From contig JAJDTP010000005.1 of NCBI GenBank assembly GCA_022827095.1, forward strand, positions 711,919-775,918: a stretch of DNA of 64,000 bases, written 5' to 3'. The translations under genes were made by a program, and so were the position numbers. Shown piece by piece: positions 1 to 64,000 of this stretch (positions within the stretch are counted from its first letter, which is position 1; each line of letters opens with the position of its first letter). Under the pieces are notes generated by a model that saw only the letters and a list, made by a program, of their open reading frames with translations, was not told the DNA's origin and made no database searches. The DNA is from Dehalococcoidia bacterium. Its GTDB lineage: Bacteria > Chloroflexota > Dehalococcoidia > Lucifugimonadales > UBA3495.

Positions 1-1144
1 CGCCGTCGGTGAAGCGCGTGCTCGTGTTGTGGTAGACCGCGGCCGCATCGACCTCGTTGAGGAACCGCTCGGCCGCGTCGCCGTCCTCGGTCACGATGGC
101 CTCCGAGTGGCCTGACCCGTAGGCCTGGATGTGATCGAGGGCGTCGTCGAGGCTGTCCACTACCTTTACGGCGGCGATGAGCGCCAGGAACTCCCGACCC
201 CAGTCGTCTTCCTGGGCGGGGATGGTGTTCAGGCCAATGTCGGGTCCGAGGATGGTCAAGGCGCGGTGATCGCACCGCATCTCGACGCCGGCTTCTTGCA
301 GACGTCCGGCGATTTCGGGCAGGCAACTCCCGGCAGCCTCGGAATGAACCAGGACGGTGTCCAGGGCGTTGCACACCGTCGGCCGCTGGACCTTGGCGTT
401 GTAAACGATGTTGGCGGCCATGTCGGCGTCGGCGTCGCGGTCGACGTACGTGTGGCAAACACCCATGCCACCGGTCAGAACGGGCATGGTGGCGTTCGCG
501 GCCACGTAGTTGATCAGGCCCGAGCCGCCGCGCGGCACCAGCAAGTTGATCTCATCCTTCATTTGGAGCATGGCGTCGACCAAGGATCGGTCGATGTCAT
601 CTACGAACTGCACGACATCGGTCGAGAGGCCAGCCTCGCCGATAGCCCGGTGAACCAGGTCGATCAGGGCGGTGTTGGACCGCAGGGTTTCCTTACCGCC
701 GCGCAGCAGGCAGGCGTTGCCGGACTTGAGGGCCAATGCGACGATATCGGTGGTGACGTTGGGCCGGCTCTCGTAGATGCTGGCGATAACTCCCAGCGGG
801 ATGCGACGCTTCTGGACGTCCAGGCCGTTTTCAAGGGTGAATCCTTCAATCAGTTCGCCCACGGGATCGTCAAGAGAGGCTACCCGGCGGACGTCGGTAG
901 CCATGTCGTTCAGGCGGTCCGAGGTGAGCAGAAGGCGATCAAGGAAGGCCGCATCGATGCCGTCGGCCTCCGCGTCGCGATAATCGGCCGCGTTGGCGGT
1001 CAGTATCGGCGCCTGCTCGGTCTCCAGGGCGCGGGCGATGTTTTCCAGGGCATGGTTCCTGGTTTCGGCGGGCGTCCGGGCAAGTACAGCGGAGGCGGCC
1101 TGGGCGGCGGTGCCCTGCTTGCGTAAGCGGTCGGCGGCGTTCAT
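1..1144 (-). CDS. proA: Gamma-glutamyl phosphate reductase, C-terminus cut by window edge
   Basis: Second step of proline synthesis: NADPH-dependent reduction of gamma-glutamyl phosphate to glutamate semialdehyde. About 381 residues are visible from the ATG at 1144 down to base 1. The family is usually 415-420 residues, so roughly the last 35 lie outside the window. The aldehyde-dehydrogenase-like fold is supported by RGGKETLRSN, LLVPRGGSGLI and the active-site cysteine in RPTVCNALDTV near residue 257. It starts 34 bases after the proB stop on the same strand, so the two form a proBA operon and supply consecutive enzymes. Confidence 0.96.
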   Translation of the reverse strand, partial: MNAADRLRKQGTAAQAASAVLARTPAETRNHALENIARALETEQAPILTANAADYRDAEADGIDAAFLDRLLLTSDRLNDMATDVRRVASLDDPVGELIEGFTLENGLDVQKRRIPLGVIASIYESRPNVTTDIVALALKSGNACLLRGGKETLRSNTALIDLVHRAIGEAGLSTDVVQFVDDIDRSLVDAMLQMKDEINLLVPRGGSGLINYVAANATMPVLTGGMGVCHTYVDRDADADMAANIVYNAKVQRPTVCNALDTVLVHSEAAGSCLPEIAGRLQEAGVEMRCDHRALTILGPDIGLNTIPAQEDDWGREFLALIAAVKVVDSLDDALDHIQAYGSGHSEAIVTEDGDAAERFLNEVDAAAVYHNTSTRFTDG

Positions 1145-1178
1145 TTGAATTGCTCCCGTTGGGGGTCGTCGATTATGG

Positions 1179-2369
1179 TCAGAGCAGGACCAGGTTGTTG
1201 CGGTGGATCACTTCCTGGCCGTAGTGGTAACCCAGGGTGTCAACGATGCGGTCGGAGCGCATCCCTTGGATGCGTCCCACGTCGGCGGCCGAGTAGTTGG
1301 CGATGCCGCACGCAACGTGGTGATCGGCCAAATCGGATACATAGATGATGTCGCCACGGACGAAATCGCCCACGACGCTGCGGACACCGGCAGGCAACAG
1401 GCTTACCGCGCCGCGCCGGAGGGCAGCAACCGCGCCGTCATCGACGACGACCTGACCCCAATCAGTATCCCCGACCCGCGACAGCATCCAGCGCTTGCGA
1501 GCCTCCAGCTTGCTCTGGGCCGGCTTGAAAAAGGTACCCACCGGCTCGCCGCGAGCGACGCGCAGCAGAGCATCCGGATTTCGCCCCCGGCAGATCGCCA
1601 TGGCGATCCCGGAGGTCGTCACCAGGTGGGCGGCATGGAGCTTGGTGGGCATACCGCCGCGGGCCCAGGCGTTGCGGTGCTCGCCCGCCATGGCGAACAC
1701 GCTGTCGTCGACCGTGTCGACCGTTGCAATGCGCGTGGCCGTGGGATCCGAGCCGGGATCTGCGGTGTATAGGCCGTCCACGTCGGACAGGATGATTAAC
1801 AGATCGGCGTCGATGAGGGCAGCGATCAGGGACGACAGACGGTCGTTGTCGCCGAATATCTCGCCGATTTCGTCGGCGGCCACCACGTCGTTCTCATTGA
1901 CGATGGGGACGACGCCGAGGTCGAGCAGGGACAGCAGCGTGTTGCGCACGTTGAGATAGGACTGCCGCTGGGAAAGGTCGTGGAGGGTGAGCAGCACCTG
2001 GGCGACGCCGATGTCGTGGCTGGCGAACAGGTCGGCGTAGATGTGCATCAGCCGGCTCTGTCCCAGCGCGGCGTAAACCTGCCGGGTTGGGATATCGGGT
2101 ATGGAGGGAGTTTCGGCGGCCGATTGGCGTCCGGCGGCGATGGCGCCGGACGTGACGAGGAGCATCTGGGCCCCGTCCATCTCATGGAGCTGGGCAATCT
2201 GCGATACCAGGTCGCGCATGACGCTGATGTCCAGCGTGTCGCCGGCGTCTCCGGTAAGCACGCTGGTACCGGCCTTGACCACTATGCGGTGGTAGGGAGA
2301 CGCGGGCTTGGCCTCACCGGATTCGAGCGGCAGCGTGGCAGAGTCGGTCATGTGCCGCGAGGTTGACAT
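1179..2369 (-). CDS. proB: Glutamate 5-kinase with C-terminal PUA domain
   Basis: Phosphorylates glutamate to gamma-glutamyl phosphate, the first committed and usually proline-inhibited step of proline synthesis. The N-terminal amino-acid-kinase domain shows VVKAGTSVLTGD, the NENDVVAADEI loop and FGDNDRLSSLIAAL. The last ~110 residues (MLSRVGDTDWGQVVVDDGAVAAL onwards) fit the PUA domain common in full-length ProB. At 396 residues it is slightly longer than the E. coli enzyme (367) because of an N-terminal extension; a second ATG at 2351 (MTDS) is equally possible. It is the first gene of a proBA operon, with an extended -10 motif just upstream. Confidence 0.96.
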   Translation of the reverse strand: MSTSRHMTDSATLPLESGEAKPASPYHRIVVKAGTSVLTGDAGDTLDISVMRDLVSQIAQLHEMDGAQMLLVTSGAIAAGRQSAAETPSIPDIPTRQVYAALGQSRLMHIYADLFASHDIGVAQVLLTLHDLSQRQSYLNVRNTLLSLLDLGVVPIVNENDVVAADEIGEIFGDNDRLSSLIAALIDADLLIILSDVDGLYTADPGSDPTATRIATVDTVDDSVFAMAGEHRNAWARGGMPTKLHAAHLVTTSGIAMAICRGRNPDALLRVARGEPVGTFFKPAQSKLEARKRWMLSRVGDTDWGQVVVDDGAVAALRRGAVSLLPAGVRSVVGDFVRGDIIYVSDLADHHVACGIANYSAADVGRIQGMRSDRIVDTLGYHYGQEVIHRNNLVLL

Positions 2370-2404
2370 TGGCGAGGTCCGGGTTGTTCGTTGGTGGTTA
2401 GTGA

Positions 2405-2413
2405 ATTATATCA
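2405..2413 (-). promoter_or_regulatory. Extended -10 element for proBA
   Basis: On the minus strand the bases read TGATATAAT, a TGn extension followed by a perfect TATAAT. It lies about 35 bases before the proB ATG, which would give a leader of roughly 30 bases. No good -35 is visible, as is usual for extended -10 promoters. Confidence 0.55.
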
Positions 2414-2578
2414 CCAGGGTTTGACGGACCGTCCGAAAAACCCATGCCGGCGTTCGCGGGAGGACTGCCGACGCGGTCGACTTGCTAGTGCGGGATTATG
2501 GACAACCGATGCTACACAGCGTTGGGTGTCAATTGGACGAATTTACATAACGTCGGACAAGTGCCAAGAATCCGGGAG

Positions 2579-2690
2579 ATTACAATCGCGAGGCAATTGC
2601 GGCGCGGCGGTCCCGTCGCCGCAGCAACCGCTTCCACGCCGCGGGTCTCTTCTAGACCAACGGGACCGCCGCGCTCCACTCGCAATGACA
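2579..2690 (-). repeat. Palindromic intergenic repeat of GTCATTGCGAG type
   Basis: Arms GCGCGGCGGTCCCGT at 2602-2616 and its perfect complement at 2660-2674 enclose a 43-base loop. The loop contains a smaller inverted repeat (GGTCT at 2644-2648, AGACC at 2654-2658). On the minus strand the element begins GTCATTGCGAG (2679-2689), the same opening as the repeats at 52236 and 54377. It could form a cruciform or RNA hairpin. It has no coding capacity. Confidence 0.65.
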
Positions 2691-2730
2691 CTTTTCCCCA
2701 AGAGCCTGCACAGTTTCCGTGGCGGCACGC

Positions 2731-2760
2731 TTGGACACGGGACGCAAACGGGCGTACAAT
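2731..2760 (+). promoter_or_regulatory. Likely mfd promoter
   Basis: TTGGAC (2731-2736) and TACAAT (2755-2760) are separated by 18 bases, a reasonable sigma-70-type pair. The start of mfd lies 74 bases after the -10. The same TTGGAC-18-TAnnAT arrangement recurs at 50826. Confidence 0.5.
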
Positions 2761-2834
2761 TTTCGCGCGGGGCTGGCCCATGGTCAGTCCCGTATCGGCG
2801 TGTAAACAACCACCAACTTATCTCTGGGTGAAAA

Positions 2835-5800
2835 ATGGCGCTTACCGGACTGCTTTCACTGTTTGCGGCACAACCGAGGATGCGGCAGCATCTGCGGAAC
2901 CTGGAGCGGCCCGGCGCGAGCGGGAATCTGGCAATCGACGGCGACCATCAGGCAGCGTACGTCGGGGCGCTTTGGCAATTGCAACAGCGGCCCGTTGTAG
3001 TGATCGCTCCCCGACTGGAGGACGCCCGGCGCCTTCACGACCAACTCCTGGAATACCTGGGCGATGAGGCTCCGGTGCACCTGTTGCCCGAGCCGGAGGT
3101 TTTGCCCTTCGAGCGGCTGGCGGTCGACGCGCGAACGGGCAACCAGCGTTTGTCCGCGCTGGCAGCGCTGGCGAGTTATGACCCCACGGAGGCGGACGGC
3201 GCAATACCGCTGGTAGTCACTTCGCTGGCGTCGGCGCTGCGGTTGACGCTTTCCCCGGAACAGGCGACCGGTCGCCATCCGAGCATGGAATACGCCCACG
3301 AATTGACGAAAGGCCGGAGAATCGGGTCAATCGACGCGCTGCTCGCCGCCTGGGTCGAACTGGGGTATCAACGGGAGCCGCAGGTGGAAGTGCCGGGCAC
3401 CTTCAGCCTGCGGGGTGGCATCCTGGACGTTTTCCCTACCAACGCCGGCCTGCCCTACCGAGTGGAGATGTGGGACGATGAAGTCGACACCATCCGGCGT
3501 TTCGACCCGGAGACCCAGCGATCGGTGGGCGATGCTGACCGCGTTGCCATCGTGCCAGCCCGCGAGCAACTGCCCGAGCTTTGCGACGCCGTCTGGTTCG
3601 ACGAGCGGCGTGGCAGGATAGATCTCAGCGCGTGCAGCGGTTCCACCGTTGCCCGGTTCCAGGAAGAGCTGGCGCATCTGCTTACCGAGCCGAACCCGGA
3701 GACACTGGCCTTTTACAACGGGTTCCTCAACCGTCACACGCTTGCCGATTACCTGCCGGCTGACACCATCGTTGTGATGGACCGGCCCAACCGGTTGGCT
3801 GGGGAAGCGGAGGAGCAGGAGGCAAAGTACGAGCAGCAGCGGGCCAACCGGCAGGACCGGGGCGAACTTCCCTACGGGTTTCCGTCGCCGTCCACAGATT
3901 GGGACAGCATCACTCTTAGGGTGCACACTGCGGGCGCAACCACGGTGAGTATGGAGCGCTGGGGCACCGAAGACTCGCCAACTATGTTACAGCCGCTGCC
4001 GGACCAGAGCGCGGGGTTGACCTACTTCACCGATGATGTGGCGGACAGGGTCGCCTGCGGCGGGGCGGCGGTCGCGGTCACGCAACATGCCGCGCGATTG
4101 GTCCAGGTGCTGGAGGAGGCTGGGGTCTCCGCGACGCTGGCAGACGACGTGACGGCCCGGCCGAGAGCCGGCCGTGTGCAGGTCTTGACCGGCGCGTTGA
4201 GCAAGGGTTGGCAGACGGAAGCAACGGACAACGATCCGGCGGTAGCCGTGTACAGCGACGCGGAACTGTTCGGCACGGTAAAGCGCCGCAGCTATCGCCC
4301 GTCTCGCACTCGGCGGGACCTGGGGGACGCGGTGTCCCTGGGGGACCTGACGCCGGGCAGCTTCGTGGTGCACATCGACCACGGTGTCGCCAAATTCGTG
4401 GGAACAACGCACCTGGAATCCACCGGCGACGATCGGGAGTACCTGGTCCTGGAATACGCCGAGGACGACCGGCTTTACGTGCCCACCGAACAGTTGGACC
4501 GCCTGGGAACGTACGTGGCCGCCACGGACCAGCCGCCGACCCTCACCCGCCTTGGCGGCAGCGAATGGCAGCGGATCAAGGAACGCGCCAAAGACGCCGC
4601 TCGGGAGATCGCCGAGGAGTTGCTCCGGCTCTACGCTGTCCGGGAAACCGTGAGCGGTCACCGCTTCGGACCGGACGCCGCCTGGCAGAGGGACCTGGAA
4701 GATTCGTTCCCGTACCAGGAAACGCCCGATCAGATGCAGGCCATCGACGAAGTCAAGAACGACATGGAAGCCGACAGGCCTATGGACCGGCTGATCTGCG
4801 GCGACGTAGGTTACGGCAAGACCGAGGTCGCGCTGCGGGCAGCCTTCAAGACGGTGAACGAGGGTATGCAGGTGGCCATACTGGTGCCGACCACCGTGCT
4901 GGCCCAGCAGCACTACGCCACCTTCGCCGAGAGGCTCGCCCCCTATCCGGTGAAGGTGGAGGTCCTGAGCCGGTTCCGGACGCAGAAAGAGCAGGACGAG
5001 GTGGTGGAAGCGGCAAAGTCCGGCATGGTCGATGTCGTCATTGGTACGCACCGCATCCTGCAAAAGGACGTGGGCTTCAAAAATCTAGGACTGGTGATCA
5101 TCGACGAGGAGCACCGCTTCGGCGTTGCCCACAAGGAACGCCTGAAGCAGATGCGGGCGGAAGTCGACGTAATGACGCTGAGCGCGACGCCCATTCCCCG
5201 CACCCTGCACATGGCATTGGCCGGCGTGCGGGACATGAGCGTGATCCACACCCCGCCGGAAGCACGGTTGCCAGTCAAGACCTTCGTCTCGGAAGACAGC
5301 GCGGAACCGGTGCGCGAGGCGATTCTGCGGGAGCTGGAGCGCGACGGCCAGGTGTTCTTTCTGCACAACCGGGTGCGGACGATTCACAACATCGCCGAAG
5401 AGCTGGGCAAGCTGGTACCAGAGGCCCGGATACTGGTGGGTCATGGTCAGATGCCCGAATCGGAGTTGGAAGACGTGATGGTGGCGTTCGCCAATCGCGA
5501 GGCGGATGTCCTGGTCTGCACCACCATCATCGAGTCGGGCCTGGATATGCCCAACGTGAACACCATCATCATCGACCGGGCGGACCGGTTCGGACTGGCC
5601 CAGCTCTACCAACTGCGCGGGCGGGTCGGCCGGGGCGACCACCGCGCGTACGCCTACCTGCTCCTGCCGGACAGCCAGGAGATCACCGAGGCGGCCAGCA
5701 AGCGCATCCACGCCATCCTCGAAGCCAACGAACTGGGTGCCGGGTTCCGCATCGCCATGCGCGACCTGGAGATCCGCGGCGCGGGGAACCTGCTGGGCGC

Positions 5801-6473
5801 AGACCAGAGCGGGCAGATCCACGCGGTGGGCCTCAACCTGTACTCAGAGTTGCTCAACCAGGCGGTGCAGGACCTGGCAAACCGGGATACCGGAGAGACC
5901 ACGGCGGAAACGCAGCCCCCTCCGAGGATCGATCTACAGGTGCCGGCATTCATACCGCCGGGCTATATCGAGCACATGCCGGCCCGGCTGGCGTTTTACC
6001 AGAGGCTGTCCAACATCACCGACCGGTCGCAGCTCGCGGCGGTTCAGTCGGACATGGAAGACCGGTTCGGCCCGGTGCCTCCGGAGGTGAGCCACCTGCT
6101 GGCGGTTACCGACTTGCGCTGCCTCGGCTCGACCGCGGGGGTTGAATCGATTGCGGCCGGCAGTGACGGAATCATCACGGTCGTTTTCCGGCATCCCGTG
6201 GGGGACGCGCGGCAAGCGTTGCAGAACAAGATGGGACGCGGCGTCCGCGTCGGCCGGCGTGATATGGAAGTGCGGACCGCCGGCGACACGGATTTCGGCA
6301 TGGCGCGTCTGGGACGAGCGCTGCGTCGGGTGGCCTCGTTTGTCGACGAGATGCGAGCCGCCATGGAAGCGGCGGCGGAATCGGCTCAGACCGAAGCCCC
6401 AACCTCGCCGGAGCCATCGCCCCGCGGCAGGAGGCGACGACGCCCGGCGAGGCAACCGGTGGCGGTCGATTGA
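2835..6473 (+). CDS. mfd: Transcription-repair coupling factor Mfd
   Basis: ATP-dependent translocase that displaces RNA polymerase stalled at DNA lesions and recruits UvrA. At 1212 residues it is slightly longer than E. coli Mfd (1148). Domains in order: UvrB-like N-terminal module; RNA-polymerase-interacting domain around residues 490-580 (GSFVVHIDHGVAKFVG); superfamily 2 helicase with Walker A GDVGYGKTEVAL near 655, DEEH box in IIDEEHRFGV near 756, TLSATPIPRTLHMAL, and RFGLAQLYQLRGRVGRG of motif VI; then the C-terminal TRCF domain from about 1020. The arginine-rich tail (RGRRRRRPAR) is an extension. Its stop lies 3 bases from that of the convergent DUF4349 gene. Confidence 0.97.
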   Translation: MALTGLLSLFAAQPRMRQHLRNLERPGASGNLAIDGDHQAAYVGALWQLQQRPVVVIAPRLEDARRLHDQLLEYLGDEAPVHLLPEPEVLPFERLAVDARTGNQRLSALAALASYDPTEADGAIPLVVTSLASALRLTLSPEQATGRHPSMEYAHELTKGRRIGSIDALLAAWVELGYQREPQVEVPGTFSLRGGILDVFPTNAGLPYRVEMWDDEVDTIRRFDPETQRSVGDADRVAIVPAREQLPELCDAVWFDERRGRIDLSACSGSTVARFQEELAHLLTEPNPETLAFYNGFLNRHTLADYLPADTIVVMDRPNRLAGEAEEQEAKYEQQRANRQDRGELPYGFPSPSTDWDSITLRVHTAGATTVSMERWGTEDSPTMLQPLPDQSAGLTYFTDDVADRVACGGAAVAVTQHAARLVQVLEEAGVSATLADDVTARPRAGRVQVLTGALSKGWQTEATDNDPAVAVYSDAELFGTVKRRSYRPSRTRRDLGDAVSLGDLTPGSFVVHIDHGVAKFVGTTHLESTGDDREYLVLEYAEDDRLYVPTEQLDRLGTYVAATDQPPTLTRLGGSEWQRIKERAKDAAREIAEELLRLYAVRETVSGHRFGPDAAWQRDLEDSFPYQETPDQMQAIDEVKNDMEADRPMDRLICGDVGYGKTEVALRAAFKTVNEGMQVAILVPTTVLAQQHYATFAERLAPYPVKVEVLSRFRTQKEQDEVVEAAKSGMVDVVIGTHRILQKDVGFKNLGLVIIDEEHRFGVAHKERLKQMRAEVDVMTLSATPIPRTLHMALAGVRDMSVIHTPPEARLPVKTFVSEDSAEPVREAILRELERDGQVFFLHNRVRTIHNIAEELGKLVPEARILVGHGQMPESELEDVMVAFANREADVLVCTTIIESGLDMPNVNTIIIDRADRFGLAQLYQLRGRVGRGDHRAYAYLLLPDSQEITEAASKRIHAILEANELGAGFRIAMRDLEIRGAGNLLGADQSGQIHAVGLNLYSELLNQAVQDLANRDTGETTAETQPPPRIDLQVPAFIPPGYIEHMPARLAFYQRLSNITDRSQLAAVQSDMEDRFGPVPPEVSHLLAVTDLRCLGSTAGVESIAAGSDGIITVVFRHPVGDARQALQNKMGRGVRVGRRDMEVRTAGDTDFGMARLGRALRRVASFVDEMRAAMEAAAESAQTEAPTSPEPSPRGRRRRRPARQPVAVD

Positions 6474-6476
6474 GTG

Positions 6477-8105
6477 CTACTCGTTGGTCGCGACTTCCAG
6501 GTCTGCGACCGTCCTGACGCCCGCCGGGCGCTTGCGTCGCCGCCGGAGCAGCAGGACGATTGCCCCAACGATGACGGCGGCGATCACGACGATGATGGCG
6601 GCGATGACAATCAACGCCACCTCGAAGTCCGAATCGTCGGTGTAAACCGAGACGCTGAGACGGGCGTCCGGGGCGTCTTCAGTTGGACTCTGACCTGCCG
6701 CGGTATATCCCCAGTGGTCGATTTCGCCAAGTCCCGCACCGTATTCCATCACGTCTCTCAGGTTGGAGGAGTTGACCACCAGGGCCATTTCTAACGAAAC
6801 GTACTCGTCCTGATCACGCCTGACTTCGTGCCAATTGTCCACGTACCCGCCGAGCGATTCCGCCCTCGCCCTGATCTGCTCAGCGACAGTAAGTGGATCC
6901 GCCGCTGACAGGGACAGCGACGCCTCCAGGTCCACGTTGGAACGGATGGCCAGGCTGAAGCGGGCGTTTGGGACCTCGTTGATCGGAGCCGGTCCCACGG
7001 AGGTGAGCTGCCGGCCCGACGCCGCCCCCAGGGTTGCTGCGTAGTCCATCAAGGGAGAGAGGTCGGCGGGTTTGACGAATACGACCAGATCAACCGCACG
7101 ACCCTGTCCTTCGTCGTACGAACGCTTCCGGCCCACGTAACCTTCCAGCGCGTTGACGCGGGCTACGACGGCATCCGCCGCGGCGGACGGATCACCCGTG
7201 GACAGTTGCAGACTGCCCACCGGCGGATCGGCGGCATACTGGGCGGGCAGGCGCAGGTTGACGGTGATCAGCGAGGTCGCGACGCGGCCCGTAAGATCAC
7301 GCTGGGTCGCTTCGACGTGCTCGATGTCGGAACGAACTTCGGCGATGCGTTGCTCGATCTCGATGATGTCCTCGACTGTGGGCGCGTTTTCCAGCAGCGT
7401 GACGAGGCGTTCCTCCTGGGCGTACCAGGCGGTGAGCCGAGCTTGATTGTCGATCAGCCTTTCGGTCACATCCGTCGAGGACACTCCCTCGTCGGTGACA
7501 CGTCCCAGGGAGCGGAGAGAATCCAGGCCGCTGTTGAGGCGGTCGGCGGGAACACGGATACGCACGGTGGCGGAACGGTACCCCGCTTCGCCGTAGACTT
7601 CGGAGGATTCAACCCAACCTCCACTCTGGGCCGCCAGCGACTCCACCTGCCGGACTGTCGCGTCGATGTTCGTGACCTCAAGACTCATCCACGATTCCAC
7701 GATCAGCTTGCGCGCGGATTGGGGTTGAGGCGAATCGGAAGCCCGGGGCTGTTGCGGTCGCTGCGCAGCGGACTGCTGTGACGCGGCAATCGGAGCAGGC
7801 GTCGGAGCGGCGGCGGCAGCCATCTGGGCGGCGGGCGCCGCTGTGGCGGCGATACCGGGCTGGCGGCTGAAACGATCAGATCCATCGGCTCCGGCAGGAC
7901 CGGGCGCGCCGGCAGGGCCTGCTTCTCCCGCCGGACCCGCCTCGCGCATTGCAAACTCGCGAACGGTTGCGGAGTCTTCTGCGTAATGTTGCGCTTCGGT
8001 CATCACCGAGGCTGGCGCCCCTGCCCCTCCGCAGGCGAGCGCAAAAACCGTTACAACCGTGATGAAGAAGGGCAACCATGTCCTTCTCAAGATTCCGATA
8101 CGCAT
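6477..8105 (-). CDS. DUF4349 lipoprotein with collagen-like stretch
   Basis: A 542-residue envelope protein of unknown function. The ATG at 8105 gives a short basic N-terminus, a hydrophobic segment and a lipobox ending ALAC, so a lipid-anchored product is likely. Then come six Gly-X-Y triplets (GPAGEAGPAGAPGPAGADG), an Ala/Pro/Gln-rich linker, and the DUF4349 core starting near RKLIVESWMSLEV with a predicted coiled coil (VEDIIEIEQRIAEVRSDIEHVEATQ). The second half seems to repeat the motif of residues around LESLGGYV. A transmembrane helix near the C-terminus is followed by RRRRKR. DUF4349 proteins are often membrane anchored at one end; both a lipobox and a C-terminal helix is unusual. The frame stays open upstream of 8105 through the tRNA, which is not coding. 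Confidence 0.85.
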   Translation of the reverse strand: MRIGILRRTWLPFFITVVTVFALACGGAGAPASVMTEAQHYAEDSATVREFAMREAGPAGEAGPAGAPGPAGADGSDRFSRQPGIAATAAPAAQMAAAAAPTPAPIAASQQSAAQRPQQPRASDSPQPQSARKLIVESWMSLEVTNIDATVRQVESLAAQSGGWVESSEVYGEAGYRSATVRIRVPADRLNSGLDSLRSLGRVTDEGVSSTDVTERLIDNQARLTAWYAQEERLVTLLENAPTVEDIIEIEQRIAEVRSDIEHVEATQRDLTGRVATSLITVNLRLPAQYAADPPVGSLQLSTGDPSAAADAVVARVNALEGYVGRKRSYDEGQGRAVDLVVFVKPADLSPLMDYAATLGAASGRQLTSVGPAPINEVPNARFSLAIRSNVDLEASLSLSAADPLTVAEQIRARAESLGGYVDNWHEVRRDQDEYVSLEMALVVNSSNLRDVMEYGAGLGEIDHWGYTAAGQSPTEDAPDARLSVSVYTDDSDFEVALIVIAAIIVVIAAVIVGAIVLLLRRRRKRPAGVRTVADLEVATNE

Positions 8106-8179
8106 GTCAACAGCCCCCTTGCCACTGCCCATCATACGCAATCCCGCCGCCAGCGGTTTGCGAGGCTGGCCTGCGGGTA

Positions 8180-8188
8180 TGCTACAAT
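8180..8188 (+). promoter_or_regulatory. Extended -10 for tRNA-Pro
   Basis: TGCTACAAT ends 11 bases before the mature 5' end of tRNA-Pro, the spacing expected for a tRNA promoter with a very short leader. Confidence 0.55.
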
Positions 8189-8199
8189 TTGAACATAGT

Positions 8200-8275
8200 C
8201 GGGGTGTAGCGCAGTGGCTAGCGCGCCACGTTCGGGACGTGGAGGTCGGTGGTTCGAATCCACTCACCCCGACCA
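8200..8275 (+). tRNA. tRNA-Pro (anticodon CGG), CCA encoded
   Basis: A cloverleaf folds cleanly: acceptor CGGGGTG/CACCCCG (7 pairs), D stem GCGC/GCGC, anticodon stem CCACG/CGTGG with loop TTCGGGA (anticodon CGG), and T arm GGTGG-TTCGAAT-CCACT with a G-T end pair. The discriminator is A and the 3' CCA is encoded at 8273-8275. Confidence 0.97.
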
Positions 8276-8303
8276 TTATTTTTGCCCGAACAGGAGGGAC
8301 GTG

Positions 8304-9908
8304 ATGGCGCGCCGCAGTTTCTGGGCCTGGGGGATGGAGGACCGCGAGCCGTCGACGGCGGACTACACCGCGATGGCGGAGCGGATCCACCGGCGGTACG
8401 GCGTATCGCTGCCAGCGCCCAAGCCCCCGACCGATGCCGACCTCAACCTCCGCAAGCCTCGCTTCACGCCGCACCCGCTGGTCGCGGACTTCTGCACCAT
8501 GGACGACCACGACCGGGCGGCGCACACATACGGGCGCAGCTTCCGGGACCGCATCCGCGGTTTCAAGTGCGAATTCCCCAACCCCCCGGACGTAATCGCC
8601 TACCCGCGAACTGAGGAAGAAGTCACCCGGGTGCTGGACTGGTGCGCCAACTCCAACATCGTGGCGATCCCCTACGGCGGAGGCAGCACTGTGGTTGCCG
8701 GGGTAGAGCCTCCGGAAACGGATAAAGTCTGCACGATCGACCTGACCCGGCTGGACCAGGTTCTGGAAGTCGACGAAACATCCCGAGCGGCCCGGATACA
8801 GGCGGGCGCTCTCGGACCGGCGCTGGAAGCGCAACTGCGGCCCCACGGCTACACCCTGCGCCACTTCCCTCAGAGCTTCGAGTTCTCGACCCTGGGCGGG
8901 TGGATCGCCACCCGCAGCGGCGGGCACTATGCCACCAACCACACTCACATCGACGATTTCGTGGAGTCGGTGCGCATGGTGACGCCGGCCGGCGTGTGGG
9001 AATCCCGCCGGCTACCGGGCAGCGGCGCCGGGCCATCGCCGGACGGGATGGTGATCGGCAGCGAGGGCATCCTAGGGATCATCACCGAGGCGTGGATGCG
9101 TATCCAGGCGCGCCCTCGGTTCCGAGCCTCCGCCGGTGTGGTCTTCGACGGGATGCACGCCGCATCCGAGGGGGCTCGGCTGGTCGCGCAGGCCAAGCAA
9201 TGGCCGGCCAACCTGCGGATGCTGGACCCGACAGAAGCGGAAGACTTCGCGGGCCTGGATGGAAAGCAGGCGTTGCTGATCATCGGGTTCGAGTCGGCGG
9301 AAATCCCGCAGGGCGAGAACATCCGGCAGGCGGTTGCCATTGCCCGGGATGCCGGCGGAATGATAAGCGAGGACGACATCGTGGTCGCTGATGCGGCGGA
9401 ACGCGCCGGCTTCTCGGCCGGGCGTCAGGGAGCCGTAGGGAACTGGCGGGATTCGTTCATCAACGCTCCCTACGAACGGAACGCGACGATCGGGTTCGGC
9501 ATCGTAGCCGAGACGCTGGAAACGGCGATCACCTGGGAGCGCTGGCCAAACATGGATGCGATGGTACGCGGGGCGTTGGAAGAGGCGTTGCAACGGACCT
9601 GTGGCGGCGGGCGCGTATCGTGCCGATTTACCCACGTCTACCCGGACGGGCCGGCGCCGTACTACACCTTTGAGGGTCTGGGCCGGGTGGGCGGCGAGCT
9701 GGAAGCGCACGCTGAGATCAAGCAGGCGGCGTCGGACGCGGTGATGGCCGCCGGCGGAACGATCACCCACCACCACGCGGTGGGGCGCTCCCACCGGCCC
9801 TGGTACGACGAACAGCGACCGGACCCGTTCGCCGAAGCGTTGCGGGCGGTCAAGCGGTCGGTGGACCCAAACGGAATACTGAACCCGGGCGTGTTGATCG
9901 ATCCGTAG
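8304..9908 (+). CDS. FAD-binding oxidase, alkylglycerone-phosphate synthase-like
   Basis: A 534-residue VAO-type flavoprotein. The FAD-binding half contains PYGGGSTVVAGVEPP, a RHFPQSFEFSTLGGWIATR segment and PDGMVIGSEGILGIITEA. The C-terminal half carries the histidine triplet in ITHHHAVGRSHRPWY and ends with the family's DPNGILNPGVL. These features, and the W-rich WAWGMED opening, match alkyldihydroxyacetonephosphate synthase, which makes the ether bond in ether lipids; many bacterial homologues have unknown substrates, so ether-lipid synthesis is possible but unproven. The ATG at 8304 follows AGGAGGG at 8292-8298. It lies 28 bases after tRNA-Pro and 36 bases before an alcohol dehydrogenase, probably its operon partner. 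Confidence 0.85.
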   Translation: MARRSFWAWGMEDREPSTADYTAMAERIHRRYGVSLPAPKPPTDADLNLRKPRFTPHPLVADFCTMDDHDRAAHTYGRSFRDRIRGFKCEFPNPPDVIAYPRTEEEVTRVLDWCANSNIVAIPYGGGSTVVAGVEPPETDKVCTIDLTRLDQVLEVDETSRAARIQAGALGPALEAQLRPHGYTLRHFPQSFEFSTLGGWIATRSGGHYATNHTHIDDFVESVRMVTPAGVWESRRLPGSGAGPSPDGMVIGSEGILGIITEAWMRIQARPRFRASAGVVFDGMHAASEGARLVAQAKQWPANLRMLDPTEAEDFAGLDGKQALLIIGFESAEIPQGENIRQAVAIARDAGGMISEDDIVVADAAERAGFSAGRQGAVGNWRDSFINAPYERNATIGFGIVAETLETAITWERWPNMDAMVRGALEEALQRTCGGGRVSCRFTHVYPDGPAPYYTFEGLGRVGGELEAHAEIKQAASDAVMAAGGTITHHHAVGRSHRPWYDEQRPDPFAEALRAVKRSVDPNGILNPGVLIDP

Positions 9909-9944
9909 GCGGAAAACCGACCAGGCAGGAAGGAGGGACTTGCC

Positions 9945-10973
9945 ATGCGCGGGGTAGTTTTCACCGGAGACAAAGAGGTCGAGATACGCACACTGCCTGA
10001 CCCGCATCCCGGCCCGGGCGAGGTGGTCATCGCGATGAAGGCGTCGGGTCTATGCGGCAGCGATCTGCGCCACTACCGGGCGCCCAAGGCAGAACGCGGC
10101 GACCCCGCCAACCTGAAAGTGGCCGGCCACGAACCATGCGGCGTGATTGCCGAGGTCGGGCGCGGCGTCACCGAAGTCGCGGTCGGCGACCGGGTGATGA
10201 TGCACCACTACACCGGCTGCCGGGCCTGCACCATGTGCCGCATCGGGTACACGCAGATGTGCCTGAACGGATCGGTGGTGTATGGCACCGGGGCGAACGG
10301 CGGACACGAGGATTTCCTGATATGCCCGGCGTATACCTGCGTCAAGATGCCGGACGGCCTGGACTTTGACGAAGGCTCCGCGTGCGCGTGCGGCACCGGG
10401 ACCGCGTTCTGGGCGCTGAAGCGGCTAAACATATCCGGCGACGACACTCTGGCCATCTTCGGTCAGGGGCCGGTGGGAGCTAGCGGGACCATGTTCGCCA
10501 AGGCAATGGGCGCCCGGGTCATCGCGGTAGACGTGGACACCGAACGGCTGGAATTGGCGCAACGGCTGGGCGCAGACGTTTGCATCGACGCCGGCACGCA
10601 GAACCCGGTGGAAGCGATACGCGAACTCACCCACGGCGAAGGGTCGCCGGCCACCCTTGACTGCACGGGCCGACCGGAGGCGCGGATCAACGCGGTCGAC
10701 TCGGCGATGCTGTGGGGTCGAGTCTGCTTTGTCGGTGAGGGCAACACGACGACGTTCGATGTGAGCCCACAGATCATCCACAAGCAACTGACCATCCTGG
10801 GGTCGTGGACGTTCAGCCTGAACGGTTTGGAAGAGGTGGCCCGGTTCGTGGTGGACCGGAAGGTTCCGCTGAAGGAACTCTTCACCCACCGTTTTACGCT
10901 GGACCAGGCGGACGAGGCGTACAAGCTGTTCGAGGCCGGCGGGACGGGGAAAGTGTGCTTCACCTGGGACTGA
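9945..10973 (+). CDS. Zinc-dependent medium-chain alcohol dehydrogenase
   Basis: NAD(P)-dependent oxidoreductase of 342 residues, cytosolic. The catalytic-zinc region is GLCGSDLRHYR and AGHEPCGVIAEVG. A structural-zinc lobe is present as GCRACTMCRIGYTQMC. The Rossmann motif is FGQGPVGASGTMFAKAMGARVIAVD with VDVD at the end of beta-2, suggesting NAD preference. Substrate cannot be assigned; the closest named relatives are threonine/sorbitol-dehydrogenase-like proteins. A strong AGGAGG precedes the ATG. It is co-directional with the FAD oxidase, so the pair may act on one alcohol or ether-type substrate. Confidence 0.88.
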   Translation: MRGVVFTGDKEVEIRTLPDPHPGPGEVVIAMKASGLCGSDLRHYRAPKAERGDPANLKVAGHEPCGVIAEVGRGVTEVAVGDRVMMHHYTGCRACTMCRIGYTQMCLNGSVVYGTGANGGHEDFLICPAYTCVKMPDGLDFDEGSACACGTGTAFWALKRLNISGDDTLAIFGQGPVGASGTMFAKAMGARVIAVDVDTERLELAQRLGADVCIDAGTQNPVEAIRELTHGEGSPATLDCTGRPEARINAVDSAMLWGRVCFVGEGNTTTFDVSPQIIHKQLTILGSWTFSLNGLEEVARFVVDRKVPLKELFTHRFTLDQADEAYKLFEAGGTGKVCFTWD

Positions 10974-11007
10974 ACCGACCGCAGCGAAAAAAGCAATCGA
11001 GCAAGCG

Positions 11008-11033
11008 AAAAAGGGGCGCTGGTCAGGCGCCCC
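11008..11033 (-). terminator. Rho-independent terminator for the luciferase-like gene
   Basis: On the minus strand GGGGCGC and GCGCCCC (11027-11033 and 11013-11019) form a 7-pair stem with a 7-base loop followed by TTTTT. It lies just after the stop at 11048 and between convergent genes, so it may also stop the alcohol dehydrogenase transcript. Confidence 0.75.
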
Positions 11034-11047
11034 TCTGCCATTGGAGG

Positions 11048-12091
11048 TCAGGTCAATTTCGGTAACACTTTCTTGTTGAACAGGCGCAGGGACGCCGTCT
11101 GCATCTCATCGGGCATCAGGTTGCCGTAATTGATCTCGTAGATGAGCTGGTCAAGGCCGAGGTTTTCTTCGAGTTCGGTGAGGCGTTCGGTCACGACGTC
11201 GGGGGTTCCGTAGACCACTTTGTCGCGGAGCCAGTCGTCGTAGTCCATGCCCAGGATGATGCGGCTCTGCTCGCCCCAGTCCCCGGTGGTGCCGGTTCGG
11301 CCGGCATAGGAGCCGACCCGCTCGCCCAGACGGGTGATTGAGTTCATGGCCGATTCCATGGGATCGCGGTATGCGGCTTCAGCATCCTCGTTCACGTAAA
11401 TGGGGACGCGGAGACCAACACGGCCCTCACCGGGATGACCGGCTGCTTTCCAGGCGGCGCGGTATTCGGCCATGGGGCCGGCCAGTTGGTCAAGGGTGAA
11501 GACACGGGACGGGTTCACGATCAGCGGGTATCCCATGGCCCCGATGATGGGGAAGCTTTCGGCAGACGTGACGCCTACGGTGATCGGCGGATGAGGTTGC
11601 TGATAAGGCCGTGGCGTGACGGTCAGATCGTCGCAGGAATAGTGCTCCCCATGGAAGGAGAATGTTTCCTGGGTCCAGGCGCTGACGACGATTTCCAGGA
11701 ACTCGTCGAACCGGCTGCGGCTCTCCTCGAAAGTGACGTTGAAACCTTCGTGGACGTTGGGGAAGGTGCCTCGCCCGACGCCGAGTTCGACGCGGCCGTC
11801 ACTGATGTGGTCCAGCGTCGCCATCTCCTCAGCGACACGGATGGGATGGCCGAGGGGCAGGCAGTACACGGCGGTGCCGATACGCATGGTGTGGGTCTTG
11901 GCCGCGATGGCCGTGGCGATCATTACGGGAGACGCCAGCACCCGCTCCATATTGAAGTGGTACTCGGCCAGCCAAACCGATGCGACGCCCAGGTCCTCGG
12001 CTTCCTGGACCAACCGGAACGACTGGGTAAAGGCGTCGTGATGGTCACCGTCGATTGGCCGGGGAAACTCGAGAAAGAGTCCGAATTCCAT
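11048..12091 (-). CDS. Luciferase-like (LLM class) flavin-dependent oxidoreductase
   Basis: A 347-residue TIM-barrel enzyme using FMNH2 or F420. It opens with MEFGLFLEFPRP, followed by SVWLAEYHFN, the cis-peptide-region signature AAKTHTMRIGTAVYCLPLGHPIRVAEEMATLDHISDGRVELGVG (shown here only as the region around residues 65-110) and VTPRPYQQPHPPITVG. The substrate is unknown; related proteins are monooxygenases of alkanes, sulfonates or polyketides, or F420-dependent dehydrogenases. It begins 42 bases after the stop of an acyl-CoA-ligase-like gene and has GAGGA before its ATG, so the two are probably co-transcribed and handle one catabolic substrate. Confidence 0.88.
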   Translation of the reverse strand: MEFGLFLEFPRPIDGDHHDAFTQSFRLVQEAEDLGVASVWLAEYHFNMERVLASPVMIATAIAAKTHTMRIGTAVYCLPLGHPIRVAEEMATLDHISDGRVELGVGRGTFPNVHEGFNVTFEESRSRFDEFLEIVVSAWTQETFSFHGEHYSCDDLTVTPRPYQQPHPPITVGVTSAESFPIIGAMGYPLIVNPSRVFTLDQLAGPMAEYRAAWKAAGHPGEGRVGLRVPIYVNEDAEAAYRDPMESAMNSITRLGERVGSYAGRTGTTGDWGEQSRIILGMDYDDWLRDKVVYGTPDVVTERLTELEENLGLDQLIYEINYGNLMPDEMQTASLRLFNKKVLPKLT

Positions 12092-12133
12092 ACCTGTCCT
12101 CCTCGTTAGGGCTCGTGTGCCTACAGTGGCGGG

Positions 12134-13756
12134 CTAGACCTGCGAGCCCTGGATGCGGCGTTCCTGGCCCTGCCATTCACGGTCACGCAGGATGTACTTC
12201 TGGATTTTGCCCGTTGCGGTTTTGGGGAGATCACCGAACTCGACGCTCTTCGGCGCCTTGAAATGGGCGATGCGATCGCGGGTGAAATCGATGATCTCGT
12301 CTGCTGTGAGCTGACCTCCATCGCGGGGCACTACAAAGGCCTTGGGAACCTCGCCCCAGCGCTGGTCAGGCACGCCAACGACACAGACCTCGAGAACCCC
12401 GGGGTGCTCCATGATGACCTTTTCAACCTCCTGGCTGGAGATGTTCTCGCCGCCGGAGATGATGATGTCCTTGGAGCGATCCTGCAACTCGATGTAGCCG
12501 TCGGGATGCCAAACGGCCAGGTCACCGGAATGGAACCAACCGCCGCGGAAAGCCTCGGCGGTGGCGTCGGGATCGTTGTAATAGCCCTTCATCACGGCGT
12601 CGCCCTGCATGACGACTTCGCCCATGGTCTCGGCGTCGCGCGGAACATCGCCCATATCCTCATCGACGACGCGAAGACCGGAACCATACACGACAAAGGG
12701 AACACCCTGCCGGGCCTTAACGCGAGCCAGGTCGTCGGCGTCCAGCGCCTCCCATTCGGGCTGGCCGGCCGCGACGGTGCAGGGGCCGTAGGTCTCAGTG
12801 AGGCCGTACACATGGATGATCTCGGCGCCCATTCCCTCGATGGTACGGATCACCTGGGGCGCCGGCGGTGCGCCGGCGGTCATGATGGTGAGGCCCGAGA
12901 GATCGGCGGACTCTGCTTCTGGCGCTGCATAGAGACCGGTCAGAACGGTGGGCGCAGCGCAGAGATGGGTGACCGACTCCTCCCGGATGAGCCGGTAAAC
13001 CTCGGCAGGGTCAACGCGGCGCAGGCAGACATGGGTGCCGCCCACGGCGGTGACGGCCCAGGGGAAGCACCACCCGTTGGCGTGGAACATGGGTAATGTC
13101 CACAGGTAGATGCTGCGCCAGTTCATGCTCATTTCCATGGCCTCGCCGAGCGCGTTGATGTACGCGCCGCGGGGAGTGTATTCCACGCCCTTGGGCATTC
13201 CGGTGGTCCCCGAGGTGTAGTTGATAGTCAGCGTGTCGTTCTCGGTAGCCGGCCCGGGCAGGTGAGGCAGCGGTTCCACGGAGGCAAGCCACTGCTCGTA
13301 CTCGGAGCCGGGGATGTCAGTGGCCAGGGGAGCAGTGTCGCGCACCTGGACGTAGGTCTCGACGCCGGGGCAGTCGTCGCGCAACTGGCGCACCGTGTCA
13401 GCCAACTCGGAGTCGAATACCAACACCTTGGAGCCTGAGTGATTCAGGATGTACGCGATCTCGCGCGGCGACAGCCGTATGTTCAGGGCCACCAGGACTG
13501 CGCCGATGCCCATCGGCCCAAAGTTCGCTTCCAGCATGGAGGGCAGGTTGGGGAGCAGGAAGGCCACACGGTCGCCGGGCCTGACGCCCACGCTGCGCAA
13601 CGCCGCAGCCTGCCGTCGCACCCGCTCGTAAAATAGGGCGTAGGTGGTCACGGCTCCGTTGTAGATGCAGGCCGCGCGGTGCGGATACACCGCGGCGCTG
13701 CGTTCCAGGAAAAGCAGGGGGGTCAGCTTGTGGTCGGATGCGGTCGGAATAGTCAT
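12134..13756 (-). CDS. AMP-dependent acyl-CoA synthetase/ligase
   Basis: An ANL-superfamily enzyme of about 540 residues that adenylates a carboxylate and transfers it to CoA. The P-loop is NYTSGTTGMPKGVEYT. The A5 motif is HVYGLTETYGP, A7 is WFHSGDLAVWHPDGYIELQDRSKD, and A8-A10 follow as IISGGENISSQEVE and PKTATGKIQKYILR with the catalytic lysine. The family resembles medium/long-chain fatty-acid or dimethylsulfoniopropionate-type ligases; the substrate cannot be read from sequence. I chose the ATG at 13756 because the ANL fold begins soon after it; ATG codons further upstream are possible. It precedes the luciferase-like gene on the same strand. Confidence 0.92.
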   Translation of the reverse strand: MTIPTASDHKLTPLLFLERSAAVYPHRAACIYNGAVTTYALFYERVRRQAAALRSVGVRPGDRVAFLLPNLPSMLEANFGPMGIGAVLVALNIRLSPREIAYILNHSGSKVLVFDSELADTVRQLRDDCPGVETYVQVRDTAPLATDIPGSEYEQWLASVEPLPHLPGPATENDTLTINYTSGTTGMPKGVEYTPRGAYINALGEAMEMSMNWRSIYLWTLPMFHANGWCFPWAVTAVGGTHVCLRRVDPAEVYRLIREESVTHLCAAPTVLTGLYAAPEAESADLSGLTIMTAGAPPAPQVIRTIEGMGAEIIHVYGLTETYGPCTVAAGQPEWEALDADDLARVKARQGVPFVVYGSGLRVVDEDMGDVPRDAETMGEVVMQGDAVMKGYYNDPDATAEAFRGGWFHSGDLAVWHPDGYIELQDRSKDIIISGGENISSQEVEKVIMEHPGVLEVCVVGVPDQRWGEVPKAFVVPRDGGQLTADEIIDFTRDRIAHFKAPKSVEFGDLPKTATGKIQKYILRDREWQGQERRIQGSQV

Positions 13757-13893
13757 TATCGTCACCGTGAGCGGCAGTTCGATATTGGCTCGGTTTGGCG
13801 GCATTTTGTACCGTGAGGGCAAAATTGTCCAGTTGGCGCGAACTGGTGTACTCTCCATTAGGAGCACACTTCGAGGGTCAGGAGGAACGTTGC

Positions 13894-14169
13894 ATGACCG
13901 CCAAGCCAACGCGCAAATTACCGGAGCCGCCTGAGACCACTCTAACGCCGCTGGCTGTTGTGACCGACAAGAACCGACTCACCCTTGCAGAAGGCGTCCT
14001 TGCCAATTTCCCCAACGCCGACTGCTTTGAAGTCGTTATCGAGGAAGGGCGCATCGTGCTGACGCCTTATCCTATCGTCACTGCCGATGACGTACGCCTC
14101 AAGATAGCGGCTCTGGGCATCACCGAAGAGGACGTGCATGAGGCCATTAGGTGGGCACGGGGACGGTAA
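13894..14169 (+). CDS. AbrB-like antitoxin
   Basis: A 91-residue protein with VTDKNRLTLAEGVL at residues 18-32, a short beta-rich stretch (CFEVVIEEGRIVLTPY) like the SpoVT/AbrB swapped-hairpin DNA-binding fold, and a C-terminal helical tail (GITEEDVHEAIRWARGR) of the kind that wraps a toxin. The ATG follows GGAGGA at 13881-13886. It ends one base before the PIN toxin ATG. This arrangement is typical of type II toxin-antitoxin pairs where the antitoxin also represses the operon. Base composition looks more AT-rich than the neighbours, suggesting an acquired module. Confidence 0.75.
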   Translation: MTAKPTRKLPEPPETTLTPLAVVTDKNRLTLAEGVLANFPNADCFEVVIEEGRIVLTPYPIVTADDVRLKIAALGITEEDVHEAIRWARGR

Positions 14170-14595
14170 ATGCAGTTGTTGCGCGTCGTCCTTGATACCA
14201 ACGTGCTCGTGTCCACTCTGGTATTCCGCTCACCATCCGTGTCTTGGTTGCTCTCGGCATGGCAGTCATTGTCGCTTGTCCCGTTGGCGAGCCCGACTAC
14301 GCTTGCCAAACTGGAGCGTGTTCTGCGGCACCCAAAGTTCAACCTGACCCGTAGGCAAACGGAAGCGCTTATTGAAGACTACCGACCGTGGTGCGAGATG
14401 GTCACCGTATCAGACCCACTGGACGTTCCTGAGTGCCGGGACCCCAACGATCGGGTGTTCCTGGAACTATCTTTGTTTGCACAGGCCGACATTTTGGTAA
14501 CCGGGGACAGAGACTTGTTGGCCTTGGCGCCTGGATTTTCCGTACCTATCATCACCCCGGCTGCGCTGCGGGCGCGGCTGGCACAGGATAGTTGA
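14170..14595 (+). CDS. PIN-domain ribonuclease toxin
   Basis: A 141-residue PIN-domain protein, probably the RNase toxin of the pair. The acidic active site is seen in VVLDTNVLVSTLVF near the N-terminus, a central Glu region in ALIEDYRPWCEM, and CRDPNDRVFLELSLFAQADILVTGDRDLLAL carries the C-terminal acidic residues. It belongs with the COG1569-type PIN proteins rather than classical VapC. The start codon follows the antitoxin stop directly (TAA then ATG), implying translational coupling. Its stop is close to the start of the broken nuclease gene. Confidence 0.85.
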   Translation: MQLLRVVLDTNVLVSTLVFRSPSVSWLLSAWQSLSLVPLASPTTLAKLERVLRHPKFNLTRRQTEALIEDYRPWCEMVTVSDPLDVPECRDPNDRVFLELSLFAQADILVTGDRDLLALAPGFSVPIITPAALRARLAQDS

Positions 14596-14615
14596 CGAGC
14601 AACGAGAGGATTACT

Positions 14616-15668
14616 TTGGCCACCAACACGTCGCTTTTCGCTCAAATTCTTCCGATGTTCACCGGCCAGACGGAGCGTGCCGCCACTGAGGCGCTGCGGC
14701 ATATCCTAGTGCAGTCCGAATTGGCACGAGAAGCGCTTGAGCAGATGTTGCGTACCGCCGGTGTGGAAGTAGGTTCCTTGACGCGGTTTCAGACCGAGGC
14801 CAGCGGCGATGAAGGAGAACGGGTTGACTTGGTTTGCTACGATGCCAGTGGCGATGAACGCGTACTCATCGAAGCGAAATTCTGGGCTGGCCTTACCGAC
14901 AATCAACCTAACACGTACCTGAGCCGCATGCCTGAAGATGGGTACTCAGTGCTCTTGTTCGTTGCCCCGGCGCAGCGCATTGAAACGTTATGGCCTGAGT
15001 TGCGCAGACGCGCACAAGAATAACACGAGCTAACCATCCTGTTGGATTCCGGTGATGTCCGGAGCGCTGCGGCAAATGGCGACCAGCACAGGTTGATGCT
15101 GACCAGTTGGCGGGCAGTGCTCAACCTGATGGCAAGTCATGCAAGTTCAGATGCCAAAATAGCAGCGGACATTCAGCAGTTGTATGGATTGACCGAGAGA
15201 ATGGACGCTGACGCATTCCTGCCGTTACATGCCGATGAGTTGGGGCCTGCGTTCGCGAGGCGTATGCTGCAATTGCCGCAGCTTATCGACGACGCTACGG
15301 ACCGAGCAAGGAGTGCAGGGTGGGTAAGCACGGAACGCTTGGCGCGCACACCATGGGCTACAGGCTATGGCCGTTACATACAGATCGCCGGAGTGTACTC
15401 AAGGTTTGACGTCAACTTTGATTATTGGGCCAATCTAGGGGACACTCCGTTATGGTTGAATCCATACAACCTGAACGGTTTGGACGAAGATGAAGTTCTC
15501 CGCCGGCTACGCACGCTAGAAGACAAAGGGGCTATCCTGGGAGACGACTGGTATATCCCAATCAGCATTCCTACTGGTGTGGAATATGACGCCGTGTTGG
15601 AAGCCGTCGTCGACCAACTCGAACGCATCGGCCAATTAATCGACCCAAACGGCCCCACGTATAAGTAG
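14616..15668 (+). pseudogene. PD-(D/E)XK-type nuclease gene split by an in-frame TAA
   Basis: Two open pieces in the same frame read as one protein of about 350 residues. The first (TTG start at 14616 after GAGAGGA at 14604-14610) carries a PD-(D/E)XK core: ERVDLVCYDA followed by VLIEAKFWAG, then DNQPNTYLSRMP and LLFVAPAQRIETLWPEL. It stops at TAA (15021-15023). Translation past the TAA continues smoothly as HELTILLDSGDVRSAA and a C-terminal helical domain to 15668. A single C-to-T change of CAA (Gln) would explain the stop. A TTG at 15042 could allow a separate second product. Its place after a toxin-antitoxin pair suggests a defence or accessory role, now probably lost. Confidence 0.7.
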
Positions 15669-15678
15669 GATTTATCCC

Positions 15679-16587
15679 ATGACAGAACAGGTACGCGATT
15701 TCATCGGCTACGGCGCCAACCCGCCGATCATCCAATGGCCCGGCGGAGCCCGCATCGCCGTCTCCGTGGTAGTGAATTACGAGGAGGGCAGCGAGGCGTC
15801 GCTGCTGGACGGCGACGGGTACCACGAGACTAACAATGAAGTGCCGTCGCCGGTGCCGGCGGGGCAGCGGGATCTGTTCAACGAGTCGTTCTTCGAGTAC
15901 GGCAGCCGGGTAGGCGTGTGGCGGATCCTGAACCTGCTGGACAAGTACAGCGTGAAGAGCACGTTTTTCAGCTGCGCCGTGGCGTTCGAGCGGAACCCGG
16001 AGGTGGCGCGCGCCGTGGTGGAGCGGGGCCACGAGGTCTGCGGACACGGCTACCGCTGGGAGGAGTACCACAACAAGACGCGGGACGAAGAAGCCGAGGC
16101 AATCCGAATGACAGTTGAGTCGCTCACCCGGACAACCGGCGAGCGGCCCCTGGGTTGGTTCACCCGCTATGGTCCCAGCGTGAACACGCGGGAGTTGGTG
16201 GTGGAGGAAGGCGGTTTCATCTACGACAGCGGGGTGTTCAACGACGACCTGCCGTATTACACCGAGGTGCACGGCAAGCCATGGCCGGTGCTGCCCTATA
16301 GCTTCGAAACCAACGACTCGCGTTTCTGGCGCGGCGGACTCAACAGCGTGGGCGACTTCTACGAGTACCTGAAAGACACTTTCGACGTGCTGTATGAAGA
16401 GGGTCGAACCCACCCCAAAATGATGTCGGTTGGTCTGCATTGCCGCATCGCGGGCCGGCCGGCCCGTTCGCGGGCTTTGGACCGATTTTTGCGCTACGCG
16501 CGAAGCCACCCCGGGGTATGGTTTGCGCGGCGAGACGAGATCGCCCGGTGGTGGTTGGAAAACTACCCGCCCGGGACGTTGCAATAG
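15679..16587 (+). CDS. Polysaccharide deacetylase family protein, PuuE/allantoinase-like
   Basis: A 302-residue NodB-homology protein. It shows VSVVVNYEEGSE near the N-terminus, KSTFFSCAVAFERNPEVARAV, the metal-site region EVCGHGYRWEEYHN, and GWFTRYGPSVNTRELVVEEGG. This pattern fits the PuuE-type cofactor-light allantoinase subgroup, which hydrolyses C-N bonds in ureides rather than sugar acetyl groups. No other purine-catabolism gene is nearby, so the substrate is open. The ATG at 15679 begins 10 bases after the broken nuclease gene. A strong terminator follows. Confidence 0.85.
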   Translation: MTEQVRDFIGYGANPPIIQWPGGARIAVSVVVNYEEGSEASLLDGDGYHETNNEVPSPVPAGQRDLFNESFFEYGSRVGVWRILNLLDKYSVKSTFFSCAVAFERNPEVARAVVERGHEVCGHGYRWEEYHNKTRDEEAEAIRMTVESLTRTTGERPLGWFTRYGPSVNTRELVVEEGGFIYDSGVFNDDLPYYTEVHGKPWPVLPYSFETNDSRFWRGGLNSVGDFYEYLKDTFDVLYEEGRTHPKMMSVGLHCRIAGRPARSRALDRFLRYARSHPGVWFARRDEIARWWLENYPPGTLQ

Positions 16588-16595
16588 CCACCGGA

Positions 16596-16626
16596 AAAAG
16601 GGACAGCTGCATCGGCCGTCCCTTTT
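16596..16626 (+). terminator. Terminator after the deacetylase gene
   Basis: AAAAGGGAC (16596-16604) pairs with GTCCCTTTT (16618-16626) across a 13-base loop. The 3' arm ends in TTTT, and the A-rich 5' arm would also give a U-tract on the other strand. Confidence 0.75.
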
Positions 16627-16660
16627 CGATCCTGCGACAGACCCGCTCTTATGCGGGCAG

Positions 16661-16800
16661 GGCCTTTTCAAAGTTAGGCCGTCATTCCCGCCGAAGCTGA
16701 AATCCAAGAGGGGCGTTGTGCCCGGAAGGTTCTGGATTCCGGCTTTCGCCGGAATGACGGTTCAGACTGAAAGGCCGCCAACCGGGACTTTGAAAAAGCC
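16661..16800. mobile_element. MITE-like palindromic element, 140 bp
   Basis: The ends are inverted repeats: GGCCTTTTCAAAGT at the left and GGCTTTTTCAAAGT read inward from the right (16787-16800). Inside, a second inverted pair begins CGTCATTCC on each side (16680-16688 and 16751-16759), so most of the element folds on itself. It has no coding capacity. The right end touches the stop codon of the VOC gene. It looks like a non-autonomous element or a dispersed GTCATTCC-type intergenic repeat; no clear target duplication is visible. Confidence 0.6.
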
Positions 16801-16803
16801 GCG

Positions 16804-17589
16804 CTACGCGGGCCACTCGTTGAGTGCTATCACGCTGAACACCGCTCCTTCAGCATCGCGCAGCACCGCGAAACGGGCGAAGTCGGGAATTACCTGAGGT
16901 CCCACGACAATGTCGCCGCCAAGTGCCGTAGTCTTCGCGACGGTGGCATCCACGTCTTCAACGCCGATATAGATGCCCCAGTTGGGTGGCACCGGCCCCC
17001 AGTCCTCGCCGATCTTGAGCATTCCGGCCACCTGGACGCCGGCAACTTTGAACAGGGTGTACTCGAACGGAGTGTCGGGATCGGGGGCAACTTCCGCTCC
17101 CAGCAACTCGGAATAGAAACTTCCCGCAGAGTCGGTGTCGGTGGTGGCCAGCTCGAACCAGGCGATTGCGCCGGGCTCGTGCATCTTGCCGGCGCCGGCG
17201 TGCTTGAGCGGATACCACAGTCGTACGAAAGCGCCCTCTTTGTCCTGGACGATGGCCATGCGTCCGACGTCCAGGACGTCGAATGGCTCCATGAGCACGG
17301 TTCCGCCGGCGTTGCGGGCGCGGCTTACCGCAGCCTCGAGATCGTCCACGGTCACGTAGACGCTCCAGTGAGGGGGGAGGTTTTCCTGACCCGGCCCCGG
17401 CTCGGCCGACGCGCAGACCGGCACGCCGTTGTGGCTGAACATGGTGTAGACCATGTCGGGGCCGGCGGGGTGGTCATCGTAAGTCCAGCCGAACAGGGAC
17501 GTGTAAAAGTCCTTGGCCGCCTGGCCGTTCTTGCAGAGCAGGTCGGCCCAGGACGGCGAGCCGGAAGGGTATTCGGTGATCTCGGGCAT
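16804..17589 (-). CDS. Two-domain VOC (glyoxalase/bleomycin-resistance-like) protein
   Basis: A 261-residue protein with two tandem beta-alpha-beta-beta-beta modules. The first covers SPSWADLLCKNGQAAKDFY to FVRLWYPL, the second IAWFELATTDTDSAGSFYSELLG to GAVFSVIALNEWPA. VOC proteins bind a metal and act as isomerases, dioxygenases or binding proteins; this antibiotic-hydroxylase-like (CFP30-like) subgroup has no fixed reaction. I start at 17589 because GGAGG lies 7 bases upstream; an ATG five codons earlier lacks that spacing. It follows a luciferase-like gene on the same strand, with a hairpin between them. Confidence 0.88.
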   Translation of the reverse strand: MPEITEYPSGSPSWADLLCKNGQAAKDFYTSLFGWTYDDHPAGPDMVYTMFSHNGVPVCASAEPGPGQENLPPHWSVYVTVDDLEAAVSRARNAGGTVLMEPFDVLDVGRMAIVQDKEGAFVRLWYPLKHAGAGKMHEPGAIAWFELATTDTDSAGSFYSELLGAEVAPDPDTPFEYTLFKVAGVQVAGMLKIGEDWGPVPPNWGIYIGVEDVDATVAKTTALGGDIVVGPQVIPDFARFAVLRDAEGAVFSVIALNEWPA

Positions 17590-17693
17590 GGGGTTTGCCT
17601 CCATGAAAAAATGTACGCATTCAGGATAGCAAGAGGATGGGCAAACCGCCGCCGCCGCGTGTCACCGGTTTCGAGCGTTGGAAACGGAACGCG

Positions 17694-17723
17694 AACGGGG
17701 GCGAATGGATATTCGCCCCCGTT
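17694..17723 (-). terminator. Strong intergenic hairpin without T-tract
   Basis: AACGGGGGCGAAT (17694-17706) pairs perfectly with ATTCGCCCCCGTT (17711-17723) over a 4-base loop. It lies between the luciferase-like gene and the VOC gene. No U-run follows, so it may attenuate, protect an mRNA end or act with Rho. Confidence 0.55.
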
Positions 17724-17747
17724 GCAATCCGGTCTTTCGGAGTTCGA

Positions 17748-18947
17748 TCAGTTGTCTGCTGGGACGGCAACCTCCACCTTCATGTCCTTGAAGGCCGGCA
17801 TGACCTCCTCGGCGAACCATTGCAGTTGCTCCAGGATGACCGACTGCGGGGTTCCCACGGGCTGGCCGACCTGGACGCGCTGGAGGCCGGGGTAGCGCTC
17901 CTCAACGCCCTTCAACAGCTCGATGATCCGGTCCGGGGGGCCGGCCAGGACGCTGCCGTTTTCAATGGCGTCCTCGATGGTGGGCAGCCCGGCGGTCGGC
18001 GCCACCTCCGGGTTGCTGATGTCCAGGATCTGCTGATCGGACAGGCCGCGGGTTAGGCGCAGGGGCCCGAACATCTTGAGGTTTTCCTCGTAGTACCGGG
18101 CGCCGGCGCGAGCCGCTTCCTCAACGGTGGGAGCGATGTGGAAGTGGAACCCGACGGCCAGGTCCTCTCCCAATTCGGCATCCGGCTTTCCATTGCGGCG
18201 CAGGGCATCGCGGTAGCCGTGCATGATGCCGTCCATGGCGCCGCCCTCGGAAGAGCCGCCGCCGATGACACCCTTGATTCCCATTTTCGCCATGAACTCC
18301 AGCGCGCGGCCGGTGCCGCCCTGGATGGGCTGCCAGCACTCAACGGGCAGGGTCTTGGGACGTGGAACCAGGGTAATGTCCTCGAGCGGGTAGCCGCGGT
18401 AGGGCACCCCCTGAGGTGGGAAGTTGTAGTGCTTGCCCTGGTGAGAGAAGGAACGCTCGTGGAAAGCCTTGAAGATGACCTCGACCTGTTCCTCGAACAG
18501 TTCGCGGTTCGCCGGCTGGTCCATCAGGGGTGACCCGAAGGATTCGACCTCGCGAGTGTGATAGCCGCGGCCAACGCCGAAGATGACCCGGCCGTTGGTG
18601 AGCCAATCCGCCATGGCAAAGTCCTCGGCCAGGCGCAGGGGATGCCACATGGGAGCGATGTTGAAACCGCACCCGAACCGGAGCCGCTCGGTCACGTGTG
18701 CAAGGTGAACGATGAACATGAGGAGGTTGGGGATGCACTCGTACCCTTCCGGCTGGAAGTGATGCTCCGCCATCCAGAAGGAGTCATACCCGTGCTTGTC
18801 CAGGGTTTGCGCGATGGCTACGCCCTTGTCGAAGGCGGTGGCGAGATACTCGTCGGAGTAGGTGCGGTCGTTCACCGCAGTGCCGGCGTAGCCGACGTTG
18901 TCCATGTCCACGTGGCCAGCGTAAAGGCTGTCGAAAGTGGTAATCAT
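17748..18947 (-). CDS. Luciferase-like (LLM class) flavin-dependent oxidoreductase
   Basis: A 399-residue member of the bacterial luciferase superfamily, larger than the one at 11048 and not a close duplicate. Motifs include DSFWMAEHHFQPEGYE, RLRFGCGFNIAPMWHPLRLAEDFAMAD (residues around 95-120) and GRVIFGVGRGYHTREVESFG. The flavin enzyme probably oxygenates or dehydrogenates a small organic substrate that cannot be named. The ATG at 18947 is preceded by GGAGG at a good distance; a longer reading to 19022 is unlikely. It transcribes toward the VOC gene and away from the PAC2 gene. Confidence 0.88.
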   Translation of the reverse strand: MITTFDSLYAGHVDMDNVGYAGTAVNDRTYSDEYLATAFDKGVAIAQTLDKHGYDSFWMAEHHFQPEGYECIPNLLMFIVHLAHVTERLRFGCGFNIAPMWHPLRLAEDFAMADWLTNGRVIFGVGRGYHTREVESFGSPLMDQPANRELFEEQVEVIFKAFHERSFSHQGKHYNFPPQGVPYRGYPLEDITLVPRPKTLPVECWQPIQGGTGRALEFMAKMGIKGVIGGGSSEGGAMDGIMHGYRDALRRNGKPDAELGEDLAVGFHFHIAPTVEEAARAGARYYEENLKMFGPLRLTRGLSDQQILDISNPEVAPTAGLPTIEDAIENGSVLAGPPDRIIELLKGVEERYPGLQRVQVGQPVGTPQSVILEQLQWFAEEVMPAFKDMKVEVAVPADN

Positions 18948-19099
18948 CAAATGCCTCCGGTAATCGGGCGCGAAAAGCGCAGTCATCAGTCCACCGCGAA
19001 CGGGAACCGTAGGTGATGGCATTTTAGGTCAATGGAGACGGCGGTTCAACCGCGGCAAACCTTGAATTGTGAGGGCAACTCTGGCAAGATATCGTCATC

Positions 19100-20011
19100 A
19101 TGAGAGTTGGCGCATTTGAACTTCAGGAGCCCCTGCCCGAACTGCGGGACCCGCACGTTTTCGCGATGATCCGCCCCTGGGTGGACGTGGGCAGCGTGGG
19201 CACCCTCACGCTGAACCGATTGGAGCGGTACCTCGGTTCCAAGGAACTGGGCCGACTGCACCGGCCGGGCGAATTTTTCGATTTCACCCGTTACCGTCCC
19301 AGTATGCGGTTGGTGGACAACGAGCGGCGCGTGCGCATCCCCAACAGCATCATCCGGTACGCCACGACCGAAAACGGGCCTGACTACCTATTCTTCCATC
19401 TGCGCGAGCCCCACGCCAACAGCGAGACGTACACCGACTCGATCCTGGAGGTCGTGGAGAAGTTCGACGTCAAAAGGTATTGCCGGCTCGGGGCAATGTA
19501 CGATGCTGTACCGCATACGCGGCCCCTGCTGGTTACCGGTTCGCTGGGCTCAGTGTCGCAGCTCAGGTCGGTGCCCAACCTCAAATTGCGGGGAAGCACT
19601 TACCAGGGTCCAACAACGATAATGAACCTGGTGTCCGACGGCATCGACAAAATGGAGATCGAGGCCATCAACTTCATGGTACACCTCCCGCAATACGTCC
19701 AGTTGGACGAGGACTACAACGGGACGGCGCGAATGATCGAAGTGCTGTCGTCGGTCTACTCGGAAATCCCCGCCGACCTGGCGCCCACCCGGCGCGGTCA
19801 GAGGCAGTACCGGGAGTTGAACTCGGCCGTGGAGCGCAATTCAGACCTGCAGGGCCTCATCAAGCAGATGGAAGACTACTACGACACCAACGAGGCCGAA
19901 AGCCCGGCGACCGAAGAGACCGGGAGCCAGGAAGACGCAGTAGCGCTGTCGCCGGAGATCGAGCAGTTCCTGAGTGAACTAGGCGAGGAGTTCGGCCAGC
20001 GGGACGACTAA
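19100..20011 (+). CDS. PAC2 family protein
   Basis: A 303-residue protein of the PAC2 (proteasome-assembly-chaperone-like) superfamily, widespread in bacteria and archaea with no agreed function. Supporting segments are VFAMIRPWVDVGSVGTLTLNRL near the N-terminus, YCRLGAMYDAVPHTRPLLVTGS, and STYQGPTTIMNLVSDGIDKM. The C-terminal ~50 residues are acidic and low complexity (EAESPATEETGSQEDAVAL) and end in an amphipathic helix. It stands alone, with its own terminator. There is no proteasome gene in the window to suggest a partner. Confidence 0.8.
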   Translation: MRVGAFELQEPLPELRDPHVFAMIRPWVDVGSVGTLTLNRLERYLGSKELGRLHRPGEFFDFTRYRPSMRLVDNERRVRIPNSIIRYATTENGPDYLFFHLREPHANSETYTDSILEVVEKFDVKRYCRLGAMYDAVPHTRPLLVTGSLGSVSQLRSVPNLKLRGSTYQGPTTIMNLVSDGIDKMEIEAINFMVHLPQYVQLDEDYNGTARMIEVLSSVYSEIPADLAPTRRGQRQYRELNSAVERNSDLQGLIKQMEDYYDTNEAESPATEETGSQEDAVALSPEIEQFLSELGEEFGQRDD

Positions 20012-20035
20012 ACAGCCCGCATCGAGAAACAAACG

Positions 20036-20067
20036 AGCCGGGTCACATGACCCGGCTTTCGTTTTGC
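20036..20067 (+). terminator. Terminator after the PAC2 gene
   Basis: AGCCGGGTC (20036-20044) and GACCCGGCT (20049-20057) form a 9-pair stem with an ACAT loop, followed by TTCGTTTT. It sits between the PAC2 gene and the convergent tRNA-Met. Confidence 0.8.
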
Positions 20068-20082
20068 GCTCCCTGGGAGCGA

Positions 20083-20157
20083 TGGTGGCGACGGATGGAT
20101 TCGAACCAACGACCTAGCGCTTATGAAGCGCCCGCTCTGCCACTGAGCTACGTCGCC
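20083..20157 (-). tRNA. tRNA-Met (anticodon CAT), CCA encoded
   Basis: The minus strand folds as GGCGACG/CGTCGCC acceptor, D stem GCTC/GAGC, anticodon stem GGCGC/GCGCT with loop TTCATAA, and T loop TTCGAAT. A fully paired acceptor start argues for elongator rather than initiator Met; an Ile tRNA needing lysidine cannot be excluded. The T stem GTTGG/CCATC has one T-T mismatch. CCA is encoded at 20085-20083. Confidence 0.93.
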
Positions 20158-20237
20158 TACCGAGCGGCCTCGACCAGACGCCGATGCTACCGCCAGCTAA
20201 TCTATCGTAAGGCTCGCCCGGCCGCGTTGTCAATCGA

Positions 20238-20606
20238 ATGACCACGCAGCATCGGCCGGATGAAGAAGGCGCGCTGTGGCAAGCCGCCGCCGGGCTGGAG
20301 GAGATTGTGTCTGACCTGTGCCGTCGGTTACAACCATTCCCGGCGTTTCTGGGTATGACGACGATACAGGCGATTGAACTCGACCCCACGCCGGCTCCAG
20401 TGCCAGACCTCGGTTGCGTCGTGCTGACGCCCGATGGCGTTGTTGCCGAACTGGACCTGACCGCGATTCCCGGCGTGGTCGGCGTGCTGGAAGTGGACCA
20501 GGTCGAGGAGTTCAGGCCGCTTGAATTGCCAGTGCAAGCGCGGATCACCTACCTGACCGAGGCGATCCGCGTCCTGGCCGCGGAAATCGCTAGGCAGGAC
20601 GGCTAG
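20238..20606 (+). CDS. Small protein of unknown function
   Basis: I do not recognise this 122-residue product. It is soluble and acidic, starts with a helix ([21 protein letters not shown]), continues with a beta-rich middle ([21 protein letters not shown]) and ends in a helix ([19 protein letters not shown]). The coding pattern has the G/C-rich third positions of its neighbours, which supports a real gene. Its stop overlaps the moaC stop by a few bases in convergent orientation. It is isolated between tRNA-Met and the molybdopterin genes. Confidence 0.55.
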
Positions 20607-21112
20607 GAACCGGTCAGGTCGACGTCGCCGGACTGGCCACCGGTCTTGCGCAACAGGCGCACCCCGTCGATGCGAACAGCGCGGTCGACGGCCTTGCACA
20701 TGTCGTAGACGGTGAGCGCGGCCACCGACACTGCGGTCAGGGCCTCCATCTCAACGCCCGTTTTGCCCGAGGTGGTCGCTGTGGTCGTTATCCGTACGCG
20801 ATTTTCCTCTTCCTCAAGCTCTAACTCCACGTCTACTTTGTTCAGTGGCAGTGGATGGCACAAGGGAATGAGCTCAGAGGTCTTTTTTGCACCCATGATG
20901 CCGGCCAACTGGGCGATGGTGAGCACGTCGCCCTTCTTCATCAAGCCATCGCGGATCAACGCCAGTGTCGCCGGTTCCATCACCACGTACCCACAGGCCT
21001 GGGCCATGCGATCCGTCACAGGCTTCCAGCCGACGTCGACCATGCGGGCGCTGCCGTCATCGGCCAGGTGGGTCAGGCGGTCGGCGGGTTCGCTGGCATT
21101 GTCGGTGGTCAT
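20603..21112 (-). CDS. moaC: Cyclic pyranopterin monophosphate synthase MoaC
   Basis: Works with MoaA to convert GTP to cyclic pyranopterin monophosphate in molybdenum cofactor synthesis; MoaC does the second rearrangement. The 169-residue length is normal. Signatures are [35 protein letters not shown] with the catalytic region MCKAVDRAV, and a C-terminal [11 protein letters not shown]. It starts 10 bases after the moaA stop, so the two are co-transcribed. The 5-residue run of glutamates ([11 protein letters not shown]) is typical of the variable strand. Confidence 0.97.
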
Positions 21113-21122
21113 GCGTTCCTCG

Positions 21123-22139
21123 TCATCCGCCGATGTGGTACATCTCGACCTTCGTGCGCGTTCCAGATTCTGCGGCGGTCAACTCGGTTCGTTCTTCTGA
21201 ATAACGGTCGCGGCGCACATTCCACGCGCCGGCGATGACGCCTGCCAGTTCGGCGTCGGAAGCGCCCTGACGCATGGGCCCGCGCAGGTCGACGCCGTCG
21301 GTGGCAAACAGGCAGGTGTACAGCTTGCCATCGGTGGAGAGGCGGGCGCGGGTGCAGTTGGCGCAGAAGGGTTGGGTTACCGAGGCGATCACGCCGATTT
21401 CTCCCGAACCGTCGCGATAGCGCCAGCGGTTGGCGACTTCGCCGACGTAATTGGGTTCCGCGGGATCAAGGGGCAACTCCGAGTCGATCATGGCTACGAT
21501 CTCGGCCGCCGACACGACCTCGTCGAGCTTCCACCCGTTGCGGTTGCCGACGTCCATGTACTCGATGAAACGGACGATATGTCCGGAACCCTTGAAATGC
21601 CGCGCCAGGTCGACCAGGGTGTGGTCGTTGACGCCCTTCTGCACCACGGCGTTGATCTTGATCGGGTTCAGACCGGCTTCGGATGCGCGACCGATACCGT
21701 CCAGCACGCGGCGGGTCCCGAAGCCGCGCCCATTCATCTGCTTGAACACTTCGTCGTCCAAGGAATCGAGGCTCACGGTGATCCGGTGCAAGCCGGCCTC
21801 TGACAGTTGCGTCGCCTGCTGGGCAAGGAGGTAGCCGTTGGTGGTGAGAGTGATATCGTCTGCGCCGGGAATGGCGGCCAACTGGGCGATCAGCTTGGAC
21901 AGGTCAACGCGCAGCAGCGGTTCGCCGCCGGTTATCCGCAGTTTGTTGACGCCGGCGTCCACGAACAGCGCCGCCAGGCGTGAGATCTCCTCAAAGGTGA
22001 GAATCTCGTCTTTCGGCAGAAACTCGTAGGCCTCGCCGAATATCTCCGCCGGCATGCAATACGGACACCGGAAATTGCACCGGTCGGTGACCGAGATGCG
22101 GAGGTCCCGAAGGGGGCGGCCGAATAGGTCGGTGATCAT
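21123..22139 (-). CDS. moaA: GTP 3',8-cyclase MoaA (radical SAM)
   Basis: Radical-SAM enzyme that opens GTP in the first step of molybdenum cofactor synthesis. The N-terminal cluster motif is CNFRCPYC (C-x3-C-x2-C), followed by [12 protein letters not shown]. The C-terminal second cluster is in [23 protein letters not shown]. The protein ends in HIGG, and the terminal GG is a known functional tail of MoaA. Length (338) is normal. It lies between rdgB (19 bases upstream) and moaC. The presence of moaA-moaC implies molybdo- or tungstoenzymes encoded elsewhere. Confidence 0.97.
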
Positions 22140-22158
22140 TGGAATAGCGACGGCTCAG

Positions 22159-22770
22159 CTATAGGTGCGACAGGTTCTGGAATACCCGGCGTGCCTTTCG
22201 GGCGGCATCGGCGCGGTGGCTGACACGGTTCTTGATCTCGAGGGGCACTTGGGCGATGGTCTGTCCTAACGATGGCAGATGGAACACGGGATCGTAACCG
22301 AAACCGTGTTCCCCCTCCGGCTTGAATTGTATCATTCCGGCGACGGAGCCGACGACCGTGCCGATTATTGCCCCGCCGGGAGCGGCGATGGCGGCAACAC
22401 AACGGAACCGAGCGACGCGCTGCTCCCAAGGCAAGCCATACATATTTTCCAGCAAGAGGGCCAGGCGGTCGGCGTCGGACTGGCAGGCATCCCCGCCGTA
22501 ACGGGCGGAATAAACGCCGGGGTCGCCGCCCAGGGCATGCACTTCCAACCCCGAGTCGTCCGAGATCGTGGGCAGGTTCGACAACCGGGCGTATTCGCTG
22601 GCCTTCAAGCGGGCGTTGGCCAGGAAGGTGTCGCCGGTCTCGTCGACATCCCCGGTGACTCCGGCATCGTCCAGCGAGATCAGTTCCACCGGCCAGTCCG
22701 CCAGCAACTGCCGGTATTCCCGCATCTTCCCCTGGTTGCGCGTGGCAACGACCAGAATAGATCCCGACAT
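22159..22770 (-). CDS. rdgB: XTP/dITP pyrophosphatase (RdgB/HAM1)
   Basis: Removes non-canonical purine nucleotides (XTP, ITP, dITP) from the pool, giving the monophosphate and pyrophosphate. The 203-residue protein starts ILVVATRNQGKMREYRQLL and contains ISDDSGLEVHALGGDPGVYSARYGG (residues about 70-94), the HGFGYDPVFHLP substrate loop and SHRADAARKA near the C-terminus. The ATG at 22770 lies 2 bases after the CoA transferase stop, so translation is probably coupled. Confidence 0.95.
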   Translation of the reverse strand: MSGSILVVATRNQGKMREYRQLLADWPVELISLDDAGVTGDVDETGDTFLANARLKASEYARLSNLPTISDDSGLEVHALGGDPGVYSARYGGDACQSDADRLALLLENMYGLPWEQRVARFRCVAAIAAPGGAIIGTVVGSVAGMIQFKPEGEHGFGYDPVFHLPSLGQTIAQVPLEIKNRVSHRADAARKARRVFQNLSHL

Positions 22771-22772
22771 AG

Positions 22773-24011
22773 CTAGACGATACCTTCGGCGGCCAGGGAC
22801 TGGAGGTCGTCTTCGGACAGCCCCAACCACTCGCCGTAAACTCCGGAGTTGTGCTCGCCGACGGTCGGCCCCATGTGGCGCAGTTCTCCGGGAGTTTCGC
22901 TGAATTTGGGGACCAGCCCCAGCATCCGGGTATGTCCCAACTCCGGATCATCAATTTCCACGATATCTTCCCGTTGGCGGTAGTGGGCGTCAGCGACGAT
23001 ATCGGCGCTGTTGTACACCGGACCAACCACGCCGCCGGCCGGGATCAACTCGTCCAGGATGGCGTCAACGCTACGGGAAGCGAGCCACTCCTGCAGCACG
23101 TCGTTCAACGCGTCCTTGGATTCGAGGCGAGCGGCATTGTTGGCGAAGCGTGGGTCGGACAGCAATTCGTCCAGCCCCATGGCACGGGCCAGCCCCTCCC
23201 AGGTGTTCTGGGAGGTTGCCGACAGGCCGAGCCAGCGGTCGTCGGCGGTACGGTAGAGGCTGCGGGGCGCGGCATCTGGGAAGTCGTTGCCCACGCGCTC
23301 GCGTATTTCGCCCAGACGGTCGTAGATGGTGAGATGAGGGATACAGAGCCGGAATAATGGCTCGAACAGGCTGAGGTCGACCACCTGGCCGGCAGCCGGA
23401 CGGCCTTCACGCACATCGGCATCCCGCCGGTAGATTGCCATCATGCCGGCCATGGCGCCGAAAACGCCGGCTATCTCGTCCGCGAGGGGAATGGGAGGAA
23501 GGTTAGGGGGCGTGTCGGGGAATCCAGTCATGCCGATGTAGCCGCTCATGCACTCGGCGATGGTGCCGAAGCCGGGGCGGTCCTTGTAGGGACCGGTCTG
23601 ACCGAAGCCCGAGAAGCGCAGGATAACCAGTCCCGGGTTCACGTCGGCTGAGTGCAGGTCAGACGGGCCAAGGTTCCAGCGCTCGAGGGTACCGGGTCGG
23701 AAGCCTTCGATCAGGACGTCAGCTTGGGCGGCGAGTCGCTTCAGTATGGCCTGGCCGCGCGGGTCGGCCATGTTGAGGGTGATGGACTGCTTGTTGCGGG
23801 AGTGCACCTTCCACCACAGAGAAACGCCATTGTAGAAGGGTCCCCAATTGCGCAAGGGGTCGCCGGATCCGGGCCGCTCGACCTTGATGACCTCGGCGCC
23901 AAAATCGGCCATGAGCGACGAGGCCGTACCGCCAGCCACGATAATCGAGAGGTCCAGGACGCGGAGACCAGCCAGGGGTCCTGCTGCTGCTGTTGGTTCT
24001 GAAGAGGTCAA
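22773..24011 (-). CDS. CaiB/BaiF family CoA transferase
   Basis: Class III CoA transferase of 412 residues that moves CoA between carboxylic acids. The N-terminal LRVLDLSIIVAGGTASSLMADFGAEVIKVERP and RNKQSITLNM regions are typical. The catalytic aspartate is in QVVDLSLFEPLF. The substrate pair is unknown; formyl-CoA, carnitine, mesaconate and aromatic acids are all used in this family. Start is TTG at 24011 (no suitable ATG nearby). It is one of three paralogous families in this window and is the first of a tight run with rdgB, moaA and moaC. Confidence 0.9.
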   Translation of the reverse strand: MTSSEPTAAAGPLAGLRVLDLSIIVAGGTASSLMADFGAEVIKVERPGSGDPLRNWGPFYNGVSLWWKVHSRNKQSITLNMADPRGQAILKRLAAQADVLIEGFRPGTLERWNLGPSDLHSADVNPGLVILRFSGFGQTGPYKDRPGFGTIAECMSGYIGMTGFPDTPPNLPPIPLADEIAGVFGAMAGMMAIYRRDADVREGRPAAGQVVDLSLFEPLFRLCIPHLTIYDRLGEIRERVGNDFPDAAPRSLYRTADDRWLGLSATSQNTWEGLARAMGLDELLSDPRFANNAARLESKDALNDVLQEWLASRSVDAILDELIPAGGVVGPVYNSADIVADAHYRQREDIVEIDDPELGHTRMLGLVPKFSETPGELRHMGPTVGEHNSGVYGEWLGLSEDDLQSLAAEGIV

Positions 24012-24077
24012 AAGCCTATTCCTGTCAGGTCGATGCGGTGAGCGTCAGTGTCGTTGCGGCGAGTGTTTCCATCGTGG

Positions 24078-24947
24078 TCAGTCGCCGAACCAATCGATTA
24101 TCGCATTCAGCACATCGCTAGGATATTCCATGGGCAGGAAATGGCTGCCTTTGCCCATGGGTTTCACCACGGAGCCCGGCACCAGCCTTCGGAATTGCTC
24201 GATGCCCGGGTCTTTGGGCCGTTGCGAACCGGGGTAGTCCGCGAGCAGGAGCAGCCAGTCGCCGGGCAGTTCCTTGAGGTATTTCGTCACCTGAAGATCG
24301 TCGCGCATGCCGTAAAAAGTAGCCTCGGTTTCCGGATGGCATTTCAGCTCCGCGCGTCCGTCGGACAACAGCCGGGTCCCGCCCTCAATGAACTGCCGGT
24401 AAGGCTCGTCTTCCCAATCCTTGAACGCCGCTCGGGTGCGGTAGGCGTCGAACATGGCCTCGCGGGATTCCCAAACCGAACGCTTCATGCGGGTGCGGTC
24501 GGCTCGGCGGCTGAGATCCTGGCTGGGAACGTTGGCCACGTCGTTGCTGACCCGAGTTTCCACCAAGACCACCCGGCCGAACCTGCCGGGCAGGAGCCTG
24601 GAAGCGATAATGGCAGCCAGTCCGCCGGAGGAATGTCCAATGACCAGTGGGGACTCGAGGTCCATCGCCTCCACAATGGCGGCCACGTCTTCGCCCGCAT
24701 ATTCGAACCTGTAACCCTTGTCCGACCGGTCGGTATCGCCGTGCCCACGCTGGTCGAAGGCCAACACGCGGTAGCGCTCGGCCAGTCCTCGGGCGATGGG
24801 TTTCCAGGGCCAGGCGCACAGGCCGGTGGCGTGCAGCATCAGCACCGGCGGGTTGGAGGGTTCTCCCCATTCGAGATAGTGATGGCGAATGCCGTTGGCG
24901 GAGACGAAGTTGCTGGTCCAGTCATCGGTGCGTGCAGTGTTGGGCAT
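24078..24947 (-). CDS. Alpha/beta-hydrolase
   Basis: A 289-residue hydrolase with the fold's landmarks in order: oxyanion region LMLHATGLCAWPWKP, LAFDQRGHGDTDRS, nucleophile elbow GHSSGGLA (Ser), VVLVETRVS, and the late histidine in GKGSHFLPMEYP. Substrate is unknown; esterase, epoxide hydrolase or C-C hydrolase are possible. I prefer ATG 24947 because the alternative at 24983 overlaps the nuo promoter and lacks a ribosome site. It transcribes away from the nuo operon and toward the CoA transferase, 66 bases apart. Confidence 0.85.
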   Translation of the reverse strand: MPNTARTDDWTSNFVSANGIRHHYLEWGEPSNPPVLMLHATGLCAWPWKPIARGLAERYRVLAFDQRGHGDTDRSDKGYRFEYAGEDVAAIVEAMDLESPLVIGHSSGGLAAIIASRLLPGRFGRVVLVETRVSNDVANVPSQDLSRRADRTRMKRSVWESREAMFDAYRTRAAFKDWEDEPYRQFIEGGTRLLSDGRAELKCHPETEATFYGMRDDLQVTKYLKELPGDWLLLLADYPGSQRPKDPGIEQFRRLVPGSVVKPMGKGSHFLPMEYPSDVLNAIIDWFGD

Positions 24948-24985
24948 CGGGCGGCCTTTGGATTGGTTTCGCGGGGTGGCCATTA

Positions 24986-24994
24986 TGCTATAAT
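24986..24994 (+). promoter_or_regulatory. Extended -10 promoter of the nuo operon
   Basis: TGCTATAAT is a perfect extended -10 located 54 bases before the nuoA ATG. The predicted leader is about 48 bases. On the opposite strand the same AT-rich patch contains CATAAT, which could serve the hydrolase gene. Confidence 0.6.
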
Positions 24995-25048
24995 GCCGCC
25001 GCCCAATTATCCAGACCATCCAGTCTGCCGATCTGAGAAGCCGCTCTT

Positions 25049-25435
25049 ATGCTCGATGACTACTTTGGCCAGTATGGTCTGATCGCCATCTTCCTGGTCA
25101 TTTCCATCGTGGTGCCGTGCAGCATGTTGCTGGCCTCCCACGGGCTTTCCCGATTCGGCATCCGGCCGGCGCGACCGAACGCCGTAAAGCACGACACCTA
25201 CGAGTGCGGCGTGCAGACCATCGGCGGCACGTGGAATCGGTTCCAATTCCGGTACTACATGTTCGCCATTCTGTTCGTAATTTTTGACGTTGAGGTCGTT
25301 TTCCTCTACCCGTGGGCGACCAAGTTCCTGACCCTGGAATTGTTCGCCCTGATCGAGATGGCGGTATTCGTGGGGATCCTGCTGCTGGCCTGGGCATACG
25401 CCTGGCGCAAGCGTGACCTGGAATGGCAGGGGTAG
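25049..25435 (+). CDS. nuoA: Complex I subunit NuoA
   Basis: Small membrane subunit of the proton-pumping respiratory complex I, located at the junction of the peripheral and membrane arms. The 128 residues hold three predicted helices. The conserved loop is [16 protein letters not shown] with the family cysteine, followed by [24 protein letters not shown], where the acidic residues are typical. It begins the 11-gene nuo cluster and ends 5 bases before nuoB. Confidence 0.97.
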
Positions 25436-25440
25436 ACAGC

Positions 25441-26073
25441 ATGGCAGAGCAGACCAACTTCACGCTGCCGTCATCGGGCGGACCGTTGCACAGCCGGACC
25501 TGGGACATTGACCGGTCGGAAGGGCAGTTAGTCAACGAGATAATTGCGGCTTCCCAATCGCCGATTGAGGTTCCCGCCATTGAGGTCCCGGACGACCTGC
25601 AGCGCAACCTGATGGTGACGTCGGTGGACGCACTGGTGAACTGGAGCCGAAAGTCGGCGCTGTGGCCAGTGTCGTTCGGGCTGGCATGCTGCGCCTTCGA
25701 GATGATGGCGACCGCCATGGGCCGGTTTGATATCTCGCGCTTCGGCATGGAAGTGTTTCGAGCCTCGCCGCGCCAGGCCGACCTGATGATCGTGGCGGGC
25801 ACGGTGACCTGGAAGATGGCGCCGCCCATCCAGCGGATCTACGAGCAGATGGCCGAGCCGCGCTGGGTAATTTCGATGGGAGTTTGCGCGACCAGCGGCG
25901 GGCCGTACTTCGGATCCTACAGCGTGGTGCCCGGCGTCGACCACATCATCCCCGTTGACGTCTATGTGCCGGGATGCCCACCAAGGCCGGACGCGTTGCT
26001 GTACGGCATCATGGAGTTGCACGAGAAGATCAAGAAGTATCGCAACCTGGGCGACGGGAGATTCAAGCCGTGA
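25441..26073 (+). CDS. nuoB: Complex I subunit NuoB
   Basis: Peripheral-arm subunit that carries the N2 [4Fe-4S] cluster passing electrons to quinone. Ligands are visible as the tandem cysteines in [11 protein letters not shown], the cysteine in [10 protein letters not shown], and [14 protein letters not shown]. The protein is 210 residues from the ATG at 25441, with an N-terminal extension of about 50 residues before the core ([19 protein letters not shown]). The stop overlaps the nuoC GTG start. Confidence 0.97.
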
Positions 26074-26513
26074 CGTTGAGCGTCGTATCCGGCGAGACTC
26101 TGGCGCAACGCCTGCGTGAGGCGGCGCCGAACTCCGTGGTTGATTGGGACGAAACGGCGGTCTGGGTGGAACCGAGCTCGCTGGGGTCAGTCGCCAGCGC
26201 ACTGCATGGCGACGCGGACTTCGACTTCAAATTCCTGAACGCCATCAGCGCCATCGATTTCGTTGAGCACTTCGAGCTGGTGTACCACTTGACCTCCATC
26301 GCCAAGCAGCATACCGGCATGGTGCGGAGCCGGGTTTACGGTCGCGAGGAACCTACGGCCGCATCGGTGGTCGGCGTATGGAAAGGCGCAGATTTCCAGG
26401 AACGGGAAATCTGGGATCTGATGGGCGTGCGTTTCACCGGGCATCCCAACATGAAACGCATCATGCTTTGGGAAGGATTCGAAGGCCACCCGCTGCGCAA
26501 GGACTTCCTGTAG
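26070..26513 (+). CDS. nuoC: Complex I subunit NuoC
   Basis: 30-kDa-type peripheral-arm subunit, separate from NuoD here. It starts at GTG 26070, which overlaps the nuoB stop (GTGA), implying coupling. The 147 residues include [14 protein letters not shown]-like [14 protein letters not shown], and the family signature [22 protein letters not shown] near the C-terminus, ending GHPLRKDF. The length is near the minimal form of the family. Confidence 0.93.
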
Positions 26514-26545
26514 GAACCGGCTCCCGGTTTCTCGAACCATCTGCC

Positions 26546-27652
26546 ATGACGATCCGCACCGAGCCAATGACGGTCAACGTGGGGCCGCAGCACCCCAGCA
26601 CGCACGGCGTGTTCCGGGTGCGCATCACGTTCGATGGCGAGGATATCGTCGAGGTCGAGCCGGTGCTGGGTTACCTGCACCGGGGCACTGAGAAGCTGGC
26701 CGAAGAGCGGAATTACGTGCAGGTGGTGACCCTTACGGACCGCCTGGACTACACCTCCTCGATGATCAACAACCAGGCCTACTGTCTTGCGGTGGAGCAA
26801 CTGTTGGGGATCGAACCACCGCCTCGGGGAAAGTACCTGCGTACCCTCGCCGCCGAATTGCAGCGCATCGCCAGCCACCTGATCGCCGTGGGCTTTTTTG
26901 TCCAGGAGTTGGGGGCGTTCGGCACGCCGCTGATGTACACGTTCCGGAGCCGCGAACGGATCCTGGACCTTTTCGAGATGCTGTGCGGCGCGCGGATCAC
27001 GGTGAGCTACATGCGTCCGGGCGGCGTTTTCGCGGATACCCCGCCCGATTTCTGGCCGGCCCTGGACCAATTCCTCAACGAGTTCGAGGGGGAACTGGAG
27101 GAAATCGAAAATCTGCTGCTCAGCAACGAGATATTGATGGTTCGCACGCGGGGTGTCAGCCCGCTGCCCGCGGACGTGGCGATCAACTGCTCGGTGAGCG
27201 GGCCGGTGCTGCGGGCCAGCGGCGTCAACTGGGATTGGCGCAAGATAGCCCCGTACGACGCCTACGACCAGGTCGAATTCGACATCCCGGTGGGCGAAAA
27301 CGGCGACAATTATGACCGCTTCTGGGTGCGAATGCAGGAAGTGCGTCAGAGCCTACGCATCGTGCGTCAATGCGTGGCGCAGATTGAGCCCGGCACGGTG
27401 CGCCGAGAATTGCCCATGGTCCTGAGGGCAGCGCCCGGAGCCGAAGCCTACGGCCGCGTCGAGGCATCCAAGGGCGAGTTGGGATTCTTTCTCGTCAGCG
27501 ACGGCGGCGTTTCGCCCTACCGCTGCAAGATAAGGTCGCCTTCCCTGATCAACCTGACGATCACTGAACACCTGCTTCTAGGTTGGAAATTGGCCGACAT
27601 GATCGTGTCCCTGGGCAGCGTTGACATAAACATGGGCGAGGTCGACCGCTGA
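26546..27652 (+). CDS. nuoD: Complex I subunit NuoD
   Basis: 49-kDa-type subunit forming the quinone pocket with NuoB, related to the large subunit of [NiFe] hydrogenases. It starts MTIRTEPMTVNVGPQHPSTHG at 26546, with the quinone-site histidine in STHGVFR. Other signatures are GYLHRGTEKLAEERNY, RGKYLRTLAAELQRIASHL and the C-terminal DINMGEVDR, which matches the family's usual PVxGEVDR ending. The 368-residue length is typical. Its stop shares a base with the nuoH start codon. Confidence 0.96.
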   Translation: MTIRTEPMTVNVGPQHPSTHGVFRVRITFDGEDIVEVEPVLGYLHRGTEKLAEERNYVQVVTLTDRLDYTSSMINNQAYCLAVEQLLGIEPPPRGKYLRTLAAELQRIASHLIAVGFFVQELGAFGTPLMYTFRSRERILDLFEMLCGARITVSYMRPGGVFADTPPDFWPALDQFLNEFEGELEEIENLLLSNEILMVRTRGVSPLPADVAINCSVSGPVLRASGVNWDWRKIAPYDAYDQVEFDIPVGENGDNYDRFWVRMQEVRQSLRIVRQCVAQIEPGTVRRELPMVLRAAPGAEAYGRVEASKGELGFFLVSDGGVSPYRCKIRSPSLINLTITEHLLLGWKLADMIVSLGSVDINMGEVDR

Positions 27653-28899
27653 TGCGGTGTGTGACCAACGCTGAAGGGATGCTCAGCGCCGATGGGGTCC
27701 TGGGCGGCAACCCGCTGTTTTACTTCATCTACAGCGCGGTGGGACACGTTGCACCCTGTTGGCTGAGCTACCTGATCGCCGGCCTGGTCATCATGCTGAT
27801 CCTGATCAACGCGGTGTTGCTGGGCGCGGCGGTGGTGAGCTGGGGCGAGCGCAGGCTCCTGGGCCGGTTCCAGAACCGCGTCGGCCCCAACCGGTGGGGT
27901 CCTTTCGGCGCGTTCCAACCGATCGCGGACCTGACCAAGCTGGTCACCAAGGAAGACATCATTCCCTACGGGGCGGACAAGTTGGCGTTCACCGCCGTCC
28001 CGGTGATCATGGTGGCCGCGGTGCTGCTGGGCACAGCCGTGCTGCCCTTCGCCAAAGACGTGGCGCTGGTTGACCTGAACGTGGGCGTCCTGTTCGTGTT
28101 GGCCGTTAGTTCGCTGACGTCCATAGCGATATTCACTGCCGGGTGGGCGTCCAACAACCGGTACGCCCTGTTCGGTGCGGGAAGGGCCGTTGCCGTGCTG
28201 CTGAGTTACGAAGTGCCGGTGGTGCTGTCGCTGTTGGGCGTGGTGATCGTTGCCGGCTCCATGTCGTTGGGCGATATCGTGCATGCCCAGACGGTGCCTT
28301 TCTTCCTCGTGCAGCCGCTGGCTTTCTTTGTGTTCATCGCCGGAATGTCCGCTGAATTGAACCGTACCCCCTTCGACGTCGCGGAAGCTGAGTCGGAGAT
28401 CATCGCCGGTTATCACACGGAATACAGCGGGATCAAGTTCGCTCTGATCCAGGCTGCTGAATTCGGTGGCGTGCTGGTGGTGTCGGGGCTGATTGCCACG
28501 CTGTTCCTGGCCGGCTGGGCCGGCCCAGTGGCTGACTGGCTGGGGTGGCTGTGGTTCCTGATCAAGGTTTTCATAGGCATCTTCCTTTTCGTTTGGATCA
28601 GGTCCACTTATCCACGGCTGCGTCTGGACCAAATCATGGCCGTGTGCTGGAAGTTCCTCATGCCACTGAGCATAATCAACCTGGTGGCTGTGGTCCTTGA
28701 GGTCTTCTTCCTGCGCGACGCCAGCGGGTCGCTGAGCACGGCGGACCTGTGGATCATGACGGCCATCAACATGGTCGTGGCGGGAGGATCTATCCTCTTC
28801 TTCGGGCGCTTCATTCGCGAAAAGGTTCGAACAGAGGAACCTTCGGCAAACCCGCCGAGCCAAGTTGTGCCCGGCGTGCCGACGATTGGAATGGGCTAA
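27652..28899 (+). CDS. nuoH: Complex I subunit NuoH
   Basis: Membrane subunit that connects the quinone site to the pumping arm. At 415 residues it has about nine helices and the conserved loops SWGERRLLGRFQNRVGPNRWG, IADLTKLVTKEDIIP and ELNRTPFDVAEAESEIIAGYHTEYSG (about residues 230-255), all rich in the charged residues of the E-channel. The start overlaps the nuoD stop (TGATG). An N-terminal extension of about 15 residues precedes the first conserved part. Confidence 0.96.
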   Translation: MRCVTNAEGMLSADGVLGGNPLFYFIYSAVGHVAPCWLSYLIAGLVIMLILINAVLLGAAVVSWGERRLLGRFQNRVGPNRWGPFGAFQPIADLTKLVTKEDIIPYGADKLAFTAVPVIMVAAVLLGTAVLPFAKDVALVDLNVGVLFVLAVSSLTSIAIFTAGWASNNRYALFGAGRAVAVLLSYEVPVVLSLLGVVIVAGSMSLGDIVHAQTVPFFLVQPLAFFVFIAGMSAELNRTPFDVAEAESEIIAGYHTEYSGIKFALIQAAEFGGVLVVSGLIATLFLAGWAGPVADWLGWLWFLIKVFIGIFLFVWIRSTYPRLRLDQIMAVCWKFLMPLSIINLVAVVLEVFFLRDASGSLSTADLWIMTAINMVVAGGSILFFGRFIREKVRTEEPSANPPSQVVPGVPTIGMG

Positions 28900-28918
28900 A
28901 CAGGCGGGAGTTGACGCA

Positions 28919-29497
28919 GTGTACGGACTGGAAATGGTGAAAGGGCTGGCGGTAACGCTCTCGAACCTGGCGCGCAAGCCTTTCACGACCTCGTATCCGG
29001 AGCAGCGTATCCGGCAGCACCCGCGTTTTCGCGGAGAGGAGTTCACCTGGTACGAGGAGCGGTGCACCGGTTGCGCTTCGTGCGCCAAGTATTGCCCGCT
29101 GGGGATCATCAAGATCGTAACTTCCCCGAGCGAGACCGCCCCGCTGCAGGGGGACAAGTACCGCCTGGAAACCTTCGACATCGAATTGCAGCGGTGCATG
29201 TTCTGCGGCCTGTGCGTCGAGGCCTGCCCCTACGATGCGTTGTTCATGGGCAGCGGATTCGAAGAGGGCCAGTATCGCCGGACCGACCTGGTGATCACCA
29301 TTGATCGGCTGCGCCAGGCTGAGAAGAACCCGAGCACCTGGTTCCGACCGCAACTGGAGGGAATGGAGTACCGTCCGGGTGCCGGCCGGCCGCTGGGTTG
29401 GCGCGAGGTCGGCCGGGAAAACTGGCGGTGGCATCAGCACGAAAAAGCCGGCATGCGCCTAGCCGGCGGTCGCAACGACAACGAGGGTGAAGCCTAG
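28919..29497 (+). CDS. nuoI: Complex I subunit NuoI
   Basis: Ferredoxin-like subunit with two [4Fe-4S] clusters. Both binding motifs are intact: CTGCASCAKYCPLG and CMFCGLCVEACPYDAL. The likely start is GTG at 28919 (VYGLEMVKGL), 8 bases after GGGAG. The 192-residue product has a long, charged C-terminal tail (WREVGRENWRWHQHEKAG) not needed for cluster binding. In complexes lacking NuoEFG this subunit is near the likely site of electron entry. Confidence 0.95.
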   Translation: MYGLEMVKGLAVTLSNLARKPFTTSYPEQRIRQHPRFRGEEFTWYEERCTGCASCAKYCPLGIIKIVTSPSETAPLQGDKYRLETFDIELQRCMFCGLCVEACPYDALFMGSGFEEGQYRRTDLVITIDRLRQAEKNPSTWFRPQLEGMEYRPGAGRPLGWREVGRENWRWHQHEKAGMRLAGGRNDNEGEA

Positions 29498-30082
29498 ATG
29501 TGGTTTGAGCACCTCGTATTCTGGGTCTTGTCGGTGGTTGCCATCGCAGGAGCCCTGGGCGTCGTCCTGGTGCGAGATCTTTTCCGCGCGGCCCTGATGC
29601 TAGCGACGGCGTTCGTGGCGGTGGGCGGACTGTTCGTGTTGATGAACGCGGAATTCCTGGCCGTGGTGCAGATACTGATCTACGTCGGGGCCATCGCTGT
29701 GCTGTTCATCTTCGCGGTCATGTTGACCCGGGACGTGCAGCAGGGCAACGCGCCCAACCGTTTGCAGATCCCCGCGGCGGTGATATCGGCGCTGGTGCTG
29801 GCCGCCATGATCGCCACGGCGGTTTCCACCGATTGGACCACACTGGCAGGGGCGGGACTGGAGGCCAAGGCGCAGTTGGCGCAGACCCAGGCGGTCGGCA
29901 TACCCGACGCAACCGATCTGACCTCCGCCGGCCTGACCCCGGCGGAGGTGGAGAGCGTAAGCAGCGGGGGCCTAGCCGACCTGCTGATCGGCAACTTTGT
30001 CCTGCCGTTCGAGGCGGTTTCGTTGCTCCTTTTGGGCGCTGCCATCGGTGGCCTGGCGCTGGCGCGCGGCCGCGGGAGATAG
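29498..30082 (+). CDS. nuoJ: Complex I subunit NuoJ
   Basis: Five-helix membrane subunit, 194 residues. The conserved helix reads LVRDLFRAALMLATAFVAVGGLFVLMNAEFLAVVQILIYVGA (residues about 26-67); this contains the pi-bulge helix region of the family. A loop of about 50 residues between helices IV and V is Ala/Thr-rich. Its ATG follows the nuoI stop immediately. Confidence 0.94.
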   Translation: MWFEHLVFWVLSVVAIAGALGVVLVRDLFRAALMLATAFVAVGGLFVLMNAEFLAVVQILIYVGAIAVLFIFAVMLTRDVQQGNAPNRLQIPAAVISALVLAAMIATAVSTDWTTLAGAGLEAKAQLAQTQAVGIPDATDLTSAGLTPAEVESVSSGGLADLLIGNFVLPFEAVSLLLLGAAIGGLALARGRGR

Positions 30083-30086
30083 GGCA

Positions 30087-30416
30087 TTGTCGCTGGAATC
30101 GCTACTGATCGTCGCTGCGATCATCTTCTGCATTGGCCTCTATGGAGCGCTGGCGCGGCGAAATTTCATAGCGGTGCTGATGTCCGTTGAGTTAATGTTC
30201 AACGGTGTGAACCTGACGCTGGTGGCATTGGGCAGGTACGTTGCTCCATACGCCGTCCAGGAACAACTTTCTGCGGTGTTCACCGGGCAGGTGTTCGCGG
30301 TGTTCATCATCACGGTTGCCGCCGCCGAAATCGCGTTGGGCCTGGGTATCGTCTTTGCCGTATTCCGGTCTAACGAAAGTGTCGATCTGACCGACGCCGC
30401 GACGCTGCGTCACTGA
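30087..30416 (+). CDS. nuoK: Complex I subunit NuoK
   Basis: Three-helix subunit, homologous to MrpC, 109 residues. The two conserved membrane glutamates are in VLMSVELMFNGVNL and TVAAAEIALGLGI. The best start is TTG at 30087, since no ATG lies near and the conserved part begins four residues later; GGGAGAT at 30074-30080 could be its ribosome site. The nuoJ stop ends 4 bases before. Confidence 0.93.
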   Translation: MSLESLLIVAAIIFCIGLYGALARRNFIAVLMSVELMFNGVNLTLVALGRYVAPYAVQEQLSAVFTGQVFAVFIITVAAAEIALGLGIVFAVFRSNESVDLTDAATLRH

Positions 30417-30469
30417 CGCAGCCGCCGAGCCAGGGTATTGAGCCGAGCGAAGCAGAGTATTGCCTGACC

Positions 30470-30664
30470 ATGTGGGTAGAGTTCAAACGCGCCCCCAACC
30501 TGATGGCGGCCGAAATCTGGAAGGAAGTGCTGGAGGCCGAGGGCCTGCCCAGCCGCATCCTGCCGGACGGCGACATTCTGGACTGGAGCGAGCGCATCCC
30601 GTTCGTGATCTACGTGCCCAAGGGTCGGGAACACGTGGCGGAAGAGATCGCCAGGAAGCTATGA
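30470..30664 (+). CDS. DUF2007-like small protein inside the nuo operon
   Basis: A 64-residue soluble protein beginning MWVEFKRAPNLMAAEIWKEVLE and ending with VPKGREHVAEEIARK. The helix-strand-strand-helix pattern, and the idea of an N-terminal strand followed by an inter-domain helix, fit DUF2007 (putative signal-transducing, ACT-like) proteins. Nothing in it suggests a catalytic or metal site. It sits between nuoK and nuoL and 13 bases before nuoL, so it is almost certainly expressed with complex I; an assembly or regulatory role is only a guess. Confidence 0.7.
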   Translation: MWVEFKRAPNLMAAEIWKEVLEAEGLPSRILPDGDILDWSERIPFVIYVPKGREHVAEEIARKL

Positions 30665-30677
30665 GGATCGCCAGACC

Positions 30678-32711
30678 ATGCTGACCGAAATCCTGGTTTG
30701 GGCAATCTTCCTGTTGCCCGTGGCATCGTTCCTGCTGATCGGACTGGTCATCCGGCCCCTTGGCCCGGCTTTCGCCAAGTCCGCCGGCTACGTCACGATC
30801 CTGGCACTGGGCATCGGGTTTATCCTTTCGGTCTGGCTGCTCCGGTCGCACGCCCACGGCGCGGTTTACGATTTTGCGCCGTATCTCTGGTTGAACTTGG
30901 GTCCCGCGGCGATTGAATTCGGGTTGCTGCTGGATCCTCTCACCAACGTGATGCTGGTGGTCGTGACCGGCGTCAGCCTGATGGTGCAGATCTACTCGAT
31001 GGGCTATATGGACGGCGACGAGAGCTTCGCCCGCTACTTCGCCTATATGTCACTGTTCAGCGCCTCGATGATCGGGCTGGTGCTGGCGGTGAACATCGTG
31101 CAGATGTACGTGTTCTGGGAGCTGGTGGGCTTGTCTTCCTACCTGCTGATCGGGTTCTGGCACGACCGGCCGGCGGCGGCCGCGGCGGCAAAAAAGGCAT
31201 TCATCATCACCCGCATCGGCGACGTCGGGTTCCTGTTGGCAATCATCTACCTGTTCTTCCAGGCGGACACGTTTGCCGCCCACGGGCTGAATGCGCTGCA
31301 CATCCCGCACATCTGGGAGGCAGCTGCGCCTGTCGCAGCGGGTGGCGCTGGAATAGTCGCTGGCGGCGCTCTCTTGTGGCTGTGCCTGGGGTTGTTCGCC
31401 GGAGCAGCCGGCAAGAGCGGTCAATTCCCGCTGCACACCTGGCTGCCCGACGCCATGGAAGGCCCGACACCGGTCAGCGCGTTGATCCATGCCGCGACCA
31501 TGGTCGCAGCCGGCGTGTTCCTGGTGGGACGGTTCTTCCCGGTTTTTGCCGAATCGGAGACGGCGATGATGGTGGTCGCGCTGATCGGCGCGTTTACCGC
31601 CGTGTTCGCCGCGACTATGGGCCTGGCGGCCAACGACATCAAGCGGGTGATGGCCTATTCGACGGTCAGCCAATTGGGCTACATGATGGCCGCGTTGGGC
31701 GTGGGAGCGTACAACGCCGCCCTGTTCCACCTCTTCACCCACGCCTTCTTCAAGGCGCTGCTGTTCCTCGGCGCGGGCAGCGTGAACCACGCCGCCGGCA
31801 CCTTCAACATGATGTACATGGGCGGCCTGCGGAAGGCGATGCCGGGGACATACATCCTCACCGTGATCGGGGCTTTGAGTCTGGTGGGGATATTCCCGCT
31901 GGCCGGCTTCTGGAGTAAGGATGAGATCCTGCTGGAGTCGTGGCTGGCACACGGACCAGTGCCGGCGTCGATCAGCGTACTGGTCTTCGCGATGCTGCTG
32001 GTGGGCGTGCTGTTGACGGCGTTCTACAGCTACCGGATGGTACACCTGACCTTCCACGGCGAGTTCCGGGGCGGCGGCGAACGCGAACTCCACGACACGG
32101 AAGCATCCGGGCAACCGGCTCCCACCGGGGTCAGTCACCACGTGCACCTGGGCGAATCGCCGCTGGTGATGCTGATTCCCATGGGGCTCCTGGGAGTCAG
32201 CGCAGTGATCGCCGGTTGGCTTGCCAATCCAATCGGCGTATCCAGTTTCTTGGGCATACCTTCGCATTGGCTGACGGACTACTTCGCTTCGGGTCTGCAC
32301 GACGGGCATCACGCGCCGCCGTTCAACATCGCGATCGCGGTGATATCCAACGCCGTTGCCGTCGCCGGCATTGGATTGGCTGTGCTCACCTACGCCTGGC
32401 CGCGACCATTCACGACCTCCGAACCGTTGAGCAAGGGCGGGCCGTTGCATACCCTCCTGGCCCAGCGGTATTACATGGACGACCTGTACGAGGGCGTCAT
32501 CGTCGGGCGCGTCTTTTACCGGGCCGTTGCCGCGATTACCGACTGGATTGACCGCAACATTGTCGATGGCATGGTCGGAATGGTCGGCTGGATTTCACGG
32601 AACATAGGCAGCCTGCTGGCCCTGGCCCAGAACGGGCAGGTACAGACCTACCCCTTGATAGCCGCGGCGGGCGGCCTGCTAATCATCGTGCTGTACCTGG
32701 CGCTTGGATAA
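30678..32711 (+). CDS. nuoL: Complex I subunit NuoL
   Basis: Largest antiporter-like proton-pumping subunit, 677 residues. Key regions are YVFWELVGLSSYLLIGFWH with the conserved glutamate, GLFAGAAGKSGQFPLHTWLPDAMEGPTPVSALIHAATMVAAGVF (about residues 240-283) with the pumping lysine and histidines, ANDIKRVMAYSTVSQLGYM, and the C-terminal lateral helix region YYMDDLYEGVIVGRVFYR. A His-rich loop (THHVHLGE and HDGHHAPPFN) is unusual but lies in the variable part. Confidence 0.96.
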   Translation: MLTEILVWAIFLLPVASFLLIGLVIRPLGPAFAKSAGYVTILALGIGFILSVWLLRSHAHGAVYDFAPYLWLNLGPAAIEFGLLLDPLTNVMLVVVTGVSLMVQIYSMGYMDGDESFARYFAYMSLFSASMIGLVLAVNIVQMYVFWELVGLSSYLLIGFWHDRPAAAAAAKKAFIITRIGDVGFLLAIIYLFFQADTFAAHGLNALHIPHIWEAAAPVAAGGAGIVAGGALLWLCLGLFAGAAGKSGQFPLHTWLPDAMEGPTPVSALIHAATMVAAGVFLVGRFFPVFAESETAMMVVALIGAFTAVFAATMGLAANDIKRVMAYSTVSQLGYMMAALGVGAYNAALFHLFTHAFFKALLFLGAGSVNHAAGTFNMMYMGGLRKAMPGTYILTVIGALSLVGIFPLAGFWSKDEILLESWLAHGPVPASISVLVFAMLLVGVLLTAFYSYRMVHLTFHGEFRGGGERELHDTEASGQPAPTGVSHHVHLGESPLVMLIPMGLLGVSAVIAGWLANPIGVSSFLGIPSHWLTDYFASGLHDGHHAPPFNIAIAVISNAVAVAGIGLAVLTYAWPRPFTTSEPLSKGGPLHTLLAQRYYMDDLYEGVIVGRVFYRAVAAITDWIDRNIVDGMVGMVGWISRNIGSLLALAQNGQVQTYPLIAAAGGLLIIVLYLALG

Positions 32712-32717
32712 ACGCGA

Positions 32718-34256
32718 ATGCCGACCGGATTCAGCGGCCTTCTGACCGCCACCGTCTTTCTGCCCGCCGTCGCGGCCCTGCTGCTGGCGTTCGGGCTGAT
32801 AAGGGGCGACCGCAACATTCGCTGGTTCGCCGCAGCCGTAGCCGCGGCCGACCTGATCCTGTCGGTGATCGTCTTCGCGCTGTTCCAGCCGGGAGGCGAG
32901 AGGTTCCAACTGGTCGACCGGTTCGACTGGATCACCACGGACACTGTGCAGGCCAGCTACCTGTTGGGAGTGGACGGGATCAGCGCCCCGCTGGTCATGC
33001 TGACCGGACTGCTGGGCCTGTGCGCGGTGTTCGTGTCGTTCCACATCAGCAACCGGGTGCGCGAGTATTTCATCTGGCTGTTCGTGCTGCAGACCGCGGT
33101 TCTCGGCGTTTTCACCGCCCTGGACTTCCTGCTTTTCTTCCTGTTCTGGGAAATAGAGCTGGTGCCGATGTACCTGCTGATCTCGACCTGGGGCACCGGA
33201 CGGCGCGAATACTCGGCGATGAAATTCCTGATCTTCACCATTCTCGGCTCGGCCTTCATGCTGGTTGCGATTGTCGCCGTGTTCGTCAGCGCGGGAGTGG
33301 GCAGTTTCGACATGACGCGATTACTGGAGCCGGGCGGCGCGCTGGATGCGTCACGAGCCGCGCTGCCCATGGGAGTCCTGTTCTGGCTGTTCTTCATTGC
33401 TTTTGCAGTGAAGCTTCCCACGTGGCCGGTTCACACCTGGCTGCCGGACGCGCATACCGACGCGCCAACCGCCGGCAGCGTGATGCTGGCCGGAGTGATG
33501 CTGAAGATGGGCGGATACGGACTCCTGAGGATCAACGCGGGGATGTTCCCCGAGCAGCTTCAGCAATTCGCCCTGCCCATCGTGGCCCTGGGGGTCATCA
33601 GCGTACTGTATGGCGCGGTGGTCACAATGCGGCAAACCGACCTGAAACGGCTCATCGCGTATTCCAGCGTCAGTCACATGGGACTGGTTCTGATCGGACT
33701 GGGTTCCGTCGCGGTAGTGGGCGGAGCGCTGACGGATGCCGGCCTGACCGGCGCGGCGATGCAGTTGTTCACCCACGGCACGATCACCGGGCTGTTGTTC
33801 GTGGCCGTAGGAATCCTGTACGAGCAGACGCACACCCGGCACATACCGGACCTCGGCGGCCTGGCAAACCGGATGCCGATCGTGTCCGGGGCGTTCCTGA
33901 TCGCGGGCGCGGCGTCGCTGGGATTGCCCTTGCTGAGCGGGTTCGTGTCCGAGATCCTGGTGTTCTTCGGCGCGTTCCGGGCTTTCCCGGCGCTGACGAT
34001 CCTGGCGGTTTTGGGCATCATATTGGCCGCAGGGTACATCCTCTGGATGTTACAGCGAACGTTGTTCGGGCCCCGCCCCGCGCGTTGGGATGACCTGACT
34101 GACGCCTCTCCCGCGGAATTGGTCCCGGTGGCGCTGCTGGTGATCAGCATCGTCGCGGTGGGCGTCTATCCCGCGTGGCTGACCGAGGTATTCCGCGACG
34201 GGCTGGAACCGATAGTCAGCGGATACAACGCCGGCCTGGCCGGGATCAGCCGATAG
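32718..34256 (+). CDS. nuoM: Complex I subunit NuoM
   Basis: Second antiporter-like subunit, 512 residues and about 14 helices. The signature LFFLFWEIELVPMYLLI carries the channel glutamate; AFAVKLPTWPVHTWLPDAHTDAPTAGSVMLAGVMLKMGGYG (about residues 230-270) holds the lysine/histidine path; and TDLKRLIAYSSVSHMGLVLIG follows. It starts 6 bases after nuoL. Confidence 0.96.
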   Translation: MPTGFSGLLTATVFLPAVAALLLAFGLIRGDRNIRWFAAAVAAADLILSVIVFALFQPGGERFQLVDRFDWITTDTVQASYLLGVDGISAPLVMLTGLLGLCAVFVSFHISNRVREYFIWLFVLQTAVLGVFTALDFLLFFLFWEIELVPMYLLISTWGTGRREYSAMKFLIFTILGSAFMLVAIVAVFVSAGVGSFDMTRLLEPGGALDASRAALPMGVLFWLFFIAFAVKLPTWPVHTWLPDAHTDAPTAGSVMLAGVMLKMGGYGLLRINAGMFPEQLQQFALPIVALGVISVLYGAVVTMRQTDLKRLIAYSSVSHMGLVLIGLGSVAVVGGALTDAGLTGAAMQLFTHGTITGLLFVAVGILYEQTHTRHIPDLGGLANRMPIVSGAFLIAGAASLGLPLLSGFVSEILVFFGAFRAFPALTILAVLGIILAAGYILWMLQRTLFGPRPARWDDLTDASPAELVPVALLVISIVAVGVYPAWLTEVFRDGLEPIVSGYNAGLAGISR

Positions 34257-34276
34257 CCACGAAGACCGGAAAGGCA

Positions 34277-35791
34277 ATGACTGCATACGACCTCTACCTG
34301 GTTTCGCCGTATCTGGCCATGGCCGCTTTGGCCATGCTGGTGATAGTCGCGGACCTGGTCACCCGCCGCACCGGTTTGCTGGTTGGCCTGTCCTTTGTCG
34401 GGCTGGCGGCGCCGGCGGCGTTGAGCGCATGGCAACTGGTTGACCTGACCGGCAGCGGAGCCAGTGAATTGAGCGCCGAGGGATCGGTCATCCTCTACAC
34501 GCTGTCCATCGACCGGTTCGCGCTGTTCTTCAACTTCCTGATTTTGGCAGCGGTTGGGCTGGTGGTCCTGGTGTCCAACGATTACGTGCGACGCGTGGAG
34601 CGTCTCCAGGGAGAGTACTTCGGTCTGATGCTGCTGTCGGCCACCGGCATGATGCTGTTGGCCGCAGCCAACGAACTGATCACGATTTACATCGCGCTGG
34701 AACTGACCACCCTCCCGCTGGCGGCGCTGGCGGCGTTCCTGCCCAACGCGCGGTCCAGCGAGGCCGGAATGAAGTTCCTCATCATCGGCGCGATCAGCAG
34801 CGCAGTGATGCTGTACGGGATGGCGCTGATATACGGCTTTACCGGAAGCACGCGGCTGGACGAGATCGCCGTGGTTCTGGCGGCAAGCCCGCAATCAGGC
34901 ATATTGCCTTTCGGCAGCATGGCGGTCTTGCTAGCGGTGGTGCTCCTGCTGACCGGGTTCGGTTTCAAGATGTCGGCGGCGCCGTTCCAGATGTGGGTGC
35001 CCGATGTCTACGAGGGCGCGCCCACGCCCATGGTCGCGTTCCTTTCGGTGGCGAGCAAAGCCGCCGCATTCGCGCTGGTCCTCCGGGTGTTCTACATCGG
35101 ATTCGATGCCCTGGGCGGCGACTGGTGGGTACTGCTGGCGGGATTGGCCGCCCTGTCAATGACCATAGGGAACCTGGTGGCGATAGCCCAGCGGAACATC
35201 AAGCGAATGTTCGGTTACAGCACCATCGCCCACGCCGGATACATCCTGGTTGGCGTCGCCGCCGTGGCAACAGTCAGCGGAGAGTCGGCCACCTTCGGAC
35301 CCAGCAGCGTGCTGTTTTACCTGGCGGCGTACACCGCGGCGAACCTGACCGCGTTCTTCGCCATCGTGTGCATCGGCAACCGGATCAACAGCGATGAGAT
35401 CGAGGACTACGCGGGAATGCTACGGCGCGCCCCGTTCTTGGCCATCGCGCTGGCGTTGGCGCTGATAGCCCTGATCGGAGTGCCGCCCACCAGCATATTC
35501 ATCGCGAAGATCTACATCTTCGCGGCCGCCATCAACACCGGCGAATCGCTGATGACCTGGCTCGTTATCATCGGGGTGGTCAACAGCGTGGTGTCGGCTT
35601 ACTACTACCTCCGCGTGATCAAGGTGATGTTCCTGCAGCCGGCGATCCATACCGAGCGACTGGGCGGGTCCTGGCCGGTGAACGTAGCCCTGGGCGTGGC
35701 GGCATTGTGCATGATCTGGCTGGGCGTGGCGCCGGGAATCATTGTGACGGCGGCGGAACGGGCCGCGGTTGTGCTGCTGGCCGGCGGGTAA
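34277..35791 (+). CDS. nuoN: Complex I subunit NuoN
   Basis: Third antiporter-like subunit, 504 residues from the ATG at 34277 (MTAYDLYLVSPYLAM). Conserved parts are TIYIALELTTLPLAALAAF, SAAPFQMWVPDVYEGAPTPMVAFLSVASKAAAF (about residues 234-266) with the channel lysine, and RNIKRMFGYSTIAHAGYILVG. It ends the nuo cluster. No nuoE, nuoF or nuoG is present before or after, so the complex appears to lack the NADH-oxidising module. Confidence 0.95.
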   Translation: MTAYDLYLVSPYLAMAALAMLVIVADLVTRRTGLLVGLSFVGLAAPAALSAWQLVDLTGSGASELSAEGSVILYTLSIDRFALFFNFLILAAVGLVVLVSNDYVRRVERLQGEYFGLMLLSATGMMLLAAANELITIYIALELTTLPLAALAAFLPNARSSEAGMKFLIIGAISSAVMLYGMALIYGFTGSTRLDEIAVVLAASPQSGILPFGSMAVLLAVVLLLTGFGFKMSAAPFQMWVPDVYEGAPTPMVAFLSVASKAAAFALVLRVFYIGFDALGGDWWVLLAGLAALSMTIGNLVAIAQRNIKRMFGYSTIAHAGYILVGVAAVATVSGESATFGPSSVLFYLAAYTAANLTAFFAIVCIGNRINSDEIEDYAGMLRRAPFLAIALALALIALIGVPPTSIFIAKIYIFAAAINTGESLMTWLVIIGVVNSVVSAYYYLRVIKVMFLQPAIHTERLGGSWPVNVALGVAALCMIWLGVAPGIIVTAAERAAVVLLAGG

Positions 35792-35813
35792 GGATCCGGA
35801 CGGACTGGGGCAG

Positions 35814-36665
35814 ATGAAAACGGTCGGCATTGCGTACAACGATCTGATCCCCGAGGCGTTGGACCTGGCCCATGCCATCGTCGGCGAGTTGAACCTCGGG
35901 TCCGACACCTGGATCTTGCGGGCGGAAGACGCGGAAGACCTGAGCCAGCGCGCGGAAGGAACGGATTTAGTAATTACCATCGGTGGCGACGGGACGATCC
36001 TGCGCGTAAATCGCGCCATAGCACCCCAGGGCATCCCTCTGCTGGGCATCAACATGGGCCGGCTGGGCTTCATGACCGAGCTGACGGTGCCCGGTGTAAT
36101 GGAGCAGTTGCCCCGGTATCTGAACGAAGACTTGCGGGTCTCGGAGCACAGCATGTTGATGGCAACAGTGTTCCGGCGCGGAGATGACGAAGAAACGGTC
36201 GGCGAGGGACCATACCATGCGCTCAATGACGTGGTGCTCTCCCGTAGCCGGGTGTCCCGGGTAATCACGGTGCGGGCCGTGATTGACGGCGCAGACGTAT
36301 CCACCTTCCGAGCGGACGGTGTGATACTGGCGACGGCCACCGGCAGCACCGGGTACAGTTTCGCCGCCGGCGGTCCCATTGTGGACCCGCTCTCCGACGA
36401 CGTGGTGCTCACTCCCCTGGCATCGCACGTGGGGTTGACGACGCCGCTGGTACTGCGACCCACCAGCAGCGTCGATTTCCGACTGGAAGGCTCGCAAGAG
36501 GCGATAATCAGCGTGGACGGATTTGAAAACCACCCGATTGAACCGGGCGACTGGGTGCGCGTGACGCGCAGTCCGTATCGGGCGCGGTTCCTGCGGGCTA
36601 ATGATCACAACTATTTCTGGGCGACCCTCACCCGCCGGCTGGGCTTCAGCCTCACGGGGCGCTAG
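35814..36665 (+). CDS. nadK: NAD kinase
   Basis: Phosphorylates NAD to NADP. The 283-residue protein has TIGGDGTILRVNR (GGDGT active-site motif), INMGRLGFMTEL, HALNDVVLSR (the usual NE(x)V motif, with Asn-Asp here), and ATATGSTGYSFAAGGPIVDP. The ATG at 35814 begins 22 bases after nuoN. Its location between complex I and two Nudix hydrolases suggests this gene run ties respiratory activity to pyridine-nucleotide balance; that link is an inference. Confidence 0.94.
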   Translation: MKTVGIAYNDLIPEALDLAHAIVGELNLGSDTWILRAEDAEDLSQRAEGTDLVITIGGDGTILRVNRAIAPQGIPLLGINMGRLGFMTELTVPGVMEQLPRYLNEDLRVSEHSMLMATVFRRGDDEETVGEGPYHALNDVVLSRSRVSRVITVRAVIDGADVSTFRADGVILATATGSTGYSFAAGGPIVDPLSDDVVLTPLASHVGLTTPLVLRPTSSVDFRLEGSQEAIISVDGFENHPIEPGDWVRVTRSPYRARFLRANDHNYFWATLTRRLGFSLTGR

Positions 36666-36677
36666 GCAGAGGCCGCG

Positions 36678-37226
36678 ATGACCACCTTTCCCGATAATGA
36701 ACCCACCATCTCTTCGCGCCACATCTACAGCGGGCGCATCATCGACGTGCGAGTCGATACCGTCCGTTTGCAGAGTGGCAGGGAAAGCACCCGCGAAATA
36801 GTGGAACATGCGCCGTCGATTTGCGTGGTGCCCGTCGACGCAGACGGTAACGTCCTGATGGTGCGTCAGTACAGGAAACCCACCGACGGGTTTCTCCTGG
36901 AAGTTCCGGCAGGAGGGATCGACGAGGGAGAAACGCCCGAGGAGGCCACACGCCGGGAACTGCAGGAGGAGATCGGTCACACGGCCGACAATCTCGAATC
37001 GTTGAGCGCATTCTGGCTGGCTCCGGGCTGGTGCTCCGAGTACATGTACGCATTCCTGGCTACGGGTTTGAAGCCGGCGATCCTGGACTCGGATGAGGAC
37101 GAATTCATCGAGGTGGTGCGCTTGCCGCTGCGAGAAGTTGCCGACGCTATCAGCCGCGGCGAAATACAGGACGCCAAGAGTGTGGCCTCGCTGCTGCTGG
37201 CGGCGCGCGCCCTTGGCTCCGGTTAG
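36678..37226 (+). CDS. Nudix hydrolase, ADP-ribose pyrophosphatase-like (copy 1)
   Basis: A 182-residue Nudix enzyme that probably cleaves ADP-ribose or a related nucleotide sugar. The complete Nudix box GGIDEGETPEEATRRELQEE-IG is present around residues 76-98. The upstream pattern RHIYSGRIIDVRVDTVRLQSG and VVPVDADGNVLMVRQYRKP is typical of ADP-ribose pyrophosphatases. Its neighbour at 37237 is the same length with the same layout, pointing to a tandem duplication. It lies 12 bases after nadK. Confidence 0.92.
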   Translation: MTTFPDNEPTISSRHIYSGRIIDVRVDTVRLQSGRESTREIVEHAPSICVVPVDADGNVLMVRQYRKPTDGFLLEVPAGGIDEGETPEEATRRELQEEIGHTADNLESLSAFWLAPGWCSEYMYAFLATGLKPAILDSDEDEFIEVVRLPLREVADAISRGEIQDAKSVASLLLAARALGSG

Positions 37227-37236
37227 CCGTCGGCTC

Positions 37237-37785
37237 ATGGCGAGCATGTCGGAGAGGACCGCGCCGGCCGGATCGCGATGGATTTACCGGGGCGAGTTTA
37301 TCAACCTGAGGGAAGACACCGTCCTGCTGGAGGACGGTGAAAGCCACACGTCTACCATTGTCGAATACCCGTCCTCGGTTTGCGTGGTGCCGCTGTTGGC
37401 GGATGGCACGGTCATGCTGGTCCGTCAATTCCGCAAGCCGGCCGAGGAATTCCTGCTGGAAGCGCCGGCCGGCAAGATGGAGCCCGGCGAAAAGCCGGAA
37501 GCCGCCGCGCTCCGGGAAATGCAGGAAGAGGTCGGGCATACGGCTGGACAATTGGAACCGTTGGCGACGTTCTACACCGAGCCCGCGCTATGCACGCAGC
37601 GTATGCACGTTTTCCTGGCGAGGGACCTGACGCCGGCCAGGTTATCCGCTGACGAGGATGAATTCATCGACGTGCGGAGGGTTTCGATGGATCGAGTCGC
37701 GGGCTTGATCGCGGACGGATCGATACGCGACGCGAAGAGCATAAGCGCGTTGTTGCTAGCGATGCGGGTTATGGGCGATAATTAG
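37237..37785 (+). CDS. Nudix hydrolase, ADP-ribose pyrophosphatase-like (copy 2)
   Basis: A second 182-residue Nudix protein. The box reads AGKMEPGEKPEAAALREMQ-EEVG, and the flanking IYRGEFINLREDTVLLEDGE, CVVPLLADGTVMLVRQFRKP and ADEDEFIDVRRV segments align one-to-one with copy 1. Both copies keep all catalytic residues, so both are probably active, perhaps with different substrates. I take the ATG at 37237; MSERT at 37246 is an alternative. It follows copy 1 by 10 bases and precedes sdhA by 77. Confidence 0.92.
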   Translation: MASMSERTAPAGSRWIYRGEFINLREDTVLLEDGESHTSTIVEYPSSVCVVPLLADGTVMLVRQFRKPAEEFLLEAPAGKMEPGEKPEAAALREMQEEVGHTAGQLEPLATFYTEPALCTQRMHVFLARDLTPARLSADEDEFIDVRRVSMDRVAGLIADGSIRDAKSISALLLAMRVMGDN

Positions 37786-37862
37786 CCGCCGCAAAATGGC
37801 GCGCCGCTTGTGAGCGCCATCAATCGCCGGACCCTGCGGCGCCCGGCCGGAGGAAAACACAC

Positions 37863-39551
37863 ATGGCAGAGGTTTTGCAACACGACGTGCTGGTAGTGGG
37901 CGCGGGCTTGGCCGGTATGCGAGCCGCGATTGCGGCCCGGGCCCGCGGCGCGAACACCGCCATCATCAGCAAGGTCCATCCGGTGCGCAGCCATTCCAAC
38001 GCGGCACAGGGCGGAATCAACGCGGCCCTGCTGGACCGCGGCGACGACTGGGAAGACCACGCCTACGACACCATCAAAGGCAGTGACTTCCTGGGAGATC
38101 AGGACGCCATCGAAGTGATGTGCCGTCAGGCGGGCGCCTCCCTGATCGACATGGAACACATGGGCGTGACCTTCAACCGCGATGATGACGGTCGACTGGG
38201 CACCAGGGCATTCGGCGGTCAACGTCGAGCGCGGACCTTCTTCGTGGGCGACTTCACGGGCCAGGCGCTGCTCCACGTTATGTTCGAGCAGCTCATCAAA
38301 TCGGGCGTGCAACGCTACGAGGAATGGTTCGTCACCGCGCTGATCATGGAAGACGGACAGGCGGCGGGCGTTATCGCGCTGGAGATTCGCACCGGCGAAC
38401 TCCACCTCATCCGGGCCAAGTCGGTCATCCTCGCCACGGGCGGCTGCGGGCGGCTGTTCGAGCCCAGCACCAACGCCCTGATCGTTACCGGCGACGGGAT
38501 GGGACTGGTATACAACGCCGGCGGACAACTGATGGACATGGAGATGGTGCAGTACCATCCCACCACCTTGGCCGGCAGCGGGGTGTTGATCTCCGAGGCA
38601 GCGCGCGGCGAGGGCGCCTACCTGCGGGATAAAGACGGGAACCGCTTCATGGAGAAATACGCTCCCAACATGATGGAGCTGGCTTCCCGGGACGTGGTGT
38701 CCCGCGCCGAACAGACGGAGATCAACGCGGGCAACGGTGTCGACGGGTGCGTGTACCTGGACTGCACACACCTCGGTGAGGCCCTGATCATGGAAAAGTT
38801 GATCCAGATCAGGGAAATTGGCATCGATCTGGCCGGCGCCGACATGATCAAGGAGCCCATTCCCATCCGGCCCGGCATGCATTACATAATGGGCGGCATC
38901 AAGACCGACATCGAGGGCCGCACCAACCTGAACGGCGTTTATGCTGCGGGCGAATGCGCCAATGTCAGCGTCCACGGGGGGAACCGCCTGGGAGCCAACT
39001 CGCTGCTGGACACAATCGTATTTGGCGAAAGGTCCGGGAATCACGCTTCAGAATTCACCCGCAACATGGACTACGTTGAGTTCGACGCCAACGCTGCCCT
39101 GAATCAGGAGCGACGCCGGATCCAGGAGATGCTGGACCGGCCCGAGAACGGCGACCGGTGGTCGGCAATCCGGAGAGAGATGGGCGAATCGATGAACCGG
39201 AACGTTGCGGTTTTCCGGAACGAGGAAGGCATCGAGGAAACTATCGATGACCTCCACCAACTGCGGCGCCGCTACGAGAACGTTCCCGTCCACAACAAGG
39301 GTAAGAGCTTCAACACCGACCTGATTTTCGCGCTGGAGTTGGGCTACATGCTGGACTGCGCGGACACCATCGCCGTCGGGGCGCTGGAACGCAAGGAGAG
39401 CCGGGGCGCGCAGTTCCGCACGGATTACCCCGAGCGGAACGACGAGGAATGGCTGCACCACATCGTCCTGACCAAGGGCGACGGGGGACCTGTGACGTCC
39501 GAATTGCCGGTCACCATCACCCAGTGGACGCCCGAGGAGAGGAAATACTAG
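37863..39551 (+). CDS. sdhA: Succinate dehydrogenase/fumarate reductase flavoprotein subunit
   Basis: FAD-containing catalytic subunit, 562 residues. The dinucleotide fold is VLVVGAGLAGMRAAIAA. The histidine for covalent FAD is in VRSHSNAAQGGINAAL. Substrate-binding and catalytic parts include QYHPTTLAGSGVLISEAARGEGAYL (about residues 230-254), the RPGMHYIMGGIKTD loop and HGGNRLGANSLLDTIVFG. It ends three bases before sdhB. No membrane-anchor SdhC/SdhD gene is present; the third gene is a CCG-domain protein, so this is a non-classical enzyme. Confidence 0.95.
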   Translation: MAEVLQHDVLVVGAGLAGMRAAIAARARGANTAIISKVHPVRSHSNAAQGGINAALLDRGDDWEDHAYDTIKGSDFLGDQDAIEVMCRQAGASLIDMEHMGVTFNRDDDGRLGTRAFGGQRRARTFFVGDFTGQALLHVMFEQLIKSGVQRYEEWFVTALIMEDGQAAGVIALEIRTGELHLIRAKSVILATGGCGRLFEPSTNALIVTGDGMGLVYNAGGQLMDMEMVQYHPTTLAGSGVLISEAARGEGAYLRDKDGNRFMEKYAPNMMELASRDVVSRAEQTEINAGNGVDGCVYLDCTHLGEALIMEKLIQIREIGIDLAGADMIKEPIPIRPGMHYIMGGIKTDIEGRTNLNGVYAAGECANVSVHGGNRLGANSLLDTIVFGERSGNHASEFTRNMDYVEFDANAALNQERRRIQEMLDRPENGDRWSAIRREMGESMNRNVAVFRNEEGIEETIDDLHQLRRRYENVPVHNKGKSFNTDLIFALELGYMLDCADTIAVGALERKESRGAQFRTDYPERNDEEWLHHIVLTKGDGGPVTSELPVTITQWTPEERKY

Positions 39552-39554
39552 GCT

Positions 39555-40562
39555 ATGGACGTTACCATCCGGGTAAAAAGACAGGATCCGGAGGCGGATG
39601 GCGAGGGCCGGTTCCCCTATTGGCAGGACTATCCCGTCACAATCGCCGACAACGCCACGGTCCTGGACGCGTTGATACAGATTCGGGAAGACGACGACGG
39701 TACGCTGTCGCTGCGGTGCTCGTGCCGCAGCGCCATCTGCGGGTCGTGCGCCATGCGCATCAACGGCCACGCCGGGCTGGCCTGCAAGACCATTGCGAAC
39801 ACGGTGGTGCAGGACGGCGTCATCACGGTGGAGCCGGCGGGCGTCATGCCGGTCATCAAGGACCTGGTCGTCAACTTCGACATGTTCTGGGACAAGATCG
39901 AAGCAGTTGACCCGTTCCTGAAGCACATGGGCCAGGAACCGGACGGCGAGTACATCGTATCCAACGACGCGATGCTGCACCTCTCCGGAGTCACCGCCTG
40001 CATCATGTGCGGAGCCTGCGTTTCCGACTGCACGGTGCTCGAAGTTGACCCCACGTTCCTGGGTCCCGCGGCGCTGGCCAAGGCCTACCGGTTCACCGCC
40101 GACCCGCGGGACGGCGATGCCGCCGGCGTTTCCATGGAACGGTTGTGGGCCTTGAGCGAACCCACGGGCGTTTGGGACTGCACACGATGTAACGAGTGTG
40201 TCCAGGCCTGCCCCAAGGGAGTGGCTCCCATGGACCGGATCATGGCCATCCGCGAGCAGGCGATCCAGCAGGGTTACACCAACAACAACGGCGCGCGCCA
40301 TACCGACGCGTTCACCGAATCGGTTGGTCACAGCGGGCGGCTGGACGAACTGCGGCTCCCCATCAAGTCGGTGGGCGGGTTCACCAACATGCCGGCACTG
40401 ATGGACTACATGCCGGTGGCGTTCCGGGCGCTGCGGCGCGGCAAGATGCCGCCGATCGCCCACAAGAACGTCGACAATGTCGAAGCCGTGCGCAGGCTGT
40501 TCCGCCAGACGGAACCGGATCCGCCGGTGCCACAGGTCAGTAACAACTCGCCGTTCGGTTAG
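39555..40562 (+). CDS. sdhB: Succinate dehydrogenase/fumarate reductase iron-sulfur subunit
   Basis: Electron-transfer subunit of 335 residues, about 90 longer than classical SdhB. The [2Fe-2S] ligands are Cys57, Cys62, Cys65 and Cys77 (CRSAICGSCAMRINGHAGLAC). The [4Fe-4S]/[3Fe-4S] domain has CIMCGACVSDC near 149 and CTRCNECVQACPKG near 209. The C-terminal extension (GGFTNMPALMDYMPVAFRALRRGKMPP, residues about 273-299) may bind the third subunit, as in SdhE-type complexes. It is translated with sdhA. Confidence 0.93.
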   Translation: MDVTIRVKRQDPEADGEGRFPYWQDYPVTIADNATVLDALIQIREDDDGTLSLRCSCRSAICGSCAMRINGHAGLACKTIANTVVQDGVITVEPAGVMPVIKDLVVNFDMFWDKIEAVDPFLKHMGQEPDGEYIVSNDAMLHLSGVTACIMCGACVSDCTVLEVDPTFLGPAALAKAYRFTADPRDGDAAGVSMERLWALSEPTGVWDCTRCNECVQACPKGVAPMDRIMAIREQAIQQGYTNNNGARHTDAFTESVGHSGRLDELRLPIKSVGGFTNMPALMDYMPVAFRALRRGKMPPIAHKNVDNVEAVRRLFRQTEPDPPVPQVSNNSPFG

Positions 40563-40607
40563 CTGGGGCACCGGAAGGCTGGTACACCCCGCTAATGCCC
40601 AGGCCGG

Positions 40608-40633
40608 TAGGGGCGAAGCACCATTCGCCCCTA
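40608..40633 (+). terminator. Hairpin between sdhB and the sdhE-like gene
   Basis: TAGGGGCGAA (40608-40617) pairs with TTCGCCCCTA (40624-40633) across 6 bases. No U-run follows. It may lower expression of the third gene relative to sdhAB or stabilise the sdhAB message. Confidence 0.5.
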
Positions 40634-40667
40634 TACTAGTGGCCAATCGATCCAGGAGGAGGAACTC

Positions 40668-41549
40668 GTGAAGTACGCTTTCTTTCCGGGCTGTGTTTCC
40701 CAGGGTGGCGCGCCCGAGCTTTACCCGGCCGCGCGCATGGTTTGCCAGCGGTTGGGGATAGAACTGGAGGAAATCCCGGGTTGGACGTGCACCGGCGCTG
40801 GCGTTATCCAGGAAAAGAATCAGCTGTTCGGGGACACGCTGAACGCCCGGAACTTCGCCAAAGCTGAACAGATGGGCCTCCCCATCCTCACCATTTGCAG
40901 TACCTGCCAGGGTGTGATGTCGCAGGCGAACCACCGGATGCGGAACCCGGAATACCTGGCGGAGATCAACTCCTACCTGGCCGAAGAAGGCCTGGAATAC
41001 AGCGGCAGCTCCGAACCCAAGCACCTGCTGTGGATACTCATCGAGGATTACGGCCTGGACCGGCTGGGCGGTTACATCACCCGGCAACTTACCGACCTGA
41101 AGATCGCTCCATTCTACGGCTGCTATATCGTGCGTCCGACCGAGGCGCTGGATATTGCCGACCACCCGGAACGACAGCAGTCGCTGGAAACGCTGATACA
41201 AACTCTGGGCGCCACGCTGGTTGATTTCGAGGGCAAGACCCGTTGCTGCGGCTTCCCGATTCTGACTATCAACCAGAAAAACTCGATGGCCATGGTCGGC
41301 AAACACACTTCTGAGGTGAAGGATCTGGGCGCGGACGCCATGGTTACGCCCTGCCCGCTGTGTCACCTTAACCTGGACGGGTTTCAGCCCAAGGCAGCCT
41401 CGCAGGCCCGGCGGTCTATCGACCTGCCCATCCTGCACATGCCCCAGCTGATCGGCTTGGCGATGGGCATGTCACCGTCGGAGTTGGGCATGAAGAGGCA
41501 CATCATCAGCACGGGGCCGCTGGAGGTCAAAGCCGGTTTGCGCCGTTAG
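40668..41549 (+). CDS. CCG-domain (HdrB/SdhE-like) third subunit of succinate dehydrogenase
   Basis: A 293-residue soluble protein with two cysteine-rich CCG domains, as in heterodisulfide reductase HdrB and the SdhE subunit of non-classical SDH, where it replaces membrane anchors. Domain 1 has Cys9, Cys41, Cys77 and Cys80, but residue 42 is Thr where the second of the paired cysteines normally is (WTCTGAG). Domain 2 is complete: Cys152, Cys193-Cys194, Cys229 and Cys232. GGAGGAGG precedes the ATG (written GTG-AAG context: the start codon is GTG at 40668). A role in passing electrons to or from quinone or a thiol carrier is inferred from the family and gene order. Confidence 0.85.
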
Positions 41550-41575
41550 GCCCACTACGGAAGACCGAGGCGTAA

Positions 41576-41606
41576 GAACGGGGCGGGCTTGAAACCCGCC
41601 CCGTTC
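41576..41606 (+). terminator. Hairpin after the SDH cluster
   Basis: GAACGGGGCGGG (41576-41587) pairs with CCCGCCCCGTTC (41595-41606) over a 7-base loop. There is no U-run, though CTCTTTC follows 10 bases later. It separates the respiratory block from the unknown gene at 41637. Confidence 0.6.
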
Positions 41607-41636
41607 CAAATACTCTTTCAAAAGGAGTGCGTGACG

Positions 41637-42272
41637 ATGTCCCAGCCTTTCGTGGTCAAAAAACGCCCCTACACCGTTGACCGATATGTCGTAGGCTTGT
41701 ACCTGCAACCCAATGACGACTTGGCCAATCGGGAACTCCGGGTCGAATTCGTCAACGTACTTAACGAGGCGGCGTACCTCCACCCCAGCGCCAGAATATT
41801 CCCGAGTACCGAGCCGAACCCTGACGGCTACGACTTTATAATCGTGAACCCGCGTACTCTGGATTACGTCGAAGTCAACATCTTGGCCACTACGTCATAC
41901 GAACCTGGCGAAACCCGCAGCTCGTTCGGATACACGGTACGCAGTAGGAGCGAGATTGGCCGATTCCCCCGCCAGCATCAATGTCCTGACGTTCCAAACG
42001 CTGCCTGCGTGGCTGCCGCTTGCGACGTGTTGGGTTGCAAAGTCGGCCCGGAAGTCGATAGGGGTGCCCGCACGACAAACGAGGACCTCGAATTTCTTTA
42101 CGGGCTTAGCTGTGAGTTGCATCGCCGGCTGGACGAGGCGCGGATAGACTTTGAGAAAGAAATACGGGAACGGCATCCCGGTCAGGCTCTGTTCGTCAGA
42201 GACGGTTTCACCGGATCTCACGTGCACAGAGTTGATGCAATGCCGCTCCGGAGAGACCCTGCGGGATGCTAA
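41637..42272 (+). CDS. Protein of unknown function
   Basis: I do not recognise this 211-residue product. AAAGGAG at 41621-41627 sits before the ATG at 41637, which supports a real start. The N-terminal half is regular and beta-rich (VDRYVVGLYLQPNDDLANREL, LHPSARIFPSTEPNPDGYDF); the C-terminal half has four to five cysteines (HQCPDVPNAACVAAACDVLGC) that might bind a metal or form disulfides, then a helix (CELHRRLDEARIDFEKEI). Codon use looks more AT-rich than in the respiratory genes. The stop overlaps the stop of the convergent aminotransferase gene. Confidence 0.55.
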   Translation: MSQPFVVKKRPYTVDRYVVGLYLQPNDDLANRELRVEFVNVLNEAAYLHPSARIFPSTEPNPDGYDFIIVNPRTLDYVEVNILATTSYEPGETRSSFGYTVRSRSEIGRFPRQHQCPDVPNAACVAAACDVLGCKVGPEVDRGARTTNEDLEFLYGLSCELHRRLDEARIDFEKEIRERHPGQALFVRDGFTGSHVHRVDAMPLRRDPAGC

Positions 42273-43564
42273 TCCCGAAGCATCGGGGCGACTTCGCGAA
42301 TGGCCTCCACGGTCTGCTCCACGTCGGCGTCGGTGTGGACCATAGACGGGTAAAACTTCTGCGGCCACGACTTCAGGATCCCGCGCTCCAGGAGCCCCGC
42401 GTTGAGGCGGGCCAGCGGCCGCCCATCGGCAGACAAGCCGTCACGGAAGTTTCTGACCGGGTGCTCGGCGAAGTAGATGTCGAAGATCGCGTCTTCGCCC
42501 ACACTCTGGACCGAGAAGCCCTCTTGCGCGCAGGCGTCCACCAGAGCGGACCGGATACTTCCGCCCACCTCCCGGAGACGGTCGTAGGTTCCTTCCGCGC
42601 GCAACTCGGACAGGGTGGCGAGGCCGGCAGCGCAAGCAATCGGAAACCCGTTCAGCGTGCCGATTTGGTCGACATAATCATCCGCAGAAACGGCAGCCCG
42701 GTCATAAACCGACATCACCTCGGCATTCCCCAACAGGGCCGCCAGAGGGTAGCCCCCACCCATGATCTTGCCGACGGTGCACAGGTCGGGCGTCACGCCG
42801 TAGTATTCCTGGGCGCCGCCGTAGGCCAACCGGAATCCGGTGACGATTTCGTCGAAAATCAGCAGCAGGCGAGCATCCGCGGTGATCTTGCGCAAGCCTT
42901 CGAGGAAGCCGGGCTCGGGGGCGATAGTCCGCTGCAAAGGCTCGACGATCACGGCGGCAATCTCATCCTTGTGCGCGGACACGATGGCGGCCGTGGTGTC
43001 CAGATCGTTGAACTGGGATACCAGCATCAGATCGTTCAGCGCCTTAGGAATGCCGGCGGTATTGGCCTCGGCCTGCGGGAATTCTACGGCCGCCGAGGCG
43101 AAGACGGACATCATCGCGTAATCGCTGGTGCCGTGGTAGCCTCCCTCGAACTTGAGGATCTTTTCTTTGCCGGTGTACGCGCGAGCCACGCGCATGGCCT
43201 GGAAGCAGGCATCGGTGCCGCTGGTGGTGAAGCGGACCTGCTCCGCGCAGGGGACGGCTTTGACCAACTCTTCGGCCAGCAAGACCGCCTGGTCGTTGGT
43301 GGTGAAAAAGGTCGAGCCACGGGCGACGGCGGACAGAACGGCCTCCGTCACAGCCGGATGAGCGTGCCCCAGGATCATGGGCCCGGAACCCATCAACCAG
43401 TCGACGTATTCGTTGCCCGACACATCCCAGATGCGCCCGCCCTTTCCTTCCTTCACCAGGAACTTGAGGTCATCGGGATAAGAGGTGTTGCCCGTGCCGC
43501 TACCGGGAAAGTACTGGGTGGCTTTTTCCAGGAGGTCCCGTTCCAGTGGTGTCCGTTGGGTCAT
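42269..43564 (-). CDS. Class III PLP aminotransferase, glutamate-1-semialdehyde aminomutase-like
   Basis: A 431-residue fold-type I PLP enzyme. The PLP lysine is in TVGKIMGGGYPLAALLG. Other landmarks are WDVSGNEYVDWLMGSGPMILGHAHPAV (residues about 47-73), FTTSGTDACFQAMRVARAYTG, FEGGYHGTSDY and LLIFDEIVTGFRLAYGG. It resembles HemL, but no heme genes are close, and many relatives are transaminases with other substrates, so I give no symbol. The ATG at 43564 follows GGGAGG. It is downstream of mdh on the same strand with a hairpin between. Confidence 0.9.
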   Translation of the reverse strand: MTQRTPLERDLLEKATQYFPGSGTGNTSYPDDLKFLVKEGKGGRIWDVSGNEYVDWLMGSGPMILGHAHPAVTEAVLSAVARGSTFFTTNDQAVLLAEELVKAVPCAEQVRFTTSGTDACFQAMRVARAYTGKEKILKFEGGYHGTSDYAMMSVFASAAVEFPQAEANTAGIPKALNDLMLVSQFNDLDTTAAIVSAHKDEIAAVIVEPLQRTIAPEPGFLEGLRKITADARLLLIFDEIVTGFRLAYGGAQEYYGVTPDLCTVGKIMGGGYPLAALLGNAEVMSVYDRAAVSADDYVDQIGTLNGFPIACAAGLATLSELRAEGTYDRLREVGGSIRSALVDACAQEGFSVQSVGEDAIFDIYFAEHPVRNFRDGLSADGRPLARLNAGLLERGILKSWPQKFYPSMVHTDADVEQTVEAIREVAPMLRD

Positions 43565-43598
43565 GCTAGCCTCCCGTCGCGCTTGCAGTTGTGCTTCA

Positions 43599-43604
43599 AT
43601 TATA
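43599..43604 (-). promoter_or_regulatory. Possible -10 for the aminotransferase gene
   Basis: TATAAT on the minus strand, 35 bases before the ATG, in the gap between mdh and the aminotransferase gene. No clear -35 is visible. Confidence 0.45.
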
Positions 43605-43623
43605 CATACCGCCAAATGACGAA

Positions 43624-43646
43624 GGGGCGGGTTGTGTACCCGCCCC
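43624..43646 (-). terminator. Hairpin downstream of mdh
   Basis: GGGGCGGGT (43624-43632) and ACCCGCCCC (43638-43646) form a 9-pair stem with a 5-base loop. On the minus strand it is followed by TTCGTCATTT, a weak T-tract. It could end the icd-mdh transcript before the separate promoter of the aminotransferase gene. Confidence 0.6.
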
Positions 43647-43684
43647 AACTCGACTTTGGGTGGATTGCGAAGGTTGCGACAGCG

Positions 43685-44629
43685 TTATTCGGCTTCCGCC
43701 CGGGCTTTGGCCATTACGTCGACCAATTCCTGCACAGAAGCGGCGGAGGACTGCAACGCGGCCTTCTCTTCATCGGTGAGACTGATCTCGATCACCTTTT
43801 CCATGCCGCCGGCGCCGATCTTCACGGGCACACCGACACACAGGCCGTTGATGCCGTACTCGCCCTCGAGATAGGCGCAGCCCGGCAGGATGCGCTTCCG
43901 GTCCAGCAGAATCGCCTCGACCATCTGCGTGATGGCCGCGGAGGGGGCGTAGAAAGCCGAGCCCTGCTTGAGCAGGGCGACGATTTCTCCGCCGCCGTCG
44001 CGGGTGCGCTGCACGATGGAATCGATGCGATCCTGGGGCAGCAACTCGGTGAGGGGAATGCAGCCGACGGTGGTGTAGCGAACCAATGGGACCATGTCGT
44101 CGCCATGGCCGCCCAGCACCATCGCCTGGACGTCGTCAACGGAGACGTTGAGCTCCTGGGCAATGAACGTCCGGTAGCGGGCGGTGTCCAGGACGCCGGC
44201 CATCCCGAACACGCGGTTCCTGGGGAATCCCGAAGATTGGAAAACGTTCTGCACCATGGCGTCCAGCGGATTGGTCACGGCCAGGATAATGCAGTCCGGC
44301 GAGTGCTTGACCACCTCCTCGGTGACCGCGGAGGTGATGCGCATGTTGGTGAGCAGCAGATCGTCGCGGCTCATGCCGGGCCGACGGGCAATACCGGCGG
44401 TGATCACCACAACGTCGGAACCGGCGGTTTCCTCGTATCCGTTGGAACCGGTGATCCGGGCGTCGGTGCCGATGACCGGGCCGGACTCGAGCATATCGAG
44501 GCCCTTGCCCTGGGGCAGATCCTCAACTACGTCAACGAGAACCACGTCGGCATAGCCGAGTTGGTGGATCCGCTGGGCGGTCGTGGCGCCCACATTGCCG
44601 GCGCCGACGACGGTAACTTTGCTTCGCAT
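43685..44629 (-). CDS. mdh: Malate dehydrogenase (LDH-like type)
   Basis: Oxidises malate to oxaloacetate with NAD in the TCA cycle. At 314 residues it belongs to the lactate-dehydrogenase-like MDH group found in Chloroflexus. The NAD fold is [18 protein letters not shown]. The substrate-specificity loop [14 protein letters not shown] has the arginine of malate enzymes. The active-site histidine is in [15 protein letters not shown], and the VTNPLDAM and [12 protein letters not shown] motifs are standard. The ATG at 44629 is 35 bases after the icd stop, so icd and mdh form one unit. Confidence 0.95.
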
Positions 44630-44663
44630 TTGTTGGATGGTCCTCCGATTGAACTTGGGTCGG

Positions 44664-46892
44664 CTAGATTGCGTCCACGATGGCATTCAGCGTGGCGCTG
44701 GGGCGCATGGCGGTTGCCGACATGTCGTTGTCGGGCCGGTAGTAACCGCCGATTTCCATGCGTTGGCCCTGGCAGTCGATGAGCTCCTGGATGATCGTGT
44801 CTTCGTTCTCGGTCATCTGGCGGGCCACGTCGGTGAACAGGGCTTTGAGTTCGGGGTTCTTGTCCTGCCTGGCCAGCGCCTGTGCCCAGTAGAGGCCAAG
44901 GTAGAAGTGGCTGCCCCGCGTGTCCAGCTCGTTCACCCTACGCGAGGGGTTTCGCTGGTGTTCCAAGTGTTCCCCGATGGCCTGGTCCAGCGTGTCCGCG
45001 AGGAGCCGCGCGCCATCGTTGTCGTACACCTCGCCGAAGTGCTCGAAGGAAGCGACAAGCGCGCAGAATTCGCCGAGGGAGTCCCACCGCAGGTGTCCCT
45101 CTTCCAGGAACTGCTGCACGTGCCTCGGCGCGGAGCCGCCGGCTCCGGTCTCGAACAGGCCGCCGCCGTTCAGCAGGGGAACCACTGAAAGCATCTTTGC
45201 GCTGGTTCCCAGCTCCAGAATAGGGAACAGATCGGTGAGGTAGTCGCGCAGCACGTTGCCGGTAACGGCGATGGTATCCTGGCCAGCCCGGCTGCGGACC
45301 AACGTGGATTTCATGGCGTCCAGAGGGGCCATGGTGCTGATGTCCAGGCCGGAGGTGTCGTGGTTGGGAAGGTACTGGTTCACCTTCTTGATGAGCTCGG
45401 CGTCGTGGGCGCGGTTCTGGTCCAGCCAGAAGATAGCCGCCTGCCCGGTGAGCCGAGAGCGGGATACGCCGAGCCGGACCCAGTCCTGGATCGGCGCGTC
45501 CTTGGTCTGGCACATGCGGAAAATGTCGTCGGTTTCGACGCCCTGTTCCATCAGGGTCGCGCCGTTAGCATCGACCACACGGATGGTCCCGTTACCAGGA
45601 GCCTTGAAGGTCTTGTCGTGGGAACCGTACTCCTCAGCCGCCTGGGCCATGAGACCCACGTTGGCCACGCTGCCGAGGGTAGCCGGATCCAGGGCGCCGT
45701 TCTGTTGGCAGTCTTCTATAGCGGCCTGGTAGATGGTGGCGTAAGAGCGGTCGGGTATCAATGCCACGGTGTCGTGCAGTTCGTTGTCCGGGCCCCAGGT
45801 TCGTCCGCCGTCGCGGATGACCACGGGCATGGAGGCGTCGATGATGGTGTCGCTGGAAACGTGCAAGTTCGTGATGCCGCGGTAGGAATTCACCATCATC
45901 AAATCCGGGCGGTTGTCGTAGCACGCCTGGATGTCGGCCTCGATCTCGGCACGCTTGGCTTCCGGCAAATCCTGGATCTTGGTCAGCAGTTCGGCGACGC
46001 CGTTGTCGGGGTCAACTGCCACCTGGGCAAGGGCGTCGCCGTGCTTGTCGAAAACGTCCTTGAAGAACTCGGAAACCAGGTGACCGAAGATGATCGGGTC
46101 GGACACGCGCATCATCGTGGTCTTGACGTGCAGACCCAGCAGAAGGTCGTCGGCTTTGGCCTTGTCCATCTCGTCGGCGTAAAACTGGCGCAGGGCTCTG
46201 GCATTCATGACGGCGCAGTCCAGTATCTCGCCCGCCTGAATGGGTATGCCCGATTTGAGCTCGGTCACGCTCCCGTCGTCGCCGGTGAACACTATGGCGG
46301 CCGACCCGGCCTCTGTGGTGGTTACCGCGACCTCGCTGCTGAAAAAGTCGCCGTCGTTCATGTGGCCGACGCGGGTCTTGGAGATCTCCGGCCAGTCCTG
46401 CATCATCCGGTGAGGATTGCGTTGGCCGTGCTCCTTGACCGCGTTAGACGACCGGCGGTCCGAGTTTCCTTCGCGTATAACCGGGTTGACCGCGCTGCCC
46501 ACCACGCGGGAGTAACGCGCCAGGATCTGGCGCTCCTCTTCGTTGGCCGGCTGGTCAGGATAGTCAGGGATGTCATAACCCTTGGCCTGCAACTCGGCGA
46601 TAGCGCCCTTCATCTGAGGAATGGAGGCGCTGATGTTGGGCAGCTTGATCAGGTTCGCCGAAGGCTCCAGGCACAACTCGCCGCACATCCGAAGGTAGTC
46701 GGGGATCCGCTGCTCTTCGGTCAGGTTGTCGGGGAAGTTGGCGATGATGCGTCCCGACAGCGAGATGTCCCAAGTTTCGAGTTCAATCCCGGAACTCTTG
46801 GTAAACGCCTGCAGGATTGGCAGCAGTGAGTGCGTTGCCAGGAACGGCGCCTCATCAGTTTCGGTGTAAATGATCTTGGCGGCTTCTGCCAT
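44664..46892 (-). CDS. icd: Monomeric NADP-dependent isocitrate dehydrogenase
   Basis: Converts isocitrate to 2-oxoglutarate and CO2 and makes NADPH. The 742-residue length and sequence mark it as the monomeric type II enzyme, not the common dimeric one. Segments that identify it are [22 protein letters not shown] (about residues 95-116), [36 protein letters not shown] and [20 protein letters not shown] at the C-terminus. The ATG at 46892 follows AAGGAGGAG. It is the first gene of the icd-mdh unit. Confidence 0.96.
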
Positions 46893-47010
46893 GATCTCCT
46901 CCTTGGCAAGTGGATTCCACGGGCCGATTTGAACTGCCACCGAATGTTGGACGAATGGCCCGTCTGGGAAACCCGGATGCACTGCACCCGGCGCGGATTA
47001 AACCGTAGAA

Positions 47011-47016
47011 ATTATA
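47011..47016 (-). promoter_or_regulatory. -10 candidate for icd
   Basis: TATAAT on the minus strand lies about 120 bases before the icd ATG in the 232-base divergent region shared with the transporter gene. A -35 is not obvious. Confidence 0.35.
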
Positions 47017-47124
47017 CACACGAATGCCCCTGAATGGTACCCAGTCCGCGCTCAATCGCTACATAGCGGAGCGATCAGGATGTGTTACAGTTCGCGCTTA
47101 GTATGGCAACGATTTCGTGATGGA

Positions 47125-48528
47125 ATGACAGATTCGGGACAGTCCGCGGTACGCCTGCCGCTGCTCAACAAATTGCTGTTTTCCGCCGACCACGTCGGCT
47201 GGCAGGCCATCGGGTATTTCAGACAGGGGTGGGTGCTGTTCTTTCTGGCGCCTCCGCCTGGTGATGGCATCAACCGGGTTCCCGACCCCGACATCGCCCT
47301 GCTGGGTTACGAAATCAGCGCCAGGGTTTTGGCGGGGTTTCTGATTTTCTCGGGCCGCTTCATCGACGCGTTCACCGACCCGTTAATCGGATGGTGGAGC
47401 GACCGCACCCGCAGCAGGTGGGGGCGCCGGATTCCGTTCATCCTGTTCAGCACGCCCTTTTATGCTGCGTTTGGGGCGCTGATCTGGTTCCTACCCCACG
47501 AAGGGAGCAGCTGGTGGAACGTCGTTTACTTCGTGATCATGCTGGAGCTGTTCTTCACCGCCGCCACCATGTCCAGCGGCGCGTTGGAAGCGCTGGTACC
47601 GGAACTCACCCGAACTGCCAGGGATCGGATGCACGTGGTGAGCTTCATATTCCTTTTCGCGGTGGGCGGCGCCGGTCTGGGCCTGGTCATGGGCGGGTTC
47701 ATCAAGGATGCTTTCGGGTTCCAGGTAGCGGGCTCGCTCTTTGCGGTCGCGGCGGTGGTTTTCCGGTACATCTCCCTGTCGGCGATCTGGCGCTACGCCC
47801 GTCGCGACGTTGATCCGGCGCGGGCGCCATTCTTCCAGGGTATGAAGGACACGCTCCGCAACTCCCAGTTCGTCGCGTTCTTGCCAACATTCGTGATGTT
47901 CACCACGGGAGTAGGAGTCCTGCAGGGCTGGATCCCCTTTTTCGCGGTCGGCATATTGCTGCAGGAACACGAAGGCGTGGCGTCCAGCTGGTTGTCAACC
48001 GGCGTGATCGGTGGCGCCGTCGTGTTTGGCCTGGTGATCTGGTTGCTGTTTTCGAAGGGGTTGGTGAGCAAGCGACGGATTTACGGCATATGCCTGGTGG
48101 CCTGCGCGCTCGTCTTCCCGCTACTCAGCCTCGTGGGGGTGGTTTCCGACAGCCATCTATTGTTGCAAGGGTTGGTGCTGGTTTTCGTCGCGGGGATGCC
48201 CATGGCGGCGGTATTCCTGCTGCCCAAGGGACTGACCGCCGACATCGCCGATTACGACGCCATCCTGCGCGGCGAGCGGCGCGAGGCATTGTTCTACTCG
48301 ACGCAGAACTTCTTTGAGAAGGTCACCTATGCCTTGCCGCTCCTGTTCCTCAGCCTGACCCTGCAATTCGGCGACTCGCCCGAAAATCCCCTGGGCATCC
48401 GGCTGGCGCCAGTCATGGCTGGCGCGCTGGTCCTGGTCGGGTTCATCCTGTGGCCGCGCTACCGGCTTCCCGACACCGTAGACCGCGAAACGGTATCGCA
48501 GGCCGGGCTGCTGCCCCAGCGCGCGTGA
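47125..48528 (+). CDS. MFS/GPH-type transporter
   Basis: A 467-residue integral membrane protein with about 12 hydrophobic segments. The loop between helices 2 and 3 reads DAFTDPLIGWWSDRTRSRWGRR, a hallmark of the glycoside-pentoside-hexuronide (MelB-like) cation symporters. A second hallmark is the cytoplasmic loop GLTADIADYDAILRGERREALFYS with conserved charged residues. The likely cargo is a sugar or small organic solute taken up with H+ or Na+; the exact one cannot be told. ATG at 47125 is used because the first 15 codons upstream have no conserved content. Confidence 0.88.
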   Translation: MTDSGQSAVRLPLLNKLLFSADHVGWQAIGYFRQGWVLFFLAPPPGDGINRVPDPDIALLGYEISARVLAGFLIFSGRFIDAFTDPLIGWWSDRTRSRWGRRIPFILFSTPFYAAFGALIWFLPHEGSSWWNVVYFVIMLELFFTAATMSSGALEALVPELTRTARDRMHVVSFIFLFAVGGAGLGLVMGGFIKDAFGFQVAGSLFAVAAVVFRYISLSAIWRYARRDVDPARAPFFQGMKDTLRNSQFVAFLPTFVMFTTGVGVLQGWIPFFAVGILLQEHEGVASSWLSTGVIGGAVVFGLVIWLLFSKGLVSKRRIYGICLVACALVFPLLSLVGVVSDSHLLLQGLVLVFVAGMPMAAVFLLPKGLTADIADYDAILRGERREALFYSTQNFFEKVTYALPLLFLSLTLQFGDSPENPLGIRLAPVMAGALVLVGFILWPRYRLPDTVDRETVSQAGLLPQRA

Positions 48529-48540
48529 TCGGCCTCGCGG

Positions 48541-50589
48541 TCACCTGTCCAATTGGGCGGCCAGCGCCGCCGGATCCGTCACGGGCAGTTGGCAGGCGTA
48601 GTTCTCGCACACGTAGGCGGTGGGCACACCGTCCTGCATGACCCGCTGCTCCAGCAGCGGCGAGTCCTTCAGGGGCGGGTCGGCAGGATCCGCCATGCCC
48701 ACCAAGACACGATTGGGCATGAACCGCCGGCTCACCTCTTCCAGCATTGCGCCGGTGGCGGGGTTGCCGGTCGGGCCGACGATCACGATCTCCCGGGGCA
48801 GGGAAACGTAGAAATCCAGGGCGCCCAGCCAGTGGCCGGTGGCGGAGGGCGCACGGCCCAGCATCTGTTGCATGGCGCGGAGCGGGGTCGCGCCCTTGGC
48901 CGAAAAGTCGTCGTTGCCGGTGATTACCCCCAGCCGCAAAAGCACGTCGGTGGCCACCGAGCCGCCGCAGGGCTGTGCGTTGTCGAACACGTCCCTGGGC
49001 CGGATGACAAGTTCCTCATGATCCTTGCCGGTGTCATAGAAACCGCCCACCGCGTCGTCCCAGAACAGGTCAACCATGCCGTTGGCGAGGCCCACCGCAT
49101 CCTGAAGCCAGCGAGGCTCCAACGTGGCCTCGTGGAGGGAGATCAGGCCGTCGGCCAAGCAGGCGTAGTCCTCCAGATAACCATTCAACTTGGCCTCGCC
49201 GTTGCGCCAGGTGCGGAGCAGGCGACGGTTTTCGTCGCGCATGGTTGCGAGGAGGAAGTCCGCGTTGCGACTGGCGGCGTCCAGGTAATCGGGACGGCCC
49301 AGAGCGACGCCAGCTTCGGCGAAGGAACGGAGCGTCAGGCCATTCCATGAGGTAAGCACCTTGTCATCGAGGAGCGGGTGGATGCGGTGCTCGCGAACGT
49401 CCAGGAGGACGGCGCGGGCGCGTTGGACAGCAGCCGACAGGTCATCCTCGGTGACGCCGCGCTGACCGGTGAACTGTTCCGGAGGCACGGGAACGTTCAG
49501 GATGTTCGCGCCTTCGAAATTGCCCCGCTCGGTGACACCGTAGTAACCCATGACCAGATCCGCGTCATCGCCGAGAAGGGGACGCAACTCGTCAGGGGTC
49601 CAGACGAAGAACTTGCCCTCCACGCCTTCGCTGTCGGCGTCCTGGGCGGAGTAAAAGCCGCCGGACGGGTCCGTCATCTCGCGAAGGACGTAGTCGAGGG
49701 TCTCCTCGGTGATGCGGCGGTACAGTGGGTTGCCGGTGACCTGCCAAGCGTGGAGGTACAGGCGGGCCAGGAGGGCATTGTCGTAGAGCATCTTTTCGAA
49801 ATGCGGAACCAGCCAGTAGGCGTCGGTGGAGTAGCGGTGGAATCCGCCACCGACCTGGTCGTACATGCCGCCGTATGCCATTTTTTGCAGGGTCAGTTCG
49901 ACCATTTCCAGGGCGCGGGCGTTGAAGCCGTGGCGGTTGTAGCGCAGCAGGAACTCCGGGGTCATTGGCTGGGGAAACTTGGGTGCGTTGCCGAAGCCGC
50001 CGTTGAGATGGTCGAACTGGGTGGCCAGCTGCGAATAGGCGTTGTGCATCACCTCGGTGGTGAGAGGCGTGAAGCCCCGGGGCATCTGGCCGGTGCGGCC
50101 CATCTGCTCGGCCAGCTGGCGAGTGACACGCTCGATCTCGCCCTTGTTGGTGTGGTAGGCCTGGCTGGCGGCGGCGAGCAGTCGGGGGAAGCCGGGCATA
50201 CCGCCGCGGTCCTCGGGCGGGAAGTAGGTGCCGCCGTAGTAGGGACGGCCCTCGGGGGTGAGGAAAACGGTCATGGGCCAGCCGCCGCTGCCGGTCATCA
50301 TCTGGACGGCTTCCATGTAGACGGCGTCGAGATCGGGGCGCTCCTCGCGGTCGACCTTGATGTTGACGAAATTGTCGTTCATCAGGACGGCGATATCCTC
50401 GTTCTCGAAAGACTCGCGCTCCATGACGTGACACCAGTGGCAGGCGGAATAGCCGATGCTGAGCAGGATGGGGCGGTCCTCGTCGCGGGCTCGGGAGAGT
50501 GCCTCTTCGCCCCAGGCATACCAGTCCACGGGATTGTGGGCGTGCTGCAGCAGATAGGGACTGGTCTCGTTGATCAGGCGGTTTGCCAT
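48541..50589 (-). CDS. DUF255 thioredoxin-domain protein (YyaL/SPATA20 family)
   Basis: A 682-residue protein joining an N-terminal thioredoxin-like DUF255 domain to a C-terminal (alpha/alpha)6 glycosidase-like barrel. It opens [22 protein letters not shown]. The redox motif is [15 protein letters not shown], followed by [16 protein letters not shown] and [21 protein letters not shown]. The barrel includes [26 protein letters not shown] (residues about 240-265). The cellular role of the family is not established. It starts at ATG 50589; further upstream reading is not conserved. Confidence 0.92.
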
Positions 50590-50907
50590 CAGATGATGCT
50601 CCTGGGCGCGGAGGGGATCCGGTTGGGCGAAAATAGGGCGATCACGCGCAAGACTCGCGCGCGACCGGCTTAGTTCGTGCGGCTGGCGAATAACGTAACA
50701 CCAATGACCGGACGATACCAGCCGGCCGGGTGGGAAAGAGCGGACGGCAAAACGATCCGGGTGCGGCACCGCTGATGGCAGAACAGCTGCGAAGGGTGTT
50801 CAGAGGGAAACGGGCGACGGCCCAATTGGACTTGGTTCCTGGCCTGGACTATGATTGGGCCGGTCAAACGCTTCGGCGCAGCAGCGTCAATTGGAGGTCC
50901 GGGAGCA
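50590..50907. other. Divergent intergenic region
   Basis: This 318-base gap between the DUF255 gene and a CoA transferase contains one good promoter (50826-50855) for the plus-strand gene. I see no gene, repeat or other structure in it. Confidence 0.5.
50826..50855 (+). promoter_or_regulatory. Likely promoter of the CoA transferase at 50908
   Basis: TTGGAC (50826-50831) and TATGAT (50850-50855) are 18 bases apart. The layout matches the mfd promoter at 2731. The leader would be about 45 bases. Confidence 0.5.
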
Positions 50908-52167
50908 ATGGCAGAGAAGGGAATTCTCGACGGGGTCAGAGTCCTCACCTTGGAGCAGGTCCATGCGCTCCCGTGGGGGACAGGATTCCTTGCGGATCTG
51001 GGCGCTGATGTCATCCGCGTCGAAAGCCCTGACCACCTGCAAGACCGCAAATCCGGGCCCTTTCCGGGAGGAACTGCGGGTGAAGAGTGGTGGAACGAAG
51101 CCGGCAACCTGGTCTATTACGGCACCCGCAACAAGCGCAGCCTGTGCATGGACGTGACCAACCCGCGAGGCAAGGAAGTCTTTCTCAAGTTGGTGGAGAA
51201 GGCTGACATCGTGACCGACAACTTCCGTCCCGGCACCATGCAGCGGTTCGGGTTCGACCATGACAGCCTCTCCGCCATCAACCCCCGCATTATCACGCTG
51301 AGCAGCACGGCTTACGGGTACACCGGACCCTGGCGGCGGGCCGGCTCCCGAGCCCGCACCGTCGATGCCGCCTGTGGTTTGTCCTACCTGACCGGCTACG
51401 AGGGCGGCCCTTCCCAGAGGGCCAGCCCCAACTACATGGACCATTCCGTAGGCAACAACGTGGCCTACGCCCTGCTGCTGGCCCTGTACCAGCGCGCCAG
51501 GACCGGCAAGGGCATGCGGGTTGACCTGACCATGCTGGAAACCGGGGTCTCGTCGGTGGGACCAGCCATCCTGGAGGCGCAGCGGGACATAACCCGTGAT
51601 CGTTTGGGCTGCGCCCACTGGTGGAAGGCGCCGCACAACGTGTATCCGGCCCGGGGCGACGACCGTTGGATAGTTATCGTCGTGTCGTCCGACACAGAAT
51701 GGGAATCGCTGAAGGAAGCAATGGGCCGGCCCCAGTGGGCTGAGGGAGCGAAATTCGCCACCGCGTTAGCCCGCTGGCAGAACCGCCATGAACTTGACGA
51801 ATTGATCGGTAACTGGACCTCCCAGCAGGACGATCTAGAACTGGCGCGTAGTTTGCAGGGACTGGGCATAGCCGCCGGTTCGGCGATGACGGCCGAGGAC
51901 CTGGTGAACGACTATCATCTGCGGGAACGCGGCTATCTGTGGGAGTTCGCCAACCCTCAGGCTCCGGCCGTTGGGTCCCGTGTTTTCGCCGGGCGTCCAT
52001 TCAAAGATCCCGGCAATCCCATGTCAATTGCGAAGGTCGCAGGATTAGGAGAGGACAACGAGGAGATATTGGCAGAGCTGGCCGGATTGTCGCCGGCGGA
52101 AATAGGGAAACTGGAATCCGAAGGCGTGGTTTTTGGCGCACCCCGGCCCGACGAACCAAGGCCGTAA
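50908..52167 (+). CDS. CaiB/BaiF family CoA transferase
   Basis: Class III CoA transferase, 419 residues. It begins with ILDGVRVLTLEQVHALPWGTGFLADLGADVIRVESPDH (residues 5-42), has NKRSLCMDVTNPRGKEVFLKL and the loop FGFDHDSLSAINPRIITLSST. The catalytic aspartate lies in RVDLTMLETGVSSVG. GGGAG at 50901-50905 precedes the ATG. The substrate is unknown. It is followed 295 bases later by another member on the same strand, with repeats between them. Confidence 0.9.
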   Translation: MAEKGILDGVRVLTLEQVHALPWGTGFLADLGADVIRVESPDHLQDRKSGPFPGGTAGEEWWNEAGNLVYYGTRNKRSLCMDVTNPRGKEVFLKLVEKADIVTDNFRPGTMQRFGFDHDSLSAINPRIITLSSTAYGYTGPWRRAGSRARTVDAACGLSYLTGYEGGPSQRASPNYMDHSVGNNVAYALLLALYQRARTGKGMRVDLTMLETGVSSVGPAILEAQRDITRDRLGCAHWWKAPHNVYPARGDDRWIVIVVSSDTEWESLKEAMGRPQWAEGAKFATALARWQNRHELDELIGNWTSQQDDLELARSLQGLGIAAGSAMTAEDLVNDYHLRERGYLWEFANPQAPAVGSRVFAGRPFKDPGNPMSIAKVAGLGEDNEEILAELAGLSPAEIGKLESEGVVFGAPRPDEPRP

Positions 52168-52235
52168 TTCATGCGCCAGGGCACACGAACAATCGCGAAG
52201 AGCGGCGCTCAAGCGCCTTCAACTTCACTCGGATC

Positions 52236-52262
52236 GTCATTGCGAGCGAAGCGTGGCCATCT
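52236..52262 (+). repeat. Dispersed GTCATTGCGAG repeat
   Basis: The bases GTCATTGCGAGCGAAGCGTG and the following GCCATCT match the widely seen short intergenic repeat that opens GTCATTGCGAG and ends near GCAATCT. Related copies in this window are at 54350-54377 (minus) and in the palindrome at 2579-2690 (minus). Confidence 0.6.
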
Positions 52263-52342
52263 GGTAACCGAGGACACCCGGTTATCCGATGGTGAGCGGC
52301 TCCGGGGTTGAGCCAGCCGTCGGTCAAACCCAAACAGGAGTC

Positions 52343-52378
52343 ATCCTGTCCATCCCGTTGATCCTGTTTATCCCGGTA
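52343..52378 (+). repeat. Four tandem 9-bp units, ATCCYGTTN-like
   Basis: The units are ATCCTGTCC, ATCCCGTTG, ATCCTGTTT and ATCCCGGTA, at 52343, 52352, 52361 and 52370. It resembles the ATCCTGTT-type short tandem repeat seen between genes in many bacteria. It lies upstream of the next CoA transferase gene, so it might bind a regulator, but it may be neutral. Confidence 0.6.
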
Positions 52379-52462
52379 AAACGTCACTCTGCTTTTGAAT
52401 GCGGGCAGACATGAGAGAGTAGCGATATTGACTTTCGTGGATCAGCAACTGTTGGAGCAACC

Positions 52463-53671
52463 ATGCCCGGAATACTTTCAGAATTGCGCGTGCTGGAACT
52501 GACCCACCGGCCCTCCGGCGCCTATTGCGCCAAGCTGCTGGCCGACCAAGGGGCGGACACCATCAAGGTTGAGCCGCCCGGCTGGGGCGACCAGGCGCGC
52601 CACGAGCCGCCCTTTATTGACGAGGTTCCCCATCCCGACCGAGGCACCTCCTACCTTGCCTTCAATACCAACAAGCGCGGCATCACGTTGGACGTGGAGC
52701 AGGCAGCAGGTCGCGAACTTTTCGAGCGATTGGCCGCCACCGCGGATATTATTCTCGAGAGCTACTCACCGGGGAGGCTGGCGGAATTGGGACTGGGCTA
52801 TGAACAGCTGTCCCAATCCAACCCCGGCCTGATCCTGGTTTCCATAACCTATTTTGGTCAGAACGGACCCTATGCCAATGACCACGGCGATGATCTGGTG
52901 GCCCAAGCCATGGGAGGTTACCTTTACGCGGTAACCGGTTCGGCCAGCCAACCGCCCATGGGCACAGCCCTGGAGCAGATGGAGATCACCGCGGCCCGCA
53001 ACGGGGCGGTGGCGGTCATGGCGGCGCTGTTTCGGCGCGGGCAGTCAGGAAAGGGTAACCACATCGATGTCTCGACCATGGAGGCCGCCGTCAGCACCCC
53101 CTCCGGGCTGATCCACCCCTACACCTACACTGGACGTAACCCCCACCGGGGCGGTAGTGACGGCAACGTAATGGACGGGATGCACCTCCCTACCCTGGAT
53201 GGGGAAGTAACGCTCACCACGGCTGGCACCGGCGGCCGCCCCATGGAGGCGTGGGCGGAGTTTCTGGAGGAACCGGGGCTGCTGGACCCCAAGTTCGCGT
53301 CCCGCGGCGGCCGGATGGAACACTGGGAGGAGCTTCATGGACTGGTGGCCCCCAAGCTGGCGCAGTGGAACAACCTGGACCTGATGCGGGAGACCATGGC
53401 GAGAGGTCTGGTGGTTGGCTTGGTTCAGACGCCGCAGCAGGTGGTGGAATCGCCGCACTTGGAGGAGAGAGGATTTTTTGTCGAGATGGACCACGCCGAG
53501 GCCGGCCCATTGAAGTACCCGGGTTCGGGATTCTTTATCGACGGGGAAAACGCCATGGCATCGGCCCGACCGGCGCCCCGCCTGGGCGAACACAACGTTG
53601 AAATTCTGTGCGGCGAATTGGGCCTCACGGTCCGGGACCTGGGACTCCTACGGGCGGCGAGGGCAATCTAG
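52463..53671 (+). CDS. CaiB/BaiF family CoA transferase
   Basis: Class III CoA transferase, 402 residues. Key parts are LRVLELTHRPSGAYCAKLLADQGADTIKVEPPGWGD (residues about 7-42), NKRGITLDVEQAAGRELF, ESYSPGRLAELGLGYEQL and the catalytic aspartate in HIDVSTMEAAVSTPSG. It is clearly diverged from the copy at 50908, so the two may form a heteromer or act on different acids. A GGAGCA precedes the ATG at 52463. Confidence 0.9.
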   Translation: MPGILSELRVLELTHRPSGAYCAKLLADQGADTIKVEPPGWGDQARHEPPFIDEVPHPDRGTSYLAFNTNKRGITLDVEQAAGRELFERLAATADIILESYSPGRLAELGLGYEQLSQSNPGLILVSITYFGQNGPYANDHGDDLVAQAMGGYLYAVTGSASQPPMGTALEQMEITAARNGAVAVMAALFRRGQSGKGNHIDVSTMEAAVSTPSGLIHPYTYTGRNPHRGGSDGNVMDGMHLPTLDGEVTLTTAGTGGRPMEAWAEFLEEPGLLDPKFASRGGRMEHWEELHGLVAPKLAQWNNLDLMRETMARGLVVGLVQTPQQVVESPHLEERGFFVEMDHAEAGPLKYPGSGFFIDGENAMASARPAPRLGEHNVEILCGELGLTVRDLGLLRAARAI

Positions 53672-53823
53672 GGCCCGTCCATGAGCAGGAAAGGCCCCGG
53701 ATTGAGTGCTCAGATGAGCAAGTAGGCGGTGCCGTTTCGGCAAATCCCCCCTGAACGTGTGCTGGCGGCCAGGCCGTTTGCATGATCAGTCCTACCGCTT
53801 GACGTGCACCAGACGCCAAATCC

Positions 53824-54213
53824 TCATTCCAGAGAAGAAAGCAGCATATCTTTCAACTCGGAGAAATCCACCGGCTTCACCACAAAACCCTGCGCACCAA
53901 GCTCCCGCGCTTGATTCATGCGCTCAGGATCACCGTAGGCAGACACGACTATAGACTGAACCTCGGGCCAGGATTCTTCCAGGGCGCCGAGGAGTTCCAT
54001 GCCATCCATGCCCGGCATATTGAGGTCTGTCAGAATTAGCCGGATGCCGGGATTGTCGCGCAACACGTCGAGCGCCTCAATCCCCGACTGAGCGAAGAAC
54101 AACTCGTACACGCCGGCGCGAACCTCGCGGCGCATCCTTTGCCGGAACATCTCCTGGACGTCCGGCTCGTCGTCCACCACAAGGACCTGGCGCGCTAAAC
54201 TGTCTTGCGACAT
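53824..54213 (-). CDS. Single-domain response regulator
   Basis: A stand-alone receiver (REC) domain of 129 residues. Phosphoacceptor Asp63 is in LILTDLNMPGMDG, the acidic pair Asp14-Asp15 in VLVVDDEPD, the switch Ser in VVSAYGDPE and the conserved Lys in GFVVKPVDF. There is no output domain, so it probably works by protein contact, like CheY or Spo0F. The ATG at 54213 follows GAGGAG; an ATG 7 codons earlier is less likely. No histidine kinase is nearby, so it is an orphan. Confidence 0.93.
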   Translation of the reverse strand: MSQDSLARQVLVVDDEPDVQEMFRQRMRREVRAGVYELFFAQSGIEALDVLRDNPGIRLILTDLNMPGMDGMELLGALEESWPEVQSIVVSAYGDPERMNQARELGAQGFVVKPVDFSELKDMLLSSLE

Positions 54214-54952
54214 TTCTGACTCCTCCACATTCATCCAAATCTAGCCGGCTACCGAGCCGGCTCAGTTGAGATGCCAGGGCGTCGCATCACGACGCCGCCG
54301 GGCAATTTACAATCGATCCCGTTTCCAAGGTGCTGTCCGGTTTCCAGGCGAGATTGCCACGCCGCGCCTGCAATGACGGATACAGAGAAAACGGGCAAGC
54401 ATCAGCTCCCGACGGACGGTACTATGCTACACCACCGGGACATGGAGCATGCCTCGGCGATGCCGGAACGAGGGAGAGCAACTGGCCGGCGCGCTGTGCA
54501 TCGTTCAAGGCATTTGTATGCACGTCGGGTGGCACCTCTCTGGACGACCTCCGCTAGTGCCGGAGTCGGCACGCGCCAAGTGTTGCCCGAATCGTGGGAA
54601 CCTCCAGACTCGGTGATCTGGTCCTCGAGCGATTTGGTGACCGTTATTGTGGCGAAGGTAGGGGTCGATGTGGCGGACTTCCGGGCCAAGCGGGATTATG
54701 GCCGGTCCGCCTCCTACGCTTGGGACGACGCCCACTGCGTCCCTATAACCAACGCGCCGATTGATGCGACGATCAGCAGCACGGCCAACACGGCCGCCAT
54801 CGAAAGTAATATTAGCCTATTCGTAGGGTGTCTCCTTGATCCGTCCGCATCTGTTCACCCCCTGCTTGGGGACGGGACGCCGGAATGCGGCAGCTCGATG
54901 TGGACGGTGAAGCGCCTGTATATTCTAATGAAATCAGACAATCGAGTAGTGC
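54214..54952. other. 739-base gap upstream of a small membrane protein gene
   Basis: It contains one dispersed repeat (54350-54377) and several open frames whose residue content looks random (rich in Arg, Ser, Pro). A 28-codon minus-strand frame at 54714-54800 would encode a single hydrophobic helix (MAAVLAVLLIVASIGALVIG), with AAGGAG about 30 bases upstream; this is too weak to call a gene. Confidence 0.5.
54350..54377 (-). repeat. Dispersed GTCATTGC repeat
   Basis: Read on the minus strand it starts GTCATTGCAGGCGCGGCGTG and ends GGCAATCTC. It is a copy of the repeat at 52236 in opposite orientation. Confidence 0.6.
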
Positions 54953-55279
54953 ATGATGGCCCCTGATTTTGATTGGGAGTGGTTCTTATACGGGCAGGTG
55001 CTGGGCGGCTTGTTCTTTGCGCCCTTCCTCATTCCGATACTAACGAGCACCATCATCGTCCGAGTGTTCCGATTGGACGCCCGTGCCCTCAAATGGGCGC
55101 TCCTTATCGGGGCGGTGAACGTCCCCCTGGCGTGGGCGTCTATCAAATTTGGGGTCGATGTCTGGGACCCGCTTGGGATGCATGGGTGGGGCGCGTGGCT
55201 CATCGCAATGATGGTTAGCGCTGCGCTCACCGCGATCCTTACATGGGGTATACCCCGGATAACCCAACGAGGAAAATAA
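54953..55279 (+). CDS. Small membrane protein of unknown function
   Basis: A 108-residue protein with three to four hydrophobic helices (VLGGLFFAPFLIPILTSTII; ALLIGAVNVPLAWASI; AWLIAMMVSAALTAILTWGI) and a positively charged end. I do not recognise the family. The start is one of two adjacent ATGs (54953 or 54956). No ribosome site is evident, so the gene is plausible rather than certain. Confidence 0.5.
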   Translation: MMAPDFDWEWFLYGQVLGGLFFAPFLIPILTSTIIVRVFRLDARALKWALLIGAVNVPLAWASIKFGVDVWDPLGMHGWGAWLIAMMVSAALTAILTWGIPRITQRGK

Positions 55280-55727
55280 GGGCTGCACTGTTGCGGATAA
55301 AGCCAACAAGATCCCCATTGGCGGGCTCTTGAGAAACGGTTTGGCCACCGCGCATCAGAAACCGAATCTATAAACGACCCGTTGGCAAGGCTCCATCGTC
55401 AACTGAACCGACCATCAGGATCGCTGACCCGATCCAAGACTGCATCCCCATGCAACCTCGCTTGCGCACGCCACGTTGGTCGGTTCGCAGCTGACAAAAT
55501 GCCCTTCTGCGCAGCCATCCGGAACAGCCCGGAGAACTCTCGGTCGCGGCGTAGGTCTCCCGATCAAGGTACCGGTTGGAGCATTGACACGTCGTCTGTT
55601 CTAAATCTTTGGACCGCTTCTTTCTCAAAAAATCCCCCCCGCACTGGTGCGCGTATTCCCAGTGTGAGCGGGTCTGCTACAATCGGCTATCGGCATACCA
55701 GCCACTCTCGCATATCGCTTCATATAG
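55280..55727. other. Leader region of the selenoprotein pair
   Basis: This 448-base gap has no convincing gene. A TTGACA at 55584-55589 and an extended -10 at 55675-55683 are the only signals I see. Confidence 0.45.
55675..55683 (+). promoter_or_regulatory. Extended -10 of the first selenoprotein gene
   Basis: TGCTACAAT is identical to the tRNA-Pro element at 8180-8188. It lies 45 bases before the ATG at 55728. Confidence 0.5.
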
Positions 55728-56381
55728 ATGTTCGTGTCACCCAGGAAATTCATTCTTCTCGCAGTGCTGCTGACCGTCGCGTTGGCGGTTTTTGTGCTGT
55801 CCTGCGCGCCTGCCTCTAACCAGGGGCAGGGGGACATGGCCGGCATGGATATGTCGGCGATGGCGATGGACGAGAGCGACGTCGATCTGAAGATCGGTGA
55901 GACGACGCCGCCATTCACGATGATCCTGTCCGACGGCATGGAGGTCTCGTCCGCCAGCCTGGCCGAAAAGGGCCGGGCCTCGCACCTGTTCTGGTTCGCA
56001 ACCTGGTGACCGGAATGCCGCGCTGAGTTGCAGACGCTTGACCCGATCGCCAGCGAATTTCCCGAGATCGACTTCTACGTCGTCGCCTACAACGAAACCG
56101 CCGCGGAGATCGACGCGTATATCCAGGAGAAGGGTTACACGGACGTGATCGCCGCGCAGCCCGTGGGTACCATGCTGGCGGACCTGGAGATCACTCGCCA
56201 GATGGCGATGATGGCAGTGAACGCCGACGGGGTGATCTACCACCGGCAGTTGATGGGTAGCGCGGATCAGTGGTCGCCCGAGTTCATCGCGCTGACCGCC
56301 GACCCGCACGCGCTGCCGACCAAGCAACAGGTGAAACAGGAGCAGGACCGGCGGCTGCTGGATATGCAGCTGCCGGCTTGA
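55728..56381 (+). CDS. Selenocysteine-containing thioredoxin-like lipoprotein (Sec94)
   Basis: Read through TGA at 56007-56009 as selenocysteine, this is a 217-residue TlpA/ResA-like protein. Signal: MFVSPRKF, a hydrophobic run, and a lipobox ending VLSC. A Met/Asp-rich stretch follows (MAGMDMSAMAMDESDVD), then the thioredoxin-like domain: IGETTPPFTMILSDG, LFWFATW-U-PEC-RAELQTL, FYVVAYNETAAEIDAY, and the cis-Pro region AAQPVGTMLADL. Sec94 replaces the first cysteine of the usual CxxC, Cys97 is the second. Downstream reading stays in frame and conserved to the stop at 56381. It is probably an extracytoplasmic thiol-selenol oxidoreductase. The next gene is a divergent duplicate. Without recoding it would look like two broken genes. 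Confidence 0.8.
56020..56037 (+). promoter_or_regulatory. SECIS-like hairpin after the first Sec codon
   Basis: GCGCTG (56020-56025) pairs with CAG (56031-56033) and CGC (56035-56037), with A56034 bulged. The apical loop is AGTTG, and 16 bases separate it from the TGA. The loop has a G in its first two positions, which is the known bacterial SECIS pattern for SelB recognition. Confidence 0.65.
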
Positions 56382-56421
56382 TGACAGTAGGCTCCGGCGT
56401 CGTCGACGCCGCACGGTGGAA

Positions 56422-57291
56422 ATGAAAACAATCAGAAAAATACTGATCACGTGCGCGGCCACCGCCCTGGTTGGGGCAACGGTGGTCGCGTGCGGTTCTT
56501 CGGATGCTCCCGAGCAGCCGGCCGCGCCGCAGCAACCGGCGGCCACGGTGACGGCGCCCACGACTGCCCAGGAACAGGCGCCCGCGGCTGCGGCCGCACT
56601 GGCCGCTCCGGCAGCCACCTCGGCTCCGGACCAGTCTCCGGCGAAAACATCGCCGACGGCGACTTCAGTGCCGGTTGCTGCGGCCACCACCGCTCTGCCA
56701 ACCGACTCGCCGGCGAGCGCCCCGGTTGTGACGGCCGCGGCCGCGGCGCCAGCCACAGCGGTTGCCGCCACCGAGACGCCGGCGATTCAGCCGCCGCCGG
56801 CCGCCACGGATACGCCGGCGCCGCATCCCACCGTCACGCCGGCCCCGGCGGCCGAAGTCGGGACCGATGTCGGTGAGACGCCTCCCACATTCACCATGAC
56901 CTTGGCCGACGGCACGAACGTGGAGTCGGCGAGCATTGTGGGGAGCGGGAAGCCGGTCTTCATGATGTACTTCGCCACCTGGTGACCAGTCTGCCGCGCC
57001 GAGTTACGGACGCTCAGTTCCATAGTTCCCAATTACGCAGACCGGGTCGACACCTACGTGGTAGCCTTCAACGAGAGCGGAGACACCATAGACAACTACA
57101 TCGCAGATCAGGGTTACAGCAGCATGATCGCGGCTGTGCCGGTGGGAACCATGCTGGCCGACTTGAAAATCGTCAGCCAGTCGTCGATGATCGCCGTGGA
57201 CGGCGAGGGCGTGATCACCTTCCGCAAGGGATACGGCAGAGGTGGCGACGCGGCAACGCTACAGGGGCAGTTCGAGCTGTTGGCGCAGTAG
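56422..57291 (+). CDS. Selenocysteine-containing thioredoxin-like lipoprotein (Sec188)
   Basis: Read through TGA at 56983-56985, this is a 289-residue lipoprotein. N-terminus: MKTIRKILITC and a lipobox ending VVAC. A long Ala/Pro/Thr linker (about residues 25-140) acts as a spacer. The thioredoxin-like domain follows: VGETPPTFTMTLADG, FMMYFATW-U-PVC-RAELRTL, TYVVAFNESGDTIDNY, and AAVPVGTMLADLK. Sec188 and Cys191 form the U-x-x-C motif. The domain aligns along its whole length with the protein at 55728, so the pair arose by duplication. Start could be GTG at 56416 instead. Intergenic spacing to the first gene is about 40 bases, so they form an operon. Confidence 0.8.
56996..57013 (+). promoter_or_regulatory. 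SECIS-like hairpin after the second Sec codon
   Basis: GCGCCG (56996-57001) pairs with CGG (57007-57009) and CGC (57011-57013), with A57010 bulged and loop AGTTA. It has the same geometry as the hairpin at 56020, and one U-A pair there is C-G here. Confidence 0.65.
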
Positions 57292-57324
57292 CGCCGCGTT
57301 AAATCGGACGCATCGCGTATGAAT

Positions 57325-57349
57325 AGGGGCGGCTGGAATGGCCGCCCCT
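57325..57349. terminator. Hairpin between the selenoprotein gene and thrS
   Basis: AGGGGCGGC (57325-57333) pairs with GCCGCCCCT (57341-57349) over 7 bases. The genes converge here, so it may end both transcripts. There is no strong U-run on either side. Confidence 0.6.
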
Positions 57350-57374
57350 GGTGCATATCGAGTGTGCGGTCGGG

Positions 57375-59144
57375 TCAGCGGGCAGCGGGCGTTCCTTCCA
57401 GCTCGGCGGCGAGCATCGTGATGACCTCGGACACTGGGACGGCGCCGTGGTTGTCGCCATCGCGGGTGCGGACGGCGGCGGCTCCCGCATCGGCCTCCCG
57501 GTCGCCAACGACCAGCATGTAGGGCGTCTTCTGCAACTGGGCCTGACGGATCTTCTGGTTCATGCGCTCGCTGCGGTCGTCGACCTCCACACGGAACCCG
57601 GCGTCGCGCAACTCTCGCGCTACCGACTCCGCATACCCGTTGTGGCGATCGGCGATGGGGATCACCGTAGCCTGGACCGGAGCCAGCCACAACGGGAACG
57701 CCCCGGCGTAGTGCTCCACCAGGACACCGAAGAATCGCTCCAGCGAGCCCAGGATGGCGCGGTGCACCATGTAGGGACGGGAACGGTTGCCCTGGTCATC
57801 CTGGAAAACCAGATCGAATCGTTCGGGTAGGTTGAAGTCGAATTGCACGGTAGTGCACTGCCAGTCCCGACCCAGCGCGTCCTTGATCTTAATGTCAATC
57901 TTCGGGCCGTAGAATGCTCCGCCGCCCTCGTCAATGCCATAGTGCAGGCCGCGCGACACCAGGGCCTGCCGCAGGGATTCGGTGGCGTGGTCCCACATAT
58001 CGGTCTCGCCGACGAACTTTTCGGGTCGGGTCGACAGCATGATGTCGTAGTCCTCGAACCCGAAGGCGGCCATGATCTCGAACGTGAGATCGAGCACATC
58101 ACCGACCTCGCCGGCGACCTGGTCGGGCAGACAGAAGATATGCGCGTCGTCCTGGGTGAAGCCGCGAACCCGCATGAGGCCGTGAAGCACTCCGCTGCGT
58201 TCGAAGCGATACACGGTTCCCAGCTCCGCGATGCGCAGGGGCAGCTCACGGTAGCTGCGCAGCGCGGACCGGTAGACCTGGATGTGGAAGGGGCAGTTCA
58301 TCGGCTTGAGGAAGTATTCCTGCTCGTCGATTTCCATGGGCGCGTACATGCTGTCCCGGTAAAAATCGAGATGACCGCTGGTCTGCCACAGCCGGGCCCG
58401 TCCGATGTGGGGCGAATAGACGATGTTGTAGCCCCGCCGGTAGTGGATATCCCGCCAATAGTCTTCGATGAGCGAACGCATGATGCCGCCCTTGGGATGC
58501 CACACGATCAGGCCGGGACCGATCTCGTCGTGCACGCTGAACAGGTTCAGCTGACGGCCCAGCGTGCGGTGGTCCCGGCGCTCAGCTTCGGCGAGACGCT
58601 CCAGGTGCGCCTCCAGCTCCTGCTGCGACTCCCAGGCGGTGCCGTAGATGCGTTGCAGCATTGGGCGGCTTTCGTCGCCACGCCAGTAAGCGCCGGCGAC
58701 GTTGAGCAGCTTGACCGCGGCAATTTCCCCGGTGTTGTCGACATGAGGCCCCTGGCAAAGGTCGGTGAACGCACCGTGGCGATAGATGCTCAGGGTCGTC
58801 TCGTCGGGTAGATCGTCGATGATCTCCTGCTTGTACGGCTGGGACGCGAACATCGCCTTGGCCGAATCGCGGCCCAACTCTTCACGGACAAAAGGCGCCT
58901 TGGACTGGATCGTGTCTAGCATCAGAGACTCGATGCGTTCCAGATCTTCAGGCGTGAAAGGTTGGGCCACGTCGAAGTCGTAGTAAAACCCGTCGGCGGT
59001 CGGCGGGCCGATGCCGACCTTGGCCTCCGGGAACAGTTGCAGCACGGCGTCGGCCATCACGTGGGCGGCCGAATGGCGCATACGATGCCGCAACGATGCG
59101 ATGGGATCGTCAGCGGCGTGTTCCGGGGTTCCGTGGTCCAGCAT
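57375..59144 (-). CDS. thrS: Threonyl-tRNA synthetase lacking the TGS domain
   Basis: Charges tRNA-Thr with threonine. The 589-residue protein starts MLDHGTPEH and goes directly into the editing domain (LRHRMRHSAAHVMADAV with the HxxxH motif, then HGAFTDLCQGPHVDNTG). The class II catalytic core has motif 2 YRFERSGVLHGLMRVRGFTQDD (about residues 345-366) and zinc-site cysteine in LKPMNCPFHIQVY. The C-terminal anticodon domain is VIPIADRHNGYAES onward. The usual ~60-residue TGS domain is missing, so the protein is shorter than E. coli ThrRS (642). This is not a truncation: the start has a normal context and a -10 upstream. Confidence 0.95.
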   Translation of the reverse strand: MLDHGTPEHAADDPIASLRHRMRHSAAHVMADAVLQLFPEAKVGIGPPTADGFYYDFDVAQPFTPEDLERIESLMLDTIQSKAPFVREELGRDSAKAMFASQPYKQEIIDDLPDETTLSIYRHGAFTDLCQGPHVDNTGEIAAVKLLNVAGAYWRGDESRPMLQRIYGTAWESQQELEAHLERLAEAERRDHRTLGRQLNLFSVHDEIGPGLIVWHPKGGIMRSLIEDYWRDIHYRRGYNIVYSPHIGRARLWQTSGHLDFYRDSMYAPMEIDEQEYFLKPMNCPFHIQVYRSALRSYRELPLRIAELGTVYRFERSGVLHGLMRVRGFTQDDAHIFCLPDQVAGEVGDVLDLTFEIMAAFGFEDYDIMLSTRPEKFVGETDMWDHATESLRQALVSRGLHYGIDEGGGAFYGPKIDIKIKDALGRDWQCTTVQFDFNLPERFDLVFQDDQGNRSRPYMVHRAILGSLERFFGVLVEHYAGAFPLWLAPVQATVIPIADRHNGYAESVARELRDAGFRVEVDDRSERMNQKIRQAQLQKTPYMLVVGDREADAGAAAVRTRDGDNHGAVPVSEVITMLAAELEGTPAAR

Positions 59145-59190
59145 CGTGCTACCTGCCTGATGGTCGTAAACGGGGGAAATTCTGGGAACA

Positions 59191-59196
59191 ATTATA
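59191..59196 (-). promoter_or_regulatory. -10 candidate for thrS
   Basis: TATAAT on the minus strand, about 47 bases before the thrS ATG. It lies back to back with the prfB -10 at 59266 on the other strand. Confidence 0.5.
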
Positions 59197-59265
59197 ACTG
59201 ATGGCTTTTTGGCCGATCCGCGCATCGCTGTTCTCAGGCCAGGATACGGCTCGAACACGCTGCGC

Positions 59266-59271
59266 TATAAT
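59266..59271 (+). promoter_or_regulatory. -10 candidate for prfB
   Basis: TATAAT, preceded by GC, 43 bases before the prfB ATG. The predicted leader is about 36 bases. Confidence 0.5.
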
Positions 59272-59313
59272 TGACAATCGCAAGAATTCGCAAGGGTCCC
59301 GGAGGGTCTCGCC

Positions 59314-60418
59314 ATGGAAGAACTGCGCCAGCAGCTTGAAGACATGTCCACCAAGTTGGACGCGGTCATGGAGCGTCTTTGACCTGGTAGCCCGGGAAGA
59401 ATCCATCGCGCAACTGGAAAAAGAGGCTTCCGCGCCCGGTTTCTGGGACGATGCGGCGGCCGCCCAACGCAAAATGCAGGAACTGGGCAAGTTGCAGCAG
59501 TCCGTGGAGTTGTGGCACGGCCTGCGGTCCCAGGTAGCCGACCTGCTCGAGCTCACGACGCTGGCGATCGAAAGTGACGATGAAAGCGTCGCTGACGAGT
59601 TGACCGCCGAGACGGTGACGGCTGCCGCGAGCCTGGCCAGGGCGGAGATGGAACTGACCCTGTCGGGTCCTTACGATGATCGCCCGGCGATATTGACAAT
59701 CCACTCCGGTGCCGGAGGAACCGACTCCCACGACTGGGTCGAGATGCTCACCGGCATGTATTCCGGCTGGGCTAGCACCAGTGATCGGCCAGTCCAGGTT
59801 CTGAACACCGCCTATGGCGACGAGGCTGGCCTGCGGACCAGCACGCTGGAAATCGGCGGGCAGCACGCCTTCGGGTACCTCAACGCCGAAGTGGGGGTAC
59901 ACCGGCTGGTGAGGATCTCGCCCTTCGATCCCGCGCGGCGGCGACAGACATCGTTCGCCCGAGTCGAGGTGTTGCCGGCAGCGCTCGATGACGACTCGGA
60001 TGTCGAACTGCGGTCCGACGACCTGAAAATGGATTTCTTCCGTTCCAGCGGCCCCGGGGGTCAGAATGTGCAGAAAGTCGCGTCTGCGGTGAGGTTGACC
60101 CACTTGCCTACCGGCATCGTCGTCTCTTGCCAGACCGAGCGGTCACAACACCAGAACCGCGACTACGCGATGAGGATCCTGCGGGCCAAGTTGCTGGCGC
60201 TCCGAGAAGAAGAACGCGCCCAGGAATTGTCAGCGCTGCGCGGCGAGCGGGTCTCCGCCGAGTGGGGGAACCAGATACGGAGTTACGTCCTGCACCCGTA
60301 CAAGTCGGTCAAGGACCACCGCACGGACCATCAGATGGGCAACGCGGACGCTGTGCTGGGCGGCGACATCGACGGGTTCATCGAAGCCTGGCTGGTGAGC
60401 CGGCTGGGGGCCGATTAG
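59314..60418 (+). CDS. prfB: Peptide chain release factor 2, made by programmed +1 frameshift
   Basis: RF2 ends translation at UGA and UAA. The ATG at 59314 (after GGAGGG) opens a 22-codon frame that stops at TGA 59380-59382. Shifting +1 at CTT TGA C continues from GAC at 59381 to the stop at 60418, giving about 367 residues, the normal RF2 length. The stop-recognition tripeptide SPF is in VRISPFDPARR, and the GGQ catalytic motif in SSGPGGQNVQKVAS. Annotators that ignore the shift will report a truncated N-terminus. The stop overlaps that of convergent ribBA by 3 bases. Confidence 0.96.
59370..59383 (+). promoter_or_regulatory. prfB autoregulatory frameshift site
   Basis: GGAG (59370-59373) lies 3 bases before CTT TGA C (59377-59383), the same layout as the E. 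coli Shine-Dalgarno-like element and slippery CUU UGA C. Low RF2 slows termination at UGA and favours the shift, so RF2 controls its own level. Confidence 0.92.
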
Positions 60419-61647
60419 CTGGAAACGTCGGGCAAGCTGGCCTGCACAGGAGACAGCAGGTGACCCATGCTGTCTCGCTTGGTCCGCATGTATTCCTCGT
60501 TGGTCTCGTTCGGAGGCACGGCCAGGCTGACCCGGTCGGTCACCTGGATGCCGAGACCGCTGATACCGGCCATCTTGTGCGGATTGTTGGTAGCCAGCCG
60601 CGCATGGGTGATGTCGAGATCGCGCATGATCTGAACGGCGAGATCGTACTTGCGCTCATCGGGCTGGAAACCCAGGGCCACGTTGGCTTCGATGGTGTCC
60701 AGTCCCCGGTCCTGGAGGGAGTATGCGCGGATCTTGTTGTGAAGGCCGATACCGCGTCCTTCCTGGCGCAGGTAGATCAGAGCGCCGCATCCCTGGTCGA
60801 AAATCATCCGAATTGCCAGGTCCAACTGCTCGCCGCAGTCGCATTTGAGGCTGCCGAAGGCGTCGCCGGTCAGGCACTCGCTGTGCACTCGAACCAGCAC
60901 TTCGTCACCAGCCTGCCAGTCCCCGACAACCAACGCGGCGTGCTCACCGCTGTCTATCGAGCTGCGATACCCAATTATCCGAGCCACACCGTACCTGGTC
61001 GGCAGGTTCGCCTCCGCCACGCGGGAGATCAGCGTTTCAGTGTTGCGCCGGTGGGCGATCAGTTGCGCGATGCTGAATATTTTGAGGTCGTGCTGGGCGG
61101 CGAACTCCTCCAGTTCCGGCAGCCGGGCCATCGTGCCATCGGCGTTCATGATCTCGCACACCACTCCGGCAGGATAAACCCCGGCCGCATTGCACAAATC
61201 GACGATTGCTTCAGTATGGCCGGGGCGTTTCAGGACGCCGCCGGGGTTGCTGCGCAGGGGGAACATGTGCCCGGGATGGACGAAATCAGCGGGCAGCACG
61301 TTGGGGTCGATTAGCGCGCGGATGGTGGCGCTGCGATCATGTGCCGATATGCCGGTTGACGTACCACGCTTGTAGTCGACGGAGGTTGTGAACGCGGTTG
61401 GCTGAGATGACGGAGCGTTGCGGCTCCTGAGGTTGGGGATCTGGAGCTCGTCCAAACGTTCACCCTGCATCGGCACGCACACCAGGCCTCGGGCGTGGGT
61501 CACCATGAAAGCTATCGCCTCAGGAGTGGCGTGCTCGGCGAACAGGAACAGGTCTCCCTCGTTCTCGCGCCCCTCGTCGTCGACCACGATGACAAATTTG
61601 CCGGCGGTCAGATCTTCGAGCGCCTCTTCAAGGCTGCATAGGGGCAT
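60415..61647 (-). CDS. ribBA: Bifunctional DHBP synthase / GTP cyclohydrolase II
   Basis: Supplies both starting compounds of riboflavin synthesis. Residues 1 to about 205 form 3,4-dihydroxy-2-butanone-4-phosphate synthase (DDEGRENEGDLFL, VTHARGLVCVP, RPGHTEAIVDLCNAAGVYPAGV around residues 140-161). From about 205 to 410 lies GTP cyclohydrolase II, with zinc cysteines in SECLTGDAFGSLKCDCGEQL and the catalytic RQEGRGIGLHNKIRAY. It is the last gene of the rib operon. The first domain duplicates the activity of the neighbouring ribB. Confidence 0.96.
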   Translation of the reverse strand: MPLCSLEEALEDLTAGKFVIVVDDEGRENEGDLFLFAEHATPEAIAFMVTHARGLVCVPMQGERLDELQIPNLRSRNAPSSQPTAFTTSVDYKRGTSTGISAHDRSATIRALIDPNVLPADFVHPGHMFPLRSNPGGVLKRPGHTEAIVDLCNAAGVYPAGVVCEIMNADGTMARLPELEEFAAQHDLKIFSIAQLIAHRRNTETLISRVAEANLPTRYGVARIIGYRSSIDSGEHAALVVGDWQAGDEVLVRVHSECLTGDAFGSLKCDCGEQLDLAIRMIFDQGCGALIYLRQEGRGIGLHNKIRAYSLQDRGLDTIEANVALGFQPDERKYDLAVQIMRDLDITHARLATNNPHKMAGISGLGIQVTDRVSLAVPPNETNEEYMRTKRDSMGHLLSPVQASLPDVSS

Positions 61648-61739
61648 TATTCCTCCGAGGGAAGCGGAATTGCTTTACGCCGGTGATACCGGCGATTGGG
61701 GCGCTGCGCGGGATCGATTGCAGGCTGTGGCTCGGCCGT

Positions 61740-62375
61740 TCAATCGGAATCCGGAGGAGACGGATCATGCTCACGGCGGTATTCGATCAGGTCCATTATG
61801 GACAGGATGTTCAACTCGTGCTTCGCAGCCAACTTGATCAGGTCGGGGAGGCGCGCCATGGTGCCGTCGTCCTTCATGATCTCGCACACGACGCCGGCGG
61901 GATACAGACCGGCCAAACGGCACAAGTCCACGATGGCCTCAGTGTGGCCGGGACGAACCAGGACTCCGCCGGTGTGATAGCGCAACGGGAAGAGGTGGCC
62001 GGGCTGGATGAAGTCCTGAGGACGGGCATCGGGATCAATCAGCGCCCGGATCGTGGCCGCGCGGTCCTGTGCGGAGATGCCGGTCGTTGTGTCGATGGCA
62101 TAGTCGACGGGCATGGTGAAAGCGGTTGGCATGGGCGAGTCGGAGTGCCGACTGGGCAACATCGGGATGTCCAATTCGGCCAGCCGCTCCGCGGTCATCG
62201 GCATGCAGAGCTGCCCACGCGCGTGCGTGACCATGAAGTTCACGGCCTCGGGGGTTACGAACTCGGCCGGCATGACCAGGTCGCCCTCGTTTTCACGGTC
62301 CTCGTCGTCGACCACGATGAGGAATTTGCCGGCTTGCAGGTCTTGCAGACCCTGTTCGATGCTTGCCAACTGCAT
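61740..62375 (-). CDS. ribB: Stand-alone 3,4-dihydroxy-2-butanone-4-phosphate synthase
   Basis: Converts ribulose 5-phosphate to DHBP and formate. At 211 residues it matches a single-domain RibB. The active-site parts DDEDRENEGDLVM, VTHARGQLCMP, GISAQDRAATIRALID and RPGHTEAIVDLCRLAG are all intact. It is closely similar to the first domain of ribBA 92 bases further down the operon, so this organism carries two DHBP synthase domains. Either a duplication with redundant activity or one has specialised. Confidence 0.94.
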   Translation of the reverse strand: MQLASIEQGLQDLQAGKFLIVVDDEDRENEGDLVMPAEFVTPEAVNFMVTHARGQLCMPMTAERLAELDIPMLPSRHSDSPMPTAFTMPVDYAIDTTTGISAQDRAATIRALIDPDARPQDFIQPGHLFPLRYHTGGVLVRPGHTEAIVDLCRLAGLYPAGVVCEIMKDDGTMARLPDLIKLAAKHELNILSIMDLIEYRREHDPSPPDSD

Positions 62376-62411
62376 CTAAATTCTGGATCCAGCCCAATGG
62401 ATGGCTGCAGC

Positions 62412-62996
62412 TCAGGCGAACCTGGCGGCCAGCAGACTCTCCACGTATTTTGCCAAGATATCCGCTTCCAGATTTACCTTGTCGCCGACCACGCGCTCAC
62501 GCAGATTCGTGTGCTGCATGGTGAAAGGAATGACCGAAATCGTGAAACGGAGTTCCGCACTTTGTACCACCGTAAGGCTGATTCCGTCAACCGCGATAAA
62601 CCCCTTCTCTACGATATACGGGACCAGCGACGCCGGAGATTCGATCTCCAGGATAAAGCAATCCGCCTCCGGAGTGATCGCGGTGATGTCGCCCGTGCTG
62701 TCCACGTGCCCTTGAACAATGTGGCCACCCATCCGGTCATGTGCGGCAAGAGCGCGTTCCAGGTTGACCGCACTCCCCGGCCCAACCTGTCCCAACGACG
62801 TCCGGCGCAGTGTCTCCGGCGCCAGGTCGACCGCGAACGAGCCGGCGTCGAACTCGACGACGGTCAAACATGCTCCGTTGACGGAGATGCTGTCGCCCAC
62901 ATGGGCATCCTCCAGAACGGTTGCGGCCCGGACGACCAGCCTGTAATCGGACAGAGAGGCAACTTGCCCCACTTCTTCCACAATGCCGGTGAACAT
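62412..62996 (-). CDS. ribE: Riboflavin synthase alpha subunit
   Basis: Dismutates two lumazines to riboflavin and the pyrimidine precursor. The 194-residue length and two internal repeats are typical: MFTGIVEEVGQVASL and GDSISVNGACLTVVEF in the first, and GGHIVQGHVDSTGDI and GFIAVDGISLTVV in the second. Its ATG directly follows the ribD stop (TGA then ATG). A lumazine synthase gene (ribH) is not in the window. Confidence 0.96.
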   Translation of the reverse strand: MFTGIVEEVGQVASLSDYRLVVRAATVLEDAHVGDSISVNGACLTVVEFDAGSFAVDLAPETLRRTSLGQVGPGSAVNLERALAAHDRMGGHIVQGHVDSTGDITAITPEADCFILEIESPASLVPYIVEKGFIAVDGISLTVVQSAELRFTISVIPFTMQHTNLRERVVGDKVNLEADILAKYVESLLAARFA

Positions 62997-64000
62997 TCAG
63001 TCGCCTCCTTTGGCGGGATAACCCGTAACCAACCAATCGGGTCCGATGGACTCCGCAGTCACGCGGTCAAGGCGCGACACGTCGGCCATCGTGGTGGCGC
63101 CGTTTCCTTCGATCGGCGAGCGTGCGGCCGCGCCCCCGATCAGAATGGGTCCAATGAAGACAGCGAATTTATCGATGAGACGGGCGTCGAGCAGAGCGCC
63201 CAGCACACCCCCGCCGCCTTCGACCATAATGCTGACCACTCCCTGTTGACCCAGATGTTCAAGCAACCCGGACAGGTTCACGCGGCCGTCGGTTCCGGGG
63301 AAGGAAAGCACCTCAGCGCCCGCATCCTGGAGCGCCGCCCTGCGAGACGAGTTGGGGTCGCCCGCCGTGGCAATCAACGTACGACCCGGCTGGCGCAGCA
63401 TACGCGCTGTCGTCGGCGTGCGGGCGTCACTGTCGACGACGATCCTAATGGGCTGCAAGTTGATCGGGAGCGTCGCGCCATCGTCGTCACGGGCAGTCAA
63501 CTGCGGATCATCTGCCAGGGCCGTGCCGATCCCCACCATGATGCCGTCCAATTCTTTCCTCATTTGCTGGACTCGGGAACGGGCGTCAGGTCCGGTGATC
63601 CACTGGGAGTCTCCGGTGCGGGTGGCTATCTTGCCGTCCAGGCTCATGGCGAATTTGGCCACCACAAAAGGCAATCCGGTTGTGACGTGCTTGGCAAAGG
63701 CTTCGTACAACAACGCCGCTTCCGGATCTGCGCGATGCTCCACATCCACCCCGGCGGCACGAAGCGCGGCCGCGCCTCCTCCGGACACCCGCGGGTTGGG
63801 ATCGGTGGCCGCGTAAACGACACGGACTATGCCCGCATCAACGATGGCATTGGTGCACGGGGGAGTCCGACCGAAGTGACAGCAGGGTTCCAGGGTGCAA
63901 TAGAGCGTCGCCCCGGCAGCGGCCGGGCCGGCCTGTTGCAGCGCGCCGATCTCCGCGTGAGCCTGACCGGGAGGAAGCGTGAAACCCTCGCCCACCACGC
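62997..64000 (-). CDS. ribD: Bifunctional riboflavin biosynthesis protein RibD, N-terminus cut by window edge
   Basis: Deaminase-reductase acting after GTP cyclohydrolase II. The visible ~334 residues include the deaminase zinc motif HAEIGAL and LEPCCHFGRTPPC, then the reductase domain KFAMSLDGKIATRTGDSQWIT, IVVDSDARTPTTARML and MVEGGGGVLGALLDARLIDKFAVF (about 24 residues in the C-terminal part). The first ~35 residues lie beyond 64000. An FMN riboswitch, if present, would be outside the window. It is the first visible gene of ribD-ribE-ribB-ribBA. Confidence 0.95.
   Translation of the reverse strand, partial: VVGEGFTLPPGQAHAEIGALQQAGPAAAGATLYCTLEPCCHFGRTPPCTNAIVDAGIVRVVYAATDPNPRVSGGGAAALRAAGVDVEHRADPEAALLYEAFAKHVTTGLPFVVAKFAMSLDGKIATRTGDSQWITGPDARSRVQQMRKELDGIMVGIGTALADDPQLTARDDDGATLPINLQPIRIVVDSDARTPTTARMLRQPGRTLIATAGDPNSSRRAALQDAGAEVLSFPGTDGRVNLSGLLEHLGQQGVVSIMVEGGGGVLGALLDARLIDKFAVFIGPILIGGAAARSPIEGNGATTMADVSRLDRVTAESIGPDWLVTGYPAKGGD

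Follow-up and report, generated by a model that had tools for sequence, protein, structure and literature searches.

A reading frame that is cut by an in-frame TGA and then continues raises the question of whether that codon ends a gene, has arisen by error or is read as an amino acid. Such a frame lies in the window, by which we mean the whole 64-kb stretch of DNA analyzed here (G000:C5:711919-775918, from a 3.8-Mb genome that is 97.65% complete). An earlier note on this DNA had read the TGA as selenocysteine (Sec), placed at the first active-site Cys position of redoxins. Read-through translation bears out this layout: gene 1 starts with ATG at 55728, meets TGA at 56007-56009, where it reads FATW-U-PECRAEL, and stays open to TGA at 56379-56381, the first half of a double TGATGA that closes the gene. 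The downstream half, with VVAYNETAAEID and VGTMLADL, is present as had been described. Absent from that note was gene 2, a tandem paralogue (56422-57291) that begins forty bases after gene 1, shares 44% protein identity with it, reads FATW-U-PVCRAEL across its own internal TGA at 56983-56985 and stops with TAG at 57289-57291 (an alternative GTG start is possible at 56416). Each protein has an N-terminal hydrophobic signal followed by a Cys in a lipobox-like context (VLSC in gene 1, VVAC in gene 2), and in gene 2 a long Ala/Pro/Thr linker of more than 100 residues comes next. No clear Shine-Dalgarno sequence was seen for gene 1.

Table 1 Features of the tandem redoxin genes, in window positions
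Feature	Coordinates	Strand	Basis or remark
Gene 1, predicted Sec-containing redoxin-fold lipoprotein, 217 aa	55728..56381	+	Read-through translation, Pfam, structure model
Putative lipoprotein signal peptide of gene 1, ending in VLSC	55728..55805	+	Sequence MFVSPRKFILLAVLLTVALAVFVLSC; lipobox assigned by pattern
Predicted Sec-TGA of gene 1, first residue of UPEC active site	56007..56009	+	87 further domains have TGA at the aligned position
bSECIS-type hairpin of gene 1, GCGCUG-AGUUG-CAG-A-CGC, bulged A on 3' side	56020..56037	+	Folds alone; covariation in relatives
Gene 2, predicted tandem paralogue, Sec-containing redoxin-fold lipoprotein	56422..57291	+	Read-through translation, identity to gene 1, Pfam AhpC-TSA
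Predicted Sec-TGA of gene 2, first residue of UPVC active site	56983..56985	+	
bSECIS-type hairpin of gene 2, GCGCCG-AGUUA-CGG-A-CGC	56996..57013	+	Folds alone; covariation in relatives

Because gene 2 repeats the TGA at the same codon, and because the pattern TGA-N6-TGY-N6-GAGTTR occurs at two sites in the 64-kb window (precisely the two Sec-TGAs) where 0.01 would be expected, the in-frame TGA is not a product of chance. As the earlier note had stated, TGA also serves as an ordinary stop here: it terminates 11 of the 31 long open reading frames of the window, gene 1's own end included, so a genome-wide change of code is not indicated.

A cell that reads TGA as Sec needs the corresponding machinery, and the check for sel genes proposed earlier returned all four: selA (E 2e-162), selB (E 3e-106), selD (E 2e-112) and selC, the tRNA-Sec, which scores 66.4 bits in Rfam against a cut-off of 47 and carries anticodon tca according to ARAGORN. 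The selD gene (L029 1393-2445, minus strand, genome contig C20) has an in-frame TGA of its own, read as SHCAGUAAKL, and would make a Sec-containing selenophosphate synthetase. selA lies 3.3 kb past the window end, about 10-12 kb from the redoxin pair (G000:C5 764000-786000, L136 / L137); similar selA spacing in several members of the genus (e.g. G008, G010) makes this neighborhood look conserved.

To see how the TGA fares in relatives, we ran the gene 2 domain as query against 99 related genomes and read the DNA of the better matches. Matches were found in 94 genomes, and TGA stands at the first active-site codon in 88 domains from 61 of the 99, all of the same order; every one of the 88 has Cys at +3 (UxxC), and 26 genomes hold two or more copies. 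Named records among the relatives are Chloroflexota/Dehalococcoidia metagenome-assembled genomes, two of them single chromosomes, and the isolate names suggest a marine or sponge habitat. Across a sample of 400 genomes from the whole phylum, no more than 7 matched at E 1e-12 (the host genome and six others, two of these with TGA), so the host's order is where the group is concentrated. One further locus (L077, G059 C1:506200-508900) holds two Sec redoxin domains in a single uninterrupted read-through frame with one TGA each, possibly a fused double-Sec protein.

Comparison with Cys homologues, which the earlier note had suggested, yielded three near homologues with Cys at the TGA codon (in G072, G080 and G091), as is also the case in canonical TlpA. 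G080 and G091 gave no selA match though these genomes are 97% and 91% complete, while the Cys form of G072 sits in a selA-bearing genome; conversely, three TGA genomes, 75-83% complete, lack a selA match. Over all 99 genomes, the TGA form occurs in 58 of 84 with selA and in 3 of 15 without (Fisher P = 0.0008, uncorrected for kinship and genome completeness). A tree built on 134 columns requires four label changes, leaves its deep forks unresolved and does not decide whether Cys is ancestral or derived; it places the Cys form of G091 beside the Sec form of G053 (support 100/93).

Against G001, G011 and G004, gene 1 has dN of 0.06 and dS of 0.63-0.81 after the TGA, and dN is well below dS in this part of both paralogues within the genus, which indicates purifying selection on the downstream codons.

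Bacterial Sec insertion calls for a SECIS element just past the UGA, and the check for one found a SECIS-type stem-loop in both genes, with the apical loop 16 nt from the TGA, the loop sequence AGUU(A/G), six pairs and, in the host genus, one bulged A. Both window hairpins conform to the published bacterial SECIS model (PMC13188914). Their folding energies (−10.4 and −9.2 kcal/mol) are not unusual relative to dinucleotide shuffles (z = 0.61 and −0.04), so the case for a SECIS element rests on covariation. Between gene 1 and gene 2, a U-A pair is already replaced by a compensatory C-G pair, and across 48 diverse sequences all six pairs show compensatory changes on both sides, with a covariation score of 0.502 compared to 0.177 ± 0.023 for shuffled alignments and at most 0.156 when the hairpin is slid. 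The inner three pairs form in 78 of 78 distinct sequences. As for the loop, the Leu codon at +7 is TTG or TTA in all 84 domains with Leu there, compared to 20% TTR among Leu codons elsewhere in the domains, a bias that preserves the GUU of the loop. Relative to synonymous recodings, the hairpin is more stable in TGA genes (mean z = −1.95) than in Cys genes (mean z = −0.35), and it is weak or absent in the Cys homologues. Run on the whole genome, a covariance model of this hairpin (R1) scored the two known sites alone (E 2e-6), with three other matches near chance (E 2.8-8.3); no selenoprotein reading was apparent at the two of these that were read (L150, L151). Since R1 misses selD, the selD hairpin would be of another sequence type.

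These observations bear on three rival explanations of the TGA. Under translation table 11 each frame ends at this codon, as it would if the TGA were a true stop and the genes were pseudogenes or gave truncated products; that relatives might also stop here had been raised at the outset, but an identical codon in 88 domains from 61 genomes, dN well below dS after it and a conserved, covarying hairpin render this explanation extremely improbable. Decoding of TGA as Trp, Cys or some other residue, through a changed code or a near-cognate tRNA, would account for a frame that is open past the TGA in both paralogues. It is at odds, however, with the termination of 11 of 31 long frames at TGA, including that of gene 1 itself, with a true tRNA-Sec(tca) and selA, selB and selD in the same genome, and with near homologues that carry Cys rather than Trp, two of the three in genomes without a selA match; we consider it highly improbable. 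A sequencing or assembly error, also contemplated earlier, gains some footing from the probable origin of the window in a metagenome-assembled genome, like those of its relatives, yet two independent sites on one contig and the recurrence of this codon across dozens of genomes, the single-contig chromosomes OY282456 and OY282494 included, reduce its probability to almost nothing. The Sec reading, supported by the sel genes, the conserved TGA, the covarying hairpin and the downstream purifying selection, is thus as strongly backed as sequence alone permits, and both genes very probably encode Sec-decoded, exported UxxC oxidoreductase lipoproteins of a Prx-like/TlpA-like type.

To place the proteins among known redoxins, we turned to domain and structure comparisons. 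Gene 1 matches Pfam PF00578 (AhpC-TSA; 32.1 bits, cut-off 26) and PF08534 (Redoxin; 31.3 bits, cut-off 26.6), gene 2 matches AhpC-TSA above its cut-off, and both families were matched by 16 of 16 members; a PHROGs search gave no match. An AlphaFold model from 16 sequences, with Sec modeled as Cys (pLDDT 91.2, pTM 0.87), puts U at residue 43, at the start of helix 1 (helix 44-59), and its best structural matches are ResA and peroxiredoxin/Tpx thiol peroxidases (Z 17-19), with ResA the closest fold. At the site before the third core strand where thioredoxin-fold enzymes nearly universally have a cis-proline, a residue thought to keep metals off the CxxC motif, all 88 TGA domains have something else (Ser in 72, Met in 10, Ala in 5 and Thr in 1), whereas nine of nine canonical Cys TlpA proteins from related genomes have Pro. 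The Cys form of G091 also keeps a non-Pro residue. Peroxiredoxins, for their part, combine a TxxC/U peroxidatic motif with Arg at the site of the cis-Pro (PMC2757866), in place of which this group has UxxC and Ser, Met, Ala or Thr.

The TlpA/ResA family label given earlier therefore holds in part: the nearest fold is ResA and the active site lies on helix 1, but the cis-proline is missing and the NCBIfam ResA and DsbE models stay below cut-off (38 bits against 123, and less). The same evidence weighs on a further alternative, in which Sec is inserted and the protein is nonetheless a cytochrome-maturation protein of ResA/CcmG/TlpA type or a Dsb-type reductase fed by DsbD/CcdA. The ResA fold and the sub-threshold DsbE/ResA matches speak for it. 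Set against it is the replacement of cis-Pro in 88 of 88 domains; when this residue was changed to Thr in a CcmG homologue, the protein no longer functioned with CcdA in vivo (PMC5909903). A search for DsbD_TM/CcdA (PF02683), in which 10 of 14 controls were positive, also gave no match in the 97.65% complete host genome. Searches of the same genome for VKOR and DsbB likewise gave no match, with positive controls in each. The missing cis-proline together with the lack of a detectable DsbD/CcdA suggests that these proteins are not apocytochrome reductases of the ResA/CcmG type, an assignment we consider unlikely; more probable roles are those of a surface thiol peroxidase or of a disulfide reductase that draws electrons from a different donor.

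An extracytoplasmic UxxC oxidoreductase function would follow from the modeled fold and the motif. In the mechanism we propose, SelB would bind the hairpin 16 nt past the UGA and deliver Sec-tRNA(UCA), so that the ribosome inserts selenocysteine rather than stopping; after export, the protein would receive a lipid at the lipobox Cys and stay anchored to the membrane, where its thioredoxin/peroxiredoxin-like domain would display U-x-x-C at the start of helix 1. In catalysis, the selenol would attack a disulfide or an oxidized substrate, and the Cys at +3 would resolve the intermediate as a selenenyl-sulfide. We infer Sec insertion, lipidation and the direction of electron flow, and the higher reactivity of the Sec nucleophile and its surface location, both put forward in the earlier note, are likewise predictions. 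Candidate roles may include peroxidase, another disulfide reductase and metal binding. A selenol-thiol metal site is conceivable, given the supposed role of the cis-proline in keeping metals away from CxxC. It is possible, if doubtful, that the group forms a distinct Sec redoxin subfamily, with UxxC, Ser (or Met/Ala/Thr) at the cis-proline site, membrane tethering and hosts without DsbD/CcdA, VKOR or DsbB, acting as an extracytoplasmic selenol enzyme independent of the customary membrane electron donors (a peroxidase or a selenol-thiol metal site).

Sec families of Prx-like/TlpA-like type have been cataloged since 2005: UxxC proteins of the Prx-like and thiol-disulfide isomerase-like kinds were described in Sargasso Sea data (PMC1088965) and counted in the GOS data (PMC2398784), and a 2026 inventory lists both together with Redoxin UxxC selenoproteins (PMC13188914). 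Going by the published descriptions, the window pair shares with the Prx-like (thiol:disulfide oxidoreductase) selenoproteins of PF00578 an AhpC-TSA/Redoxin domain, a Trx-like UxxC rather than TxxU, marine bacterial hosts (probably so for the pair) and a bSECIS hairpin (PMC1088965, PMC2398784, PMC13188914), and differs in being a conserved tandem lipoprotein pair of an uncultured Dehalococcoidia lineage. The thiol-disulfide isomerase-like selenoprotein (cd02966 TlpA-like, UxxC) and the Redoxin family protein (PF08534, UxxC), also compared by description, likewise have Sec in place of the first Cys of the TlpA/redoxin CxxC motif (PMC13188914, Table 1). With the Cys forms ResA, CcmG and TlpA, the pair has in common the fold, the active site on helix 1 and (as predicted) membrane tethering, but it has Sec for Cys and no cis-proline, and the host genome gave no DsbD/CcdA match. 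Etrx2 of Streptococcus pneumoniae (4hqz/2yp6), an exposed lipoprotein thioredoxin with a TlpA-like domain that is among the best Foldseek matches, differs in its Cys active site and is about 21% identical. Our literature search found no paper on such proteins in Chloroflexota/SAR202, which does not prove that none exists. The pair is thus a well-supported new case among known Sec redoxins and not a new recoding; the cis-proline replacement, judged against canonical TlpA and not against published Sec members, may define a subfamily.

Standard gene callers truncate both genes at the TGA, and mis-annotation is therefore likely in the 61 of 99 related genomes that carry the group. The hairpin offers a clean case of bacterial SECIS covariation and a possible model for selenoprotein searches in Chloroflexota, and the loss of cis-proline together with the presence of Sec provides a direct test of that residue's role in thioredoxin-fold enzymes.

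Two minor observations concern the window itself. After the lipobox of gene 1 lies a Met-rich stretch, GDMAGMDMSAMAMD (window about 55830-55876), which resembles copper-binding Met motifs and has similar counterparts only in the nearest relatives (G001, G011, G004). Further downstream, the adjoining genes at 60415-61647 and 61740-62375 both have, by eye, an N-terminal RibB-like domain (beginning MPLCSLEEALEDLTAGKF and MQLASIEQGLQDLQAGKF), a partial duplication.
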